Assembly (NCBI GenBank): GCA_027858995.1
Contig: JAQIBP010000056.1
Location: forward strand, 1 to 64,000
Length of the DNA: 64,000 nucleotides
Reading direction: 5' to 3'
DNA from: Deltaproteobacteria bacterium
Lineage (GTDB): Bacteria; Desulfobacterota; Desulfobacteria; Desulfobacterales; Desulfobacteraceae
A model generated the notes under the pieces. It saw nothing but the letters and a program-made list of their open reading frames with translations, made no database searches and was not told where the DNA came from. Positions 1-64,000 of the stretch are shown here, piece after piece. The position numbers and the translations under genes were made by a program. Position 1 is the stretch's first letter. The number at the start of each line of letters is the position of its first letter.

Positions 1-265
1 TTCAAAATAGTACCATATGAATATTTCAAAACTGTAACCATTTGAAATCAAAGAAATTTATAATAAAAGTAATTCTATATAAAAAGTTAACATACTGAAA
101 TTATTAAACTAAATTTAAAATCACAAAGATGAAATTTATTATGTAAATATTTAGATAAAATTAATGGATGCATTGACTTTTTGTTTTTCAGGTGGTTATA
201 TGGTAGAGTTTTTTTATTTTATTAATAGTGAATAAATAAAAAATAAAATTCATAAGGATATATCC

Positions 266-2335
266 ATGATTCAATCTATTTTAATGATGGGCGGACTAGG
301 TGTTTTAATCAGCACTGCTCTAGTGATTGCTTCAAAAGCTTTTTATGTTTACGAGGATCCAACAGTACTTGCTATTGATGATGCACTGCCCGGAGCCAAT
401 TGCGGGGGATGCGGCTATCCAGGTTGTATGCCCAATGCCCAGGCCATTGCCGACGGTGTCCAGAGCGTAAATTCATGCGTGGCAGCAGGTGATGATGTTG
501 CCCAGGCAATTGCAGCAATTATGGGTGTGTCAGTAGTTGACAGAGAACCTGAATTTGCAGGGCCTGGATGCTATTATGGTAATGATGAAGCAGACATGGA
601 GTATAAATATCTTGGTCTGACAGACTGCAGGGCAGCTTCACTGATGTTTGGAGGGATGAAAGAGTGCAGGATCGGATGTCTTGGACTTGGTACCTGTGTA
701 AAAGCCTGCCTGTTTGATGCTTTAACCATTGGCAGTGACGGCCTTCCCAAGGTTGACCAGGAAAAATGTACAGGGTGTGGCGCCTGTGAAGTGGTATGCC
801 CTAAAAATATAATAAGGCTTACATCTGTGACAAGAAGGATTATGAGAGAGTATACAGATGAAGAGTGCATCACCCCCTGCCAGAGAGCCTGTCCAACAGG
901 TATTGACATTAAAGAGTATATAAGATTGATCAGGGAAGGCGATTATACAGGCTCTATCCAGGTTATAAAAGAGAGAAACCCTTTTCCCAGTGTGATAGCA
1001 CGAATTTGTCCTGCTGAATGTGAATCTCACTGCAGAAGGCTTTTGCAGGATGATTCCGTTGCCATAAATCATTTGAAACGTTTTGTATGTGACTATGAAA
1101 TGAATCAAAATAAGTTGTCACTGCCCTATAAAGCTCCTTTAAGCGGGAAAAAGATTGCAGTTATCGGTGGTGGAGTTCAAGGATTATCAACTGCATTTTT
1201 CAGTGCAAGATTAGGGCATGAACCCACAGTTTTTGAAGCAACAGATTCTCTTGGAGGAATCCTTCGCCAGGCTATTTCAAGGGAGAGGCTCTCCATGGAT
1301 GTCCTTGAGTGGGATATTGAAGGCGTAAGGCAGATGGGTGTAGATCTTAAAACAAATACAACAGCTGGAAGAGATTTTACCATTGACAGTCTTTTGAAAG
1401 AGGGTTTTAATGCAGTATTTACCGCAACAGGCGGTTGGGATTCCAGACTTCTGCGCAAAGATATTGATAAGACTGCCAAAGTTTTTCCAGGCACATTTCT
1501 TTTAATTGATCTTTTGAGAAGTAAAACAGATAAGAATCTGGATATATCATCAGGAGAGAGTGTGGTAATTGCAGGCAGTGGTAATAAGAGCCTGCCAGGT
1601 GCTGTGGATATTTTAAAAGAAAATGGAGCCAAAAATATAACCGCTATTTTAAGAAAACCAACAGATGATTTATCTCTCGACCCTGCAGGTATTGATCAAC
1701 TCATAAAGGCTGGTATAACCATAATTTATCATGCAGGTATTACAAGGGTAATGGGTGAAGATGATCAACTCAAATCCATTGAATATACCAAGATTTCCAC
1801 CGGTGAAAAAAAGATCATTGATGCAGACACATTGATTATTGGCTCAGGAAGATTTCCCGAACTTGTATTTATCCCAATGGCCCCAAATGATTCAACTGAT
1901 GATTCAGACAATGAATCTCAGGAGACTCAAGAAATTATTGCAAATGCAGGGCCACTTGCCTGGGAAGGAGTTGAACTCCTTAAAAAACCAGATTCAAACA
2001 GAGAGCTGGGACTGCTTTCAGACCAGGATACTAAAACCGAGTATTCTTCTGTTGTGGCAGCCATCAATGGCGGCAGAAAAGGTGCAGCAGCCTTGCATAA
2101 TCTGATGTATGGAATACAATATCAGGAAGCTTCTAAAATTATTACAGAACAAACCCGGCTTCAGGATGTTTTTTCGTTGAACAGTGTTGACACTTCTTCG
2201 CGAAACATTCTGATACCGCGTCAGACAAGAAAAGAGTGGTTAGATGAATTTTCAACAGGATTTTCCACGGATAAAGCTCATACTGAAGCCGAAAGGTGTT
2301 TAAGGTGCGGTCTTATCTGCTATGAAAAAAGTTGA
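266..2335 (+). CDS. RnfB-like N-terminus (TM + CGGCGYPGC Fe-S domain + 4Fe-4S ferredoxin) fused to GltD-like FAD/NAD(P) oxidoreductase
   Basis: Motifs GANCGGCGYPGC, CTGCGACEVVCPKN, then GGGVQGLSTAFFSARLGHEPTVFEA (FAD) and C-terminal AERCLRCGLIC. Confidence 0.85.
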   Translation: MIQSILMMGGLGVLISTALVIASKAFYVYEDPTVLAIDDALPGANCGGCGYPGCMPNAQAIADGVQSVNSCVAAGDDVAQAIAAIMGVSVVDREPEFAGPGCYYGNDEADMEYKYLGLTDCRAASLMFGGMKECRIGCLGLGTCVKACLFDALTIGSDGLPKVDQEKCTGCGACEVVCPKNIIRLTSVTRRIMREYTDEECITPCQRACPTGIDIKEYIRLIREGDYTGSIQVIKERNPFPSVIARICPAECESHCRRLLQDDSVAINHLKRFVCDYEMNQNKLSLPYKAPLSGKKIAVIGGGVQGLSTAFFSARLGHEPTVFEATDSLGGILRQAISRERLSMDVLEWDIEGVRQMGVDLKTNTTAGRDFTIDSLLKEGFNAVFTATGGWDSRLLRKDIDKTAKVFPGTFLLIDLLRSKTDKNLDISSGESVVIAGSGNKSLPGAVDILKENGAKNITAILRKPTDDLSLDPAGIDQLIKAGITIIYHAGITRVMGEDDQLKSIEYTKISTGEKKIIDADTLIIGSGRFPELVFIPMAPNDSTDDSDNESQETQEIIANAGPLAWEGVELLKKPDSNRELGLLSDQDTKTEYSSVVAAINGGRKGAAALHNLMYGIQYQEASKIITEQTRLQDVFSLNSVDTSSRNILIPRQTRKEWLDEFSTGFSTDKAHTEAERCLRCGLICYEKS

Positions 2336-2424
2336 GAAAGTTGTGAGTTTTAAAGGGGTTAGTTAAGGGTTTACTTAAAAATAAATTGGCACTTCAGGCT
2401 TAAATATTTATATCAGGAAACTTT

Positions 2425-4404
2425 ATGGAACCACAACAAATACTTGTTGTTGATGATGAGAAAAGAATTGTTGACAGTATTTCACTCTGTCTGCAAAGAG
2501 AAGGTTTTCAGACCATTGGCGCTTTCAATGGCAAAGAAGCTGTAAAACTTTTTCAACAAGAGAAATTTGATCTTGTATTGCTTGATATAAGTATGCCCGG
2601 GATGAATGGGTATGAAGCCATGGAGCATATCTTTCAGATGGATGAAGATGCCGTGGTTGTTATTATTACCGGCAATGCATCTATTGAATCAGCTGTCCGG
2701 GCACTAAAAATCGGTGCCTGGGATTATCTGAAAAAACCTTTTGAGTATGCAGATTTAAGAAAAACTGTTAAAAATGCCCTTTCGCAAAAGCAGATAATTG
2801 CAGATAAAAAAGCCATGTCTGTAAGGCTTGAAGCCTCTGAAAAACAATATGAATACATGGTGAATAACTCTCCTGATCTAATTTTTACCTTGGATAAAAC
2901 CGGCTGTTTCACTTTTGTAAATCATCAGTTTAATAAAGTACTTGGTTTTTCATGGCATGATTTAATAGGAACCAGTTTTGAAAATATTATTCATGAAAAA
3001 GATCTTTTAAAAGCCAGAGCCCTTATACAGGCTGGGAAAAATGGAAGCCTGTTCAATGAAACCAGGGAATTGCATTTAAGATTTAAAAAAGCAAAACAGA
3101 AAAAATCAAAATATGATCCTTACTCTTCATTTGCTTTTATGGAGCTGAAAGCCGCACCCATAAATTTGCCTGCCATAGATAACAAGAGGGAGTGTAAAGG
3201 AGTGCATGTAGTGGCAAGGGATGTTACTGAGCGGATTAATCTTGAGGGTCAGCTTCGCCAGGCACAGAAAATGGAAGCCATAGGCACACTCGCAGGAGGT
3301 ATTGCCCACGATTTCAATAACATACTCATGGGTGTGCAGGGATATACATCTCTTGTAAAGCTTGGGTTTGACAGGGGTTCTGAGGAATATAAGAAACTTG
3401 CCAATATTGATGAATATGTTGCTAATGGGGCAGAAATGGCTCGACAATTATTGGGATTTGCACAGAAAACCTGCTATGGAACAAATCCTGTTAATTTGAA
3501 TTATCTTTTAAAAATGTCTGCAAAAATGTTTGGCAGGGCAAAAAAAGATATTTTGATTGAGCAGTCTTTAGATAAAAATTTATGGGGAGTAGTTATAGAT
3601 GAAGGCCAGATAAAACAGGTGTTATTGAATCTTTTTGTTAATGCCTGGCAGGCAATGCCCGATGGAGGCACAATTATTATCAAGTCTGAAAATATTGTTG
3701 CAGCTGAGCAGTGGATAAATGAATTTGGACTTGAAGATGCAGGCAACTATGTAAAGGTTACCGTATCAGATATGGGTATGGGAATGGATGATGAGCTTAT
3801 TACAAGAATTTTTGATCCATTCTTCACAACCAAAGAACAAGGCCAGGGAACAGGCCTTGGGCTTGCTACAGCATATGGGATTATCAAAAGCCATAAAGGA
3901 TTATTGAAAGTTAAGAGCCAGTTAGGAAAAGGCAGCTCTTTCATGATTTTTCTGCCTGCCACTCCAGCCAAGGTTAAGAGATCTTTTGAGCCTGAAGAAA
4001 ATCGGACGATATACAACGGTAAAGGCACCATTCTGCTTGTTGATGATGAAGCAGGTGTTATTGAAGTCTGTTCAGAAATGCTGGAAAACCTTGGTTATAA
4101 AGTAAAAGCTGTTACAGATGGGATGCAGGCCATAGATATTTTAAAATCCAGGGATTTTAAAATAGATCTTGTTCTCTTGGATATGGTTATGCCCCAAATC
4201 AACGGGGAGCAAACTTTTGAAAAAATCAGAGAAGTGGATCCTGACATGAAAATTCTGATCTGTTCAGGCTATACCAAGGAAGAAAAAATTCAAAAAATGG
4301 TGGAAAAGGGATGTGATGAATATATTCTTAAACCATTTGATGTGGTAGCATTGTCTGAAAAATTAAATAACGTTTTGAGTCCAAATGTGAGTTATGAGGT
4401 GTGA
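2425..4404 (+). CDS. Hybrid sensor histidine kinase with N-terminal and C-terminal receiver domains and a PAS domain
   Basis: ILVVDDEKRI..LVLLDISMPGMNG; PAS; GGIAHDFNN H-box; GTGLGLATAYGI; second REC TILLVDDEAGV..LVLLDMVMP. Confidence 0.9.
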   Translation: MEPQQILVVDDEKRIVDSISLCLQREGFQTIGAFNGKEAVKLFQQEKFDLVLLDISMPGMNGYEAMEHIFQMDEDAVVVIITGNASIESAVRALKIGAWDYLKKPFEYADLRKTVKNALSQKQIIADKKAMSVRLEASEKQYEYMVNNSPDLIFTLDKTGCFTFVNHQFNKVLGFSWHDLIGTSFENIIHEKDLLKARALIQAGKNGSLFNETRELHLRFKKAKQKKSKYDPYSSFAFMELKAAPINLPAIDNKRECKGVHVVARDVTERINLEGQLRQAQKMEAIGTLAGGIAHDFNNILMGVQGYTSLVKLGFDRGSEEYKKLANIDEYVANGAEMARQLLGFAQKTCYGTNPVNLNYLLKMSAKMFGRAKKDILIEQSLDKNLWGVVIDEGQIKQVLLNLFVNAWQAMPDGGTIIIKSENIVAAEQWINEFGLEDAGNYVKVTVSDMGMGMDDELITRIFDPFFTTKEQGQGTGLGLATAYGIIKSHKGLLKVKSQLGKGSSFMIFLPATPAKVKRSFEPEENRTIYNGKGTILLVDDEAGVIEVCSEMLENLGYKVKAVTDGMQAIDILKSRDFKIDLVLLDMVMPQINGEQTFEKIREVDPDMKILICSGYTKEEKIQKMVEKGCDEYILKPFDVVALSEKLNNVLSPNVSYEV

Positions 4405-4493
4405 GATGTCTCACACCCCACCACTCGCATTCCATTACTCACACCCCAAAAATTAATGCGTGTTTGAGCGAAAAGTTGCCCATTAAACACTAA

Positions 4494-5414
4494 TTATCCA
4501 AAGACCTTTTCAAGATCCGGCACAATCTGTTTTTTACGACTCATTATCTTGTCCAACCAGACTTTTCCATCAGCAGGGGCAGATCCAAATGCCTTTTCAA
4601 CAACTGACTCATCATCTGAAGCAATCAAAAGCTCTGTGCCTTCTTTCATGATATCAGTGAGCATGAGAAATACGCTGTGATGACCTTTTTCCTCTTTAAG
4701 GGTTTTAATATCTTTTTCAAGGTCTGCTTTTATACCATCAACAATTGACAGGTCAACAAGCTCAAGCTGTCCAACACCCACACCCTTGCCGCCCATGTTA
4801 AAATCTTTGTAGTCACGCAGGACAAGCTCACGAATGGGAGTGCCCTCAACAGCAGATTTTACCTTGAACATCTCAATGCCAAGGGTTTCCAAATCATTTT
4901 CTTCACAGATTTCAGAAAGATTGGCACACACTTTTTTATCTGTATCAGTACAGGTGGCTGATTTAAAAATTACTGTATCCGACAAAATTGCACATAGCAT
5001 GATACCTGCAAGCTCTTTTGGTATTTCAACATCAAAATATTTATACATTGATGCAACAATAGTGCAGGTGCATCCCACAGGCCATATCCAGCATTCCAAA
5101 GGCTGGCTTGTAGTTACATCTCCTAATTTGTGATGATCTACAATACCAAGAATATTAGCCTCGCCAAGGTCGTCAGGGCTCTGGGCAAGATCGGAATGAT
5201 CCACAAGATATAAATCTTTTCCAGCATATGAAGTGACAACATCGGGAGCTGCTACGCTGAATTTTTCTAATACAAATTTAGATTCAGGATTGAGTTCACC
5301 CTGTACAACAGGTGCAATATCTTCACCAAGTTTTTTTTTAAGGTCGCAAAGTGCAATCGCTGCACAAACTGAATCAGTGTCCGGGTTCTTGTGTCCAACT
5401 ACTAAAGTGGTCAT
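4494..5414 (-). CDS. ppaC: Manganese-dependent inorganic pyrophosphatase (DHH family)
   Basis: VVGHKNPDTDSVCAAIAL, LVDHSD, GIVDHHKLGD. Confidence 0.9.
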   Translation of the reverse strand: MTTLVVGHKNPDTDSVCAAIALCDLKKKLGEDIAPVVQGELNPESKFVLEKFSVAAPDVVTSYAGKDLYLVDHSDLAQSPDDLGEANILGIVDHHKLGDVTTSQPLECWIWPVGCTCTIVASMYKYFDVEIPKELAGIMLCAILSDTVIFKSATCTDTDKKVCANLSEICEENDLETLGIEMFKVKSAVEGTPIRELVLRDYKDFNMGGKGVGVGQLELVDLSIVDGIKADLEKDIKTLKEEKGHHSVFLMLTDIMKEGTELLIASDDESVVEKAFGSAPADGKVWLDKIMSRKKQIVPDLEKVFG

Positions 5415-5645
5415 TAAATTTACCTCCTAAATTTTTTAGTCTTGTTTCTATAATTTGATGATCCATAAACTATTATAATCATCTGGTGTTTATGGTTTTT
5501 GTACCGCCATACAAAAAACAGTTTTTTACCATACAAAAAGTTTTATATGACGAATCTTTAATATTAACAAGGAAAATTTTAAAAAATTTATCTGCTTTTT
5601 ACTATTAAATAAAATATAAAATTAATGCTCTCCTTGTAGGCGAGG

Positions 5646-5810
5646 ATGGAAAGCGCTATTAAATCAATGATTTTAAAAGATTTACACCGTCTGTTTGTTG
5701 TTTCCAAAAAACATCAGCCGGTTTCAGGTATCATATCGCTTTCAGATGCAGCGCGGTTTAGGTCAGGAAGCTGTCATGCATGTGTCAGCAGTAGAATCAA
5801 AGTTGACTAA
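5646..5810 (+). pseudogene. C-terminal fragment of a CBS-domain protein
   Basis: 54-aa frame MESAIKSMILKDLHRLFVVSKKHQPVSGIISLSDAARFRSGSCHACVSSRIKVD*; resembles only the last CBS repeat. Confidence 0.5.
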
Positions 5811-5960
5811 ATCCGGCTCTATGCCATAAGAAATTTATCAGGATCCGTTCCAGGGTGATCATTATACCAAATATTCAGTGACTAAATATGTGAGCTTTGA
5901 CGTAATGCAGAAGAGAGGTGGAAGGACAAACAAGGTGTTCAAGTCTTTTTGACTTGACCG

Positions 5961-7625
5961 CTAAATACAGGTTTTGCAGATTTTACAATCAATCATGGGG
6001 CAGGGTGCAGATTGTTTTTCCTGTTTTGCCTTAATAAATTCCCTGACAAGAAATTTTTTTTTCACGCGATTGTCAAGAAAATCCCATGGCAGGGTATCAT
6101 CCACACCCTTTTCCTTATAGATAATTGAGTGACAATATCCTCTGTTTTTTCTTATGGCTGATGTCCATCCCTCTTTGAGAGCAGATTCGATTATGTCAGC
6201 TGTCTTTTGGTCACCACGGGACAAAAGAGCATGGATTTTAGCTTTTTTCAGTGATTCAATATTTATATTTATGTTGGCAATTTTTTTTAACCCCTGTTTG
6301 ATTATATTTACCTTTTTCTTTAATATGGTTTCATCTTCCATGGCAGCCCACTGAAACGGAGTAGAAGGTTTAGGGATAAAAGGGTTGACACTCAATGTAA
6401 TGGTGCCGATTTTTCTGTTTTTTTTTGACTCTTCAAGAAAAACAATTTTAATTCTTTTGGTTAACTCAACAATATCATGCACATCCTGAATCTCTTCAAA
6501 GGGAAGCCCTATCATGAAATAAAGTTTTATATTCATGATACCGGCACTAACAAGCTTTCTTACTGCCAGAATTATATCTTTTTCATCAATGTTTTTATTG
6601 ATAATTCTGCGCATTCTTTGTGATCCTGCCTCAGGGGCAAGGGTTGCTGTTTTGATGTTAGAATTTGAAAGTGCAAGAATAAATTTATTATCTAATTTAT
6701 CAGCTCTCAGGGATGAAAAGGATAATTGAAATTTGTGTTTTAAGCCATAGTCACAAATGGCCATAATATCAGGGTGATCTGCAATGGCTGAACTGACAAA
6801 TCCTATTTTATCTGTCTTTTTTGCAGCTTGATCAATTGCAGCAAAGATGTTTTTTTTGGGATAAATTCTCGGGGGGCGGTAAATAAACCCTGAACTGCAG
6901 AACCTGCAGCCATGGGGACACCCTTTAAGGGTTTCAATAAGAAACGTATCCTTAAAAGCTGTATCAGCAGTAAGAACAGTTGTACAGCTTGTTATTGCTT
7001 GAAGGCTTTCAAGATATTGCACCTTGACCGGCAATGTTTTTTTATTGCTATAGAGAGGAGTGTATGAACCTGGGATTTTTTTTTCAAGGTTTTTTAAAAA
7101 AGATTTCTTATCAGTATTTTTTAAAAATTCATTAAAGAAAGGTTCTAAGAGGTTTTCAGCTTCACCAAGGAGAAAACAATCAATAAAGGGAGCTATGGAC
7201 TCAGGATTTAAAAAACAGGCGACTCCCCCTGCAACCACCAGGGGGTGGATGTGGTTTCGATCAGATGATCGCAGAGGGATGCCTGTTCTGGTAAGGAGTT
7301 GAACAAGGTTTAAAAAATCGTTTTCAAATGAAATTGAAAACATGATTATATCAAAAAGATCAAGTCTTAATCCGGTTTCAATACTTTTTGGGCATTTGGC
7401 ATCCTTTTTTTGCCTGGACCAAAAAACCCGCTGGCATGACACAAACTCAATTTTGTTTGCAAGCTTATAAACTGTTTGAAAGCCAAGGCTTGACATGCCA
7501 GCCTTATAAGTATTGGGATAGACAAGGGCAGTTTTTAGCAAACCTTTGTCTTTTTTAATTATGGCTCCTGTTTCAACACTGTTTTTCAAACCATAATTCA
7601 GGCCAGGTTTAAACCGTTTTTTCAT
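5961..7625 (-). CDS. Radical SAM protein with B12-binding-like N-terminal domain
   Basis: ETLKGCPHGCRFCSSGFIYRPPR (CxxxCxxC variant), LAPEAGSQRMRRIINK, KLYFMIGLPFEE. Confidence 0.85.
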   Translation of the reverse strand: MKKRFKPGLNYGLKNSVETGAIIKKDKGLLKTALVYPNTYKAGMSSLGFQTVYKLANKIEFVSCQRVFWSRQKKDAKCPKSIETGLRLDLFDIIMFSISFENDFLNLVQLLTRTGIPLRSSDRNHIHPLVVAGGVACFLNPESIAPFIDCFLLGEAENLLEPFFNEFLKNTDKKSFLKNLEKKIPGSYTPLYSNKKTLPVKVQYLESLQAITSCTTVLTADTAFKDTFLIETLKGCPHGCRFCSSGFIYRPPRIYPKKNIFAAIDQAAKKTDKIGFVSSAIADHPDIMAICDYGLKHKFQLSFSSLRADKLDNKFILALSNSNIKTATLAPEAGSQRMRRIINKNIDEKDIILAVRKLVSAGIMNIKLYFMIGLPFEEIQDVHDIVELTKRIKIVFLEESKKNRKIGTITLSVNPFIPKPSTPFQWAAMEDETILKKKVNIIKQGLKKIANININIESLKKAKIHALLSRGDQKTADIIESALKEGWTSAIRKNRGYCHSIIYKEKGVDDTLPWDFLDNRVKKKFLVREFIKAKQEKQSAPCPMIDCKICKTCI

Positions 7626-7678
7626 TCATAATTCACCATTCATTCCTGTTTTATAACTCATAACTCACAACTCACATC

Positions 7679-8938
7679 TCAATCTGCTTTTCGTCTAAGA
7701 AATGTCGGTACCTCCAGATCATCATTATCAAATGCCATTTCAGCGTAATCATTTGTCATACCCTCATCTCCAACAACTTTTTTTTGTGTCATGATGACAG
7801 GATTGTCAAATTCATTCCAGTTTGCAAGTTCCTCCGGGGTTGGAGTCCGTATATGTCCACGGGCAACTGGTTCGCATGTCTGTTGTACACTCCTTGATAC
7901 CAATTTCTGCTGTTGATGTTCAGGCAGTTGAGCGGCAGGGTCAAAATGATGAATATTATTGGATTCTTCAAGCTCGCCAGAGTCAATACCTGTGGCAATA
8001 ACAGTAATTCTCATTTCATCGCCAAGATCCTCGTCAAATGTCTGGCCCCAGATGATCTCCGCTTCATCTCCAACTTCCTGATAAATTCTGTCAGATGCTT
8101 CTGTCATCTCATCAAGGGTAAGATCAGAGCTGGATGTTATATTCATCAGCACACCCTTTGCTCCTGAAATTGATATGTCTTCAAGAAGAGGATGGGAAAT
8201 AGCTCTTTCAGCAGCCTCAACTGCACGGTTTTCTCCTGAAGCAACACCGATGCCCATCAATGCTTTACCAGCTTTTTGCATGGTAGTTCTTACATCTGCA
8301 AAGTCAAGATTAACGTGCCCCGGCATCATAATAAGATCAGTGATTCCTTTTACAGAATGATGCAGGATTTCATCTGCTTTAATGAACATATCAACCATTC
8401 TGGCACCCTTGGGAGCAATCCCGCGGAGTCTGTCATTTGGAATTATAATAACTGTATCTGTGGTTCCATGAAGATTTTCAAGACCCGTAATAGCCTGTTT
8501 TTCTCTTTTTTTCCCTTCAAAGGAGAAGGGTTTTGAAGCTACTGCTACTGTCAGGATTCCAAGATCTTTACAAATTTCTGCAATGACAGGGGCAGCACCG
8601 GTTCCTGTACCGCCGCCAAATCCTGCTGTAATAAAGACCATGTGACTGCCCTCCAGGGCTGCCCTCAGTTCATCCATGGTTTCCAAAGCAGCATCCCTGC
8701 CTTTGTCTGGGTCAGCACCTGCGCCAAGACCTTCTGTCAGCTCTTTTCCAATCTGAATTTTTACTTCAGCTCTGGATGCATCAAGAGCCTGCACATCAGT
8801 GTTGGCAACAATAAATTTTACACCTTTCAGTTTTGCATCAATCATGTTGTTTACGGCGTTACCACCGGCCCCGCCAACACCAATAACTTTAATTTTTGCT
8901 GAATTGTCGTTTTCTACATAAGAAAAAGTCATATCCAC
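7679..8938 (-). CDS. ftsZ: Cell division protein FtsZ
   Basis: [33 protein letters not shown]-terminal [14 protein letters not shown]. Confidence 0.99.
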
Positions 8939-8952
8939 CTCCTGTAAAAATA

Positions 8953-10203
8953 TTAAATTATGTTTTTAAACCACTGTTTCATTTTGTTTAGTATTCCGAT
9001 AAAACCCGGAACTTGTACATTCTTAAATTCTGTCTGATCACTGGCTGTGGAACCAAAAATTACAAGTCCAACTCCAGTTGCATAGGCAGGATTTTTAACA
9101 ATATCTTTTAACCCTCCGATTTTATTTGGCTCTCCAATTCGCACGGGCAGATTAAACACAGATTCTGCAAGCTCACTTATTCCATCAAGAACCACGCTTC
9201 CCCCTGTGAGCACAAACCCTGCCGGGAAGGTATTTTCAAGGCCATTGGAGAATAATTCTGCTTTTAACAGTGAAAAGATCTCTTCAACCCTGGGTTCAAG
9301 AATTTCAGCAAGAATTCCTTTGGAAAGTTTTTTAGGGGCTCTGCCGCCAACTGCAGGAACTTCTATAGTTGTGCCCTTTCTGACATTTTCCGGAATACAT
9401 GTACCGTGTTCAATTTTTATTTTTTCAGCTTCAGGCAAAGGAGTCCTCAACCCAATGGAAATATCATTGGTCAGATTGTTGCCCCCAAGGGTGAGTTCAT
9501 AAATAAATTTCAGGTTATTATCTTTAAAAAGGGCAAGGTCAGTAGTCCCTCCTCCCAAGTCAACGATTACACATCCCAACTCCTTCTCTTCCTTTGTAAG
9601 GACAGCTTCTCCCGAGGCCAGGGATTCAAGGGCAATATCACAAACTTCAAGACCTGCTTTATTGCAGCATTTAACAACATTCCTGACCGATGATACAGCT
9701 CCTATAATAATATGAATTTTAGCTTCAAGACGTATGGCTGTCATACCAACCGGGTTTTGGATGGATTCCATATCATCAACAATAAATTCCTGGGGGATGA
9801 CGTGAAGGATCTCTCTGTCTGTGGGAATAGCCACAGCTTTTGCAGCATCAATAACACGGTCAACATCCATTTCAGTGATTTCACGGCCTTTGATGGCAAT
9901 AAGTCCATGGGAACTAAGCCCTTTGATGTGATTGCCCGCAATCCCAACATATACAGATGAAATATCACATCCAGCCATGAGTTCTGCCTCTTCAACTGCC
10001 TTTTTTATTGAATCCACAGTTGATTCAATGTTGACAACTGAGCCTTTGCGAAGTCCGGTGGATGGATGAGAACCAACACCTATGACATTTATTTCATCCT
10101 CAAGCATCTCTCCAACAATGGCACAAATTTTTGTTGTGCCAATGTCCAGACCCACGATTATTTTTTCATTTCCCTGCAAATTAAACCCCCTTTTTAAAAT
10201 CAT
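8953..10203 (-). CDS. ftsA: Cell division protein FtsA
   Basis: IIVGLDIGTTKICAIVGE, VIVDLGGGTTDLALF; gene order. Confidence 0.98.
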   Translation of the reverse strand: MILKRGFNLQGNEKIIVGLDIGTTKICAIVGEMLEDEINVIGVGSHPSTGLRKGSVVNIESTVDSIKKAVEEAELMAGCDISSVYVGIAGNHIKGLSSHGLIAIKGREITEMDVDRVIDAAKAVAIPTDREILHVIPQEFIVDDMESIQNPVGMTAIRLEAKIHIIIGAVSSVRNVVKCCNKAGLEVCDIALESLASGEAVLTKEEKELGCVIVDLGGGTTDLALFKDNNLKFIYELTLGGNNLTNDISIGLRTPLPEAEKIKIEHGTCIPENVRKGTTIEVPAVGGRAPKKLSKGILAEILEPRVEEIFSLLKAELFSNGLENTFPAGFVLTGGSVVLDGISELAESVFNLPVRIGEPNKIGGLKDIVKNPAYATGVGLVIFGSTASDQTEFKNVQVPGFIGILNKMKQWFKNII

Positions 10204-11080
10204 CTATTTGAAACAATCTGTCGGGTTCTGTCTTGATAAATACTTTTTCAATATTAAAAAGGTCCATTGTGCTGATTGTTTTTTCAGGAAAGTTTTTATC
10301 AATATACTCACTAATTTCTATTGCTTTATTCAGCTTTGCTTTAAATTTGCTGAATCCCAATTTTATTTGAATTGTTTTTTCATTGTTTAAAGAAAATTTG
10401 TTGTAGATATCATTGGCTTTAATGCTGATTCCTGAGTTTTTATCTGCCTTTATTAATTTTACACTGTTTGAATTATCAGCTTTGAAAAATTCCATGACAG
10501 AGTTGAAAAGAGGGCTGTTAAATGTATATTGGTAATTTGATTTGCGAAGGTCAACTCCGGTTATAACAGGTAAGTTTTTAATGCTGTCTTTCAGAGGATT
10601 GTATTCTTTAAAAGGTTTACCACTGGTATTGATTAAAATATCTGCCAGGTTTTCAATTTTAACAATTGCCAGAGGTTTTTCTTCAATAATGGATATAATA
10701 AGCTTGCAGGGCATACTCCTTTTAATATCGGCAGATTCAATCCAGGGGTGGGAAACAATGAGCTTTTGTGCAGTTGATAAATTGACCTGGAAAATATTTT
10801 TATTAGTGTCTATATTTGCCAATGTAAGAATTTCATCTTTAGAAGTCTGTTTCATGCCTGAGATTTCTATGGTTTTAATTTTTAAAAAATCAGTCTGGAT
10901 AATAAAATCGTATATAAATATGGATGCAAGGCTTAAAACAGTTATAGAGACAACTATCATGATGCACTTAAGGAAAAAATCAACTGCCTCAACACTGGTT
11001 GTTGATTCTACCTTTTTTCCCGTGTTGTTCTCTGTTTCAGGCTTATACCTGTTGTGTCTGATTTTTTTATTCACCTTCAA
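10181..11080 (-). CDS. ftsQ: Cell division protein FtsQ (POTRA/FtsQ)
   Basis: Single TM then KTIEISGMKQTSKDEILTLANID POTRA; gene order. Confidence 0.88.
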   Translation of the reverse strand: MKVNKKIRHNRYKPETENNTGKKVESTTSVEAVDFFLKCIMIVVSITVLSLASIFIYDFIIQTDFLKIKTIEISGMKQTSKDEILTLANIDTNKNIFQVNLSTAQKLIVSHPWIESADIKRSMPCKLIISIIEEKPLAIVKIENLADILINTSGKPFKEYNPLKDSIKNLPVITGVDLRKSNYQYTFNSPLFNSVMEFFKADNSNSVKLIKADKNSGISIKANDIYNKFSLNNEKTIQIKLGFSKFKAKLNKAIEISEYIDKNFPEKTISTMDLFNIEKVFIKTEPDRLFQIDDFKKGV

Positions 11081-11987
11081 TCCTCACTTCGGTTTCAAGT
11101 TGAATATTGAATTTCTCAAACACTTTTTTTTGAATCTGCTGTTTTAATAAAAGGATATCTTCGCAGCTTGCATTTCCTATGTTTACAATGAAATTGCCGT
11201 GTTTTTCCGAGACTGCCGCATCATTGACGCTCATACCTTTTAGTCCGGCTCTATCAATAAGTTCTCCTGCTGATCTGCCAACAACAGGGTTCTTGAAAAA
11301 ACATCCCGCACTTGCAAAAGATACTGGCTGACTTGTATTTTTTCTATTTAAATTATGTTTAAAGATCTGTTCTATAAGTTCTTGATTCCCTTTTTTCAGT
11401 GTGATTGCGGCTGAAACAATGATTCCAGACAAATTAAGGTGTCGATAAGAAAAATCTAAAAGGTCTGTTCCAATGGTTTCCACCTCAAGAGTATCCTGGT
11501 TCAATACCTCAATGGATTTAATAATTGTTGACATCTCACCGGATTTTGTTCCGGCATTCATTATGATGGCTCCCCCTATTGTTCCAGGTATCCCGGCAGC
11601 AAATTCAAGTCCTGAAAGAGTGTTATTAATGGCAAACTGGCAAACTTTCGATAGACGTTCTCCTGCATCAGCAAAAATTGTTATCGTGTCTCTCTCTTTT
11701 TCAATGATTTGTATTCTGGATTTCAATTGTTTTGTAATAACTACCAGACCACGTATTCCTCTATCTGTAATTAAAAGATTGGTACCCCTTCCAAAAAGAG
11801 TGACTGGAATATCAAGTTCCCAGGCTCTTTTCAGTAAATCTTTTAATTCAAATCTGTTTTCTGGTAAAGCAACAAGGTCGGCTGTACCTCCAATTTTAAA
11901 AGAGGTATAGTTTTCCATTGGTTCATCAACAAGAATATTAAATTCTTGAACAAGGATTGAGTATGACTCTATTATCTCTTTTATCAT
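11067..11987 (-). CDS. murB: UDP-N-acetylenolpyruvoylglucosamine reductase
   Basis: NYTSFKIGGTADLVALPEN, GIPGTIGGAIIMNAG, FASAGCFFKNP. Confidence 0.97.
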   Translation of the reverse strand: MIKEIIESYSILVQEFNILVDEPMENYTSFKIGGTADLVALPENRFELKDLLKRAWELDIPVTLFGRGTNLLITDRGIRGLVVITKQLKSRIQIIEKERDTITIFADAGERLSKVCQFAINNTLSGLEFAAGIPGTIGGAIIMNAGTKSGEMSTIIKSIEVLNQDTLEVETIGTDLLDFSYRHLNLSGIIVSAAITLKKGNQELIEQIFKHNLNRKNTSQPVSFASAGCFFKNPVVGRSAGELIDRAGLKGMSVNDAAVSEKHGNFIVNIGNASCEDILLLKQQIQKKVFEKFNIQLETEVRIEGE

Positions 11988-12001
11988 GCTGTCCCTCCTT
12001 T

Positions 12002-13369
12002 TTATAAGATTTCCACGAGGTTTTCACCAAGTGTATAAATATCTCCTGCACCAAGTGTTAAAACAATATCGTTTTTTTTAACTTTATGGGTTATTATGGA
12101 TAAAGCCTGTATAAAATCCGGTGCACAGCTCACATCTCCATGTCCGTGTTCCTGTATGCCTTTGCACAATTGTTGAGAATTAACTCCTTTAATCTCCTGT
12201 TCACTTGCCGCATAAATGGGGAGGACAATGAGAATATCAGACTGGTAAAAGGAGCGGGTGAATTCATGGAATAATCCTTGGGTTCTTGTGTATCTGTGAG
12301 GCTGGAAAACGACAATCAGACGTTTGTTCCTGTAACTTTCCCTGATTGCAGCAAGAGTTGCCACGATTTCTGTTGGATGATGGCCATAATCATCCATCAC
12401 TATAATTCCCTTTTTCTCTCCTTTGATTTCAAGCCGGCGTTTTACGCCTTTAATTGATTCCAATGCTTTTTTAATTGTTTTAAAGTCAATGTTGAGTTCA
12501 AGGCCTGTTGCAATTGAGGCAAGAGCATTGTAAATATTGTGTTTTCCTGCAATATTCAAATTGATGTCGCCAAGAAGTCTCTTATGGTGAAAAATTTTGA
12601 AAAAACTTTTGCTGCCTTTGAATGAGATCTCTCTGGCCTGTAAATCAGACTGGGCTGTCATACCAAAAGTGGTATATCGAACCTTGACTCTGGGAAGTAT
12701 GTTTTGAATATGCTCATTGTCAAGACATAGAATTGCAAGGCCGTAAAAGGGAACAGAATTTATAAACTGGACAAATTTATCTTTAATATCTTCAATATCC
12801 TTGTAAAAATCTAAGTGCTCAAGATCAATATTTGTAACTGCTGCAATGGCAGGGGCATACTTTAAAAAAGATCCATCACTTTCGTCTGCTTCAGCAACTA
12901 TAAAATCACCTTTACCGTGCAGGGCATTAGTGTCAAGACCTTGAAGAAGCCCTCCTATTATCACTGTAGGGTCAAGTCCGGCTGTATTAAGGATTTGAGA
13001 AATCATGGAAGTGGTTGATGTTTTACCGTGGGCACCTGATACAGCTATGGAGTATTTAATGCGCATTAATTCAGCCAGCATTTCAGCCCTTGGAATAATG
13101 GGAATGGATAAAGCTTTTGCCTGAATTACTTCCGGGTTCTCCTTTGCAATGGCAGTAGATGTAACCACAACATTGGCGTTTTTTACCTGCTCTTTGCTGT
13201 GCCCCTTAAAGATTATTCCGCCTTTTTTTTCAAGGCGTTTTGTAATGTGGGATAATTTCAGATCTGATCCTGACACCTTATATCCAAGAGTGATAAGAAG
13301 TTCAGCAATACCACTCATGCCAATACCGCCGATCCCTACAAAATGAACATGGTAATTTTTTTGATACAT
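12002..13369 (-). CDS. murC: UDP-N-acetylmuramate--L-alanine ligase
   Basis: HFVGIGGIGMSGIAELL, VSGAHGKTSTTSM, DDYGHHPTEI. Confidence 0.98.
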   Translation of the reverse strand: MYQKNYHVHFVGIGGIGMSGIAELLITLGYKVSGSDLKLSHITKRLEKKGGIIFKGHSKEQVKNANVVVTSTAIAKENPEVIQAKALSIPIIPRAEMLAELMRIKYSIAVSGAHGKTSTTSMISQILNTAGLDPTVIIGGLLQGLDTNALHGKGDFIVAEADESDGSFLKYAPAIAAVTNIDLEHLDFYKDIEDIKDKFVQFINSVPFYGLAILCLDNEHIQNILPRVKVRYTTFGMTAQSDLQAREISFKGSKSFFKIFHHKRLLGDINLNIAGKHNIYNALASIATGLELNIDFKTIKKALESIKGVKRRLEIKGEKKGIIVMDDYGHHPTEIVATLAAIRESYRNKRLIVVFQPHRYTRTQGLFHEFTRSFYQSDILIVLPIYAASEQEIKGVNSQQLCKGIQEHGHGDVSCAPDFIQALSIITHKVKKNDIVLTLGAGDIYTLGENLVEIL

Positions 13370-13371
13370 AG

Positions 13372-14481
13372 TTAACCTATTGTATTTAAAATGTATGAAG
13401 CAATTTTTTCATCAGCATCTGGCATGGAGAGTCGTTTTAAGGCTCTGCCCATGCTTTCAAGTTTCTCTTTGTCTTTTATTAACTTTTCAATTATTGTTTT
13501 TAAAGTTTGTCCGTTAAGGTTTTTGTCCTGGATCATTATGGCAGCACCTTGCTCTTCAAGGGCTTTTGCATTAAAAGCCTGATGATCATCAGCAGCATAG
13601 GGGAAAGGAATTAAAATAGCCGGCACCTCCTTTATGCATAGCTCTGCAATTATTCCAGCTCCTGCCCTTGTAATGACAAGGTCTGCCATTGTTTGAATTT
13701 TTGGCATGTCATGGAAAAATGCCCTGGCTGTTGCACGGATTTTCAGATCTTTATACTTTTGCCTGATAAGGTCTTCCTCACTAATGCCGGTTTGATGGAT
13801 AATATTGAATTGATTGGGGTTTTCCATTAATTCAAGTGCATCCATAAATGCATTGTTAATGCTGGCAGCCCCTTGACTCCCACCTGTTACAAGAATGGTG
13901 AATTTGTTTGAGTCATAACTGCTCAAATTCAAATCCTCTTTTGTTTCAATGTTGGCGTCTTTTCTGACAGGATTACCAACATATTTTACTTTTGGGTTGT
14001 TAATAAATCCGTTTGTATCCTGAAAAGATGTGAAAATAGTTTTTGTGAATTTTGACAGTATTGAGTTTGTCATTCCAGGAAAGGCATTCTGCTCCTGGAT
14101 GGCGGTTGGAATACCAAAAATACATGCAGCTATAATCACTGCAAATGATGAAAAACCACCCACACCAATAACAAAATCGGGTTTAAAAGCTCTCATTATT
14201 ATCAAGGACTGGATCAGGGAGAAAAGAACAGTAGTTGCAGCAAAAATTTTATATATAATGTTGCCGCCCTTAACGGGTTTTGAAAGGATTGCTTTATGGG
14301 AATACCCGTATTTTTTAAGGGTTTGTGTTTCAAACAGAGCATTTGTACCAACAAAAAGGATATTAACACCAGGGCTTGTTTTTTTAATGATCCTTTCAAG
14401 AGCCTGGGCAATTGCAATCCCGGGAAACAGATGTCCACCTGTTTTGCCACCTGCAATTATTATGTTAAGCTCTCTATTCAT
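13372..14481 (-). CDS. murG: UDP-GlcNAc:lipid I N-acetylglucosaminyltransferase
   Basis: IIAGGKTGGHLFPGIAIAQAL, GGSQGAASIN, ITRAGAGIIAEL. Confidence 0.98.
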   Translation of the reverse strand: MNRELNIIIAGGKTGGHLFPGIAIAQALERIIKKTSPGVNILFVGTNALFETQTLKKYGYSHKAILSKPVKGGNIIYKIFAATTVLFSLIQSLIIMRAFKPDFVIGVGGFSSFAVIIAACIFGIPTAIQEQNAFPGMTNSILSKFTKTIFTSFQDTNGFINNPKVKYVGNPVRKDANIETKEDLNLSSYDSNKFTILVTGGSQGAASINNAFMDALELMENPNQFNIIHQTGISEEDLIRQKYKDLKIRATARAFFHDMPKIQTMADLVITRAGAGIIAELCIKEVPAILIPFPYAADDHQAFNAKALEEQGAAIMIQDKNLNGQTLKTIIEKLIKDKEKLESMGRALKRLSMPDADEKIASYILNTIG

Positions 14482-15592
14482 AATTTTTTGAAGCCGAGAT
14501 ATTCATTAAAATGCCCATTGCAGCCATGTTGACCACAAGGGATGTGCCGCCATAACTGATAAAAGGCAGGGTAAGCCCCTTTGTCGGAAGAACTCCGAGA
14601 GCAACTCCTGTGTTGATCATGACCTGAACAGCGATATAAATAGTAAGGCCGGTTGCAGTAACAGTTCCAAACAGGGTTTTTGATTGTTTGGCAATCTGGG
14701 TTCCTTTTAGCAATAAAATTAAATATAGTAATAGAATAGTCAGCACACCGATCAATCCAAGTTCTTCACCAATAATGGCAAAAATAAAATCTGTGTGTGG
14801 CTCTGGAAGATAATGCATTTTCTGCATTCCAAGACCAATGCCTTTGCCGAAAATTCCTCCTGATCCAAATGCTTTTAAAGAGTGTGTAATCTGGTATCCG
14901 GTGTTAAATGGGTCATCCCAGGGATTTAAAAACGAGAGAATCCGCTCCAGTCGGTATTCAACCTTGAAAATAAGAAAATAGACCAAGGGGATAACCAAAG
15001 GTGTTGGAGAAAGCAGATGACCTATTTTAACACCTGCTGTAAACATCATTCCCCATGTGATTATTCCCAATACAACAATGGTTCCAAAATCAGGCTGAAT
15101 GATTATAAGAGAGGCAAAAACAGCGAAAATAAATGCGTGGGGAATAAAGCCCACGGAAAACACTTTAATCATCTCCTGTTTTTTCGCCAGAGAATATCCA
15201 AGGAAAATAATCAGGGCAAGTTTTGCAAATTCAGCAGGTTGAAATGTGAAACCACCCAGATTCAACCATCTGTGGGCACCACCAGCCTTGATATTCAATG
15301 CAGGGAAGAGAACAGCCACAAGCAGGGCTATGGCAGCAAAAAGTATGATATAGGCAAAATTTTTGTAAAGTTTATAGGGGAAAGAAGCTGTTACAAACAT
15401 GACACAAAAACTTATCAAGCAGAAAAGAGCCTGTTTTTTCATGTAAAAATATAAATTGTTATGATCTTCCATGCTGATGGCACTGCTTGCTGAATAAACC
15501 ATGATAATCCCTATGCCTGAGAGAAGAATAACAGGGAAAAGAATGCTTTTTTCACTTAAAAAAGGATGAATATGTTTTATTGGTTCACTCAT
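14474..15592 (-). CDS. ftsW: SEDS-family lipid II polymerase FtsW
   Basis: Multi-TM; LPEPHTDFIFAIIGEELG, LPFISYGGTSLVVNM. Confidence 0.96.
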   Translation of the reverse strand: MSEPIKHIHPFLSEKSILFPVILLSGIGIIMVYSASSAISMEDHNNLYFYMKKQALFCLISFCVMFVTASFPYKLYKNFAYIILFAAIALLVAVLFPALNIKAGGAHRWLNLGGFTFQPAEFAKLALIIFLGYSLAKKQEMIKVFSVGFIPHAFIFAVFASLIIIQPDFGTIVVLGIITWGMMFTAGVKIGHLLSPTPLVIPLVYFLIFKVEYRLERILSFLNPWDDPFNTGYQITHSLKAFGSGGIFGKGIGLGMQKMHYLPEPHTDFIFAIIGEELGLIGVLTILLLYLILLLKGTQIAKQSKTLFGTVTATGLTIYIAVQVMINTGVALGVLPTKGLTLPFISYGGTSLVVNMAAMGILMNISASKNYE

Positions 15593-16961
15593 TATTTGTT
15601 TCCAGATGTTTTACACAATTTATAAAATCATCTCCTCTGTGCACATAGCTTTCATACATGTCAAAGCTTGCACAGGCAGGAGATAACAGCACAATGTCAT
15701 TTTTGAGAGCCATGGCAAAAGCAGTTTGAACTCCATCTTTCATTGTCTGCACCATTTTTACAGGGCAGGTTTTTTTAAAAGCGTCATGAATTTTTCTGCT
15801 TGTTTCACCCATGGCAATAATAGTTTTAACTCTCTGTTTTATATGATTTATAAGATCAGAAAAATCTGCTCCTTTCTCACTTCCGCCAAGAATAAGAATT
15901 ATATTGTTTTTAAAACATTGAACAGCTCTGATAACTGCATCTGTGTTGGTTGCTTTGGAATCATTATAAAAAGATATTCCTTTAATGGTTTTTAAAAATT
16001 GCATTCTGTGGGGAAGATTTTTAAAGTTTTTGATACCCTTTAAAACAGCATTGATATCCGCACCGATGGCAAAGGATGCAAGAGCTGCAGCAGCAATGTT
16101 TTCCTTATTATGGAATCCTGGAAATTCCTGTAAATTATCTGTGGGTACCTTCTGATTATAGTTTTTAGTTTTAATCTCAATATTTTTTAAACCAATTTTA
16201 GCATTGCATTTTTCAAAATCACTTCTATTTGAAGAAAATGTAATAAGTTCTGATTTTAATTTTTGAGATTTTTTATCAAAACCGTGAATGGATTGATTAA
16301 TCACGGCTTTGTCTGCAAAACTCTGATTTTTAAAAACAGACCATTTGGAATCTGTGTACTCCGCATAATTTTCATAGCGGTCAAGATGATCCTGAGATAT
16401 ATTTAAAAGTACTCCAACATCAGGTTTGAATTTCTTTGAAATGTCTAACTGGAAACTTGAAATTTCAGCAACAATAACTTCTGCTTTTTTTTCATCCTTT
16501 TTTTCTGACATCAGGGATTCAACCAGGGGGGTTCCAATATTTCCTCCAACAAAAGGGTTCATTCTGCTATGTTTGAGTATGTCACCTATCAGGGTGGTGA
16601 CTGAGGTTTTTCCATTTGTGCCTGTAATGGCAATTATGGGAAGATCATTGTATTTTGTGAAAATATCCAGCTCACCTGTTATATCAACTCCTTTGTTTAA
16701 AGCAGTTTTTATAAATTTATTGGTCAGGGGAACCCCCGGGCTTGGAACCATGATTCCTGCCTGGTTAAAAGTTTTCTGGTCGTGAAAACCAATTTGAGTT
16801 TTAATGCCGAGTTCATTGAGCTCTTTTGCAATATCAGCTTTTGATTCCTCAATATCTGTGGCAATTACATTTTTACCCCTGGAGCGTAAAAATCTCGCCA
16901 TGGAAATTCCAGATGTGCCAAGGCCGATTATGAGAAAATATGGGGAATGTGTTTCAATCAT
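15585..16961 (-). CDS. murD: UDP-N-acetylmuramoylalanine--D-glutamate ligase
   Basis: IIAITGTNGKTSVTTLIG, FYNDSKATNTDAV. Confidence 0.97.
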   Translation of the reverse strand: MIETHSPYFLIIGLGTSGISMARFLRSRGKNVIATDIEESKADIAKELNELGIKTQIGFHDQKTFNQAGIMVPSPGVPLTNKFIKTALNKGVDITGELDIFTKYNDLPIIAITGTNGKTSVTTLIGDILKHSRMNPFVGGNIGTPLVESLMSEKKDEKKAEVIVAEISSFQLDISKKFKPDVGVLLNISQDHLDRYENYAEYTDSKWSVFKNQSFADKAVINQSIHGFDKKSQKLKSELITFSSNRSDFEKCNAKIGLKNIEIKTKNYNQKVPTDNLQEFPGFHNKENIAAAALASFAIGADINAVLKGIKNFKNLPHRMQFLKTIKGISFYNDSKATNTDAVIRAVQCFKNNIILILGGSEKGADFSDLINHIKQRVKTIIAMGETSRKIHDAFKKTCPVKMVQTMKDGVQTAFAMALKNDIVLLSPACASFDMYESYVHRGDDFINCVKHLETNNE

Positions 16962-16966
16962 ACTAA

Positions 16967-18046
16967 CTACCTTATTTTCAGGGTGCTCAATGAAATTAAT
17001 GCCAGAGTAATGGATATTATCCAGAACCTCACAATCACCTTTGATTCATGCCATCCTTTAAGCTCAAAATGATGATGCAATGGAGCCATCCTGAAAATTC
17101 TCTTCCCTTTTGTAAGTTTAAAATATGATACTTGAATAATAACGGACAATGCTTCCACCACAAACAATCCACCCACAATAAGCAGAAGAATTTCCTGTTT
17201 TGTTATCACAGCAATGGTTCCAAGAATTGCACCAAGGGGGATAGAACCTGAATCACCCATAAAAATTTGTGCAGGGTGTGAATTAAACCATAAAAATCCA
17301 AGGCCTGCTCCTGCCAGAATTCCGCAGATAACTGCTGTTTCACCGGCAGCCGCAATATGTTTTACATTAAGGTATTCAGCTATTTGAACATGGCCTGCAA
17401 CATATGCAAAGAGCATATAAGTCGAACTGGCAACGATGTAGGGTCCGATGGCAAGTCCGTCAAGACCATCAGTCAGGTTTACAGCATTGGAAGTACCCAC
17501 AATAACAAGACAGGCAAAAGGAATATAAAAAACACCAAGGTCAGGAGAAACATCCTTGAAAAAAGGAATGGTAAGCCTGGAATTAAAATCTGGGCATTGA
17601 TAAATCAGATAGCTGATAATCATGCCGAACAATATCTGAATAAGAAATTTACCTTTGGCAGTAAATCCCATATTTCTTTTTTTAACCTGCATGAGATAAT
17701 CATCAATAAATCCGATGAATCCAAAAAACATCAAAGAGAGAAGAAGAATGTTTACATAATGGTTGGAAAGATTTCCCCATATTGCAATAGATATAAAACT
17801 GGCAAAGAGAATTAATATTCCACCCATTGTCGGTGTGCCCTGTTTACCCATGTGAGACTGGGGCCCATCGGTTTGTATGATTTGCCCGATCTGCATCAAG
17901 GAGAGTTTTTTAATCACAAAGGGTCCAAAAATAAAACAGATCAGAAAAGCAGTCAGTCCTCCATAAATAGTTCGGAAGGTAATATACCGAAATATATTTA
18001 AGAAAGTGAAATCAACATGGTATGGATATAAAAACTCGTAAAGCAT
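16967..18046 (-). CDS. mraY: Phospho-N-acetylmuramoyl-pentapeptide-transferase
   Basis: GTPTMGGILIL, NAVNLTDGLDGLAIG, APLHHHFELKGWHESKVIVRFWI. Confidence 0.98.
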   Translation of the reverse strand: MLYEFLYPYHVDFTFLNIFRYITFRTIYGGLTAFLICFIFGPFVIKKLSLMQIGQIIQTDGPQSHMGKQGTPTMGGILILFASFISIAIWGNLSNHYVNILLLSLMFFGFIGFIDDYLMQVKKRNMGFTAKGKFLIQILFGMIISYLIYQCPDFNSRLTIPFFKDVSPDLGVFYIPFACLVIVGTSNAVNLTDGLDGLAIGPYIVASSTYMLFAYVAGHVQIAEYLNVKHIAAAGETAVICGILAGAGLGFLWFNSHPAQIFMGDSGSIPLGAILGTIAVITKQEILLLIVGGLFVVEALSVIIQVSYFKLTKGKRIFRMAPLHHHFELKGWHESKVIVRFWIISITLALISLSTLKIR

Positions 18047-18179
18047 TATTTTTAAGCTCTATGCCACCCTTTTTTTGAATTTTGTCATGTTTACTGCTCT
18101 TCTGTCATGCCCTGACCTTCTTTCCGGGGAACAGGCAGTGTAGTTGAATTTTCTTCTGTCATTAACCCTGCGTCTCTCA

Positions 18180-21100
18180 TCAAAGTTTTTCATAATCCTC
18201 CTTCTTAAGGGAATTGACTGCTAATCTCTCTTGCAGTCCCTTTATAATGGTTTCCATTGCCATACCTCTTGAACCCTTAACAAGAAGCCAGGTATCGCAA
18301 TTTATATTTTCCAGCACTTTTTGAGCTATTTTATCTTTTGTTCCATGGTATATATTGTTTGATGGGAACCGGTTTTCCAGTGCGCCTTTAATTGTGTGTT
18401 TTCCCTTGGGGCCAAAAACAAACAGTTTATTGATTCCAAGAAGAGCTGCTTTTTTACCGATTTGCCAGTGAAGTTTGTCTGATTCTTTTCCAAGTTCAAG
18501 CATGTCACCGAGAACAGCAATGTTTTTTTTATTTTTGCTCATACTGTTTAATGTAATCAATGCAGCAGTTACTGAAGCAGGATTTGCATTGTATGTGTCA
18601 TCAATAATATTAATTGATTCACTGAGCTTATAGATATTCATTCTTCCTGAAACAGGGATAAAAGCCTTGATTCCGGTCTGTATATCTTGAATATCAATTT
18701 TCGCAGCCATGGCAGCGCTGATTGCAGCAAGAGAGTTGTCAACCATAAAAAGGGCAGGGGAGTTAATGGAAAATAGATGTTCAGTATCGCTGATTTTAAC
18801 TGAGAATTGAGTTGGGCCTGTACTTGTTTTTATATTGCAACCGCAGATATCACAGTTTTGATCTGAACCAAAAAAAAGATAATTTTTAATATTTATATTT
18901 TCTTTTGCCTTTGTTTCAAGGATGTTACGCCGTGGGTCACTGCCTGGAATGATTGCAGTCCCGTTATTTTTTAAACCTTCAAAAATTTCAGCTTTGGCTT
19001 TTGCAACATTATTCACTGATCCAAGTCCCTCAAGATGAACCTCAGCAGTGTTAGTCACAACGGCAATGTTTGGAAGTGCAATCCGGCTTAATCTGGATAT
19101 TTCACCGGCATGGTTCATACCCATCTCAACTATTGCCCATTCATGGGCATGTGAAAGATTTAAAAGAGTCAGAGGCATGCCGATTTCATTATTAAAATTT
19201 CCTTTGGTTGCAAGGGTATGAAATCGGGTTTTAAAGATTTCTTTAGTAATTTGTCTTGTAGTTGTTTTCCCGCTGGAACCTGTAATTGCGACTACCTTTA
19301 CTTTTGACCGCAGTCTTTGATATCTGGCAAGCTTTCCAAGAGCTGTCAGGGTATTTTGAGTCTCAAAAATCAGATTATTTTTCTGGAATTCTTTTCTGCT
19401 GTTTTTATCAAGGGTGTCAATAAAACCTTTTTGAGTTATAAAACCTTTTATGCCCTTCTTAACCAGCTCTTCTATAAATGTGTGGCCATCAAAATTTTCT
19501 CCTTTCAGGGCAAGAAACAGATCTGTTTTCTCTATTGTTCTTGAATCTGTAACGATTCTGGTAAATTTGTAATCTTTTTTAACTGTTGAAATAAGAGGAT
19601 CACAACCCAGTGCATTTGCAAGATCATCTACTCTCCATGCAATGGGTTTGAATCTATCTGCAAAGTTCATGGCTGCACTTTCAAGCTCCTCTTTATCATC
19701 AAAATGAATAGTTCCGCTGTTTGTGATCTGGTAAGTTTCATGACCTTTTCCAGCAGCAATAATTATATCTTTGGGCTGTGAAATTAAGAGAGCTTTTTGA
19801 ATGGCTTTTTTTCTGTCTGTTTCAATAATATATCCTTTTTTCAAAGGACAAGATTTAAGATCATGATTTGAAAGTTCATGGAAATTATTCATACCTTGAA
19901 GGATATCAGCTATGATGGAACCAGGATTTTCTGTTCTTGGATTGTCAGAACTTACAATGGAAACGTCACTGTGATTACATGTAATTTTTCCCATTAAAGC
20001 ACGTTTTGAGCGATCTCTGTCACCACCGCATCCAAAGATAGTTATGACTCTTTTGGGAGAAATTTCTCTTAATGTCCTTAATATGGAGTCAAGCGCATCA
20101 GGGGTATGGGCATAATCCACAAATAAAAATCTGTCAATGGAGTTATTTATTTTTTCAAGACGGCCGGGAATTTTCTTACACTCCTCAATGCCTTTTTTAA
20201 TATGTTTTTGTTTGATATTTAAAGCATGGGCAGCTCCTGCTGCACAAAGGATATTTTCCAGATTAAATTTGCCAATGAGTGATGATACAAACTTGAAAGA
20301 ATCATCAGGCAGGCATATGGTTCCGGAGAGTCCATTAATGCTATTCTTTATATTCCGGGCAAAAATATCAGCCTCTTTCTTGATACCTACTTTTACTGTT
20401 TTATAGTTAAGAGATTTTGATAAAAATTCCCCTTTGGAGTCATCAATATTCAAGACAGCCAGGGCTTGCTGTGTTCTATCTGATCCCAGCAATTGGGTAA
20501 AAAGCCTTTTTTTACAATTAAAGTATTCATCCATGTTTTTGTGATAATCGAGATGATCCTGGCTCAGATTGGTGAACACTCCAATATTAAAATCACAAAA
20601 ATCCACCCTGTTAAGATCAAGCCCGTGCGAGGAGACCTCCATGATCACATGGGTTATGCCTGCCATTTTCATTTTATAAATTGTTTTTTGAAGATCAATG
20701 GAATCAGGTGTTGTTACAGGGTTCTCATATACTTTGCCGCTGTACCGGATATTCACTGTCCCAATAACACCAGTTGAAAATCCGCAGGTTTTGAAAATGT
20801 TTTCAAGAATCCATGTGGTTGTAGTTTTGCCATTTGTTCCGGTGATGCCAACAAGAGTCATATCTTTAGATGGATTGCCATAAAACCTGTCAGCAACAGA
20901 TGCCATTGCAAGTCGTGAGTTTCCAACAAGAAAGATGCGGTCACTGTTTTTCAGATTTTCTGGTTTGTATTGGGCCAGTACAGCAGTTGCGCCCTTTGCA
21001 AAGGCTTGATCAATATAATCATGCCCGTCTGCTGTAAAACCCTTAACAGCAATAAAAAGTGTACCCTGTTTTACTTTCTCAGAGTTTGAAGCAATGGATA

Positions 21101-21185
21101 AGATCTCAGGATCATTGGCCATTTCCGCCTTGAAATCTGCAGATGATACCAATGCACAATCTTTTATCAGAAAGGATAGCTTCAC
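18180..21185 (-). CDS. murEF: MurE-MurF fusion (UDP-MurNAc-tripeptide synthetase / D-Ala-D-Ala adding enzyme)
   Basis: 1001-aa single ORF; MurE half with GITGTNGKTTTTWI and DNPRTENP; MurF half with AITGSSGKTTTRQI, NFNNEIGMPLTLL, IIDDTYNANPASV. Confidence 0.95.
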   Translation of the reverse strand: MKLSFLIKDCALVSSADFKAEMANDPEILSIASNSEKVKQGTLFIAVKGFTADGHDYIDQAFAKGATAVLAQYKPENLKNSDRIFLVGNSRLAMASVADRFYGNPSKDMTLVGITGTNGKTTTTWILENIFKTCGFSTGVIGTVNIRYSGKVYENPVTTPDSIDLQKTIYKMKMAGITHVIMEVSSHGLDLNRVDFCDFNIGVFTNLSQDHLDYHKNMDEYFNCKKRLFTQLLGSDRTQQALAVLNIDDSKGEFLSKSLNYKTVKVGIKKEADIFARNIKNSINGLSGTICLPDDSFKFVSSLIGKFNLENILCAAGAAHALNIKQKHIKKGIEECKKIPGRLEKINNSIDRFLFVDYAHTPDALDSILRTLREISPKRVITIFGCGGDRDRSKRALMGKITCNHSDVSIVSSDNPRTENPGSIIADILQGMNNFHELSNHDLKSCPLKKGYIIETDRKKAIQKALLISQPKDIIIAAGKGHETYQITNSGTIHFDDKEELESAAMNFADRFKPIAWRVDDLANALGCDPLISTVKKDYKFTRIVTDSRTIEKTDLFLALKGENFDGHTFIEELVKKGIKGFITQKGFIDTLDKNSRKEFQKNNLIFETQNTLTALGKLARYQRLRSKVKVVAITGSSGKTTTRQITKEIFKTRFHTLATKGNFNNEIGMPLTLLNLSHAHEWAIVEMGMNHAGEISRLSRIALPNIAVVTNTAEVHLEGLGSVNNVAKAKAEIFEGLKNNGTAIIPGSDPRRNILETKAKENINIKNYLFFGSDQNCDICGCNIKTSTGPTQFSVKISDTEHLFSINSPALFMVDNSLAAISAAMAAKIDIQDIQTGIKAFIPVSGRMNIYKLSESINIIDDTYNANPASVTAALITLNSMSKNKKNIAVLGDMLELGKESDKLHWQIGKKAALLGINKLFVFGPKGKHTIKGALENRFPSNNIYHGTKDKIAQKVLENINCDTWLLVKGSRGMAMETIIKGLQERLAVNSLKKEDYEKL

Positions 21186-22915
21186 TCTTTTTCTCCGGTC
21201 GATAATAATGCAATCATGGGTTTGGTTTTTTCCGGGGCTATATTCAGATAATTAAATGATTCAGCCATAATGGCTTTAAATGCAGGAGCTGCCACATCTC
21301 CACCATAATATTGTTTTTTGGGCTCATCAATGACCACAAGAATTGCAAGTTCAGAATTGTTTTTTGGTGCAAAGCCTGCAAAAATAGAAGTGTATTTTTT
21401 CTTGGAATATCCTTTTGCGTTTTTTAATGCTTTTTGAGCAGTTCCTGTTTTTCCGCACACTGTATATCCGTCAATAGCTGCCTTTACACCTGTCCCATCA
21501 TCATCTACCACAAGGTTCATCATGTTTTTAACCTGAAGAGCGCTTTTTTTGGATATGACCTGTCGTATGGTTTGAGGATGATATGCGTGAAGTGTTTTTC
21601 CCTTGCTGGAGACAATTTTTTTAATCAGCATGGGTTTCATAAGTTTACCAGCATTGGCAATTGCACTGATACCACTTAAAAGCTGAATGGCTGAAACTGA
21701 TACTCCCTGACCAAAAGAGATGGCACCTCTATCTATGTTAGACCATTTATTATATGGAATAAGCCTGCCTGATGTCTCGCCAGGACTTGCAATTTTTGTT
21801 TTATCTCCAAATCCAAAATCTGCAAGGTAATTGTGCAAAACTTTATCTCCAATGGCCTCAGCAATTTTTACCGTTCCTATATTACTTGAGAATTTTATTA
21901 TCTGGTTAATGGAAAGCCATGCATGGGAATGGGTGTCATGTATGGTAAAAGTCCCTATCTTATAGGTGCCGTTTTCACAAAAAAAGATGGAATTTGGAGC
22001 AAGACCTTTTTCAAGCGCTGCTGCTGCCGTAAAAACCTTCATGGCAGATCCTGGTTCAAATGCATCTGTAACCGCACGGTTGCGGTAAATTGTATTATTA
22101 TATCCTTTGAAATTGTTGGGGTTGAATTCAGGGAAATGAGCAATGGAGAGGACTTCTCCTGTTGTAGGCCTCATTACAATAGCCATTCCAGACTTTGCCC
22201 TATGTTTTTTTACAGTTTTTTCAAGGGTCTGTTCACTTAAGAATTGTATTTTCTTATCAATGGTTAAGACTATTGAATTTCCTTTTAAATCCTTTCTTCT
22301 TTTTTTATCAAGATTGAGAATTCCTCCATTCCCATCCCGTTTGATCCTTATTTTTGAACTGCTGCCTTCAAGAAAAGAGTTGTACTTAAACTCAAGACCT
22401 TCAAGTCCGGTGTTGTCATTGCCTGTGAATCCTATAATTTGGGCGGCAAGATGTTTGTTGGGATAAAACCTTTTTGAATCATTTTCAAAATAGATTCCCT
22501 GCAGGTTCAATTTTTTTATCTCATTGGCCTGATCAGGGGGAACTCTTCTTTTTACCCAGGCAAACATATGCTTTGTGGAGAGTTTTGTTTGAAGTGTCTT
22601 TTTATTGATACCCAAAATTTTGGAAAGCTTTTGAGCAGTAATATGAGGATCTTTTATCTTTTTTGGGCAGGCAGTAATGGAAATGGCATCAATGGAAGTT
22701 GCAAGTTCATACATTTTTCTGTCAAGGATCTGCCCTCTTTCTCCTTTAATAGTTATATAGCTTGCATAGTCATTCTCAGCTTTTTTTGTGAGATTTTCGG
22801 CCTGAAAAATTTGAATATCAAAGGACTTTGCTCCAAGCAGGAAAATTATTACAACAATCAGAATCTGGATGAAAATGATTCGTTGTGTGATCCCTTTGTT
22901 AAAATCCTTTGACAT
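21182..22915 (-). CDS. ftsI: Peptidoglycan D,D-transpeptidase FtsI/PBP3
   Basis: EPGSAMKVFTAAAAL (SxxK), SSN, KTGTAQK; single N-terminal TM. Confidence 0.95.
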   Translation of the reverse strand: MSKDFNKGITQRIIFIQILIVVIIFLLGAKSFDIQIFQAENLTKKAENDYASYITIKGERGQILDRKMYELATSIDAISITACPKKIKDPHITAQKLSKILGINKKTLQTKLSTKHMFAWVKRRVPPDQANEIKKLNLQGIYFENDSKRFYPNKHLAAQIIGFTGNDNTGLEGLEFKYNSFLEGSSSKIRIKRDGNGGILNLDKKRRKDLKGNSIVLTIDKKIQFLSEQTLEKTVKKHRAKSGMAIVMRPTTGEVLSIAHFPEFNPNNFKGYNNTIYRNRAVTDAFEPGSAMKVFTAAAALEKGLAPNSIFFCENGTYKIGTFTIHDTHSHAWLSINQIIKFSSNIGTVKIAEAIGDKVLHNYLADFGFGDKTKIASPGETSGRLIPYNKWSNIDRGAISFGQGVSVSAIQLLSGISAIANAGKLMKPMLIKKIVSSKGKTLHAYHPQTIRQVISKKSALQVKNMMNLVVDDDGTGVKAAIDGYTVCGKTGTAQKALKNAKGYSKKKYTSIFAGFAPKNNSELAILVVIDEPKKQYYGGDVAAPAFKAIMAESFNYLNIAPEKTKPMIALLSTGEKE

Positions 22916-23247
22916 TAATATTCCTTCCCTTTGGTTTCTGTTGCTGGAAAATATATTGTCTGATTTATAGTGACTGTTGAAAGATTTAATCTGGTTTTTG
23001 CAATCCTTGTAATTCGTTCGTCTGATTTCAGACGGTTTCTTTCAATGGATAGAGCCTTTTGATAGTCACTCTTTTCTGCAAGTGTTTTCTGGAGAGTGGA
23101 TATTTGAAGGATAGTTTGTGTGGATTCTGTCCTGACCCAGGTATAAGCCAAAAGTTCGCAAAAGACTATGCAAATAATGGCAATCCAATAGAATTCAGCC
23201 TTTTTGGGCGGTATGATTTTCCTGCGTATGTTATTTTTAATTGTCAT
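22915..23247 (-). CDS. ftsL: FtsL-like septum protein
   Basis: Small bitopic coiled-coil protein between rsmH and ftsI. Confidence 0.75.
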   Translation of the reverse strand: MTIKNNIRRKIIPPKKAEFYWIAIICIVFCELLAYTWVRTESTQTILQISTLQKTLAEKSDYQKALSIERNRLKSDERITRIAKTRLNLSTVTINQTIYFPATETKGKEY

Positions 23248-23250
23248 ATG

Positions 23251-24189
23251 TTAGAGTTTTTGTCCTACTCTCAGTTTTGAGCTTCTTGCCATGGGGTTTA
23301 ATTCAATTTCTTTTCTTGTGGGAATTAATGGTTTCCTGAAAACTGATTTCATTGTTGGAATAAAGCCGCATAAACAGACAGGAAGCTCTTTGGGGCATGT
23401 GCAGCCCTCTTCAAATTTGCGTAATGCCTGTTTTACGATTCGATCTTCAAGGGAATGGAAAGAGATAACACACAGACGTCCTCCCTTTTTGAGAAGGGAT
23501 GGTACTCTCTCCATAAATTTTTCAAGTTTTTCCAACTCTCTGTTTACTGCAATCCTCAATGCCTGGAATACCCTTGTTGCAGGATGAATACGCTGACTGA
23601 ATACATTTTTTGCTGGAATGGCCATTTTAACTATTTGTGCAAGTTCAGAACTTGTATGGATGTCTTTATCTTTTCTTGTTTCCACAATCTTTTTAGCAAC
23701 CCGCCTTGAAAATTTTTCTTCACCAAATTTAAAGAAGATGTCTACCAGCTCATTTTCCGGGTATGAATTAATTATTTTTGACGCTGTCAGGTCGTTTCGA
23801 ATGTCCATTCGCATATCCAATGGTTCGTTTTTATTAAAGCTGAACCCGCGCCTGGCGTTTTTTAATTGGTTCAGTGAAAAACCCAGGTCAAGGATTATTG
23901 AGTCTACACCTTCTATTCCATTTGAATTCAATATTGCTGGAAGATCGATAAAATTGTCGTGAAACAGGCGTACATTTTTTTTAAAAGGAGCTAAGATTTT
24001 TTTTGCATGGGTAATTGCATCCAGATCCTGATCAATACCAAAGAGTATCCCGTCCGGCAGTATCTGCTGTATTGTTGCAAGTGCATGACCTGCTCCACCC
24101 AGAGTACAGTCAACACAAATGTTTCCGGGTTTAAGATTCTGGTACTCATGCACCTCGTCAGGCATTACAGACCTATGCTCAAATCCCAT
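23251..24189 (-). CDS. rsmH: 16S rRNA m4C1402 methyltransferase
   Basis: HRSVMPDEV, DCTLGGAGHA, LDLGFSLNQL, ARVFQALRIAVN, VISFHSLEDRIVK. Confidence 0.97.
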   Translation of the reverse strand: MGFEHRSVMPDEVHEYQNLKPGNICVDCTLGGAGHALATIQQILPDGILFGIDQDLDAITHAKKILAPFKKNVRLFHDNFIDLPAILNSNGIEGVDSIILDLGFSLNQLKNARRGFSFNKNEPLDMRMDIRNDLTASKIINSYPENELVDIFFKFGEEKFSRRVAKKIVETRKDKDIHTSSELAQIVKMAIPAKNVFSQRIHPATRVFQALRIAVNRELEKLEKFMERVPSLLKKGGRLCVISFHSLEDRIVKQALRKFEEGCTCPKELPVCLCGFIPTMKSVFRKPLIPTRKEIELNPMARSSKLRVGQKL

Positions 24190-24193
24190 TGTA

Positions 24194-24634
24194 CTACAGC
24201 CCCAGGGAAGCTATTTCCTCTTTTACTTCCTCTTTTTTAAGTTTCTGCTCCATCTCTTTATTGATTTTATCCCATTGATCCCGGTCCCAGATTTCAAAAC
24301 GATCCAGATTGCCCACAAGAACAATATCTTTTTCAAGATTTGCATATTCTCTTAAACTCTTCGGGATCAGTATACGATCTTGTCTGTCACACATACATTC
24401 ACAGGAATTGCCAAGGAAAAATCTTCTAAAATCTGCCATGGCATTGGTTTTTGTTGATAAGATCTTGTTTTCAACTTTTTCCCATTCACTGAAAGTATAA
24501 GCGTATAAGCAGTCATCCTTGTTTGAAATCATGACACCATAGATTTTATCTGATTTTAGGATATTCCTGAATCTTGACGGAATAATGATCCTGCCTTTAG
24601 CATCAATTGTATGAAAGGAGCTTGATCGAAACAC
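24194..24634 (-). CDS. mraZ: Transcriptional regulator MraZ
   Basis: Two SpoVT-AbrB-like halves (HTIDAKGRIIIPSRFR; CDRQDRILIPKSLREYA). Confidence 0.95.
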   Translation of the reverse strand: MFRSSSFHTIDAKGRIIIPSRFRNILKSDKIYGVMISNKDDCLYAYTFSEWEKVENKILSTKTNAMADFRRFFLGNSCECMCDRQDRILIPKSLREYANLEKDIVLVGNLDRFEIWDRDQWDKINKEMEQKLKKEEVKEEIASLGL

Positions 24635-24665
24635 TTATTTAAGCCTTGTTTAAACTACATTAATA

Positions 24666-24719
24666 TCCACTTTCCACCACCGTAATCCACACTTTTACGA
24701 AAAATATTAGCTATGTCAA
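24666..24719 (-). promoter_or_regulatory. mraZ promoter region: TTGACA -35-like hexamer and three GTGG(A/T) MraZ boxes at 10-bp period
   Basis: Minus strand TTGACA...GTGGATTACG-GTGGTGGAAA-GTGGAT; boxes at 24686-24690, 24676-24680, 24666-24670. Confidence 0.7.
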
Positions 24720-25023
24720 GTAAAAAATTAATTTTTTTTTAAAAAAAGAAAGTTATATCGCTAATTATATCAATGATTTTTGCTGAATCTATAAAATGTA
24801 ATTTTGTGGGACTGTAGTTTGGCATGATATATTAATATTGCAATCATAGTCGATAAAAATTTTGAGAAAGACATATTATCAGGGCTTGTCTGCTATAAGT
24901 GGAATAAAGTGGAGTTAGTTTGTGCAGTTAATTGATATGAGTGTTAGATATGGACTGATCTCTTTTTGAAAAAATAGATATATCCTAAAGAGAGATCAGA
25001 AGGTTGAAGAGTTACTGTTTGAT

Positions 25024-25239
25024 TTATTTCTCCTGCCAGACAGGGTTGCGTTTTCCAAAAAAAGCATTGACTCCCTCTTTTGCATCATCTGTGGTGCACA
25101 ATCTGGCAAAAGATTCATTCATATAGGAAAATTGCTCTTTATAATTCATATCTTCGGCATGATAATCTGTTTCAAGGCAAAGTTTGGCTGCCCTTAATTT
25201 AAATTCACTATTGTACTTTCTCTTTTTTCTTTTTCCCAT
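25024..25239 (-). pseudogene. Fragment/chimeric small ORF; C-terminus resembles enoyl-CoA hydratase C-terminus
   Basis: ...MNESFARLCTTDDAKEGVNAFFGKRNPVWQEK is crotonase-like; basic N-terminus RKKRKYNSEFKLRAAKL resembles IS3 OrfA-like N-termini. Confidence 0.45.
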
Positions 25240-25347
25240 TTTAAGCTCCTTTGTGTTTTATTCTTTTTACACATACGAAGCAGAAAGTGTCTACTGGTTT
25301 AAAGAAAGATCAGTCTGTTGAGCATTAACTATAATATTACATTTTTT

Positions 25348-25707
25348 TTACCAATGGCCGTCTTTATTTGCACCATCAGCAAAGACAATATTGCCCTGGT
25401 TGTATTTTTCTATTACATCAATTATTTTACCTGTTTGATCATTTGCAACTTTGACACCGGCTGCTTCCAGTGTTTGAAATGCATTGGGACCACAGAATCC
25501 TGTTAATAGCACTTCAGCGTCGTTATCACTGATCATTGCCGCAGCCTGAATACCAGCCCCTTTAAAAGAATTTTTATTTGTTGAATTATCCAATGCTTTA
25601 AATTCAAGTGTTTGTGTGTCCACTATGATAATATACGCAGCTCTTCCAAATCTTGGATCGAGCTGGGATTCCAGGGTGTCTCCCTGTGATGTGACAGCTA
25701 TTTTCAT
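25348..25707 (-). CDS. Dinitrogenase iron-molybdenum cofactor (NifX/NifB C-terminal/ORP-like) protein
   Basis: MKIAVTSQGDTLESQLDPRFGRAAYIIIVD; LTGFCGPNAFQTLEAAGVKV. Confidence 0.88.
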   Translation of the reverse strand: MKIAVTSQGDTLESQLDPRFGRAAYIIIVDTQTLEFKALDNSTNKNSFKGAGIQAAAMISDNDAEVLLTGFCGPNAFQTLEAAGVKVANDQTGKIIDVIEKYNQGNIVFADGANKDGHW

Positions 25708-25777
25708 ATTAATAGTCTCCTCTTATAATAAACAAACCACATAGTTAATGAGTGAGAACCCATGTTTGGATGAGAAA

Positions 25778-26164
25778 TTACATTTGTCCGCCACCACCAC
25801 CACAGACCTGATCATTTGAAATTTCAGTCAGCTTGCCGGCAATAAGATCTTTTACTACAGGTTCTATTTCAGCTCGTTGATCATCATGATATACATCAAT
25901 GCCCACTTGTTTGAACCCCATCAATGGACGCATTCCAATTCCTCCGACAATCAAGGCATTGACACTGTTGTCAGATAAAAGATTTACCGGGACCATGCAT
26001 CCGCCCTGGACATGCTCCTGATTTTGGAGGATAGATACTTCTTTGATTTCACCGTTTTCCACATCAACCAGGGTAAAGACGTCGCAATGACCAAAATGTC
26101 CTGCTCTTGTTCCGTCAAGTCCGCCCTGTCCGTTTGAAGGGATTGCAATTTTTCCGTTTTCCAT
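25778..26164 (-). CDS. Dinitrogenase iron-molybdenum cofactor family protein
   Basis: KIAIPSNGQGGLDGTRAGHFGHCDVFTLVD; VGGIGMRPLMGFKQVGIDVY; Gly-rich CGGGGGQM tail. Confidence 0.88.
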   Translation of the reverse strand: MENGKIAIPSNGQGGLDGTRAGHFGHCDVFTLVDVENGEIKEVSILQNQEHVQGGCMVPVNLLSDNSVNALIVGGIGMRPLMGFKQVGIDVYHDDQRAEIEPVVKDLIAGKLTEISNDQVCGGGGGQM

Positions 26165-26267
26165 AATTTTTAACTCCTATATTTTAACTTCCTGATAAAT
26201 GTTCAATCTAAAAGTTCATCAGCTATTTTAAGAATACCTGCTGAAACTTTTGATTATCACCCCAGTA

Positions 26268-27173
26268 TCAAGCATTTGGGATGAATATATTATTTGCAGC
26301 AGGAGTGTTAAACTCCGGCATGGCTATAATTGTATTCCAAATTTTTTTAATGTCAATACTGGCCTGCGAATTTTTGCTGTACTCAAAAATAGTTTTTGCC
26401 TGGATCATGGCGTGTGTAAAAGTCTCATCAAAAGGAATCTTACCCACAACTTTAATGCTCTTCTCCTGGGCAAGCTCTTCAATCTTTTTTGTTTGATCAA
26501 AATTGAGATCAAATTTATTTATTAAGACCATGGCAGGAACATTAAAATGTCTGGACAGCTCTCCTACTCTCTCCATGTCATGAAGTCCTGTAACAGTTGG
26601 TTCAGCAACAATTAAAATAGCTGTTGCCTGACCAATGGATGCAATAACCGGGCATCCAATGCCTGGAGGGCCATCTGTAAGGATCAGGTCTAAATCTTGT
26701 TTTAGGGCAATTTTTTTTGCCTCCTGCCTTACAAGGGAAACCAGTTTTCCTGAATTTTCCTGGGCAATGCCAAGTCTTGCGTGAACCATGGGGCCAAACC
26801 TTGTATTTGAAATATGCCACTGTCCGCATATGACTTCTGGAAAGTCAATAGCCTCTTCCGGGCATAAATCAAAGCAGATTCCGCATCCTTCACATTCAAC
26901 GGGATCAACTTTAAATGTGTCGCTTATGGCATCAAACCTGCATACTTCAATACATTTGCCGCACTCAGTGCATTTATCCTTATTAATAACAGCTTCATTG
27001 CCACCTTTAAAATCCGAAGTTTTGTTAAAGTCAGGATTCAGGATCAAATGAAGATCTGCTGCATCAACATCAGCATCACACATCACCATGTTTTCAGCCA
27101 GGGATGCAAAAGCTGCTGTAATACTTGTTTTTCCTGTGCCGCCTTTTCCACTTAAAATAACCAGTTCTCTCAT
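26268..27173 (-). CDS. MinD/Mrp-type ATPase with inserted 2x[4Fe-4S] ferredoxin domain
   Basis: LSGKGGTGKTSITAAFA; CTECGKCIEVCRF, CEGCGICFDLCPEEAI; DGPPGIGCPVIAS. Confidence 0.92.
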   Translation of the reverse strand: MRELVILSGKGGTGKTSITAAFASLAENMVMCDADVDAADLHLILNPDFNKTSDFKGGNEAVINKDKCTECGKCIEVCRFDAISDTFKVDPVECEGCGICFDLCPEEAIDFPEVICGQWHISNTRFGPMVHARLGIAQENSGKLVSLVRQEAKKIALKQDLDLILTDGPPGIGCPVIASIGQATAILIVAEPTVTGLHDMERVGELSRHFNVPAMVLINKFDLNFDQTKKIEELAQEKSIKVVGKIPFDETFTHAMIQAKTIFEYSKNSQASIDIKKIWNTIIAMPEFNTPAANNIFIPNA

Positions 27174-27176
27174 TTG

Positions 27177-28025
27177 TTATACCCCCTTGGCTTCCACTAA
27201 TTGCCTGATCTTCTCAAACAATATGTGAAACTTTTTTTTATACTCGGGAAGTCTGTCCACAATCATCTCGCCTTTAGAATAGATTTGTGCAATTTTTTTA
27301 TCAAAAGGTATTTCCATGAGTATGGGTATGCCTTCCTTTTGGGCATAACTTTTAACGTCATCATTTCCAAGACCGGCCCTGTTGATAACAAGACCATGGG
27401 GAATGTCAAGGATTTTTACGGTTTCAACGGCAAGTTTGAGATCGTGGAGACCAAAAGGTGTAGGCTCTGTTACCAAAAGGATAAAATCAGCTTTACTCAT
27501 TGCAGCAATCACAGGGCATGAAGTTCCTGGAGGTGCATCAATAATGGTTACAGCATCAGGATCACTGTATGATCTTACTTTTTTAATAATAGGAGGCACC
27601 ATTACCTGACCTATGTCAAGACGGCCATGTATAAATGAGATGTCTCCGGTTTTCCCGTGTTCGATTTCACCAAGGGATCTTGCTTTTTCAATAATGGCAT
27701 CTTCAGGGCAGATCTCAAAACAGCCTCCACATGAGTGGCAAAGGTTTTCAAAGATCAGGACATCTTTTTTTAATACAGCAATGGCACCAAACCTGCAAAT
27801 ATCCATGCATTTTTTACAAAAAGTGCATTTTTCAAGATCAATTTGGGGGACAGGAGCCAAAACCGGTTCATTTTTTTCTATTATGGGATTTAAAAAAAGA
27901 TGTGCATTGGGTTCTTCAACATCACAGTCAAGAAGCTGCACCTCCTGATCAATAGAGAGGGCAAGATTGGTGGAGACTGTTGTCTTTCCGGTTCCTCCCT
28001 TGCCGCTTGCAATACTGATAATCAT
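27177..28025 (-). CDS. MinD/Mrp-type ATPase with inserted 2x[4Fe-4S] ferredoxin domain
   Basis: IASGKGGTGKTTVSTNLA; CTFCKKCMDICRF, CHSCGGCFEICPEDAI; DAPPGTSCPVIAA. Confidence 0.92.
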   Translation of the reverse strand: MIISIASGKGGTGKTTVSTNLALSIDQEVQLLDCDVEEPNAHLFLNPIIEKNEPVLAPVPQIDLEKCTFCKKCMDICRFGAIAVLKKDVLIFENLCHSCGGCFEICPEDAIIEKARSLGEIEHGKTGDISFIHGRLDIGQVMVPPIIKKVRSYSDPDAVTIIDAPPGTSCPVIAAMSKADFILLVTEPTPFGLHDLKLAVETVKILDIPHGLVINRAGLGNDDVKSYAQKEGIPILMEIPFDKKIAQIYSKGEMIVDRLPEYKKKFHILFEKIRQLVEAKGV

Positions 28026-28429
28026 CAGTTCCCTTCTCCTTTCAAGCTGTTTGTCTCTCCAGCTATTTTATCGATGCGGTCCAGATGATCCATGAGATTC
28101 CGGATATCCTGCATTCCTGGTTCCAATGGAAACTGCATTAAAACACCCAGACCTTCATAAGCTTCATGAAAATCTTTATGGGGGAGTTGACTTAATACCA
28201 CACTATTCATCATGGCATCTTGAAAAAGAGCTTTTTCAATAAGCTTTCTGCCTGTCATGTCTGGCAGCTCTTCACTGATTATGAAAAGGTCAAATTTTTT
28301 ATGGGAGAGAGTTGACAGGGCTTTTTGTGCAGAATCCACCCATTGAGTAGTTGTTTTATCTTTAGAAAATGCAGGTTCAATTTTTTTAAAAACAGTTTTT
28401 TCCTGGCTTACCAGCAGTATATTGGCCAT
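28025..28429 (-). CDS. Degenerate receiver (pseudo-REC) domain protein
   Basis: Receiver-like fold pattern (ILLVSQEKTV...DLFIISEELPDMTG) but lacking DD and phosphoacceptor Asp. Confidence 0.65.
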   Translation of the reverse strand: MANILLVSQEKTVFKKIEPAFSKDKTTTQWVDSAQKALSTLSHKKFDLFIISEELPDMTGRKLIEKALFQDAMMNSVVLSQLPHKDFHEAYEGLGVLMQFPLEPGMQDIRNLMDHLDRIDKIAGETNSLKGEGN

Positions 28430-28559
28430 ATATTATCTTCCTTTGCATTTTTAATTTTCACAGGTTTCCCCGGGCTGTTAAAAAAGATGATTTTTACTGC
28501 TTCTGTTCTGTAGAGAGCAGAAGCTCTTTTATTTTGTAACAGCTTTTGAGGTATTATTA

Positions 28560-28955
28560 TCATGACTTTTCAGAAGTCAAATCGGTAAGGGCAAGATATA
28601 ATGCTCCAACTGCAAGTTCAGCGCAATGGAAGTGATCTTCAGGAAGGGTTTGTAAAAATTTATTGATTTTTTCCGGTGAAACCTTCCATGCAGTTTCAAT
28701 GGTTTTTCCCTGGATAAATTTTGCCACGGTATTGCAGCAGGCAGTTGTATTCATACAGCCTTGTACCAAAAATGAGGAAGATTCAATTGTGCTGTTCTTA
28801 CTCTTTAAGAAAAATTCTACTGTATCACCACAGTCGCCTGTTCTTGTTCCATATCCGTCTGGATTGGTAATTTTTTCAATTCTGTCTGTTCTCAAGGCCA
28901 TCTCTATATATTTTATTGAGTGAGTTTGAAAAAAATCTGTACTATAATTAAGCAT
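28560..28955 (-). CDS. NifU N-terminal-like iron-sulfur cluster scaffold protein
   Basis: GDCGDTVEFFLKSKNSTIESSSFLVQGCMNTTACCNTVAKFIQGKTIETA; EDHFHCAELAVGAL. Confidence 0.75.
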   Translation of the reverse strand: MLNYSTDFFQTHSIKYIEMALRTDRIEKITNPDGYGTRTGDCGDTVEFFLKSKNSTIESSSFLVQGCMNTTACCNTVAKFIQGKTIETAWKVSPEKINKFLQTLPEDHFHCAELAVGALYLALTDLTSEKS

Positions 28956-29260
28956 AACTGTTTTCCATTATTTTTTCATTTCTTACAAAACCAATATCTG
29001 TTTTGTGCTTTTACAGGAAAAAAGCTACAGTTTTATATTAAATCATCAGTTTTTTATGTCCTTATGCTATTCTAAATTAGCATAAAACATGCCAGCAACT
29101 TTGAATCAGCTTAAATCCCAACGATATCAACTGGTTTGTGCTGCAGTAGATCAGAAGTGGCTTTATTTTTGGTGCTTAATTTAGAATATTTTCGAAATAT
29201 TTTTTTGCAAAATTACGAATTTTTATAAATTTACTATAACCCGATAAAGAATTTTATGTA

Positions 29261-29462
29261 ACCCGTTACAGGCTGCTTACCTTACGTCCGCTGGATGGAC
29301 ATTGCAACAAGTTCTAAGATCACCTTCGCTGACCGCCATGAACTCGCTCATGCTTCGCTCAAACAACATGGCGGCTTAACCGCTACGGTAATCAAGAACT
29401 TATAAGCAAAGATCCATAATGCTCCCATAAGGCAAACAGCCTTACACTGGCTGGTGCAGCAA
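29261..29462. repeat. 202-bp structured repeat, copy A
   Basis: ACCCGTTACAGGCTG...GTGCAGCAA closely matches 46385-46586; contains CCGCCATG...CATGGCGG inverted repeat. Confidence 0.9.
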
Positions 29463-29606
29463 GTTTGAAAAGACTTCATATACATCAAAGATTGCATAGC
29501 TGTCATGATCAAAGATAATCAGCTTGTTGCCAATTCTTCTTCCATTTTCAACCCTAATTGTAGCCTTCCCCTTTTTAGTTCCAAACAAAAGTAGAAACTT
29601 CGGGCG
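29443..29606 (-). pseudogene. C-terminal remnant of an unidentified protein
   Basis: Open minus frame IRPKFLLLFGTKKGKATIRVENGRRIGNKLIIFDHDSYAIFDVYEVFSNLLHQPV* with no start; ends inside repeat copy A. Confidence 0.35.
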
Positions 29607-29692
29607 AATTTAGCATGAGATAATACATAATTAATTTGTACACTTCTTTGATTGACACTTCAAAAGGTTTAACTATATATTTTTAAAAAACT

Positions 29693-30196
29693 ATGATAAT
29701 CAAAAAGAATAGCATAGTACATATAAGAGTTGGTAGGAGCAATAATATGGATTTTCTGAATAAAATTCCTAATTGGCTGAGATGGGTTTTGTCGTTGCCC
29801 ATAGCTCTATTAGCGCTTTTTATTTCTTATCCACTTATCATAATTTTAAATAAAATTACTATGATTGGTATAGGGGAAGGTTTTTTAACAAATCTTGTAA
29901 TACTATTACTGGCTAACCTATGGAGTGCAGCTGCTTTTATATGGGTCGGCGCGATAATAACACCACGTCATAATTTTATTGTTGCGGTTATTTTTGCAGT
30001 TTTCTACAGTTTTATACTTGGAGCATCGTTTTTTGCAAAATTTTCACTCGGGTCCAAATCGAGCATAACCTGGCTGGAAATGACTATAACGGTAATCGCT
30101 GGACTAGTCGCGGCTGTCGGAGTGGTTTATCATTTTTATGAGAATGAGACAAAGGTGAAAACCCACATTGAAAGCTATGATAGTGAATTATATTAG
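29693..30196 (+). CDS. Hypothetical membrane protein (about 4 TM)
   Basis: Hydrophobic segments LSLPIALLALFISYPLIIIL, FLTNLVILLLANLW, FIVAVIFAVFYSFILG, MTITVIAGLVAAVGVVYHF. Confidence 0.6.
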   Translation: MIIKKNSIVHIRVGRSNNMDFLNKIPNWLRWVLSLPIALLALFISYPLIIILNKITMIGIGEGFLTNLVILLLANLWSAAAFIWVGAIITPRHNFIVAVIFAVFYSFILGASFFAKFSLGSKSSITWLEMTITVIAGLVAAVGVVYHFYENETKVKTHIESYDSELY

Positions 30197-30355
30197 ATAG
30201 TTGGCTCTTAACTACCGACTTCATTGTATTGTAGGTGCTGAGCCGTTTGGAAAAGTTTTGGCTTTTTGAAACTTATCAAACATGAACAAGGTTAGTGGAA
30301 ATTTTCCCTGCAAACGGTGAACCTTAGTATTAAACTTGTTAAATGGTTTTAAAAA

Positions 30356-31162
30356 ATGGAAATAATTAACGATTTTGAGGCAACAATTAGTTTTAAACAT
30401 GACATTCTTTGGTACGCTCAAGAGAACTGGAAAGAGGCTGCTACAAAAATCAACAAAATGTTTAAAATTGATCCTCCACTATCAACGGACAACTATGCTA
30501 CTTTCAACTATTTTATATCTATTCTCTTCATTCAGTCAAGGGCTCCGTATAACTTGTACGGTCAAAAACAAGGTGATAGAATTTGGCAATACTTAAAAAA
30601 TTCTTTTTTAGCTGAAGAGCAATATGGTGAACATGCAATAAACTCATTGGAACTTTGTTTAGAAGGTTGGAATCACCATTCGGCAAAAAAAAATAATCCA
30701 TTAGGCGCTATTGCTTCTGTTCTTCTTTTTAGACTTAATTATAAAGAAAAAGATACAGACACCATACTTGGCCAACTTCTTGGAGATATATTGGGTCTCT
30801 CACCTCCTTGGTGGAAGAATTTTTCAAAAAAGAAGAAACTAACTAAGTCTGATATCCCTGTGGACTCAAAAAATTTTAATATTTTTTTTAAAGGCATGAA
30901 CCAAAATAATGAAAACATAGTAAACGACTATGATTTAAATGGGCTAACGTTATTGATGCGTGCTGTCCAAATTGGTGACGTGGGTCTTGTAAAAAATTTT
31001 CTCTCTAAAGGAGCTGACCCATTAAAAATTGATGGTAAATCTGGAACTACATCAGCAATCGGTTTAGTTTTACAGAAATTATCAACTGTTGAAAACGAAG
31101 AAAAAAGAGAACGATACAATTTAATATTAAATTTGTTTAAAGATCATTGTGAGAAAAAATAA
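30356..31162 (+). CDS. Ankyrin-repeat-containing hypothetical protein
   Basis: DLNGLTLLMRAVQIGDVGLVKNFLSKGADPLKIDGKSGTTSAIGLVLQ. Confidence 0.7.
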   Translation: MEIINDFEATISFKHDILWYAQENWKEAATKINKMFKIDPPLSTDNYATFNYFISILFIQSRAPYNLYGQKQGDRIWQYLKNSFLAEEQYGEHAINSLELCLEGWNHHSAKKNNPLGAIASVLLFRLNYKEKDTDTILGQLLGDILGLSPPWWKNFSKKKKLTKSDIPVDSKNFNIFFKGMNQNNENIVNDYDLNGLTLLMRAVQIGDVGLVKNFLSKGADPLKIDGKSGTTSAIGLVLQKLSTVENEEKRERYNLILNLFKDHCEKK

Positions 31163-31169
31163 TAGGGTT

Positions 31170-31242
31170 GTTTAACATTAGCTTTGAGAAGGATGCTGAT
31201 TTCGCTGCGCTTCATTCATGCTTTTCAAGCGGGGCGTTATGA
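31170..31242 (+). other. attC-like recombination site
   Basis: GTTTAAC (RYYYAAC) ... GCGTTATGA; arms GCTTTGAGAAG/CTTTTCAAGC pair with one unpaired base; lies exactly between two ORFs. Confidence 0.5.
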
Positions 31243-31851
31243 GTGATTAGTATTACCATGAATTCGGAACAAATTATAAAAAAGTTTTTATCTGGGTATC
31301 ATTTGCGCGCTGAAAAATTTGATAAAAAAAGATTTGGTAACGGAAAAACTCCTGATTATGAAGTATTCAAAAATGATAATTTGTTTTGCTATTGTGAAGT
31401 AAAAAACGCTAAGAAAGATATTTGGTTAGATCAAAAATTGAAAAAATCATCTCCAGGAGAAATGGTTGGTGGGCTACGTAATGATCCTGTTTTCAACCGT
31501 CTTACTTCACACATTCACAAATCTCGTAAACAGTTTGATGCTGTGAATAAGAATCAAGATACACCCAATATCCTTGCGTTCTATAATCAAGATCAAAATA
31601 GTGGTTTTTTAGACCTATTAGCCGTAATTACAGGGAACTTTTTTTCTGAAAATGGAAAAACCTACCCAATATATAAAAGCTTTTCAGAAGGTAGGATAAA
31701 AGCTGATATTGAAAAAATTCATCTGTTTATTTGGCTTGATGAGTTTAAACCACATAGATTTTTATTCAGTTTAGAAAGCAAGAAATTTCAGAATGAACTA
31801 TGTAAGGCATTCAAGTTCGACCCCAGAAAGCTTGAAATAGTTCATTCATAA
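31243..31851 (+). CDS. Predicted PD-(D/E)XK-like nuclease
   Basis: PDYEVFKNDNLFCYCEVKNA matches PD...(E)xK; GTG start at 31243 or ATG at 31258. Confidence 0.55.
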   Translation: MISITMNSEQIIKKFLSGYHLRAEKFDKKRFGNGKTPDYEVFKNDNLFCYCEVKNAKKDIWLDQKLKKSSPGEMVGGLRNDPVFNRLTSHIHKSRKQFDAVNKNQDTPNILAFYNQDQNSGFLDLLAVITGNFFSENGKTYPIYKSFSEGRIKADIEKIHLFIWLDEFKPHRFLFSLESKKFQNELCKAFKFDPRKLEIVHS

Positions 31852-31902
31852 CCTGTCGGCCCAGGTGACAGCCATGGTCTGCGCCGTTTTGGCAGGTTGT
31901 TG
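31847..31902 (+). other. attC-like hairpin directly after the PD-(D/E)XK ORF
   Basis: CATAACCTGTCGGC...GCCGTTTTGGCAGGTTGTTG imperfect inverted repeat; stop codon TAA embedded in CATAAC. Confidence 0.35.
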
Positions 31903-32004
31903 TAAAATTGAAATGTATAATTTTTAGCAGAGGTTGTGGAAACCCTAGCTGTACCTGACTTCTGTGTTCCATGTCACTGTGTAAAATAAAAAAAGGGTTA
32001 TGAT

Positions 32005-32652
32005 ATGATCTCATTTAATGAAATCAACAGCAAATATATGGGTGAGAATCTTCCTCAATCTAATATTCTCGGTATTGGTGGAAGTCCGAGAAGAGGTGGA
32101 AATTCAGATGTGCTTTTGAGGAATATTCTGCAAGGGATAAAAGATACTGAAGTCACTTTTGATGTTGCTCAATTACGGGATTTTCAATTCCAGCCATGTA
32201 TTGGCTGCGAGAAATGCAGAAAAGACAAAATCTGTACTGGGTTAATGGATGGAATGTCTTTGCTTTATCCTAAAATAATTGATGCCAGAGGTTTAGTACT
32301 TGTATCTCCTACTCACAACTATAATATTACAGCAATAATGAAAGCTTTTATTGATCGTCTCTACTGTTTTTACAATTTTGATAATAAAAATCGTCCGGGT
32401 CAATGGTCAAGCCAACTGAATAATCAAGGACGCAAGGCTGTCATAGCAGCGGTTTGTGAACAGAATAATAAAAAGGATATGGGTTTTACCCTGGATGCCA
32501 TGCGCCTACCCCTTGAAGCATTAGGCTATGAAATTATAGATGAACTTGCAGTTTTTGGAGTGTTTTCAAGGGGAAAAATAAAAGAAAAAACCAAAATTTT
32601 GGAAAAAGCCTCCATGCTTGGAACAAGTTTAGCTGAATCTATTATTAAATAA
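32005..32652 (+). CDS. NADPH-dependent FMN reductase-like / iron-sulfur flavoprotein
   Basis: ILGIGGSPRRGGNSDVLLRNIL; CIGCEKCRKDKIC; SPTHNYNITAIMKAFIDR. Confidence 0.88.
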   Translation: MISFNEINSKYMGENLPQSNILGIGGSPRRGGNSDVLLRNILQGIKDTEVTFDVAQLRDFQFQPCIGCEKCRKDKICTGLMDGMSLLYPKIIDARGLVLVSPTHNYNITAIMKAFIDRLYCFYNFDNKNRPGQWSSQLNNQGRKAVIAAVCEQNNKKDMGFTLDAMRLPLEALGYEIIDELAVFGVFSRGKIKEKTKILEKASMLGTSLAESIIK

Positions 32653-32812
32653 ACAGGTGTAGATATAGCAATCCTAAAGGTTTCAGAACAGCTGATTTTG
32701 CAGCAGCGTGTTGACTTAAATATTGAGTTGCAATAAAGATAGGGTTGCAGGGGAATAGATTTTGTTAAATATTGTTTTTAAAGGAAGATTATATTTTTGT
32801 TAAAATACTAAA

Positions 32813-34549
32813 TTGTTATGGGGCGTTTTAATGTCAGCACTATTTTATCGAGATTTCCAACCCGAAGATTTGCCAGTTCCCAATAAACAGGTCATGCAGT
32901 TGATTCAATATACACTGCGGGAGGATGCTGAGATTGATACATTAACAAAGTTGATATCTGTGAATCCTGCATTAATTGCACAGCTTCTCGGGCTTGTCAA
33001 CTCAGCTTTTTTTGGATTTCGTCACAAAGTTCAAACTATATCCGATGCTGTTGTTGCCATGGGTATGGATAGCCTTAGAAATCTGGTTTTATGTTTTGCT
33101 GTGAAAGAGGCTCTTGCAGACAAAGATGTTCCAGGATTTGATATTGATATTTTCTGGGAGGATTCCATTAGAAGAGCTGTTGCTGCCAAGCAGCTTGGAT
33201 ACCTTATAAATGGACCCATTGAAGAAGCCTTTACAGCTGGAATGCTGCAGGATATTGGTTTATTGATCCTTTTTCTTATGGAACCGGATAAAGCTGATAG
33301 ATGGCCTTTGTTAAGGTCAAATCTTCCCAAAAAACGTTATGAGATGGAAGAGGAGTTATTTCATACTACCCATGATCATGTTGGTTCACTGTTGATGAAG
33401 AGATGGAACCTGCAGGAACCCTATATTTCTGCAATTGGTTATCATCATTCACTGTTTGACAACAAAAAAACCGGAATTTATGGGTATGAAAAAAATCAGT
33501 CTGATCTGGCTGGAATCATGCACCTCTCTGATTTATGCAATGCTGTTTATACCAGTCATGATAAGCCGGAAGCCTTAAATATCCTTAAAAAGGAGTCAAA
33601 AAAAATTTTCAGCTTAACAGGTGATCAGGTTGAATTTTTGTTATCCTTATTGTCGGACCAGGTAAAAGAAACTTCTGATGCATTACATATTTCTTCAGGG
33701 CATCAAATAGATTTTGATAATATATTGGACCAGGCTAATAGAAAACTCATTGAAGATAATATCAGTTATCAAGAGTTGACCTGGCAGCTGCAAAATTCAC
33801 TGAAGCAGCGGGATGAATATGCTGCCAGGCTGGAAGCAGAACTTGATATAGCAAGAGAAATTCAGCAAAGCCTTCAGCCTGATATTGAAAAAATTCATCA
33901 GGTTGGTGCATTTAATATTCCAGCCTTTCATCTGTCAGGAGATTTTTATGATTATTTTGCCAAGGAAGACGGTACCATCTGTTTTTGTATTGGAGATGTT
34001 TCAGGAAAAGGGACCTCAGCTGCTTTGCTCATGGCAAAGGCCATATCCCTTTTCAGGTGTTTGTGTAAAGTTGTAGATGATATCAGTGCCATTGTTCAGC
34101 TTATGAATAATGAACTTTGCGAAACAGCGGTCAGGGGAATGTTTGTTACATTTGTCGGGGGTTGGTTAGATCCGCATTCCAAAAAACTTGATATCATTAA
34201 TGTGGGACACCCCCCGCCATTTATTGTTGATGATAAGACAGTCACAAAAATCGAAGCAGCTGACCCGCCTCTCGGGGTGTTGCCCGGAATAATACATCCG
34301 GCAAAACAGTTTTCCATACAAAACAGCAGATTGTATCTTTATACAGACGGTTTTACAGAAGGCCGATTAAAAAATGAAGGCAGAAAAGAGGTTGAACAGG
34401 AGTTGGGATTAAAAGGCTTTTTGCGATGGCTTATTCAGTCGAAACAGATGCCGCTTGAAAAGCAGATGGTATGGATAAAAAAAGAGTGCAGTAAACGTCT
34501 TGTGACTCAGTCAGATGATTTGACACTGATGATATTGTCAGGAGAGTAG
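32813..34549 (+). CDS. HDOD domain + PP2C/SpoIIE-type serine phosphatase
   Basis: HDOD: LTKLISVNPALIAQLLGLVNSAFFGF; PP2C: LSGDFYDYFAKEDGTICFCIGDVSGKGTSAALLM, NVGHPPPFIV. Confidence 0.9.
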   Translation: MLWGVLMSALFYRDFQPEDLPVPNKQVMQLIQYTLREDAEIDTLTKLISVNPALIAQLLGLVNSAFFGFRHKVQTISDAVVAMGMDSLRNLVLCFAVKEALADKDVPGFDIDIFWEDSIRRAVAAKQLGYLINGPIEEAFTAGMLQDIGLLILFLMEPDKADRWPLLRSNLPKKRYEMEEELFHTTHDHVGSLLMKRWNLQEPYISAIGYHHSLFDNKKTGIYGYEKNQSDLAGIMHLSDLCNAVYTSHDKPEALNILKKESKKIFSLTGDQVEFLLSLLSDQVKETSDALHISSGHQIDFDNILDQANRKLIEDNISYQELTWQLQNSLKQRDEYAARLEAELDIAREIQQSLQPDIEKIHQVGAFNIPAFHLSGDFYDYFAKEDGTICFCIGDVSGKGTSAALLMAKAISLFRCLCKVVDDISAIVQLMNNELCETAVRGMFVTFVGGWLDPHSKKLDIINVGHPPPFIVDDKTVTKIEAADPPLGVLPGIIHPAKQFSIQNSRLYLYTDGFTEGRLKNEGRKEVEQELGLKGFLRWLIQSKQMPLEKQMVWIKKECSKRLVTQSDDLTLMILSGE

Positions 34550-36268
34550 TTTTTTAACCATTTTGATTTTATTAAAACCTTGTGAAGTCTGAGTGTATTC
34601 AACTGTATCCATGACTTGTTTTATAATATGAACTCCAAGCCCTCCAGGCTTGACCTTGCTTACATCTCTTGGTTCAAAGGAATTGATATCAAATTTGAGA
34701 CCTTTATCAATAATTGAGATGGTTAAAATGTTTGCTTCTACATTAACGGTCAGGTCAATTTTCTGGTTATAGTCATTTTTATAACCATGCTTGATAATGT
34801 TGGAACACGCTTCAACTACTGCAAGAATAATATTTTGTGAATTTTGTTTTGAAAGTTTGGTTTTTAACAAAGTCTTATTAATAAGGTTTCTGATTTGCCT
34901 GAGGTTCTCAGGGTGTGATTTTATACTTAAACAGACAGGTTTTATTTTTTTCTCATTATTTAGTGAAAATACCAGCAGGGTTAAATCATCACTTCTGTCT
35001 TGAGTTAGTGTAAAATTGTCAATTTTGGAAGTAATTTTTTTTATCATTAAATCAGGATCATTGGGATTGTTTTCAATCTCTCTGAGAAGCCTTTTTATGC
35101 CAAATAATTCGCTATTATAGTTTTTTGCTTCAATGATACCATCTGTAAAAATAGTAACGCATGAATCGTCTCCAAGTTCAAAGATTTCCTGGACATATTC
35201 AATCTCGTGTATGATACCAAGCGGCGGTCCTTTCTTATCATCATCACACAAAAGTCTTGTGCCTTCATTGCTTGAATAGATAGGAGATATATGGCCTGCA
35301 TTAGCAATTCTCAAACGGTTCTCTTTTGTATCGAGAAGTATATAAAGAAGGGTGACAAACATACCTCTTTTTGTTCTTTCACATAAAACTTTATTCATCT
35401 GGGTTAAAAGTTCTTTGGGGTCAGGGTATAAAAGGGTATAATATTGCAGATCACTGGTAAGTCGTGCCATGAAGAGGGAAGCTGAAATCCCCTTACCTGA
35501 AACATCTCCCAGAACAATTCCCAGCTTATTTGCAGGCAGTTTGAAAAAATTATAAAAATCGCCCCCTATTTCAAGGGCAGGTTGATTTAATACAGCAAAT
35601 TTATAATTTTCAATCAATGGAAGTTCCTGGGGTAAAAAGCTTGACTGCACCTCCTTGGCAAGTTTTACATCCCTTTCCAGTGTCTTTCTTTTGAGAATGA
35701 TTTGATGCATTTTTGCTGTATCAATGGCAACAGCAGCACTACTGCTGATGGTAATAAGCATTTCAAGTTCTTCAGCAGAAAAGAAAAATGGTTTGATCAT
35801 CTTGTTGATAACCTCGATAACACCTATGACTTCACCTCTAATCTTAAGGGGAACGCACAACATGGCCTTGGTATGGTAATTTGTTTTTCTGTCAATCTCA
35901 GGAGCAAATTTAGAGTGGTGGTAAGCATCTTCAATATTAAGAGGTAATCCGGTTTCAGCAACAAATCCTGCAATGCCCTGTCCCTTTTTTAGATTGTAGA
36001 TCTCTTTGATCTCTTCACCAGCTTCACCAATGCTGATATGAAAGGTCAGGTCTTTAGTTTTATCATCAATTAAAAGCATACTGACAGCATCTGCAACAAG
36101 TGTTTTTTTAGTGGTTTCCATGAGTTTGGATAGCAATTTCCCTATGGAAAGCTCTGAATTGATCAGGTTGGATATTTTAATGCAGTTGGACAGACGTTCG
36201 ACCCTGGTGATACAGGCTTGAAGATCTGATGAATCATCAGTGATCATATTTTTTTTATCTATTGTCAT
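34538..36268 (-). CDS. GAF + PP2C/SpoIIE phosphatase + HATPase_c (RsbU/RsbW-like) regulator
   Basis: GAF: KGQGIAGFVAETGLPLNIEDAYHHSKF; PP2C: IGGDFYNFFKLPANKLGIVLGDVSGKG; HATPase: AVVEACSNIIKHGY, GGLGVHIIKQVMD. Confidence 0.9.
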   Translation of the reverse strand: MTIDKKNMITDDSSDLQACITRVERLSNCIKISNLINSELSIGKLLSKLMETTKKTLVADAVSMLLIDDKTKDLTFHISIGEAGEEIKEIYNLKKGQGIAGFVAETGLPLNIEDAYHHSKFAPEIDRKTNYHTKAMLCVPLKIRGEVIGVIEVINKMIKPFFFSAEELEMLITISSSAAVAIDTAKMHQIILKRKTLERDVKLAKEVQSSFLPQELPLIENYKFAVLNQPALEIGGDFYNFFKLPANKLGIVLGDVSGKGISASLFMARLTSDLQYYTLLYPDPKELLTQMNKVLCERTKRGMFVTLLYILLDTKENRLRIANAGHISPIYSSNEGTRLLCDDDKKGPPLGIIHEIEYVQEIFELGDDSCVTIFTDGIIEAKNYNSELFGIKRLLREIENNPNDPDLMIKKITSKIDNFTLTQDRSDDLTLLVFSLNNEKKIKPVCLSIKSHPENLRQIRNLINKTLLKTKLSKQNSQNIILAVVEACSNIIKHGYKNDYNQKIDLTVNVEANILTISIIDKGLKFDINSFEPRDVSKVKPGGLGVHIIKQVMDTVEYTQTSQGFNKIKMVKKLLS

Positions 36269-36383
36269 ATCAGATTTTTATATAAAGCCTTACATGGTTT
36301 GTCAATCTTTGTTATTATCGTTGACATGGCAAATATGGTAAGCTATTTATAAATATCCATGAACTGATAAACGATAAAGTGAT

Positions 36384-37169
36384 ATGATCAAAGTAGACAA
36401 TCTTGTAAAAAAATATGGTGATGTCGCAGCTTCAAACCATTTAAACTGCCATTTTGAAAAAGGAAAAATTACTGTTATCCTTGGAGGAAGCGGTTCTGGA
36501 AAAAGTACTCTGTTAAGGCAGGTTGTCGGTCTTGAAAAACCAGATTCCGGGGCTGTCTATTTTGATGGTATGGATATTACAATCATGCATAGAAAGAAAT
36601 TATATGAAATCAGAAAAAAAATGGGTATGCTGTTTCAGGGATCTGCTCTTTTTAACTACCTGAATATTTATGAAAACATAGCGTTCCCTCTGCATGAGCA
36701 TACAAAAATTGCAGACAGTGTTATAAAAACAATTGTGACAATGAAGCTTGAGATGGTGGGACTAAGAGGTACTGAGCATTTGATGCCCTCCCAGTTGTCC
36801 GGGGGTATGACCAAAAGAGTAGGGCTTGCCCGGGCCATTGTGATGGATCCTGAAATTATATTTTATGATGAACCAACTTCAGGGCTTGATCCCATTTCAA
36901 CCGGGGTTATTGATAAACTTATCAAGGATCTTAACAGGGCATTGAATATAACATCTGTAGTTGTTTCCCATGATATTGAGTCCTGTTTCAGGATTGCAGA
37001 TAATATTATTATTCTTTTTTTCGGGGAGATTATAGCCATGGGAGCTGCTGAAGAGATAAAAAACAGTAAAGATTTAAGGGTAAAGCAGTTTATAAACGGA
37101 GAACCTGAGGGCCCAATCCCCTTTACACGTACTGATAAGAATTATCTTGATGAAATTTTATTTTACTGA
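36384..37169 (+). CDS. mlaF: MlaF-like ABC transporter ATP-binding protein
   Basis: LGGSGSGKSTLLRQVVG, SQLSGGMTKRVGLARAIVMDPEIIFYDEPTSGLDPI. Confidence 0.93.
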   Translation: MIKVDNLVKKYGDVAASNHLNCHFEKGKITVILGGSGSGKSTLLRQVVGLEKPDSGAVYFDGMDITIMHRKKLYEIRKKMGMLFQGSALFNYLNIYENIAFPLHEHTKIADSVIKTIVTMKLEMVGLRGTEHLMPSQLSGGMTKRVGLARAIVMDPEIIFYDEPTSGLDPISTGVIDKLIKDLNRALNITSVVVSHDIESCFRIADNIIILFFGEIIAMGAAEEIKNSKDLRVKQFINGEPEGPIPFTRTDKNYLDEILFY

Positions 37170-37953
37170 AGGAGAGTGTTTAATTTTGCAGATTGCAGCA
37201 TCAATTGGTCGCTCCACCTTAAATCGCTTTCAGATCTTAGGCAGAAGTACGATTTTTTTGTTTGTTGCTTTTTTTCAGGCCTTTTTACCTCCATTGAGAT
37301 TTTCCCGTTTTGTCAAAGAGGTTGAATTTATTGGATCAAAATCATTTTTGATTGTTTTTATCACTGCCCTTTTTACTGGTATGGTCTTAGGGATTCAAGG
37401 CTATTATTCTTTAAGACAGTTTGGAGCAGAGGCAGTTCTTGGTGTCATGGTTGCTCTTTCAATTATCAGGGAGCTTGGACCGGTTCTTTGTGCATTGATG
37501 GTTACAGGCAGGGCTGGATCTGCTATTACAGCACAAATTGGTATAATGAAGATTACAGATCAGTTGCCTGCTCTTGAAATGATGGCAATTGATCCGATCA
37601 AATATGTGATCAGCCCTAAAATAATTGCCGGGATAATTTCTCTGCCGCTTTTAACAGCCTTTTTTGATCTTGTGGGCATTGCTGGAGGCTACCTTGTCGG
37701 GGTTAAGCTGCTCGGGGTTAACGAAGGGGCTTATATCGGTAAAATGGTTACAGCCATCACATTTGAAGATATTTACGGAGGAATTTTAAAATCTTTTTGT
37801 TTTGGTATTTTGATCACCTGGATATCAGCATTTATAGGGTTTACAGCAGAACCCACCACTGAAGGTGTGAGTAGTGCAACTACTAACACAGTTGTTGTCA
37901 CTTCACTTTCAATCCTTGTTTTGGATTATATCTTGACATCTTTATTGCTATAG
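37147..37953 (+). CDS. mlaE: MlaE-like ABC permease
   Basis: LGPVLCALMVTGRAGSAITAQIG, GIAGGYLVGV; likely true start TTG 37185 after GGAGAG. Confidence 0.93.
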   Translation: MMKFYFTEGECLILQIAASIGRSTLNRFQILGRSTIFLFVAFFQAFLPPLRFSRFVKEVEFIGSKSFLIVFITALFTGMVLGIQGYYSLRQFGAEAVLGVMVALSIIRELGPVLCALMVTGRAGSAITAQIGIMKITDQLPALEMMAIDPIKYVISPKIIAGIISLPLLTAFFDLVGIAGGYLVGVKLLGVNEGAYIGKMVTAITFEDIYGGILKSFCFGILITWISAFIGFTAEPTTEGVSSATTNTVVVTSLSILVLDYILTSLLL

Positions 37954-37968
37954 GATTTAAATCAGATT

Positions 37969-38406
37969 ATGTATGGGAAAAAAACAGAAATTTCAGTAGG
38001 CATTTTTATGATACTGGGCATTGCCTGCCTGGTATATTTGTCTGTTAACCTGGGTGGTATTGATCTTTTTGGATCTGACTCGTTTGTAATTGATGCAAGA
38101 TTTGGATCCATAGAAGGTCTTGAGGTAGCAGCTTCCGTAGAGATTGCCGGTGTGCCGGTTGGTAAAGTGAAGAGAATTACCCTTGAGGAGAATGAAGCAC
38201 TTGTGCAGATGGAAATAAAGAAAGGAACTCAGATTACAGATGATACAATTGCTTCCATTCGAACAAAAGGAGTTATAGGGGACAAGTTTGTCAAGTTATC
38301 CCCGGGTGGTTCTGATGACCTGTTAGAAGATCAGGGCTTTTTAATGAATACAGAGTCTGCTATAAGTCTTGAAGAACTCGTCAGCAAATATATTTTTAAA
38401 AAGTAA
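37969..38406 (+). CDS. mlaD: MlaD-like MCE-domain substrate-binding protein
   Basis: One TM then FGSIEGLEVAASVEIAGVPVGKVKRITLEENEALVQMEI. Confidence 0.92.
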   Translation: MYGKKTEISVGIFMILGIACLVYLSVNLGGIDLFGSDSFVIDARFGSIEGLEVAASVEIAGVPVGKVKRITLEENEALVQMEIKKGTQITDDTIASIRTKGVIGDKFVKLSPGGSDDLLEDQGFLMNTESAISLEELVSKYIFKK

Positions 38407-38412
38407 TAAATT

Positions 38413-38760
38413 ATGAGTTTTAAAATTAAAAGTGAAGAAAAAGAAAATATTGGTGTCATCAGTATTAAAGGTGAAGTCGACATGTTTACATCTCCAAACC
38501 TGCGGGAAAAACTGCTTCCTTTTTTTAAAAAAAATGTGAAAGGGATTATAGTTGATCTTTCCGAGGTCTCATTTATGGACAGCTCTGGTATCGCAACCCT
38601 TGTGGAAGGACTTCAGTGGAGCAAAAAAGCTGGCAGAGAGTTTATCCTTACCGGACTGGGGACAAATGTGAAAAATGCACTTGCACTTACAAAACTTGAC
38701 AATATCTTTAATATAGAAACTGATAGGGATGATGCATATAAAAAACTGTATAGCAGTTAG
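38413..38760 (+). CDS. STAS-domain (MlaB/SpoIIAA-like) protein with intact MDSSG motif
   Basis: GEVDMFTSPNLREKL, VDLSEVSFMDSSGIATLVEGL. Confidence 0.92.
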   Translation: MSFKIKSEEKENIGVISIKGEVDMFTSPNLREKLLPFFKKNVKGIIVDLSEVSFMDSSGIATLVEGLQWSKKAGREFILTGLGTNVKNALALTKLDNIFNIETDRDDAYKKLYSS

Positions 38761-38902
38761 TGCCAATCGAAAATCGCTAATTTGTCCAATTACGGCGTTG
38801 GTAAAAAATTTTAATCCTCGAAATACTACTTGTATGTCTGTGGTTAAAATTTTTTACCTCCTTGTACTTGAACAAATTATCAGATGTTCGGTCAGACACT
38901 AT
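38758..38902. mobile_element. MITE-like element with nested inverted repeats
   Basis: GGTAAAAAATTTTAA (38800-38814)/TTAAAATTTTTTACC (38844-38858) perfect 15-bp arms; AATTTGTCCAATTAC/GTACTTGAACAAATT; ends TAGTG.../...CACTA. Confidence 0.65.
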
Positions 38903-38936
38903 TCAGAAAATTTCGGTTTATTTAGAGGAGGTATGA

Positions 38937-39536
38937 ATGAAACGGTTTAGAATAATTATTCTTGCTCTTTTGGTTGTCTGGCTTTTTATTCCAGTAAAAA
39001 ATACCTTGGCATCACCTGTTCAAGATCAGCTGAAAGTCACTATTGATAATGTTTTAGAAATATTAAGGAACCAATCTCTTAAAGGAGATGAAAAGAGGCA
39101 AGAGAAAAAAGAATCCCTTCGCAAGGTCATTCACGAAAGATTCAACTTTGCAAAAATGTCACAGCTAAGTCTTGCCAGACATTGGAAAAAAAGAAGTGAT
39201 GAAGAAAAAAAAGTTTTTATTGAGATGTTTGGCAAGCTTCTTGAAGAGATCTATATATCAAAAATAGATAACTATACTGATGAAGAAGTGTTTTATGTAA
39301 AAGATTTTGTAAGAGGAAATAAAGCGCAGGTTTACACAAAAGTTATTACAGATACAGTTGAAATACCAATTGATTACAGGATGTATAAAACAAAGAATGG
39401 AAAATGGATGGTTTATGACCTGGTGATTGAAGGTGTAAGCCTTGTGGGGAACTATCGCTCTCAGTTTGATCAAATTCTGCGAAAAGAGCCCTATGAAAAA
39501 TTAGTAGAAGATCTTAAAAAAAAACTTGATAACTGA
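38937..39536 (+). CDS. mlaC: MlaC-like periplasmic phospholipid-binding protein
   Basis: Signal peptide; VIHERFNFAKMSQLSLARHWKKRSDEEKKVFIEMFGKLL; NGKWMVYDLVIEGVSLVGNYRSQF. Confidence 0.92.
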   Translation: MKRFRIIILALLVVWLFIPVKNTLASPVQDQLKVTIDNVLEILRNQSLKGDEKRQEKKESLRKVIHERFNFAKMSQLSLARHWKKRSDEEKKVFIEMFGKLLEEIYISKIDNYTDEEVFYVKDFVRGNKAQVYTKVITDTVEIPIDYRMYKTKNGKWMVYDLVIEGVSLVGNYRSQFDQILRKEPYEKLVEDLKKKLDN

Positions 39537-39582
39537 TTATTTTTATAAACATGAAAAGCATATTTAATTAAGGAGAGTAAGC

Positions 39583-40044
39583 ATGGAGTTCAATTCTGTT
39601 GATGAAATATTAAACTTTGCCACGGATAGAGAAAAGGAGGCAGTAGAATTTTATACAATGTTAGCCAAAGAGGCGACCAAAGCATCACTGAAAGAGATTT
39701 TTGAAAGCTTTGTAAAAGAGGAAGAAAAGCATGTTGCAATGCTGTCAAATATTGAAGGTAATAAAGAAAAAATAGATTCCTATGAATTCAGAGAGATTAC
39801 TGATCTTAAAATCAGTGATTATATGGTGGAGACAGAATATAAAGAAGGAATGCCCATGCCTGATATTCTGAAACTTGCCATGAAAAAAGAGGAGAGTGCA
39901 GTTAAACTCTATTCTGATCTTGCAGCAAAGACAGATAATGATGATGCTAAGAAATTGTTTATGATTCTTGTACAGGAAGAGTCAAAACACAAGTTTGCAC
40001 TGGAGTCAATGTATGATGACTATTTGGCAGATCAAGATAACTAG
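39583..40044 (+). CDS. Ferritin-like/rubrerythrin-type diiron protein
   Basis: DREKEAVEFYTMLAKEA..FVKEEEKHVAML; KKEESAVKLYSDL..LVQEESKHKFALE (ExxH motifs). Confidence 0.88.
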   Translation: MEFNSVDEILNFATDREKEAVEFYTMLAKEATKASLKEIFESFVKEEEKHVAMLSNIEGNKEKIDSYEFREITDLKISDYMVETEYKEGMPMPDILKLAMKKEESAVKLYSDLAAKTDNDDAKKLFMILVQEESKHKFALESMYDDYLADQDN

Positions 40045-40081
40045 TGTCTGGGCAAATTAGCGGTTTTCGATCGGGAACTAA
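40043..40081. repeat. Short derivative of the MITE-like element at 38758-38902
   Basis: TAGTGTCTGGGCAAATTAGCGGTTTTCGATCGGGAACTA resembles the reverse complement of 38763-38788 and shares the TAGTGTCTG end. Confidence 0.55.
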
Positions 40082-40088
40082 CTAATCA

Positions 40089-41456
40089 ATGGATTTACGA
40101 CCTTTATTCAGGCCATCTACCATGGCAGTTATCGGGGTTTCAACATCCCAGGATAGTCATCCTGCAAATGTGATCTATAATAAAAATCATTTGCGGTATC
40201 CTGTTCAAACACTTCCCGTGAATCCCAAAGGTGGACTTATTAACAGGGAAATACTTTATCAAAGTGTTGAGGATATTCAAGCAGACATTGACCTGGCAGT
40301 TATTGCAGTACGTGCCCAATTTGTCCCCAAGGTAGTGGAACAATGTATAAAAAATCAAGTTGGTGGTGCTGTAATAATTTCCGGCGGATTTTCAGAAGCA
40401 GGAAATTCAAGTCTGCAGCAAAGAGTCGTTGATATGGCAAAAGAGGCTTCTTTTCCTTTTATAGGCCCAAACTGCCTTGGTATTTATGCTCCTGATTATG
40501 TGGATACTTTTTTTCTTCCCGGGGAGAGGATCATTTATCCTGACAAGGGTAATATTGGTTTTGTCTCTCAAAGCGGTGGAGTCCTTGTGGATCAAATGGT
40601 TAAATTTGCAGGTCAGGGAATTGGCATCTCCCTTGGTGTCAGCATAGGAAACAAGGCTTGTATCAGAGAAACTGATATGCTGGAGTGGTTTGATCAGGAT
40701 CCGGGTACAAAGGCGGTTGCTTTTTATGTAGAAGGATTTGATAAAGGTGAGGGGCGTGAATTCATAGAAAAAACAAGGCTTTGTTCCAAGCCTGTAATTG
40801 TTTTAAAGGCAGGGAAGAGTAAAAAAGGTATTGAGGCTGCATCCAGTCACACTGCTTCTCTTGCAGGAGATTACAGGGTTTTTTCCCAGATTATGAATCA
40901 GTATTGTGTAGCTGAAGCAGACAATGAATATGAACTCACATCTTTTTGTGAATCTTTAAGCTGTTATTCAAAAGCCATGAATGGAAATGTGGGTATTATC
41001 TCCTTGAGCGGCGGGCATGGTGTTATTGCTGCAGATGCCTGCGAATTGCACGGATTGTCCATACCCAGGATAGAACAGGCCACAATGGATACCATTCAAG
41101 AAAAATTATCCGAGGAGATAAAAAATATCGTCTCCCTTGTTAACCCTCTGGATCTTACAGGCAGTTCCATGGATAGTGATATTGTGACTGCTGCAAGGCA
41201 CCTTTCAAGGGATAAAAATATAGATTGTGTTCTTGCATTGTTGATTCCATATTCACCGGGTATTTCAGCTGATATAGGGGCAAAACTGAGCCATGTAGCC
41301 AGGAATGAAGATAAACCCATGATAGCATATGTTCCCAATGAAGATAAATATAGAATTATAATAGAAGGATTTGAACTAAATAATATTCCAGTGGCCTCCT
41401 CTGTTGAAGGCGCAGTGCTTATGGCAAAAGCATTGAAAAGGTATCGGCCGTGTTAA
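40089..41456 (+). CDS. ADP-forming acyl-CoA synthetase, alpha (CoA-binding) subunit
   Basis: IGPNCLGIYAP, GFVSQSGGVLVDQM, SHTASLAGDYRVF. Confidence 0.92.
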   Translation: MDLRPLFRPSTMAVIGVSTSQDSHPANVIYNKNHLRYPVQTLPVNPKGGLINREILYQSVEDIQADIDLAVIAVRAQFVPKVVEQCIKNQVGGAVIISGGFSEAGNSSLQQRVVDMAKEASFPFIGPNCLGIYAPDYVDTFFLPGERIIYPDKGNIGFVSQSGGVLVDQMVKFAGQGIGISLGVSIGNKACIRETDMLEWFDQDPGTKAVAFYVEGFDKGEGREFIEKTRLCSKPVIVLKAGKSKKGIEAASSHTASLAGDYRVFSQIMNQYCVAEADNEYELTSFCESLSCYSKAMNGNVGIISLSGGHGVIAADACELHGLSIPRIEQATMDTIQEKLSEEIKNIVSLVNPLDLTGSSMDSDIVTAARHLSRDKNIDCVLALLIPYSPGISADIGAKLSHVARNEDKPMIAYVPNEDKYRIIIEGFELNNIPVASSVEGAVLMAKALKRYRPC

Positions 41457-42136
41457 AAAAAAGCAGTCGGAATATAATTAAAAAGAGCCAACCCCTTGGC
41501 TGGGTGCTGGAGCCCGATGCAAAGACATTGATGAAATTGCAGGGTTTTGCTGTTCCTGATAATATTTTGACCAACTCCTTTGAAAAAGCAAACCAGTTCA
41601 TGGAGGATTCAGACTCTCCGGTTGTGGTAAAAGCGGTATCAAAAAAAATACTGCATAAGACAGAACAAAGGGCAGTTGTTACTGATCTTACTTCAAGCAG
41701 TCATCTTAAAAAGGAGATGGCAAGACTGCTAAAACTTGAAGGATGTGAGAATGTTCTTGTTGAACAGATGGTTGAGGGTGTTGAACTTATTATTGGGGCA
41801 AAAAATGATTTTCAGTTCGGACCTGTTGTTGTTTTTGGCATTGGCGGTACATCCGTGGAAATTTATAATGATACTGCCATTAGAATGGCACCTCTCAGAG
41901 AAAATGATGTTTTATCAATGGTGGAATCATTAAAAGCAAAAGCAATTCTTTTCGGTCATCGGGGAAAACCGGGTATTAATATGAAAATTTTAACTCGTCT
42001 GATTGTTGATTTTTCTTTGTTACTAATGGATTTCCAGGATGATATGGAATCCATTGATCTGAATCCTGTTATCTGCACAAAGAATCGATGTATAATAGCC
42101 GATGCAAGAATAATATTGCAAAACAAACCATTGTAA
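41450..42136 (+). CDS. ADP-forming acyl-CoA synthetase, beta (ATP-grasp) subunit
   Basis: SPVVVKAVSKKILHKTEQRAV, LVEQMVEGVELIIGAKNDFQFGPVVVFGIGGTSVE. Confidence 0.92.
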   Translation: MLKKSSRNIIKKSQPLGWVLEPDAKTLMKLQGFAVPDNILTNSFEKANQFMEDSDSPVVVKAVSKKILHKTEQRAVVTDLTSSSHLKKEMARLLKLEGCENVLVEQMVEGVELIIGAKNDFQFGPVVVFGIGGTSVEIYNDTAIRMAPLRENDVLSMVESLKAKAILFGHRGKPGINMKILTRLIVDFSLLLMDFQDDMESIDLNPVICTKNRCIIADARIILQNKPL

Positions 42137-42193
42137 AACAGGCCGGGTCTGTACACTACTGTATCATAAGGTTGAAAAATAATTAAAATATGC

Positions 42194-43255
42194 ATGGGAG
42201 AGAGTATGCGTGTTCTTAAAATTTTGTTAATTCTATTTTTTTTAAACTGTTCATTGGTATATGCCCAAAGCAAATCTCCTGCAAGGGTGGTCACCTCAAA
42301 AATTGTTTTTCAGAATGTTGCACATAACAGATCTTTTATTGGCACGCTATATTATGAACGAATCAGTCATCTCTCTTCAGAAGTCACAGGACTTGTAACA
42401 AAAATCAATGTCAGAACCGGAGATAAAGTCAATCAGGGTTCATCTCTAATTTATCTTGACAGACAAATACTTGAAAAAGAGATCCTGATTCATAAAACAA
42501 GGATTGAACAGGCAAAGCTTAATATAAATCACATGCAGAAAAAATATCATAGAGTAGAATCTTTGTTCAAAAAAGGGACAATAAGTGAAAATGATTATGA
42601 TGATGCAAAATTTGCAGTTAAAGAAGCTCTTTTAAAAGAAAAATCTGCCGGAACAATTCTGGAAAAGTTGCTTATTCAAAAGAGCAAAAAAGAGATTAAA
42701 GCTCCTTTTGACGGAATCATCCTGGAAAAAAAAGTGGATTCAGGCGACTGGGTTCAGCCGGGAAAAGTTTTGCTTCGTATAGGTTCAGTTAATGATCTTT
42801 TTATAAAAGTACCTGTGGCAGAAACCATGTTGAGATTTATTGTTCAAGATCAGAAAGTACCTGTAATCATTACTGCCTATAATAAAAAAATGGTTGGAAC
42901 AATTGAAAATCTCTCTCCGGAAGCAGATGCAAAAACCAAAAATATCTTTTTAAAAATTCGGATTCCCATGCTCAACAGGGCTGCCATAAACATGTCTGCC
43001 ACTGTATTTATTCCCACAAGCAGAAAACAAAGACTGGCAATGATATCAAGGGATGCACTGGTAAATTTCCAGGGCAAAGATTTTATCTATACAATAAAAG
43101 AGAAAAAAGCAGTCATGCTGCCAATAAATATTGTTACATATCTCGATAACATGGTAGGTGCGGATAATGAACATTTTGTTCAAGGAATGCCAATAGTTGT
43201 TGAAGGTAATGAACGACTGCAGCCGGGTCAGGCAGTTGTAATTGTCGGAGAGTAA
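42194..43255 (+). CDS. RND efflux periplasmic adaptor (membrane fusion protein)
   Basis: SSEVTGLVTKINVRTGDKVNQGSSLIYLD; APFDGIILEKKVDSGDWVQPGKVLLRIG. Confidence 0.93.
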   Translation: MGESMRVLKILLILFFLNCSLVYAQSKSPARVVTSKIVFQNVAHNRSFIGTLYYERISHLSSEVTGLVTKINVRTGDKVNQGSSLIYLDRQILEKEILIHKTRIEQAKLNINHMQKKYHRVESLFKKGTISENDYDDAKFAVKEALLKEKSAGTILEKLLIQKSKKEIKAPFDGIILEKKVDSGDWVQPGKVLLRIGSVNDLFIKVPVAETMLRFIVQDQKVPVIITAYNKKMVGTIENLSPEADAKTKNIFLKIRIPMLNRAAINMSATVFIPTSRKQRLAMISRDALVNFQGKDFIYTIKEKKAVMLPINIVTYLDNMVGADNEHFVQGMPIVVEGNERLQPGQAVVIVGE

Positions 43256-43258
43256 TTA

Positions 43259-46200
43259 ATGGATATTATCCGTTTTTTTATCAACAAACCTGTAACTGTT
43301 GCCGTGGGTGTAATCATGGTGGTTATATTCGGGTTTATTGGTATTCAAAAACTTCCGGTTCAACTCACTCCTGATGTTGAAACTCCTTTGATCACAGTGA
43401 ATACAGCCTGGTATGGTGCCACGCCCTATGAAGTTGAAAAAGAGATCATTGAAAAACAGGAAAAAGTTCTAAAGGGCTTGCAGGGACTGACCAAGATGGA
43501 GAGTTCGAGTTACAACAGCCTCGGCACCATAACTCTATCTTTTCAAATCAATACAGATCTGGACGATGCCCTGCTCAGGGTGTCCAATAAATTATCCGAG
43601 GTCAGCAACTATCCGGAAAATGTAAACAAACCAACCATAGAGTCTTCCGGAGCCAACAGCTCACCCATCATCTGGATGGTTATGAAAACAAAACCAGACA
43701 ACACAGAGCATATTAATCAGTTTAAAACTTTTTTTGAGGACAGTGTCCGTCAGCATCTGGAGCGAATTAATGGTGTTGGTTCCCTTTTAATTTTCGGCGG
43801 CACTGAAACAACCCTGGATGTGATAATTGATGCACAGAAAATGGCTCTCTATAATGTTTCAATCAATAATATCATCACATCCATCCGCCAGGCAAATAAA
43901 AATATTTCCGCCGGTATTCTGGGTATGGCCAAGAAAAATTACCGTATCAGAACCATAAGTCAGTTTCAGGCCAAAGATGATGTCCTTGATGTGGTTGTCT
44001 TTGATGACGGAATAAAGCGGGTTTACCTGCGGGATATTGCCCATGTTAAAAAAGGATATAAAAAAGAGAGTTCTTCAGTGCTGCATAATGGTGAACAGGT
44101 TATCGTAGCGGGTGTACGAAAAGAGAAAGGTGCCAATGTCCTGAATATGACAGACCTGGTGGAAAAAGCGGTTCACCATTTGAACAAAACCATCCTTGCC
44201 AGTAACAGGTTAAGTCTTGAAATAGTTTATGATCAGCGCCCCTACATTAATACAGCAATCAATCTGGTAAAGCGCAATATCATCATCGGTGGTCTGCTTG
44301 CTATCTGTGTGCTTTTACTGTTTTTAAGAAGCGTAAGGGCCACATTGATTACAGGTGTTGCAATTCCTATTGCAGCTGTGGGCTGTTTTATCTTCCTATG
44401 GCTGCTGGGAAGAAACCTGAATGTTGTGAGCATGGCTGGAATTTCCTTTGCTGTGGGTATGCTTGTGGATAACTCCATTGTGGTACTTGAAAACATTGAT
44501 CGGCACAGCAAAAAAGGCAAAAAAGCTTTTAATGCAGCTTATGATGGAACAAGAGAGGTGTGGGGCGCAGTTCTTGCCTCCACAGCAACCACAATAGCAG
44601 TATTCCTGCCGGTTATATTTATTCATGAAGAGGCAGGACAACTGTTCCGTGATATTGCCATTGCAGTTACTTCTGCGATTTTTTTGAGCCTTATTGTTTC
44701 AGTCTCCGTGATTCCAACTCTCTTTAACCTGCTTTACAAAAAAGAGTATACCACAAAGCAGGGCAGGCTGCAGAAAAGTTTTATAGGTCCGTTCCTTGCC
44801 GGTATTATATTAAACTTCAGCAAATTGTGCATGAAAAATGTGGTAACCCGACTGTTAACGATTGTTTTGTTTACAACTCTCTCCATTGGTTTAACCTTTC
44901 AGCTTCTGCCAAGCGCTGAATATCTTCCCCAGGGCAATAGAAATCTTATTTTAAATATTCTTATACCGCCTCCTGGATATTCTACAGCTAAACTCAAAAA
45001 CATTGGCAGAAATATATATGAAGAATCCAGGCCATATTTTGAGGAAGATGGCAAAGATGGCTTTCCAATGATTAAAAATATGTTTTTTGTAGGAGCTGAT
45101 CGTGTCACGCTTTTTGGAGGGATAAGCATCCATGAAACACGTGCACGTGAATTGATTCCCCTTTTTAACAAGATAATGAGGTCAATTCCAGGTGTTTTCG
45201 GAGTCAGTATTCAGGCCGGGATTTTCCAGTCTGGAATTGGTGAGGGAAGAACAGTGGATGTCAATGTTTCAGGCGAAAAAATTCAAGATATTATCAATGC
45301 TTCATTTGCTCTGTTCAGTACCATAGGTGCAAAAATGGAACACTCCCAGGTTCGTCCGGTACCTTCCCTTGAAGCCAGTTATCCAGAGGTGAGAATAATT
45401 CCCAGAAAAGAGAAACTTGCTGCCAACGGTCTTACAGCACAGGATCTCGGTGTATATGTCGATATCCTCATGGATGGCCGTAAAATTGAAGAATATCGTC
45501 CCGAGGGGATAAAACAGAATGATCTGGTTCTTAAAGGCAAGATTTCTGCAGTTAGATCTCCCGAGGATATTTTGAACAGCATAATTGTAAACAGATTTGG
45601 AGATCTTATACGGGTGAAGGATGTGGCAGATATTGAATACAGCCAGGGTTTGCCCCAGATAAATCACCTGGAAAGAGACAGAACAATCACCCTTCAGGTT
45701 ACTCCACCTGCTGATCTCTCTTTACAGAATGCCATGGAGCTTATAGAAAATGATATCATCCCTCTATTGGAAAAAGAGGGGAGACTTCAAAATGTCAGAG
45801 TGGACATTGGCGGAAATGCTGATAAACTTGTGGCTACAAGGAATGCACTTCAGTGGAATCTTCTGCTGGCATTAATCATTACCTATCTGCTGATGTCAGC
45901 ACTGTTTGAAAATTTTCTTTATCCTTTTATTATTCTCTTTTCTCTGCCTCTTGCCGGAGCAGGAGGTTTTGCAGGACTTTGGGCGGTAAATGCATTGATT
46001 GCTCCCCAGGGTTTTGATGTTTTGAGCATGCTGGGATTTATAATTCTGATCGGCACAGTTGTAAACAATGCCATTCTTATTGTTCATCAATCTTTGAATA
46101 ATGTCCGCTATAATGGTCTCATTGGAAAAGATGCTGTGACTGATGCTGTTAAAACCAGAATCAGGCCCATTTTCATGAGCGCCATCACCAGTCTTCTTGC

Positions 46201-46369
46201 AATGCTGCCCATGGTGCTGTCAACCGGTTCCGGAAGTGAACTCTATCGAGGTCTGGGCTCAATTTTGCTTGGAGGCCTTGCCATGTCAACAATTTTTACA
46301 CTTTTTGTGATTCCGTCTCTTCTGGTTTTTGTTATTGGAATTGAAACTGATAAAACTGTGAATTCTTGA
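43259..46369 (+). CDS. RND-family efflux transporter permease (AcrB/MdtC-like)
   Basis: 1036 aa; INKPVTVAVGVIMVVIFGFIGIQKLPVQLTPDVETP, GMLVDNSIVVLENI, GTVVNNAILIVH. Confidence 0.96.
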   Translation: MDIIRFFINKPVTVAVGVIMVVIFGFIGIQKLPVQLTPDVETPLITVNTAWYGATPYEVEKEIIEKQEKVLKGLQGLTKMESSSYNSLGTITLSFQINTDLDDALLRVSNKLSEVSNYPENVNKPTIESSGANSSPIIWMVMKTKPDNTEHINQFKTFFEDSVRQHLERINGVGSLLIFGGTETTLDVIIDAQKMALYNVSINNIITSIRQANKNISAGILGMAKKNYRIRTISQFQAKDDVLDVVVFDDGIKRVYLRDIAHVKKGYKKESSSVLHNGEQVIVAGVRKEKGANVLNMTDLVEKAVHHLNKTILASNRLSLEIVYDQRPYINTAINLVKRNIIIGGLLAICVLLLFLRSVRATLITGVAIPIAAVGCFIFLWLLGRNLNVVSMAGISFAVGMLVDNSIVVLENIDRHSKKGKKAFNAAYDGTREVWGAVLASTATTIAVFLPVIFIHEEAGQLFRDIAIAVTSAIFLSLIVSVSVIPTLFNLLYKKEYTTKQGRLQKSFIGPFLAGIILNFSKLCMKNVVTRLLTIVLFTTLSIGLTFQLLPSAEYLPQGNRNLILNILIPPPGYSTAKLKNIGRNIYEESRPYFEEDGKDGFPMIKNMFFVGADRVTLFGGISIHETRARELIPLFNKIMRSIPGVFGVSIQAGIFQSGIGEGRTVDVNVSGEKIQDIINASFALFSTIGAKMEHSQVRPVPSLEASYPEVRIIPRKEKLAANGLTAQDLGVYVDILMDGRKIEEYRPEGIKQNDLVLKGKISAVRSPEDILNSIIVNRFGDLIRVKDVADIEYSQGLPQINHLERDRTITLQVTPPADLSLQNAMELIENDIIPLLEKEGRLQNVRVDIGGNADKLVATRNALQWNLLLALIITYLLMSALFENFLYPFIILFSLPLAGAGGFAGLWAVNALIAPQGFDVLSMLGFIILIGTVVNNAILIVHQSLNNVRYNGLIGKDAVTDAVKTRIRPIFMSAITSLLAMLPMVLSTGSGSELYRGLGSILLGGLAMSTIFTLFVIPSLLVFVIGIETDKTVNS

Positions 46370-46384
46370 GCTAATGTTCCATAG

Positions 46385-46586
46385 ACCCGTTACAGGCTGA
46401 TTACCTTACATCCGCTGGATGGACATGGCAACAAGTTCTAAGATTATCTTCGCTGGCCGCCATGAACTCGCTCATGCTTCGCTCAAACAACATGGCGGCT
46501 TAACCGCTACGTTAATCAAGAACTTGTAAGCAATGATCCATAATGCTCCCGTAAGGTAATCAGCCTTCCACTGGAGTGCACAGCAA
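46385..46586. repeat. 202-bp structured repeat, copy B
   Basis: Matches copy A in the same orientation; AGGCTGATTACCTTAC (46394-46409) / GTAAGGTAATCAGCCT (46551-46566) perfect 16-bp inverted ends; inner GCCGCCATG/CATGGCGGC. Confidence 0.9.
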
Positions 46587-46591
46587 TTTTG

Positions 46592-46861
46592 TTATGCCAC
46601 TTTCTGTATTAACTCTGCTTCATATTCAGGAAACATTATAATAGCTGGATGAACACCAAATGCATGTGCCAATTGTTCAGCGCGTTTCTTGCCGATATCC
46701 ACTTTGTTATTTTCTAAAAGACTAATATTTTTAGAATTAATACCAGACTGTTTTGCAAGTTCTTCTTGTGTCCACTCTTTCAGTTCTCTCAACATACGGA
46801 TTACTTCCCCCGTGGTAATTGAAGCATGTTTTTTAGCTGGTACAAAATTTTTCTTTTTCAT
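46592..46861 (-). CDS. XRE-family HTH antitoxin-like protein
   Basis: RELKEWTQEELAKQSGINSKNISLLENNKVDIGKKRAEQLAHAF. Confidence 0.85.
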   Translation of the reverse strand: MKKKNFVPAKKHASITTGEVIRMLRELKEWTQEELAKQSGINSKNISLLENNKVDIGKKRAEQLAHAFGVHPAIIMFPEYEAELIQKVA

Positions 46862-46869
46862 ATTGTTCC

Positions 46870-47005
46870 CCCTAATATTTATGAGGAGTTAATTCTAATA
46901 CATAAACGGTTACTTCTTTCGCCATCTATTTCATAAATAACTCTATACTGTAAATCTATCCGTGAAGATCGTTGTCCCTCATGATTTTTGGGTAGCAGTT
47001 TTTTA
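46870..47005 (-). pseudogene. Truncated, frameshifted RelE/HigB-type toxin remnant
   Basis: Minus strand IKKLLPKNHEGQRSSRIDLQYRVIYEIDG then +1 shift to KEVTVYVLELTPHKY*; immediately upstream of the HTH antitoxin. Confidence 0.6.
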
Positions 47006-47023
47006 ATTATTTTTTGGTGTTAT

Positions 47024-47377
47024 TTACAGTTCTTTAGGTTCAGTAAGAAGCTTGAGGCCTTCAAGAATTTTATACATTCTTTTCTCTGATACTTGACCAA
47101 TCTTTTCAACTAAGTCGCTTTTATTTACTGTGTAAATTTGTGAAATATTAACAACGCTTTTTTTGGGCAAGTTGGCTTCACTTTTGTTGAGAGGGACATT
47201 TCCAGGGGCTTTAGCTCTTTTTAAATTTGAAGTTAAAGAACATACAACAACAGTATTGATATTGCTTGAATTGAATATATTGTTTTGAATTACAATATGT
47301 GGATGCCTGTAACCAGGTTCAGACCCTCTTGGTTCTCCTAAGTTTACCCAATAAATTCCACCTTGTTTTGCTACCAT
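47024..47377 (-). CDS. MazF/PemK-family toxin
   Basis: GGIYWVNLGEPRGSEPGYRHPHIVIQNNIFNSSNINTVVVCSLTSNLKRA. Confidence 0.92.
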   Translation of the reverse strand: MVAKQGGIYWVNLGEPRGSEPGYRHPHIVIQNNIFNSSNINTVVVCSLTSNLKRAKAPGNVPLNKSEANLPKKSVVNISQIYTVNKSDLVEKIGQVSEKRMYKILEGLKLLTEPKEL

Positions 47378-47628
47378 GATTCTCGCCCTACAATTTTGCG
47401 ATGTTTTTCATGCATAGCTTTTGAAATTGTCTTTTCTTCTCCATTTGGTGAATCGCTATAAGCCGCATTAAGTTGAGCAAGTAGCATTTTATTCTCTTGC
47501 TTTTTTAAATAATCTTTGACAGCAAGGGCAAACAATTTACTGCGTGACACATGTAAATCTTTGGATAGTTGGTTGACTTGATTGAATAAATTCGTTTCTA
47601 ATGATATTGCAGTTTTTACACTGGACAT
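47371..47628 (-). CDS. Ribbon-helix-helix-type antitoxin (MazE-like partner)
   Basis: KTAISLETNLFNQVNQLSKDLHVSRSKLFALAVKDYLKKQ; overlaps the mazF-like start. Confidence 0.85.
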   Translation of the reverse strand: MSSVKTAISLETNLFNQVNQLSKDLHVSRSKLFALAVKDYLKKQENKMLLAQLNAAYSDSPNGEEKTISKAMHEKHRKIVGRESW

Positions 47629-47745
47629 TTAGATACCTCCATATATAATATTTGCATATGTTATATCTGTAATTATTTATCATATTTATACTTTTGTCAA
47701 TACTTTAATTCATACAATACTGTTTCTTATCGGTAGTGATTCGAC

Positions 47746-47877
47746 TGCTAACGGCCCTAATAAGTTGCCGAAAATACAACGGGATGAAACCTTGAAAGAC
47801 CGGAAAATATTGATTGCAGGTGCCACTCTGACAAAAAAGCCGCTATTTTCTGTCAACTCTTCATTCGATGGTTATGT
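47746..47877 (-). other. Possible long attC-like site
   Basis: Minus strand CATAACC... to ...GGGCCGTTAGC, about 130 bp, directly after the 47885-48556 ORF; arm pairing is imperfect. Confidence 0.25.
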
Positions 47878-47884
47878 TTTGCAT

Positions 47885-48556
47885 TTATTCAATTATCGAT
47901 TTGTATAATAGGTCAGCATTATTTCCCTTGAAATTGACCCATTTCTGAATATCTTCAATACCTTTCATTTGTTGACTTGCATTATTTGTTTCTAAACCGG
48001 CAAGGTATAATTTCCATCCTTTCAATAAATGCTCTTTAAAATATACTTTTAATTTTGGGTGGACACTATTTAAAAAGTCCTTTGAAACCAAAAGACCAAA
48101 TCTTATACCGTCATTTATTAATGATTTCATCTCCTCTTCTTGCATTTCCGAAAGTTGAACAATATTCCCATTTTTGTCTGATTGCATTTCATGAGCTTTT
48201 ATAAATGACATAATCGCATTTTTACAATTCAACTTATCGATTTTCCCATTCTCAACAACAATCATATGCTGGTTTTTTGAGTCTGAAGCTTGACTTTTAA
48301 ATTCAGGGAAAAAGTGTGTAGAAAAAATACCAACAATTGAAAATATTAAACATGCAAATGTGACTCCCATATTCGCCCATACCCAAAACCTTACTACATT
48401 TCCTCCTGAATTATCCCTGGCTGCCGTTTTAACGGTTTCTCCCGTGAGCCAATCAAGAATAAATAAAACGAGAATTATCCACCACAGGATATTGTGGGCA
48501 GTCCCCCATAGTTTGTATAGAGCAAAGGCAGCGATTATAGAAATAATGAATTTCAT
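47885..48556 (-). CDS. Hypothetical protein with N-terminal TM segments
   Basis: FIISIIAAFALYKLW, ILWWIILVLFILDWL, VWANMGVTFACLIFSIVGIF; soluble C-terminus. Confidence 0.6.
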   Translation of the reverse strand: MKFIISIIAAFALYKLWGTAHNILWWIILVLFILDWLTGETVKTAARDNSGGNVVRFWVWANMGVTFACLIFSIVGIFSTHFFPEFKSQASDSKNQHMIVVENGKIDKLNCKNAIMSFIKAHEMQSDKNGNIVQLSEMQEEEMKSLINDGIRFGLLVSKDFLNSVHPKLKVYFKEHLLKGWKLYLAGLETNNASQQMKGIEDIQKWVNFKGNNADLLYKSIIE

Positions 48557-48584
48557 TAGTTCCCCCTATATTCCTAGAACACTA

Positions 48585-48654
48585 GCATAACCAGCATTTT
48601 TCAGAGCGCAGTGAGCGAAGCGAACGGAGCGGTGAAAAACGTCTGTGTTTATGC
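48585..48654 (-). other. attC-like hairpin between OLD-nuclease and TM-protein ORFs
   Basis: GCATAA (48585-48590) / TTATGC (48649-48654), TTTTTCA (48596-48602) / TGAAAAA (48633-48639), CAG/CTG pairing between; GCTTCGCTC in the apex. Confidence 0.5.
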
Positions 48655-48659
48655 ATTTA

Positions 48660-50471
48660 TTAACTTTTTATATAATCCCCGAAAATTGCTTTCATTTTAT
48701 CTTTCCAACTATCTGGAATGGAATTCCAATCATTCCCCCATTTCACAGTTTCCTGAAAAGCCCTAAACGGCTTCTCGGAGGACGGGGCTGCATATCCTAT
48801 TTCATCTTCAACATTTTCATGCATCTGAATTACCCTTCCATTTTCACCAATTGCATCAGCAATTGGCTGGTTAAACTTTACAGCTCCATCTATGCCATCA
48901 TCTCTGTCATGCACCACAATGGGCTTAATTCCCATTGCTACTAAGTATTTTGCAAGTCCTATAATGGATGCTTTTCCTCTTGCTTTAACTATCTCATAAT
49001 CGGCAACAATTTTTAAGTATTGATCTTGCGGTAATTTTTTAAGGGTTTCTGCAATTAAAATTTCTTCTGTGTCGCCCTCAATAACAACAACATGCTTGGT
49101 GAAAAAAACTCTTGCGATATGATCATCTACTCGTAACAGCATTTTGACATGGGTTTTGTCATCCTCCGCTAGTGCTCTGTATGCAATTGTAACATTAAAA
49201 GGATTTGCTTCAACTCCAGATGGAGTGATACACATATTGTTCAAAATTTGTTTGGGTTTCCTTGAGAGGTCTATAATGAAGGGGGAGTGTGTTGTTGCAA
49301 CAATTTGTGATCCACTTGTACTCAAATCATAAATTGTATCACGCATTTGGTTGGCTGCACTGGGATGAAGGAATATTTCAGGTTCTTCGAAGCAAACGAT
49401 AAGGGAACGCTGATGCTCGTCTTCTTTTCTTGACAACCACTTCTGGCGAAACCTTAGCATTCCAAACGCAGCAGCTCTTACCATTCCAGAACCTTGATGC
49501 GTAACGGGTGTCCTAACATTACTGGACATTTCAACTTTGAATGTAGGTTTAAGTGCTTTATTTGGATCACTAAGGTCTGTTGTCGCATGAAGCTGAGAAT
49601 CAGGGAAAACACTAGATAAAACATCATTAAGTTCAGTAATCATCTTTCCAAACTCTGAAGCATCATCTTCAGGATCCAACTCTTTGGATAATTTATCTAA
49701 GTAACTTTGAGCTTGCTGATAATTATCAGAACTCTCTCTTACATCTTCAAATAGTTCATTCAAAGTTTTTCCCAAAACACCTGAGGCTGATCCTTCTATT
49801 TCACTTATGGAAGTATCAGCAGGAATGAGAAGGAAACGAGGAAGCATTTTAAGTACATTCCCAGGTATCCCGCCCGGGTTTTGAAACCATGTTTCTTCTT
49901 CACCAAGAATCCAAATTTCATCCAATTGCTCAAGCTTCTCTATGGCTCCTTTACTTTTACCGATATTTTTCGATAAGTCAGAAAAAAGACTGCTTATAAG
50001 TTCTTCATCTATGCCCTTGTCAATATAGTCTTGGCCTTTTTTACAATCTGCATATTCTGAATCCAGTTCACGCTCTTTTGACTTGAATTCAATTTTTACG
50101 TCAACACCAAGTTTGAAGGTTTTACGATATGTAACTGACAACCCAGAGTCATCCTCATCATCCGTTTCGTAGTTGAATATACGCCCTTTGAATCCTCTCC
50201 ACTGATGTGCGTCATCTGGTAAGTTGCGAAACTCAGCCTCAAGAATAATCTCTGCTACCGCTGGTTTTGTTTCTCCAGTTTCATCATCGATTACAGAATA
50301 ATATTCTGGGCTTGGAATAGTTTTCTTCGCAGAAAGCAAGTATTCAATTGCTTTAAACGCCGTACTCTTACCTGAGTTATTTGCTCCAATAAGAAAAGTT
50401 GCATCTTCGAACAAAATACTTGCGGATCGGATTCTTCTAAATCCTTCGATTTTTAATGAATATAATTTCAT
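48660..50471 (-). CDS. OLD-family ATP-dependent endonuclease (ABC-type ATPase + TOPRIM)
   Basis: LIGANNSGKSTAFKAIEYLL Walker A; CFEEPEIFLHPSAANQM; TOPRIM VVIEGDTEEILIAETL, VVHDRDDGIDG. Confidence 0.9.
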   Translation of the reverse strand: MKLYSLKIEGFRRIRSASILFEDATFLIGANNSGKSTAFKAIEYLLSAKKTIPSPEYYSVIDDETGETKPAVAEIILEAEFRNLPDDAHQWRGFKGRIFNYETDDEDDSGLSVTYRKTFKLGVDVKIEFKSKERELDSEYADCKKGQDYIDKGIDEELISSLFSDLSKNIGKSKGAIEKLEQLDEIWILGEEETWFQNPGGIPGNVLKMLPRFLLIPADTSISEIEGSASGVLGKTLNELFEDVRESSDNYQQAQSYLDKLSKELDPEDDASEFGKMITELNDVLSSVFPDSQLHATTDLSDPNKALKPTFKVEMSSNVRTPVTHQGSGMVRAAAFGMLRFRQKWLSRKEDEHQRSLIVCFEEPEIFLHPSAANQMRDTIYDLSTSGSQIVATTHSPFIIDLSRKPKQILNNMCITPSGVEANPFNVTIAYRALAEDDKTHVKMLLRVDDHIARVFFTKHVVVIEGDTEEILIAETLKKLPQDQYLKIVADYEIVKARGKASIIGLAKYLVAMGIKPIVVHDRDDGIDGAVKFNQPIADAIGENGRVIQMHENVEDEIGYAAPSSEKPFRAFQETVKWGNDWNSIPDSWKDKMKAIFGDYIKS

Positions 50472-50503
50472 GTGTATCCCTTGTTGAAGTTAACCATTTA
50501 TTC

Positions 50504-50562
50504 ACAAGGCTATTTTACCTGATAAGTCGCAAAATTGGCTATTATCAGGTAGAATTGCCTTG
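50504..50562. other. Strong inverted repeat in the predicted attI position
   Basis: ACAAGGCTATTTTACCTGATAA (50504-50525) vs TTATCAGGTAGAATTGCCTTG (50542-50562), about 2 mismatches, 16-nt loop. Confidence 0.6.
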
Positions 50563-50618
50563 CTAATTATTTTCATTAATTACCTTACAAATATTCATTT
50601 TGCAAAGGAGAAAAAGAT

Positions 50619-50790
50619 ATGTCAAGTAAAAACAATAAACGTCTTTTTGATGAAGCCCGGGATTATATGAGATTGAAACATTTTTGACCTATCTTGCAGA
50701 GAAACAAAAAGTTGTTCCTGCTACACAAAAGCAGGCTATGAATGGAACTGGCAATATGTATTTCCATCTAATCTTTCAAAAGATTCACTG
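50619..50790 (+). pseudogene. Integron integrase (IntI-type tyrosine recombinase) remnant with internal deletions
   Basis: AAGGAG RBS + MSSKNNKRLFDEARDYMRLKH | FLTYLAEKQKVVPATQKQAMN | YEWNWQYVFPSNLSKDS; three separated IntI-like blocks in two frames. Confidence 0.65.
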
Positions 50791-50939
50791 TCTCTATTGC
50801 AGCGGCAGAGCCTGCACCGATCATCAGAGCAGTAATCACATGAATAACAGTCCTTGCAGGGATGTTTTTTTTTACAACTGCTCTGTTTTTCAGGAATATA
50901 TAATTTGCCCTGCAAGCCTGGCAGTTTCACAAAAGCCAT
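50736..50939 (-). CDS. Small cysteine-rich putative metal-binding protein (possibly altered 3' end)
   Basis: MAFVKLPGLQGKLYIPEKQSSCKKKHPCKDCYSCDYCSDDRCRLCRC; tail overlaps the intI remnant antisense. Confidence 0.55.
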   Translation of the reverse strand: MAFVKLPGLQGKLYIPEKQSSCKKKHPCKDCYSCDYCSDDRCRLCRCNRDSESFERLDGNTYCQFHS

Positions 50940-51089
50940 AATTGAATCCTTATTTACTCAACTGGTGTTGACAGTTTTACAATGCACCGTTTTCTTATAA
51001 GATAAACAATAAATGTTGGGAATCAAGAGATTATGAGTAATTTACCGTGTTCGGCATTAATCATTATCAGTAGGAATTTGATACAGTTT

Positions 51090-52316
51090 TTATTCCATCA
51101 AAGAGCAGATCTCCTTTGCAAATTCAGAGCATTTTAATTTTGTTGAGCCCTCTATCTGTCTTGCAAGATCATAGGTGACTGTTTTATTTAAAATGGTTTT
51201 TTGCAAAGCCTGGCGGACTGTTTTTGATGCTTTATCCCAACCTAAGTGGTCCAGCATCATGGCGCCTGAAAGTATCAGAGAACCCGGGTTTACCTTGTCC
51301 AGGCCTGCATATTTTGGAGCAGTTCCATGGGTTGCTTCAAAAACAGCGCAATTATCACCAATATTGGCCCCGGGAGCTAATCCAAGCCCGCCTACCATTG
51401 CAGCCAGCAGATCTGAAATATAGTCTCCGTTAAGGTTTGGAGCTGCTATTACATCATATTCACTTGGGCGCAAAAGTACCTGCTGGAACATATTATCTGC
51501 AATCCTCTCCTTTAAAACAATTCTGCCTTCAGGAATTTTGCCGTCAAATTCTTTCCACAGTTTTTGCTCAGTGATAATACTATCTTTGAATTCATCTTCA
51601 CCAACTTCATATCCCCATTTTAAAAATGCACCTTCAGTATATTTCATGATATTGCCTTTGTGCATAATGGTGACATTTTTCCGATCATTATCAATGGCAT
51701 ATTGAATGGCCTTTGAAATCAACCGCTTGGTATATTGTTCACTTATGGGTTTAATGCCGATTCCAGTGGTGGTTTCATCAAGGTTTTTGGATGTTTTTTT
51801 ATTGATGAAATGAAGGACTTCTTTTGCCTCTTTTGTTCCTGCTTCCCACTCAATTCCAAGGTAGATATCTTCAGTGTTTTCCCGGAAAATTATCATATCA
51901 ATGTTTTCAGGTTCGCTGCATGGAGAGGGAACACCCTGAATATATTTTGCAGGGCGGATACAGGCAAAAAGATCTAGTTCCTGGCGGATAGCAACATTCA
52001 GGCTTCTCATGCCATGTCCTACCGGAGTTGTTAAGGGGCCTTTGATTGCCACTTTATATTTTTGTATCTGTTCCAATGTCTTTTTGGGCAGCCATTCACC
52101 TGTTTTTTTAAAGGAATCCTCTCCGGCAGGAATTTCTTTGAATAGTATTTTCTTATCACCTTTGTAAGCTGTTTTAACAGCTTTGTCCAACACAAGCCGT
52201 GTTGCATTCCAGATATCATGTCCTGTGCCGTCTCCTGGTATATAGGGTATAACCGGGGTGTCTGGAACAATTAATGAGCCGTCTTTATTGAGTTCAATGA
52301 TATTTTCCATGAACAA
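51090..52316 (-). CDS. icd: Isocitrate dehydrogenase (NADP-type)
   Basis: [83 protein letters not shown]. Confidence 0.96.
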
Positions 52317-52391
52317 TCCTTTTTAATATATGAAAATAGTTAATAAAATAACAGTTGCGGGTAATTTTTTTCATGTCCCAGCCATGTTTGG

Positions 52392-53036
52392 TCAATCTTT
52401 AAACACCAGTTTACCACCAATATATCCTGCAATGCCGGCAGCTGTCAGCATAATGATATTTATAAACATAAAACTCCATGCCCAGGATGACAGAAGAACC
52501 TCAGGGTCTATGAAAAACCATATAGTAGTGATTAAACATGCAGTACTTGTCAATATGGCTGCTGAGATTTTTATTTTAAACATTGTTGTCATGGCTTTGT
52601 TATATTTTTTCTGCCACTCAATAATTCCTGTGGAAATTACAAGAGGAAGGGAAGCAGTAACAAAAATTTGATTAATAAAAGCAGCTTTTGCCAGAAGCTG
52701 ATAATCAAAAATCCATGCCAGCAGCCATAGTATAACTGCAACAGGCAGAAGGCCGTTAGGTGTGTGCACTAAAACCGGATGGGCATGGTGTTTAATCACA
52801 AGGGATTTTATTTTTTCAAAGCTATTTTCTTCTATTGTTCTGGTTTTGTCTTGAACCACAAAAGAGGTTTTCTCTGTTTGAGGCTGCTTCTGTTTTCTTT
52901 TCGGCCGCTTTTCCGGTATGGAAGCTTCATCAATCTCCCTGAATTTGTTTGCCCCTACACCGCAGATAGGACATTTATCAGGAGGGGTATCTCCCCTGTG
53001 AATATAATTGCAAACACTGCATTGCCAGACTTTCAT
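52392..53036 (-). CDS. Rubredoxin-like domain fused to DUF2231-like membrane domain
   Basis: WQCSVCNYIHRGDTPPDKCPICGVGANKFREI; HAHPVLVHTPNGLLPVAVILWLLAW. Confidence 0.75.
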   Translation of the reverse strand: MKVWQCSVCNYIHRGDTPPDKCPICGVGANKFREIDEASIPEKRPKRKQKQPQTEKTSFVVQDKTRTIEENSFEKIKSLVIKHHAHPVLVHTPNGLLPVAVILWLLAWIFDYQLLAKAAFINQIFVTASLPLVISTGIIEWQKKYNKAMTTMFKIKISAAILTSTACLITTIWFFIDPEVLLSSWAWSFMFINIIMLTAAGIAGYIGGKLVFKD

Positions 53037-53099
53037 ATATCAATCCCCCTGTTTTATCAAAATAATCAAGTGTCATTTGATTGTCATGGTTTCTTTTTT

Positions 53100-54281
53100 T
53101 TACCGCTCATCTATATCAGTAAAAAGACACTCATCAGGCCCGCAGTAGTCTCCTACGTAAGCTGCCCCGGGCCTGTAAAGGGAGGGTTTTGCAGCTGCCA
53201 TGGCAAATTGCTCCTCAATAACATGGGCTGCCCAGCCACTTACCCTTGATATTGCAAAGAGAGGTGAGAAAAGATCTGTGGTAATGCCCATTGCATAAAA
53301 CAGTGATGCGCTGTAAAAATCTACATTGCAAAAAATTTCTCTCTGTTTTTTTGCTTTAAAAGCTGCTTTTCCTTTTTTCTCAAGAGCCCTTGAAAGTTTA
53401 TACCACAATGGCTGATCTGCAATCTGCCCCATTCTTTTGCTCATGGGAGCAAGGATAACAGCCCTTGGGTCATCTGTCTGGTAAACAGCATGTCCAAGTC
53501 CCATGATAAGACCGCCTGAGGTTAATATATTATTGATATAATTATCAATTTTATCAACAGAACCAATCTCTTTTAACATTTTCATGACTCTTACATTTGC
53601 ACCGCCATGAAGTGCGCCTGATAAAGATCCTATGGCTGCTGAGACGGAAGCATAAATATGTGCCTTTGTTGATGCCACCTGTCTTGCTGTAAATGTTGAA
53701 GCATTAAAAGAGTGTTCAGCATGGAGTACAAGGCTTGTATCAAAAAAACGTGCTGTTTCATCCTCCGGTGCTTTTCCGGTAAGCATATAAAGAAAATTTG
53801 CAGCATGGTTTAGATTATTATCAGGTTCTATTGGTTTTTTATTGTTCCTGATCCTGTCCCATGCAGCAGTAATGGTTGCCATTCCAGCAATAAGGTTTTC
53901 AGCACTGTATAACGTATTTTCAATTTTTTCGCTGCCTGCATTGGGGTCACTCTGGATTAACAGGGGAGCTGCCATCTGCAGGACATCCATGGGATTCATA
54001 TCAGAGGGAAGTATTTTGAGAAACGAGAATATATTTTCAGGGATATCTCTTTTTTGTTTAAGACTGTGAGTAAAATCTTCCAACTCCTGTTTTTTGGGAA
54101 GTCTTTCATATAATAAAAGAAAGCATACTTCTTCAAAACCGACATTTTGGGCAAGGTCTTCAATTAAAAAGCCTCTGTAAATCAATTTACCCTCTTTGCC
54201 TTTAACATCACATATTTTTGAACTTGCCACATCTATACCGCGAAGGCCTGTATCCATAACTGGTAATATGCATTCATCCAT
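53100..54281 (-). CDS. gltA: Citrate synthase
   Basis: EHSFNASTFTARQVAST, GALHGGANVRVMKMLKEIG, GLGHAVYQTDDPRAVIL. Confidence 0.94.
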   Translation of the reverse strand: MDECILPVMDTGLRGIDVASSKICDVKGKEGKLIYRGFLIEDLAQNVGFEEVCFLLLYERLPKKQELEDFTHSLKQKRDIPENIFSFLKILPSDMNPMDVLQMAAPLLIQSDPNAGSEKIENTLYSAENLIAGMATITAAWDRIRNNKKPIEPDNNLNHAANFLYMLTGKAPEDETARFFDTSLVLHAEHSFNASTFTARQVASTKAHIYASVSAAIGSLSGALHGGANVRVMKMLKEIGSVDKIDNYINNILTSGGLIMGLGHAVYQTDDPRAVILAPMSKRMGQIADQPLWYKLSRALEKKGKAAFKAKKQREIFCNVDFYSASLFYAMGITTDLFSPLFAISRVSGWAAHVIEEQFAMAAAKPSLYRPGAAYVGDYCGPDECLFTDIDER

Positions 54282-54298
54282 GACTATCTCCTTAAAAA

Positions 54299-54649
54299 TT
54301 AGAATATTTTTTCCGGGGGTCTTCTTTCAGGAATATATTCTGATTCAATTTCACTGTTGTGCAGGGCAGGGGAAATATAAAGCCCGCAAAAACATGCTCC
54401 AAATTCCTCAAGATCCGGTTGTCTGTAGTCGCAGGGACATATAATATCCTTATCCTTTTCTCTGTCTCCACAGGCAAGCCTGCAGGGGCATGCCATATAG
54501 CCATATCTCTCCTTGTTTAAAAGCAGGGATTCAAGAAGTTCAAACACCAGGTCATTATCCTTGTTAAAATAGATATTTTTTGCTTCCTGAGATTTTTTTA
54601 ATGCCTTATATAATTCTTCAGTTTTCATTTTTATCATCTTGAATTCCAA
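54299..54649 (-). CDS. Ferredoxin-thioredoxin reductase catalytic subunit-like protein
   Basis: YGYMACPCRLACGDREKDKDIICPCDYRQPDLEEFGACFCGLYIS. Confidence 0.88.
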   Translation of the reverse strand: MEFKMIKMKTEELYKALKKSQEAKNIYFNKDNDLVFELLESLLLNKERYGYMACPCRLACGDREKDKDIICPCDYRQPDLEEFGACFCGLYISPALHNSEIESEYIPERRPPEKIF

Positions 54650-54893
54650 GAGCCTCCTTGATTTTATTTTCTTTATATCCGACTATTACTATATCATTAA
54701 TTTTTATGGTGGGAAAAGAACAGCGGGGGTTGAGTTCTCTAATATCAGCAAGGATGGCTTTTCGTTCATCCCCTTCAAGATCATCCACTTCAATATAATT
54801 ATATTCAACATTGCACTTGGAAAGAAACCGTCTCGTTGATTTACAATGGCTGCATGTACTCAATGCATATAAAATTGCTGTATCTTTTGCCAT
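54618..54893 (-). CDS. Glutaredoxin-family protein (CSHC active site)
   Basis: ILYALSTCSHCKSTRRFLSKCNVEYNYIEVDD, CSFPTIKIND. Confidence 0.88.
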   Translation of the reverse strand: MAKDTAILYALSTCSHCKSTRRFLSKCNVEYNYIEVDDLEGDERKAILADIRELNPRCSFPTIKINDIVIVGYKENKIKEALGIQDDKNEN

Positions 54894-55178
54894 TTATGTC
54901 TCCTTTGATTGAAATTGATTTTTTGCCCTGCTTAAGAAACCGTTAATTCTACGACCTAGTATGCAGATCTCTAATTTTAAATAGTTAATTTGCATATTTC
55001 ATACCATCTTTGCAAGATTAAAGTAAAATTTTGTTTGCATGAATTAATAAAGTATGAGATTCCATGGCTATGAATTTGTTTAAGAAAATATATTAAAAAA
55101 TTTCTATGACTGGTTTGGTATTAATTTTGCAGTATTCTTGATTTTACAATATAGTGTTATAATCATAGGTGATCAAAT

Positions 55179-56903
55179 TTGAAGAATAGAGAGTTGAATA
55201 TGGTACAAGATATTTCGATATTGATAGGAGGTGCGGCAGGTCAGGGGATACAGACAATAGGAGCATTGCTTGCCAGGGTGTGCAACAATGCCGGTCTGTT
55301 CATATTTTCTGTGGATGATTTTGAATCCCGTATCAGGGGAGGGCATAGTTTTCATCTGTTGAGGATCAGCACTCAAGCCTTAACTGCTCCTTGTTTCAAG
55401 CCCGATATTCTTGTGGCTCTTGATGAAAAAACCCATGAATATCATAAAGATACAGTCTCTTCTAATGGCATCACTATTTTAAATAGTGATGAAAACAAAA
55501 AAGAGAAATCAGATATTTATCATATACCCCTGGAGCTCCTTGCTGAACAGGCAGGAGGGAAAATTGCTTCCAACACAGTTGCGGCAGGTGCTGTTCTTGC
55601 TGTTATAGGAGCGGCTTTTAAAGATCTTGAACATGTGCTGAAAGAACAGTTCATGAACAGGGGGAAAGCCGTGCTGGAGTTGAACTTGAAAGCCGGGAAA
55701 AGCGGATGTGAAATTGGTAAAAAAATTAATTTTCCTCTATCCCTGGATTTTAATCCGGTGCAACATCAAAATATTGTTATGACCGGGGCAAAAGCAGCAG
55801 CCCTGGGTGCACTTGCAGCAGACTGCAGGTTTTTCCCATTTTATCCCATGAGTCCGGGTACTCCCATTATTTCCAATCTTGCAAAATATGCTGACCAGCT
55901 GCCCATGGTTATTGAGCAGGCTGAAGATGAAATTGCAGCAGTCAATATGGCAATTGGCGCATCCTTTGCCGGGGTTCGTTCCATGACATCTACATCCGGC
56001 GGGGGATTTTGTCTCATGATTGAAGGGCTTGGCCTGGCTGGAATGACTGAAACTCCCATTGTTATTATAAATGCTCAGCGCCCGGGACCAGCCACTGGCC
56101 TCGCCACAAGGACAGCCCAGGCAGATCTTTTATTTACTATCAATGCATCCCAGGATGAATTTCCCAGGTTTGTGTTTGCACCCGGTGGTGTGATCGAGAC
56201 ATTTTTTGCAGTTAAAAAAGCTTTTTTTCTCTCTGAAAAATATCAGGTTCCATCCATTGTTTTAATGGATCAGTTCCTTGTGGATTCAGCAAAGACTGAA
56301 TCAGATATATTTAAAATCGGCAATGAACATGAAAGTTTTCTGGACAAAGAGACAAAAGTGTATCAGTCTGAGAGCTATTTGCGATACAAAATCACTGAGA
56401 CAGGTATTTCTCCACGCAGGATCCCCTGCAATTCTGAAGCTCTGGTAAGGGCAAGTGGGAATGAACATACTCAAAAAGGGCTCTCCTTTGAAGAACCGGA
56501 AAACCGCAATATAATGATGGAAAAACGATTTAAAAAATTTGTACTAATGCAACAAGAGATGTCATTACCCCAGGTTTTTCATGATCAGAGTTCATTTTTC
56601 CTGACAGCCTGGGGATCATCAAAAGGCAGTGTTATTGAGGCAGGCCTGAAAATGAGGAAAGAGGGTATTAATGTTGGATGGATAATTTTTGAGGATATCT
56701 GGCCCCTGGATTTTGATAAACTTAAATCTGTGTTGAAAAACAGAAAATTAGTAATAGTAGAAGGCAATGCCACCTGCCAACTGGGTAGTCTGATCCGTCA
56801 GCAGACAGGCATTGACTATTTTTCATCTGTTTTAAAATATGATGGCAGACCCATATATCCAGAGTATATCATTAAAGAAATCAGACAGACCATGGGGCAA
56901 TAA
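55179..56903 (+). CDS. korA: 2-oxoacid:acceptor oxidoreductase, gamma-alpha fusion (KorA-like)
   Basis: IGGAAGQGIQTIGALLARV; FFPFYPMSPGTPIISNLAKYADQLPMVIEQAEDEIAAVNMAIGASFAGVRSMTSTSGGGF. Confidence 0.93.
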   Translation: MKNRELNMVQDISILIGGAAGQGIQTIGALLARVCNNAGLFIFSVDDFESRIRGGHSFHLLRISTQALTAPCFKPDILVALDEKTHEYHKDTVSSNGITILNSDENKKEKSDIYHIPLELLAEQAGGKIASNTVAAGAVLAVIGAAFKDLEHVLKEQFMNRGKAVLELNLKAGKSGCEIGKKINFPLSLDFNPVQHQNIVMTGAKAAALGALAADCRFFPFYPMSPGTPIISNLAKYADQLPMVIEQAEDEIAAVNMAIGASFAGVRSMTSTSGGGFCLMIEGLGLAGMTETPIVIINAQRPGPATGLATRTAQADLLFTINASQDEFPRFVFAPGGVIETFFAVKKAFFLSEKYQVPSIVLMDQFLVDSAKTESDIFKIGNEHESFLDKETKVYQSESYLRYKITETGISPRRIPCNSEALVRASGNEHTQKGLSFEEPENRNIMMEKRFKKFVLMQQEMSLPQVFHDQSSFFLTAWGSSKGSVIEAGLKMRKEGINVGWIIFEDIWPLDFDKLKSVLKNRKLVIVEGNATCQLGSLIRQQTGIDYFSSVLKYDGRPIYPEYIIKEIRQTMGQ

Positions 56904-56904
56904 T

Positions 56905-57759
56905 ATGACAAAAACAAAAGTTGATATTGATAATGAAATTCAGTGGTGCCCTGGATGTGGTAATTTTTCCATTCTTAAGTCAATGGAAAATGCATTTACT
57001 GCTCTTGGTCTTGAGCCAAAAGACCTTTTGATTGTATCGGGTATAGGACAGGCAGGTAAGACTCCTAATTATATGGAATGCAATATGCTGCATGGACTTC
57101 ATGGAAGAGCCCTTCCCCTTGCCACAGGTGCAAAAATTGCAAATAGTGATCTTAATATTATTGTAAATACAGGGGATGGGGATTGTTATGGTGAAGGAGG
57201 AAATCATTTTCTGGCAGCAATACGCCGTAATATTGATATCACAGTGCTCATTCATAACAACCGGGTCTATGGACTGACCAAGGGACAGGCATCTCCGACC
57301 GCAGCCTTTGGAATGAAAACCAAACATCAAAACCGGGGGACAATTTCCAGCTCTTTTAATCCTGCTGCAACTGCCCTTGTAATGGGAGCAGGGTTCATAG
57401 CCCAGGGGTTTTCAGGAAACATGAAACAACTGGAATATTTGATTGTTGAAGCCATAAATTTTAAAGGATTTTCAATGGTTGATATCCATCAGCCCTGTGT
57501 CTCCTTTAATAAAATCAACACCCATTCATGGTATAAATCAAGGGTTTTTGATCTTAATGATACAGACCATGACTACTCAAATTATGAGAATGCGCTTCAA
57601 ACTGTTCACAATAAAAATCATAAAATTCCCTTGGGAATTATTTATAAAAAACCTGGTGTTCCATTTCATGAAAGGCTGGATGTGTTAAAAAAACAGCCTC
57701 TCTTAAAATATAAATTTGATGGAGCACAATTAGAAAATATTTTGACTACAGCTGTTTAA
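56905..57759 (+). CDS. korB: 2-oxoacid:ferredoxin oxidoreductase beta subunit (KorB-like)
   Basis: WCPGCGNFSILKSMENAF, VNTGDGDCYGEGGNHFLAAIRRN, YGLTKGQASPT; ATG at 56905 preferred over the longer ORF. Confidence 0.93.
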   Translation: MTKTKVDIDNEIQWCPGCGNFSILKSMENAFTALGLEPKDLLIVSGIGQAGKTPNYMECNMLHGLHGRALPLATGAKIANSDLNIIVNTGDGDCYGEGGNHFLAAIRRNIDITVLIHNNRVYGLTKGQASPTAAFGMKTKHQNRGTISSSFNPAATALVMGAGFIAQGFSGNMKQLEYLIVEAINFKGFSMVDIHQPCVSFNKINTHSWYKSRVFDLNDTDHDYSNYENALQTVHNKNHKIPLGIIYKKPGVPFHERLDVLKKQPLLKYKFDGAQLENILTTAV

Positions 57760-57811
57760 AAAAAATTGCAGGTTCAGGGATTTTATTTAACCGCTGAAAT
57801 AAGGAGGGATA

Positions 57812-58246
57812 ATGGGTAAAATTTTAATCGTATATGCATCAAGGTCAAATGAGACCAAAGGTATTGCAGACCTGATAGCAGAGGGCATCCGCATATCAGG
57901 GCATAAGGTTGATGTAAAAAAAACAAATGAAATTAAAAATGAAGAAGATTTAAAAGGCTATGACGGTTATGCATTTGGTTCTGCTACCTATCATGGTGAA
58001 ATGATTACATCCATGAAACAGATTCTGTTTATGGCAGAGAGAGCAGAACTTAAAGATAAACCAGGTGGTGCCTTTGGTGCATATGGCTGGAGCGGGGAAG
58101 CTGCAGGAAGGATTTTTGATACTATGGAACATATTTATGGTATGAAAATGGTGTCAGGAGGACCTTTGATGCTGAAAGCAAGCTGGATAGGCGGCGGTGT
58201 TCAGGCTGCCCAGGAGTATGGGAAAAGTATTATTGCAATGATTTGA
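57812..58246 (+). CDS. Flavodoxin
   Basis: KILIVYASRSNETKGIADLIAEGI, GAYGWSGEAAG. Confidence 0.9.
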   Translation: MGKILIVYASRSNETKGIADLIAEGIRISGHKVDVKKTNEIKNEEDLKGYDGYAFGSATYHGEMITSMKQILFMAERAELKDKPGGAFGAYGWSGEAAGRIFDTMEHIYGMKMVSGGPLMLKASWIGGGVQAAQEYGKSIIAMI

Positions 58247-58331
58247 AAATTGAAACTGGTGGAAACAAAAAAAAATAGTTATTTTAAATGCTAATAGAAG
58301 CATTATAACCATGAAAAAAAGGAGATAAAAA

Positions 58332-58709
58332 ATGGCTGACCAATTAGGAATTTACAAATGCAGTTTATGTGGCAACATTGTACAGGTACTTCACGGTGAA
58401 CAACCACCTGTTATGTGTTGTGGAGAAGAAATGGACCGTCTGGTTGAAAATACCATTGATGCAGCAGTTGAAAAACATGTACCTGTTATTGAAAAAATCG
58501 AGGGCGGTTATCTGGTAAAAGTAGGCAGTGTGCCTCACCCAATGGGTGATGATCACTGGATTGAGTGGATTGAGCTTGCTTCAGAAGATGATACTTTTGT
58601 ACAAAGAAAGATACTTAAACCAACAGATAAACCTGAAGTTGAATTTAAAACCGATGCAGCCAAGGTTGTTGCAAGGGAATATTGCAATCTTCATGGTCTT
58701 TGGAAATAA
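58332..58709 (+). CDS. Desulfoferrodoxin / superoxide reductase
   Basis: [61 protein letters not shown]. Confidence 0.96.
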
Positions 58710-58768
58710 TAAAACTTAAGTATAATAAATTTATTGTACAGATAAACCGACTGAACAGATTGTTACAC

Positions 58769-58810
58769 AACAAGACCTTTGAATAGAGTTACATATTCAA
58801 AGGTCTTGTT
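58769..58810. terminator. Bidirectional hairpin terminator between convergent desulfoferrodoxin and flavodiiron genes
   Basis: AACAAGACCTTTGAATA / TATTCAAAGGTCTTGTT perfect 17-bp arms with 8-nt loop. Confidence 0.8.
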
Positions 58811-58889
58811 AATATATAGTTGCCTGCAATTGTAAAAATATCAGCTGCCTGAAATCATCAGGCATTATTTCATCTGAATCAATATCTCT

Positions 58890-60086
58890 TTAAGAGCATT
58901 TTTCCTTTAAAGCTTTTGCTATTTTAACACCAAGGTCGAAACATCTGTTCAAATCATCTTCATCAGGAACATATTGAACCCTGACACCGTCGTCAATAAT
59001 ATCCAACTTCATTTCAGAAAATTCCTTGTTAAGAATTTTTACTGCCTCACCACTCCATCCAAAGGAGCCAAATGCAGCAGCAATCTTATTCTGGGGTTTT
59101 AATCCTTTAATATATGTCATTACATCTGCAATTACAGGGAAGATATTGTTGTTAAGGGTTGGAGATCCAACAATAATAGCTCCCGCTTCAATAATTTCCG
59201 TTAAAATATCACTTCTGTGCCATTTCCTTGTATTCATAAGTCTTACATTTACCTCTTCTGACTCAATACCGCTTGTGATCTCTTTTGCCATCTTTGTAGT
59301 GCTTTCCCACATGGAATCAAAGATTATGACCACCTTTTTTTGTGGTTCCTGTTTTGACCACTTGTCATAGAGTTCAATAATTTTAGATGGATTATCCCGC
59401 CAGATAATTCCATGATCAGGGCAGATCATATTGAGTTTAAGGTTCATTTTTGCAACATCTTTTAAAAGCGACTGCACCCTTGGTGAGAAGTGAAGCAGAA
59501 TATTGGCATAGTATTTTCTTGCATGGGGAATAATTTCATCACCGATCTCATCATCAAAGAACATATCACCGGCAAAGTGCTGTCCAAAGGCATCACTGGA
59601 AAACAGTATGCCCTCATCTGCAAGATATGTAAACATGCTGTCCGGCCAGTGAAGCATTTTTGTCTCAAGGAATGAGAAAGTTCTGTCTCCAATGGTTATA
59701 TTTTCACCATGTTTTATAACCTGGAAATTAAAATCCTCATTTAAATTGCCTTTGATATTTTTTGCACCCATTTTAGAACAGTAAAGGGGTTTGTCTACTC
59801 CTATTCTATGCATTATTTTGGGTATGGCGCCGGAATGATCCATTTCAGCATGATTGGAAATAACAGCATCAATCTTTTCAGGATCAATAATTCTGCTGAT
59901 ATTGGACAGCAGTTCTTTTCCAAATTTTTCTTTTACAGTATCAATAAGGATGTTTTTTTTACCAAGCACGAGAAATGAATTATAAGTTGTGCCTTCATAG
60001 GTGGAATATCCATGGAAGTCTCTTATGTCCCAGTCACGGCAGCCCACAGAATATATTTTATTTGCAATTTCAATTGGTTTATACAT
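58890..60086 (-). CDS. Flavodiiron protein (rubredoxin:oxygen/NO oxidoreductase, FprA-like)
   Basis: HAEMDHSGAIP (metallo-beta-lactamase diiron site), WPDSMFTYL, FDSMWESTTKMA flavodoxin domain, GSFGWSGEAV. Confidence 0.94.
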   Translation of the reverse strand: MYKPIEIANKIYSVGCRDWDIRDFHGYSTYEGTTYNSFLVLGKKNILIDTVKEKFGKELLSNISRIIDPEKIDAVISNHAEMDHSGAIPKIMHRIGVDKPLYCSKMGAKNIKGNLNEDFNFQVIKHGENITIGDRTFSFLETKMLHWPDSMFTYLADEGILFSSDAFGQHFAGDMFFDDEIGDEIIPHARKYYANILLHFSPRVQSLLKDVAKMNLKLNMICPDHGIIWRDNPSKIIELYDKWSKQEPQKKVVIIFDSMWESTTKMAKEITSGIESEEVNVRLMNTRKWHRSDILTEIIEAGAIIVGSPTLNNNIFPVIADVMTYIKGLKPQNKIAAAFGSFGWSGEAVKILNKEFSEMKLDIIDDGVRVQYVPDEDDLNRCFDLGVKIAKALKEKCS

Positions 60087-60403
60087 CTACGTTTATCTCC
60101 CTATCTTTAGTTTCTATTTTGAATTTTTACTTTTTAAATTATAGTCAACAACAGACAATTAATAATCATTTAGGCACCTTATTTAAATCACCCTGACCCA
60201 GGCAGATGCAAAGAGTGTGCCTTAATATTTTTTATTCTTTTTTTTAAAAATGTTTTAACTTAAACTCTATTACTATAATATTGTAAATTGAAAATCAATT
60301 GCTTATTGTCTTTGCACGATATTTGCTATAGCATCTCTGGACGAGTTGAATAAAAAAATGTCTGATCAAGATTCTGTCGTTTTAAGAGAAGTGTGCATAG
60401 TAT

Positions 60404-61762
60404 ATGAAGTTTATAAAAAGAACAAAAATCAATGTGCCTGTTGAAGCACTTTTTTCATGGCATACCAGAAGCGGTGCCATATCAAGACTGACACCGCCAT
60501 GGGCACCCCTTAAAATTATCTCCCGAAATGTAGATGGTATTCAAAAAGGGGTAAAGGTAAAATTCAGGTTGTCTCTTTTTAAAATACCCATGATATGGGA
60601 ATCCGAGCATATAGAATACAAAGAAAACAGGGAGTTTAAAGACAGGCAGATAAAAGGTCCCTTTGCAAAGTGGGAGCACACGCACAGATTTATACCAGAT
60701 GGCCAAAAAAGCTCTCTCATGGAAGACGAGCTTGAGTTTGAACTCCCCTTTGGATTGTTAAGCCATCCCTTTTATGGCATTGCCATTAAAGAATTTGAAA
60801 AGATGTTTCATTACAGGCACAGGGTATTGAAATATGATCTTGAAAATCATGTGGACAAAACTGGAAATTTAAGGATTCTTATTTCAGGTGCCAGCGGGAC
60901 CATTGGACAAGCTTTAATCTCTTTATTACAAACCTGCGGTCATGAAGTTATTATTCTTGTACGCAAAAAAAAAGATCTGTTGGATCACCAACTGTTCTGG
61001 GATCCCTATAAAGGTATATTAGATATTGAAAAGGCAGGATACATTGATGCTGTAATTAATTTAAACGGTATTGATATTTCAAAGGGCAGGTGGACAGAAA
61101 AACAAAAAAGACTCATTATTGATTCAAGAGTAATTCCTACACGCCTGCTTGCAGATAAAATAAAAAACATGACTCATAAGCCTGATGTTTTTATTAGTTC
61201 ATCTGCCATTGGTTTCTACGGAGATAACAGTGAAAGAGGCATAACTGAAACCTGTGCCAAAGGAGATCTTTTTATTTCCAATGTTTGCAAACTGTGGGAA
61301 GATGCAAGTTTTGAAGCTCAAAAAGCCGGAGTCAGAACAGTTATGCTTAGAACCGGAGTTGTGCTTACGCCTTTGGGTGGTGCACTTGCAAAAATGGTGC
61401 TGCCGTTTAAGCTTGGCATGGGAGTAGTACTCGTCAAAGGCAGACAATATATGAGTTGGATAAGTATGGATGATGAAATATCAGCCATACTGTTTATTCT
61501 TAAGGATGATAAAATAAAAGGTCCGGTTAATTTGACAGCTCCTGAACCTGTTACCAACTCAGAATTCTCAAAAACACTTGCCAGAGTCTTTTCCAGAAAA
61601 GTTTTTTTTACCATGCCAAAGTTTATGGCCAAAGCAATATGGGGACAAATGGGCCAGGAAACCCTTTTGGCAAACATCAGGGTGAAACCTGAAAAGCTTT
61701 TGAATAACGGTTTTGTCTTTCAACATAAAACACTTTTTTCTGCACTCAAAGACCTGCTATGA
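60404..61762 (+). CDS. SRPBCC domain fused to TIGR01777-type NAD-dependent epimerase (SDR39U1-like)
   Basis: N-terminal FSWHTRSGAISRLTPPWAPLKI; ILISGASGTIGQALISLL; SSSAIGFYGDNSERGITE; MSWISMDDEISAI. Confidence 0.9.
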   Translation: MKFIKRTKINVPVEALFSWHTRSGAISRLTPPWAPLKIISRNVDGIQKGVKVKFRLSLFKIPMIWESEHIEYKENREFKDRQIKGPFAKWEHTHRFIPDGQKSSLMEDELEFELPFGLLSHPFYGIAIKEFEKMFHYRHRVLKYDLENHVDKTGNLRILISGASGTIGQALISLLQTCGHEVIILVRKKKDLLDHQLFWDPYKGILDIEKAGYIDAVINLNGIDISKGRWTEKQKRLIIDSRVIPTRLLADKIKNMTHKPDVFISSSAIGFYGDNSERGITETCAKGDLFISNVCKLWEDASFEAQKAGVRTVMLRTGVVLTPLGGALAKMVLPFKLGMGVVLVKGRQYMSWISMDDEISAILFILKDDKIKGPVNLTAPEPVTNSEFSKTLARVFSRKVFFTMPKFMAKAIWGQMGQETLLANIRVKPEKLLNNGFVFQHKTLFSALKDLL

Positions 61763-62868
61763 AGCAAGTTAAAATGAATATAAAGCTCAAAATTATTTTT
61801 TCGATTTTAATGATAACAGCGCTTTGTTTCGGGTTTATTGAGATCTATTTTCCTGTTGAAAATTATAGTTTTGAAAGACTTCATATCTTTCTTTTTAATC
61901 TCTGTACAGGCGGAACCATACTATTATACTATACACGTGGAAAAGAGAGAGTCTCAAAAACCATTGGTCTGTTTTTTATTGGGTCATTGATCTATGCTTT
62001 TTCTGCATTTTTGAAAATATATCCTTTAACAATCCTTATATCGGTTTTACTTTTTATTCTTGTGGAAAAAGTTCGTATTGAAAAATTTTCTCTTTTCCCA
62101 TCAGGTTTTATCCAATCTGAGGAATCTGTCTCTAAAAAATTTCATCAGGCATCACTGTTATGTCTCTCCATTGGTATTGCCATGGCAAGCCTTGTGATAC
62201 TGAATAATGAATATTTCAAACTTGTTACCATGAGATTGCTTACCTTGGATACATTTTTCCTGGGCTTTTCTTTCCCACTTTCTTTGATTACGCTCTCTTT
62301 AGTTTTTGGAATGCTGGAAAAGCTGGAAAAGACTTCTGCAAGAATGATCATGGAGGTCTGCTTCTGGACAATCACACTTGGTGTTATCATTTTTTTCGTC
62401 TTTATGATGTTTGAAAAAATGATCCCTCAAATTTTTGTAACTTCTGCACTTTTTACTGCAGTGATTCTTGTATTTATGCTTTATACGATATTTGCAGATA
62501 AGATCCAGCAAAAACTTTTTCTAACTTCAGGAATAGGGTTTTTAATATTTACTGCAGTGACAGGTATTGCATATATATGCATAGTGATGAGTGAAGGGTA
62601 TAATCATCACAACACAAAATGGCTTATGCAGATGCATGTATTTGCCTCTTTATACGGCTGGAACCTTTGTGGTTTGTCCATAATTTGCAGGTTTGATGAT
62701 TTTCCCATAAGTATGCACTCTTTAACAGTTATAGGAATCCACTGGCTGACAGCTATTGTACTGGCCCCACTTGGAATTTTCTATCCCCTGTTCGCTGTCC
62801 TTGCTGTCATTGGCTATGCATTTATTACTCTGACACTGTTTTTCAGTTACAACACCAGGAGAGTTTAA
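61759..62868 (+). CDS. Multi-spanning membrane protein of unknown function
   Basis: About 10 hydrophobic segments; overlaps the stop of the upstream epimerase. Confidence 0.7.
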   Translation: MKQVKMNIKLKIIFSILMITALCFGFIEIYFPVENYSFERLHIFLFNLCTGGTILLYYTRGKERVSKTIGLFFIGSLIYAFSAFLKIYPLTILISVLLFILVEKVRIEKFSLFPSGFIQSEESVSKKFHQASLLCLSIGIAMASLVILNNEYFKLVTMRLLTLDTFFLGFSFPLSLITLSLVFGMLEKLEKTSARMIMEVCFWTITLGVIIFFVFMMFEKMIPQIFVTSALFTAVILVFMLYTIFADKIQQKLFLTSGIGFLIFTAVTGIAYICIVMSEGYNHHNTKWLMQMHVFASLYGWNLCGLSIICRFDDFPISMHSLTVIGIHWLTAIVLAPLGIFYPLFAVLAVIGYAFITLTLFFSYNTRRV

Positions 62869-63857
62869 TGAGTACCAGGGGAAAATTAAATCATTTCTTA
62901 AGTCTTTTTTATAATAATTCAAAAGTGCTTGTGGTAATCAATGCAGACCCGGACTCCATTGCAAGTGCCATGGCAGTGAAAAGGTTATTATGGCGAAGAG
63001 TCAAAGAGGTAGTAATTGCTTATTTCAACAAGATTACAAGACCTGATAACCTTGCCATGATTGAATATACTGAATCTGATCTAATCATGCTTGATGATAT
63101 TGATAGAGAAAATTATAATATTTTTGTAATAGTGGATTCACAGCCGGATCACCATGAAAAATTTTCCAGCTTTGATTACGATGCCATTATTGATCACCAT
63201 CCTCTTACCGATGATAATGCAAGATTTGTTGATATCAGACCTGATTTTGGTGCCTGTTCAACAATAATGACACAATATTTAAGGGCAAAAAAAATAAAAC
63301 CCTCTTTAAAACTTGCTGCAGCATTGATGATTGGGATTAAAACCGACACATCAAATTTTACAAGGCAGGCAAGTTTAAAAGATATAAAGGCATTCCAATA
63401 CCTTTATCAATTTGCAGACAATAATATTGTTGTCAAAGTTGAAAGAGCTGCTTTGAACCAGGAAGATCTGGATTTTCTCGGGAAGGCCATAAAACAAAAA
63501 AAAATTATTCATAACCGGGTTTTTTTCCATGCAGGAAATATAACTAAACCCGATGAACTCGTTATTGTGGCAGATTTTTTTTTAACACTTGTAAAAGTTA
63601 ACTGGAGCGTTATATCCGGGATTTATGAGAAAAAACTTATAATAATTTTTCGTAATGATGGATTGAGAAAGGCAGCCGGTAACACGGCAAAAGAGGCCTT
63701 TTCCATGTATGGTTCTGCAGGAGGCCACAAAACAATGGCAAGGGCAGAGCTTGATCTGAGATTAATTCGGAAAGAGATCAAACAAGTTAATAAAAAAGTC
63801 CTTGCAAACTGGATAATATCAAAAATTGAAAAAACAGCTGGTACAAGAATTAATTAA
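62868..63857 (+). CDS. DHH/DHHA1 phosphoesterase (NrnA-like)
   Basis: VLVVINADPDSIASAMAVKRL, VIVDSQPDHH, AIIDHHPLTDD, GSAGGHKTMARAEL. Confidence 0.88.
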   Translation: MSTRGKLNHFLSLFYNNSKVLVVINADPDSIASAMAVKRLLWRRVKEVVIAYFNKITRPDNLAMIEYTESDLIMLDDIDRENYNIFVIVDSQPDHHEKFSSFDYDAIIDHHPLTDDNARFVDIRPDFGACSTIMTQYLRAKKIKPSLKLAAALMIGIKTDTSNFTRQASLKDIKAFQYLYQFADNNIVVKVERAALNQEDLDFLGKAIKQKKIIHNRVFFHAGNITKPDELVIVADFFLTLVKVNWSVISGIYEKKLIIIFRNDGLRKAAGNTAKEAFSMYGSAGGHKTMARAELDLRLIRKEIKQVNKKVLANWIISKIEKTAGTRIN

Positions 63858-64000
63858 TTATTTATGAAAGATAAATTATTATGACGTTTTGTATTTTCTG
63901 GAAAAATTTTATATTGTAAAGAGCGGGAACAAAATATATAATTTTAGTCATGGGGATAGAAAATATTTTTTTATCTCTAATCTTAAAAGGAGCCAAATCG

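Follow-up and report, generated by a model that had tools for sequence, protein, structure and literature searches.

About one third of the intI genes surveyed are pseudogenes (PMC2426708), and in Xanthomonas species the cassette arrays stay stable after intI has been lost (PMC12444791). Complete integrons and clusters of attC sites without an integrase (CALIN) occur at about the same frequency (PMC9024848). The locus described here lies in a window of 64,000 nucleotides, positions 1-64000 of contig C126 in a genome (G000) of 3.98 Mb and 172 contigs. The segment at 48.58-50.78 kb is likely to be the attI end of a chromosomal integron, in which intI has collapsed and the gene for an OLD-family nuclease is the first cassette. 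Like chromosomal integrons with an inactivated intI (in Xanthomonas, PMC12444791; PMC2426708), the locus combines a truncated intI with a short, frozen array and genes that are left intact. Unlike them, its intI scrap is much shorter, only one cassette (OLD) is well supported, and attC sites are eroded or absent. Both dead integrases and cassette clusters that lack an integrase are kinds already known, and the locus is therefore a fresh instance rather than a new type. A preliminary description of this DNA had proposed a relic integron with every accessory gene unit as an attC-separated cassette; the proposal is well supported for the intI scrap and at least the OLD cassette, for which a dead chromosomal integron is the best reading, but does not extend to every gene unit.

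In a TIGR02249 search of the whole genome, two intact IntI genes scored above the cut-off, with 429 bits (contig C1) and 345 bits (contig C46). The search also gave a match in the window (50570-50815, plus strand, E = 1.2e-4), which contains internal stop codons. The C1 integron (L031, 7300-18363) encodes an intact IntI of 333 aa and shows clear attC-like sites in its gaps, and its genes run divergently from intI. Domains encoded in this array include TIR (CAP12-like, and ThsB-like beside 8xMP), GIY-YIG, BrnT and ParE-type toxins. The relic resembles the C1 integron in that intI is divergent from genes of defence and toxin-antitoxin types, an arrangement that counts for the relic reading, but it lacks both the intact IntI and the clear attC sites. 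The C46 IntI-type protein (L033, 7081-8412) is about 443 aa long and extended at its N-terminus by about 110-130 residues; no attC array was seen beside its gene. Long IntI-type proteins of this kind occur in several genomes of the genus (L090-L092, L097-L101, L103), and an IntI clade of long proteins has been described as having arisen by gene fusion (PMC2426708). In genome G007, a minus-strand ORF of 446 aa is present three times on one locus (L105; 2849-4189, 4780-6120 and 14097-15437); the copies adjoin near-identical attC sites, have a conserved structured leader and may be group IIC-attC introns.

Table 1. Features of the relic locus and of the integrase-less island, in positions of the 64,000-nucleotide window
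Feature	Position	Strand	Basis
Cassette island without integrase: three ORFs, then FMN reductase gene	28977..32675	+	attC homology, scanner, empty sites
Island attC sites	about 30203-30334, 31170-31242, 31848-31970		homology to C1 attC or scanner
Dispersed repeat of ~200 bp, not attC	46385..46590		genome matches, alignment
XRE antitoxin-like gene	46592..46861	-	Pfam HTH_3
MazF/PemK toxin gene	47024..47377	-	Pfam PemK_toxin, E = 4e-28
Ribbon-helix-helix (RHH) antitoxin gene	47371..47628	-	Pfam RHH_3
Membrane protein gene (TM), 223 aa, possible second cassette	47885..48556	-	ORF
attC-like hairpin GCATAAAC...GTTATGC	48585..48654	-	sequence, fold, position
OLD-family nuclease gene, 603 aa, intact, putative first cassette	48660..50471	-	Pfam, PADLOC
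Candidate attI crossover box GTTAACT	50488..50494	-	sequence; inferred
Strong imperfect hairpin at attI position between intI and OLD	50500..50567		arms, fold
Possible intI start, MSSKNNKRLFDEARDYMRLKHF	50619..50681	+	likeness by eye only
intI remnant, N-terminal SAM-like piece EIETFLTYLAEKQKVVPATQKQAMN	50669..50746	+	identity to genus IntI, DNA match
intI remnant, middle piece EWNWQYVFPSN, different frame	about 50740..50772	+	WQYVFPS motif, DNA match

What is left of intI corresponds to about residues 62-88 and 227-238 of IntI, with stops and a frame change, and the two pieces are collinear with IntI, in the right order and on the right strand. The first piece is 44-62% identical to IntI proteins of the genus across 21-26 aligned positions; its best IntI match scores 38 bits, versus 12 bits or less for the other tyrosine recombinases of the genome, and 77 nt of its DNA match the intact intI of G006 at 71% identity. 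The WQYVFPS motif of the middle piece is identical in five IntI proteins of the genus, the piece scores 29 bits to IntI versus at most 16 bits to the other recombinases, and 23 nt of its DNA match three intact intI genes at 91% identity. The intI-like pseudogene of the preliminary description is thus real, at 50669-50772, by the TIGR02249 match, the tblastn and blastp blocks and the DNA match to G006, and its blocks prefer IntI over non-integron proteins. The closest relative of the scrap is not the C1 IntI. The pieces are short, 25 and about 11 residues, and because their DNA overlaps slightly, one of the two includes a few residues by chance. Further upstream, MSSKNNKRLFDEARDYMRLKH looks, by eye only, like the start of IntI; blastp of this stretch gave nothing significant. 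A small Cys-rich ORF (50736-50939, minus strand) has a C-terminal end that is read antisense to the intI scrap, and it is therefore possibly a chimera; no relatives of it were found among the compared loci.

About 134 IntI residues are gone between the two pieces, as is the catalytic C-terminal part. In the intI of G006 the second piece aligns 423 bp beyond the first, hence an internal stretch of ~420 bp has been lost from the scrap, and GAAT(G)-like sequence is found at both edges of the gap. The gene would have shrunk to a scrap of ~100-150 bp by one or more internal deletions, including one of about 420 bp at a short GAATG-like repeat, and by loss of the 3' part. With no intact intI and no catalytic C-terminal domain the relic is not a complete functional integron; a recognisable intI pseudogene is what a relic (inactivated) chromosomal integron should show, and it is present here.

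The hairpin previously noted between intI and the first ORF exists and is strong (26-nt arms, 85% complementary; folding z = -6.2), but the AAC/GTT core boxes of an attC are absent from its ends. The candidate crossover box lies 23 nt upstream of the OLD ATG and may be compared with GTTAACTC, found 5' of the ATG of an OLD relative (L123, below); no similarity was found between this box and the attI of integrons of the genus. A Pc-type promoter was sought near intI, and a promoter-like site (10/12) was found at 50625-50597 on the minus strand, the count of such sites being at chance level.

The OLD protein matches Pfam AAA_15 and OLD-like_TOPRIM above the cut-off and the PADLOC Old model with 211 bits. 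It is full length and contains both the ABC-type ATPase and the TOPRIM domain, as do OLD-family nucleases (PADLOC Old, GajA relatives), and it probably has a role in phage defence. Unlike these nucleases, it has no adjacent GajB-type helicase partner and is a putative integron cassette. A sample of 389 further genomes of the class contained no close relative, an absence that is expected for captured genes. One scan of genome contigs yielded three relatives, with 73-77% identity, in mutually unrelated metagenome-assembled genomes of a deltaproteobacterium (L121), a member of the Pirellulaceae (L122) and a Sulfuricella (L123). All three have attC-like flanks, identified by eye: in L121 a canonical attC lies directly 5' of the gene and a second attC-like start 3' of it; in L122 TCTAAC..GGTTAGCC runs up to the ATG, with the contig end downstream; and in L123 the ATG is preceded by the sequence given above and the gene is followed by GGCTAACCC.. 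on its 3' side. No intI was seen in the three loci. Only OLD qualifies as a gene of horizontal origin that is shared with other integrons.

The attC-like hairpin of Table 1 starts 5 nt past the OLD stop codon. Its R boxes, inner stem and position fit an attC, with one extra A in the R'' box, and GTTAT-type R' boxes are found in the C1 array too. It is present as a single copy in the genome and is unrelated to the attC sites of the island. For DNA of this composition the hairpin folds with ordinary energy (z about -1.1 to -1.3), and folding z-scores fail to separate attC from other DNA (a supported island site has z = -0.7). When a criterion was fitted to the site, 7 of 3000 shuffled versions of the gap satisfied it, and it was satisfied 8 times in 143 kb of DNA outside the arrays; since the criterion was chosen afterwards, these figures are suggestive only. 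A covariance model trained on 11 attC sites from integrons of the genus recovered several of those sites. It returned no significant match in the window, yet the well-supported attC sites of the island escaped it as well, so that its silence on this hairpin is uninformative. Three home-made attC scanners found the island site 31170-31242 and are insensitive to decayed sites; an Rfam search of the window gave zero matches. Judged by its boxes and its place, the hairpin is a plausible but decayed attC, and OLD the best-supported of the putative cassettes of the relic.

The divergent run of minus-strand ORFs had been described correctly, in that OLD, TM, RHH, MazF/PemK and XRE were all found opposite the intI scrap. 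Their separation by attC sites was not confirmed, as only the imperfect site after OLD was recognised, and the home-made scanners found none between TM, RHH-MazF and XRE. The TM protein could be assigned to no family and has no relative in the 389 other class genomes or in plasmids; again such absence is expected for a captured gene, and TM may be the second cassette. MazF relatives occur in 81 of 390 class genomes, and no attC boundaries were seen around them. The RHH-MazF pair has a promoter-like site of its own (11/12). Ahead of XRE, at about 46870-47000, lies what appears by eye to be a frameshifted toxin tail (weak ParE_toxin match, E = 0.058). RHH-MazF and XRE may be cassettes that lost their attC sites or separate insertions.

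The palindrome at the far end of the cluster had also been taken for an attC. This candidate is ruled out, being a copy of a ~200-bp dispersed repeat that folds strongly, has 28 matches in its own genome (19 copies were aligned) and occurs with patchy copy number in 15 of 26 genomes of the genus. A second copy in the window lies at 29261-29467, and others are carried by contigs C25, C147, C153, C62, C136, C77 and more, where copies adjoin ordinary genes. The repeat is possibly a MITE- or REP-like element. Thus, among the hairpins that had been considered, one is attC-like, one is this repeat and one lacks the core boxes; a palindrome that the eye takes for an attC can belong to an unrelated dispersed repeat.

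These observations bear on the strongest of the alternatives, namely that the cluster is a composite defence island, in which OLD, TM, RHH-MazF and XRE were inserted independently, by transposition or homologous exchange, next to a scrap of intI that was already old, and the hairpin resembles an attC by chance. It would account for the want of a recognisable attC between most of the genes, for the MazF relatives without attC boundaries and the separate promoter-like site of RHH-MazF, for the dispersed repeat that closes the cluster and for the ordinary folding energy of the hairpin. We nevertheless consider it unlikely, because OLD sits exactly at the intI-proximal place of a first cassette, in cassette orientation, and because its nearest relatives carry attC-like flanks.

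The island at 28977-32675 is a genuine insertion of attC-bearing integron cassettes. One C1 attC matches its stretch 31848-31958 at 81% identity (E = 6e-24) and is the only relative of that stretch in the genome; a different C1 attC matches 30220-30320 at 75% identity, and the site 31170-31242, which a home-made scanner found between two ORFs, has canonical boxes. In G017 homology ends at window position 28976 and restarts at 32676, and in G004 and G016 the genes that flank the island are adjacent. The site is therefore empty in three relatives, and ~3.7 kb was inserted. With at least two attC sites (by C1 homology and the home-made scanner) and no integrase nearby the island is a CALIN, and it resembles those described (PMC9024848) in that it carries three attC-like sites but lacks its own integrase. 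The preliminary description was right in regarding it as integron cassette DNA, but its suggestion that the island is a displaced part of the relic is not supported, since two attC sites of the island have counterparts in the intact C1 integron, and nothing ties the island to the relic. That both are broken parts of one integron is accordingly a very improbable reading: they share the window, cassette-like genes and the same dispersed repeat, but the relic attC-like site is unrelated to those of the island and single-copy, and the repeat also adjoins ordinary genes elsewhere. Scarcely credible is an origin of the pseudogene from another tyrosine recombinase (Xer-like or a phage integrase), for although the pieces are short and such recombinases are many in the genome, both pieces, WQYVFPS included, strongly favour IntI and are collinear with it.

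Together with RND efflux genes, the relic occupies 42194-51090, between acs and icd. In G005 and G010 the locus holds acs, an exonuclease-III-like gene (recognised by eye) and icd, and the RND genes and the relic are absent. The strain comparison that had been suggested revealed this different gene order, but no empty site for the relic alone; the locus has been rearranged, and the history of the integron at the relic is not traceable from it.

On the reading of the locus as a dead chromosomal integron, and following established integron biology, circular cassettes would have been inserted at the adjacent attI while intI was intact, and the latest captured cassette would stand first in line, which is the position of OLD. 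Site-specific recombination at the candidate box GTTAACT (50494) is the probable route by which OLD was captured, and the OLD cassette, which points away from intI, would be followed by the slightly decayed attC (48654-48585). Loss of intI would have fixed the local order, so that the array could no longer recruit by itself; the intact C1 IntI might act in trans on any functional attC site.

Three stages would thus coexist in the genome: on C1 an intact integron with TIR-type and toxin genes, an integrase-less cluster at 30-32 kb of the window, and a dead integron at 48.6-50.8 kb. The last of these adds a case in which a probable phage-defence gene outlasts the integron that captured it. We suggest, as a tentative proposal that we hold at somewhat less than even confidence, that a single OLD lineage (73-77% identical) moves as an integron cassette among distant bacteria and has stayed intact here after the death of the integrase; if this is true, capture by integrons would be one of the ways in which this defence gene spreads.
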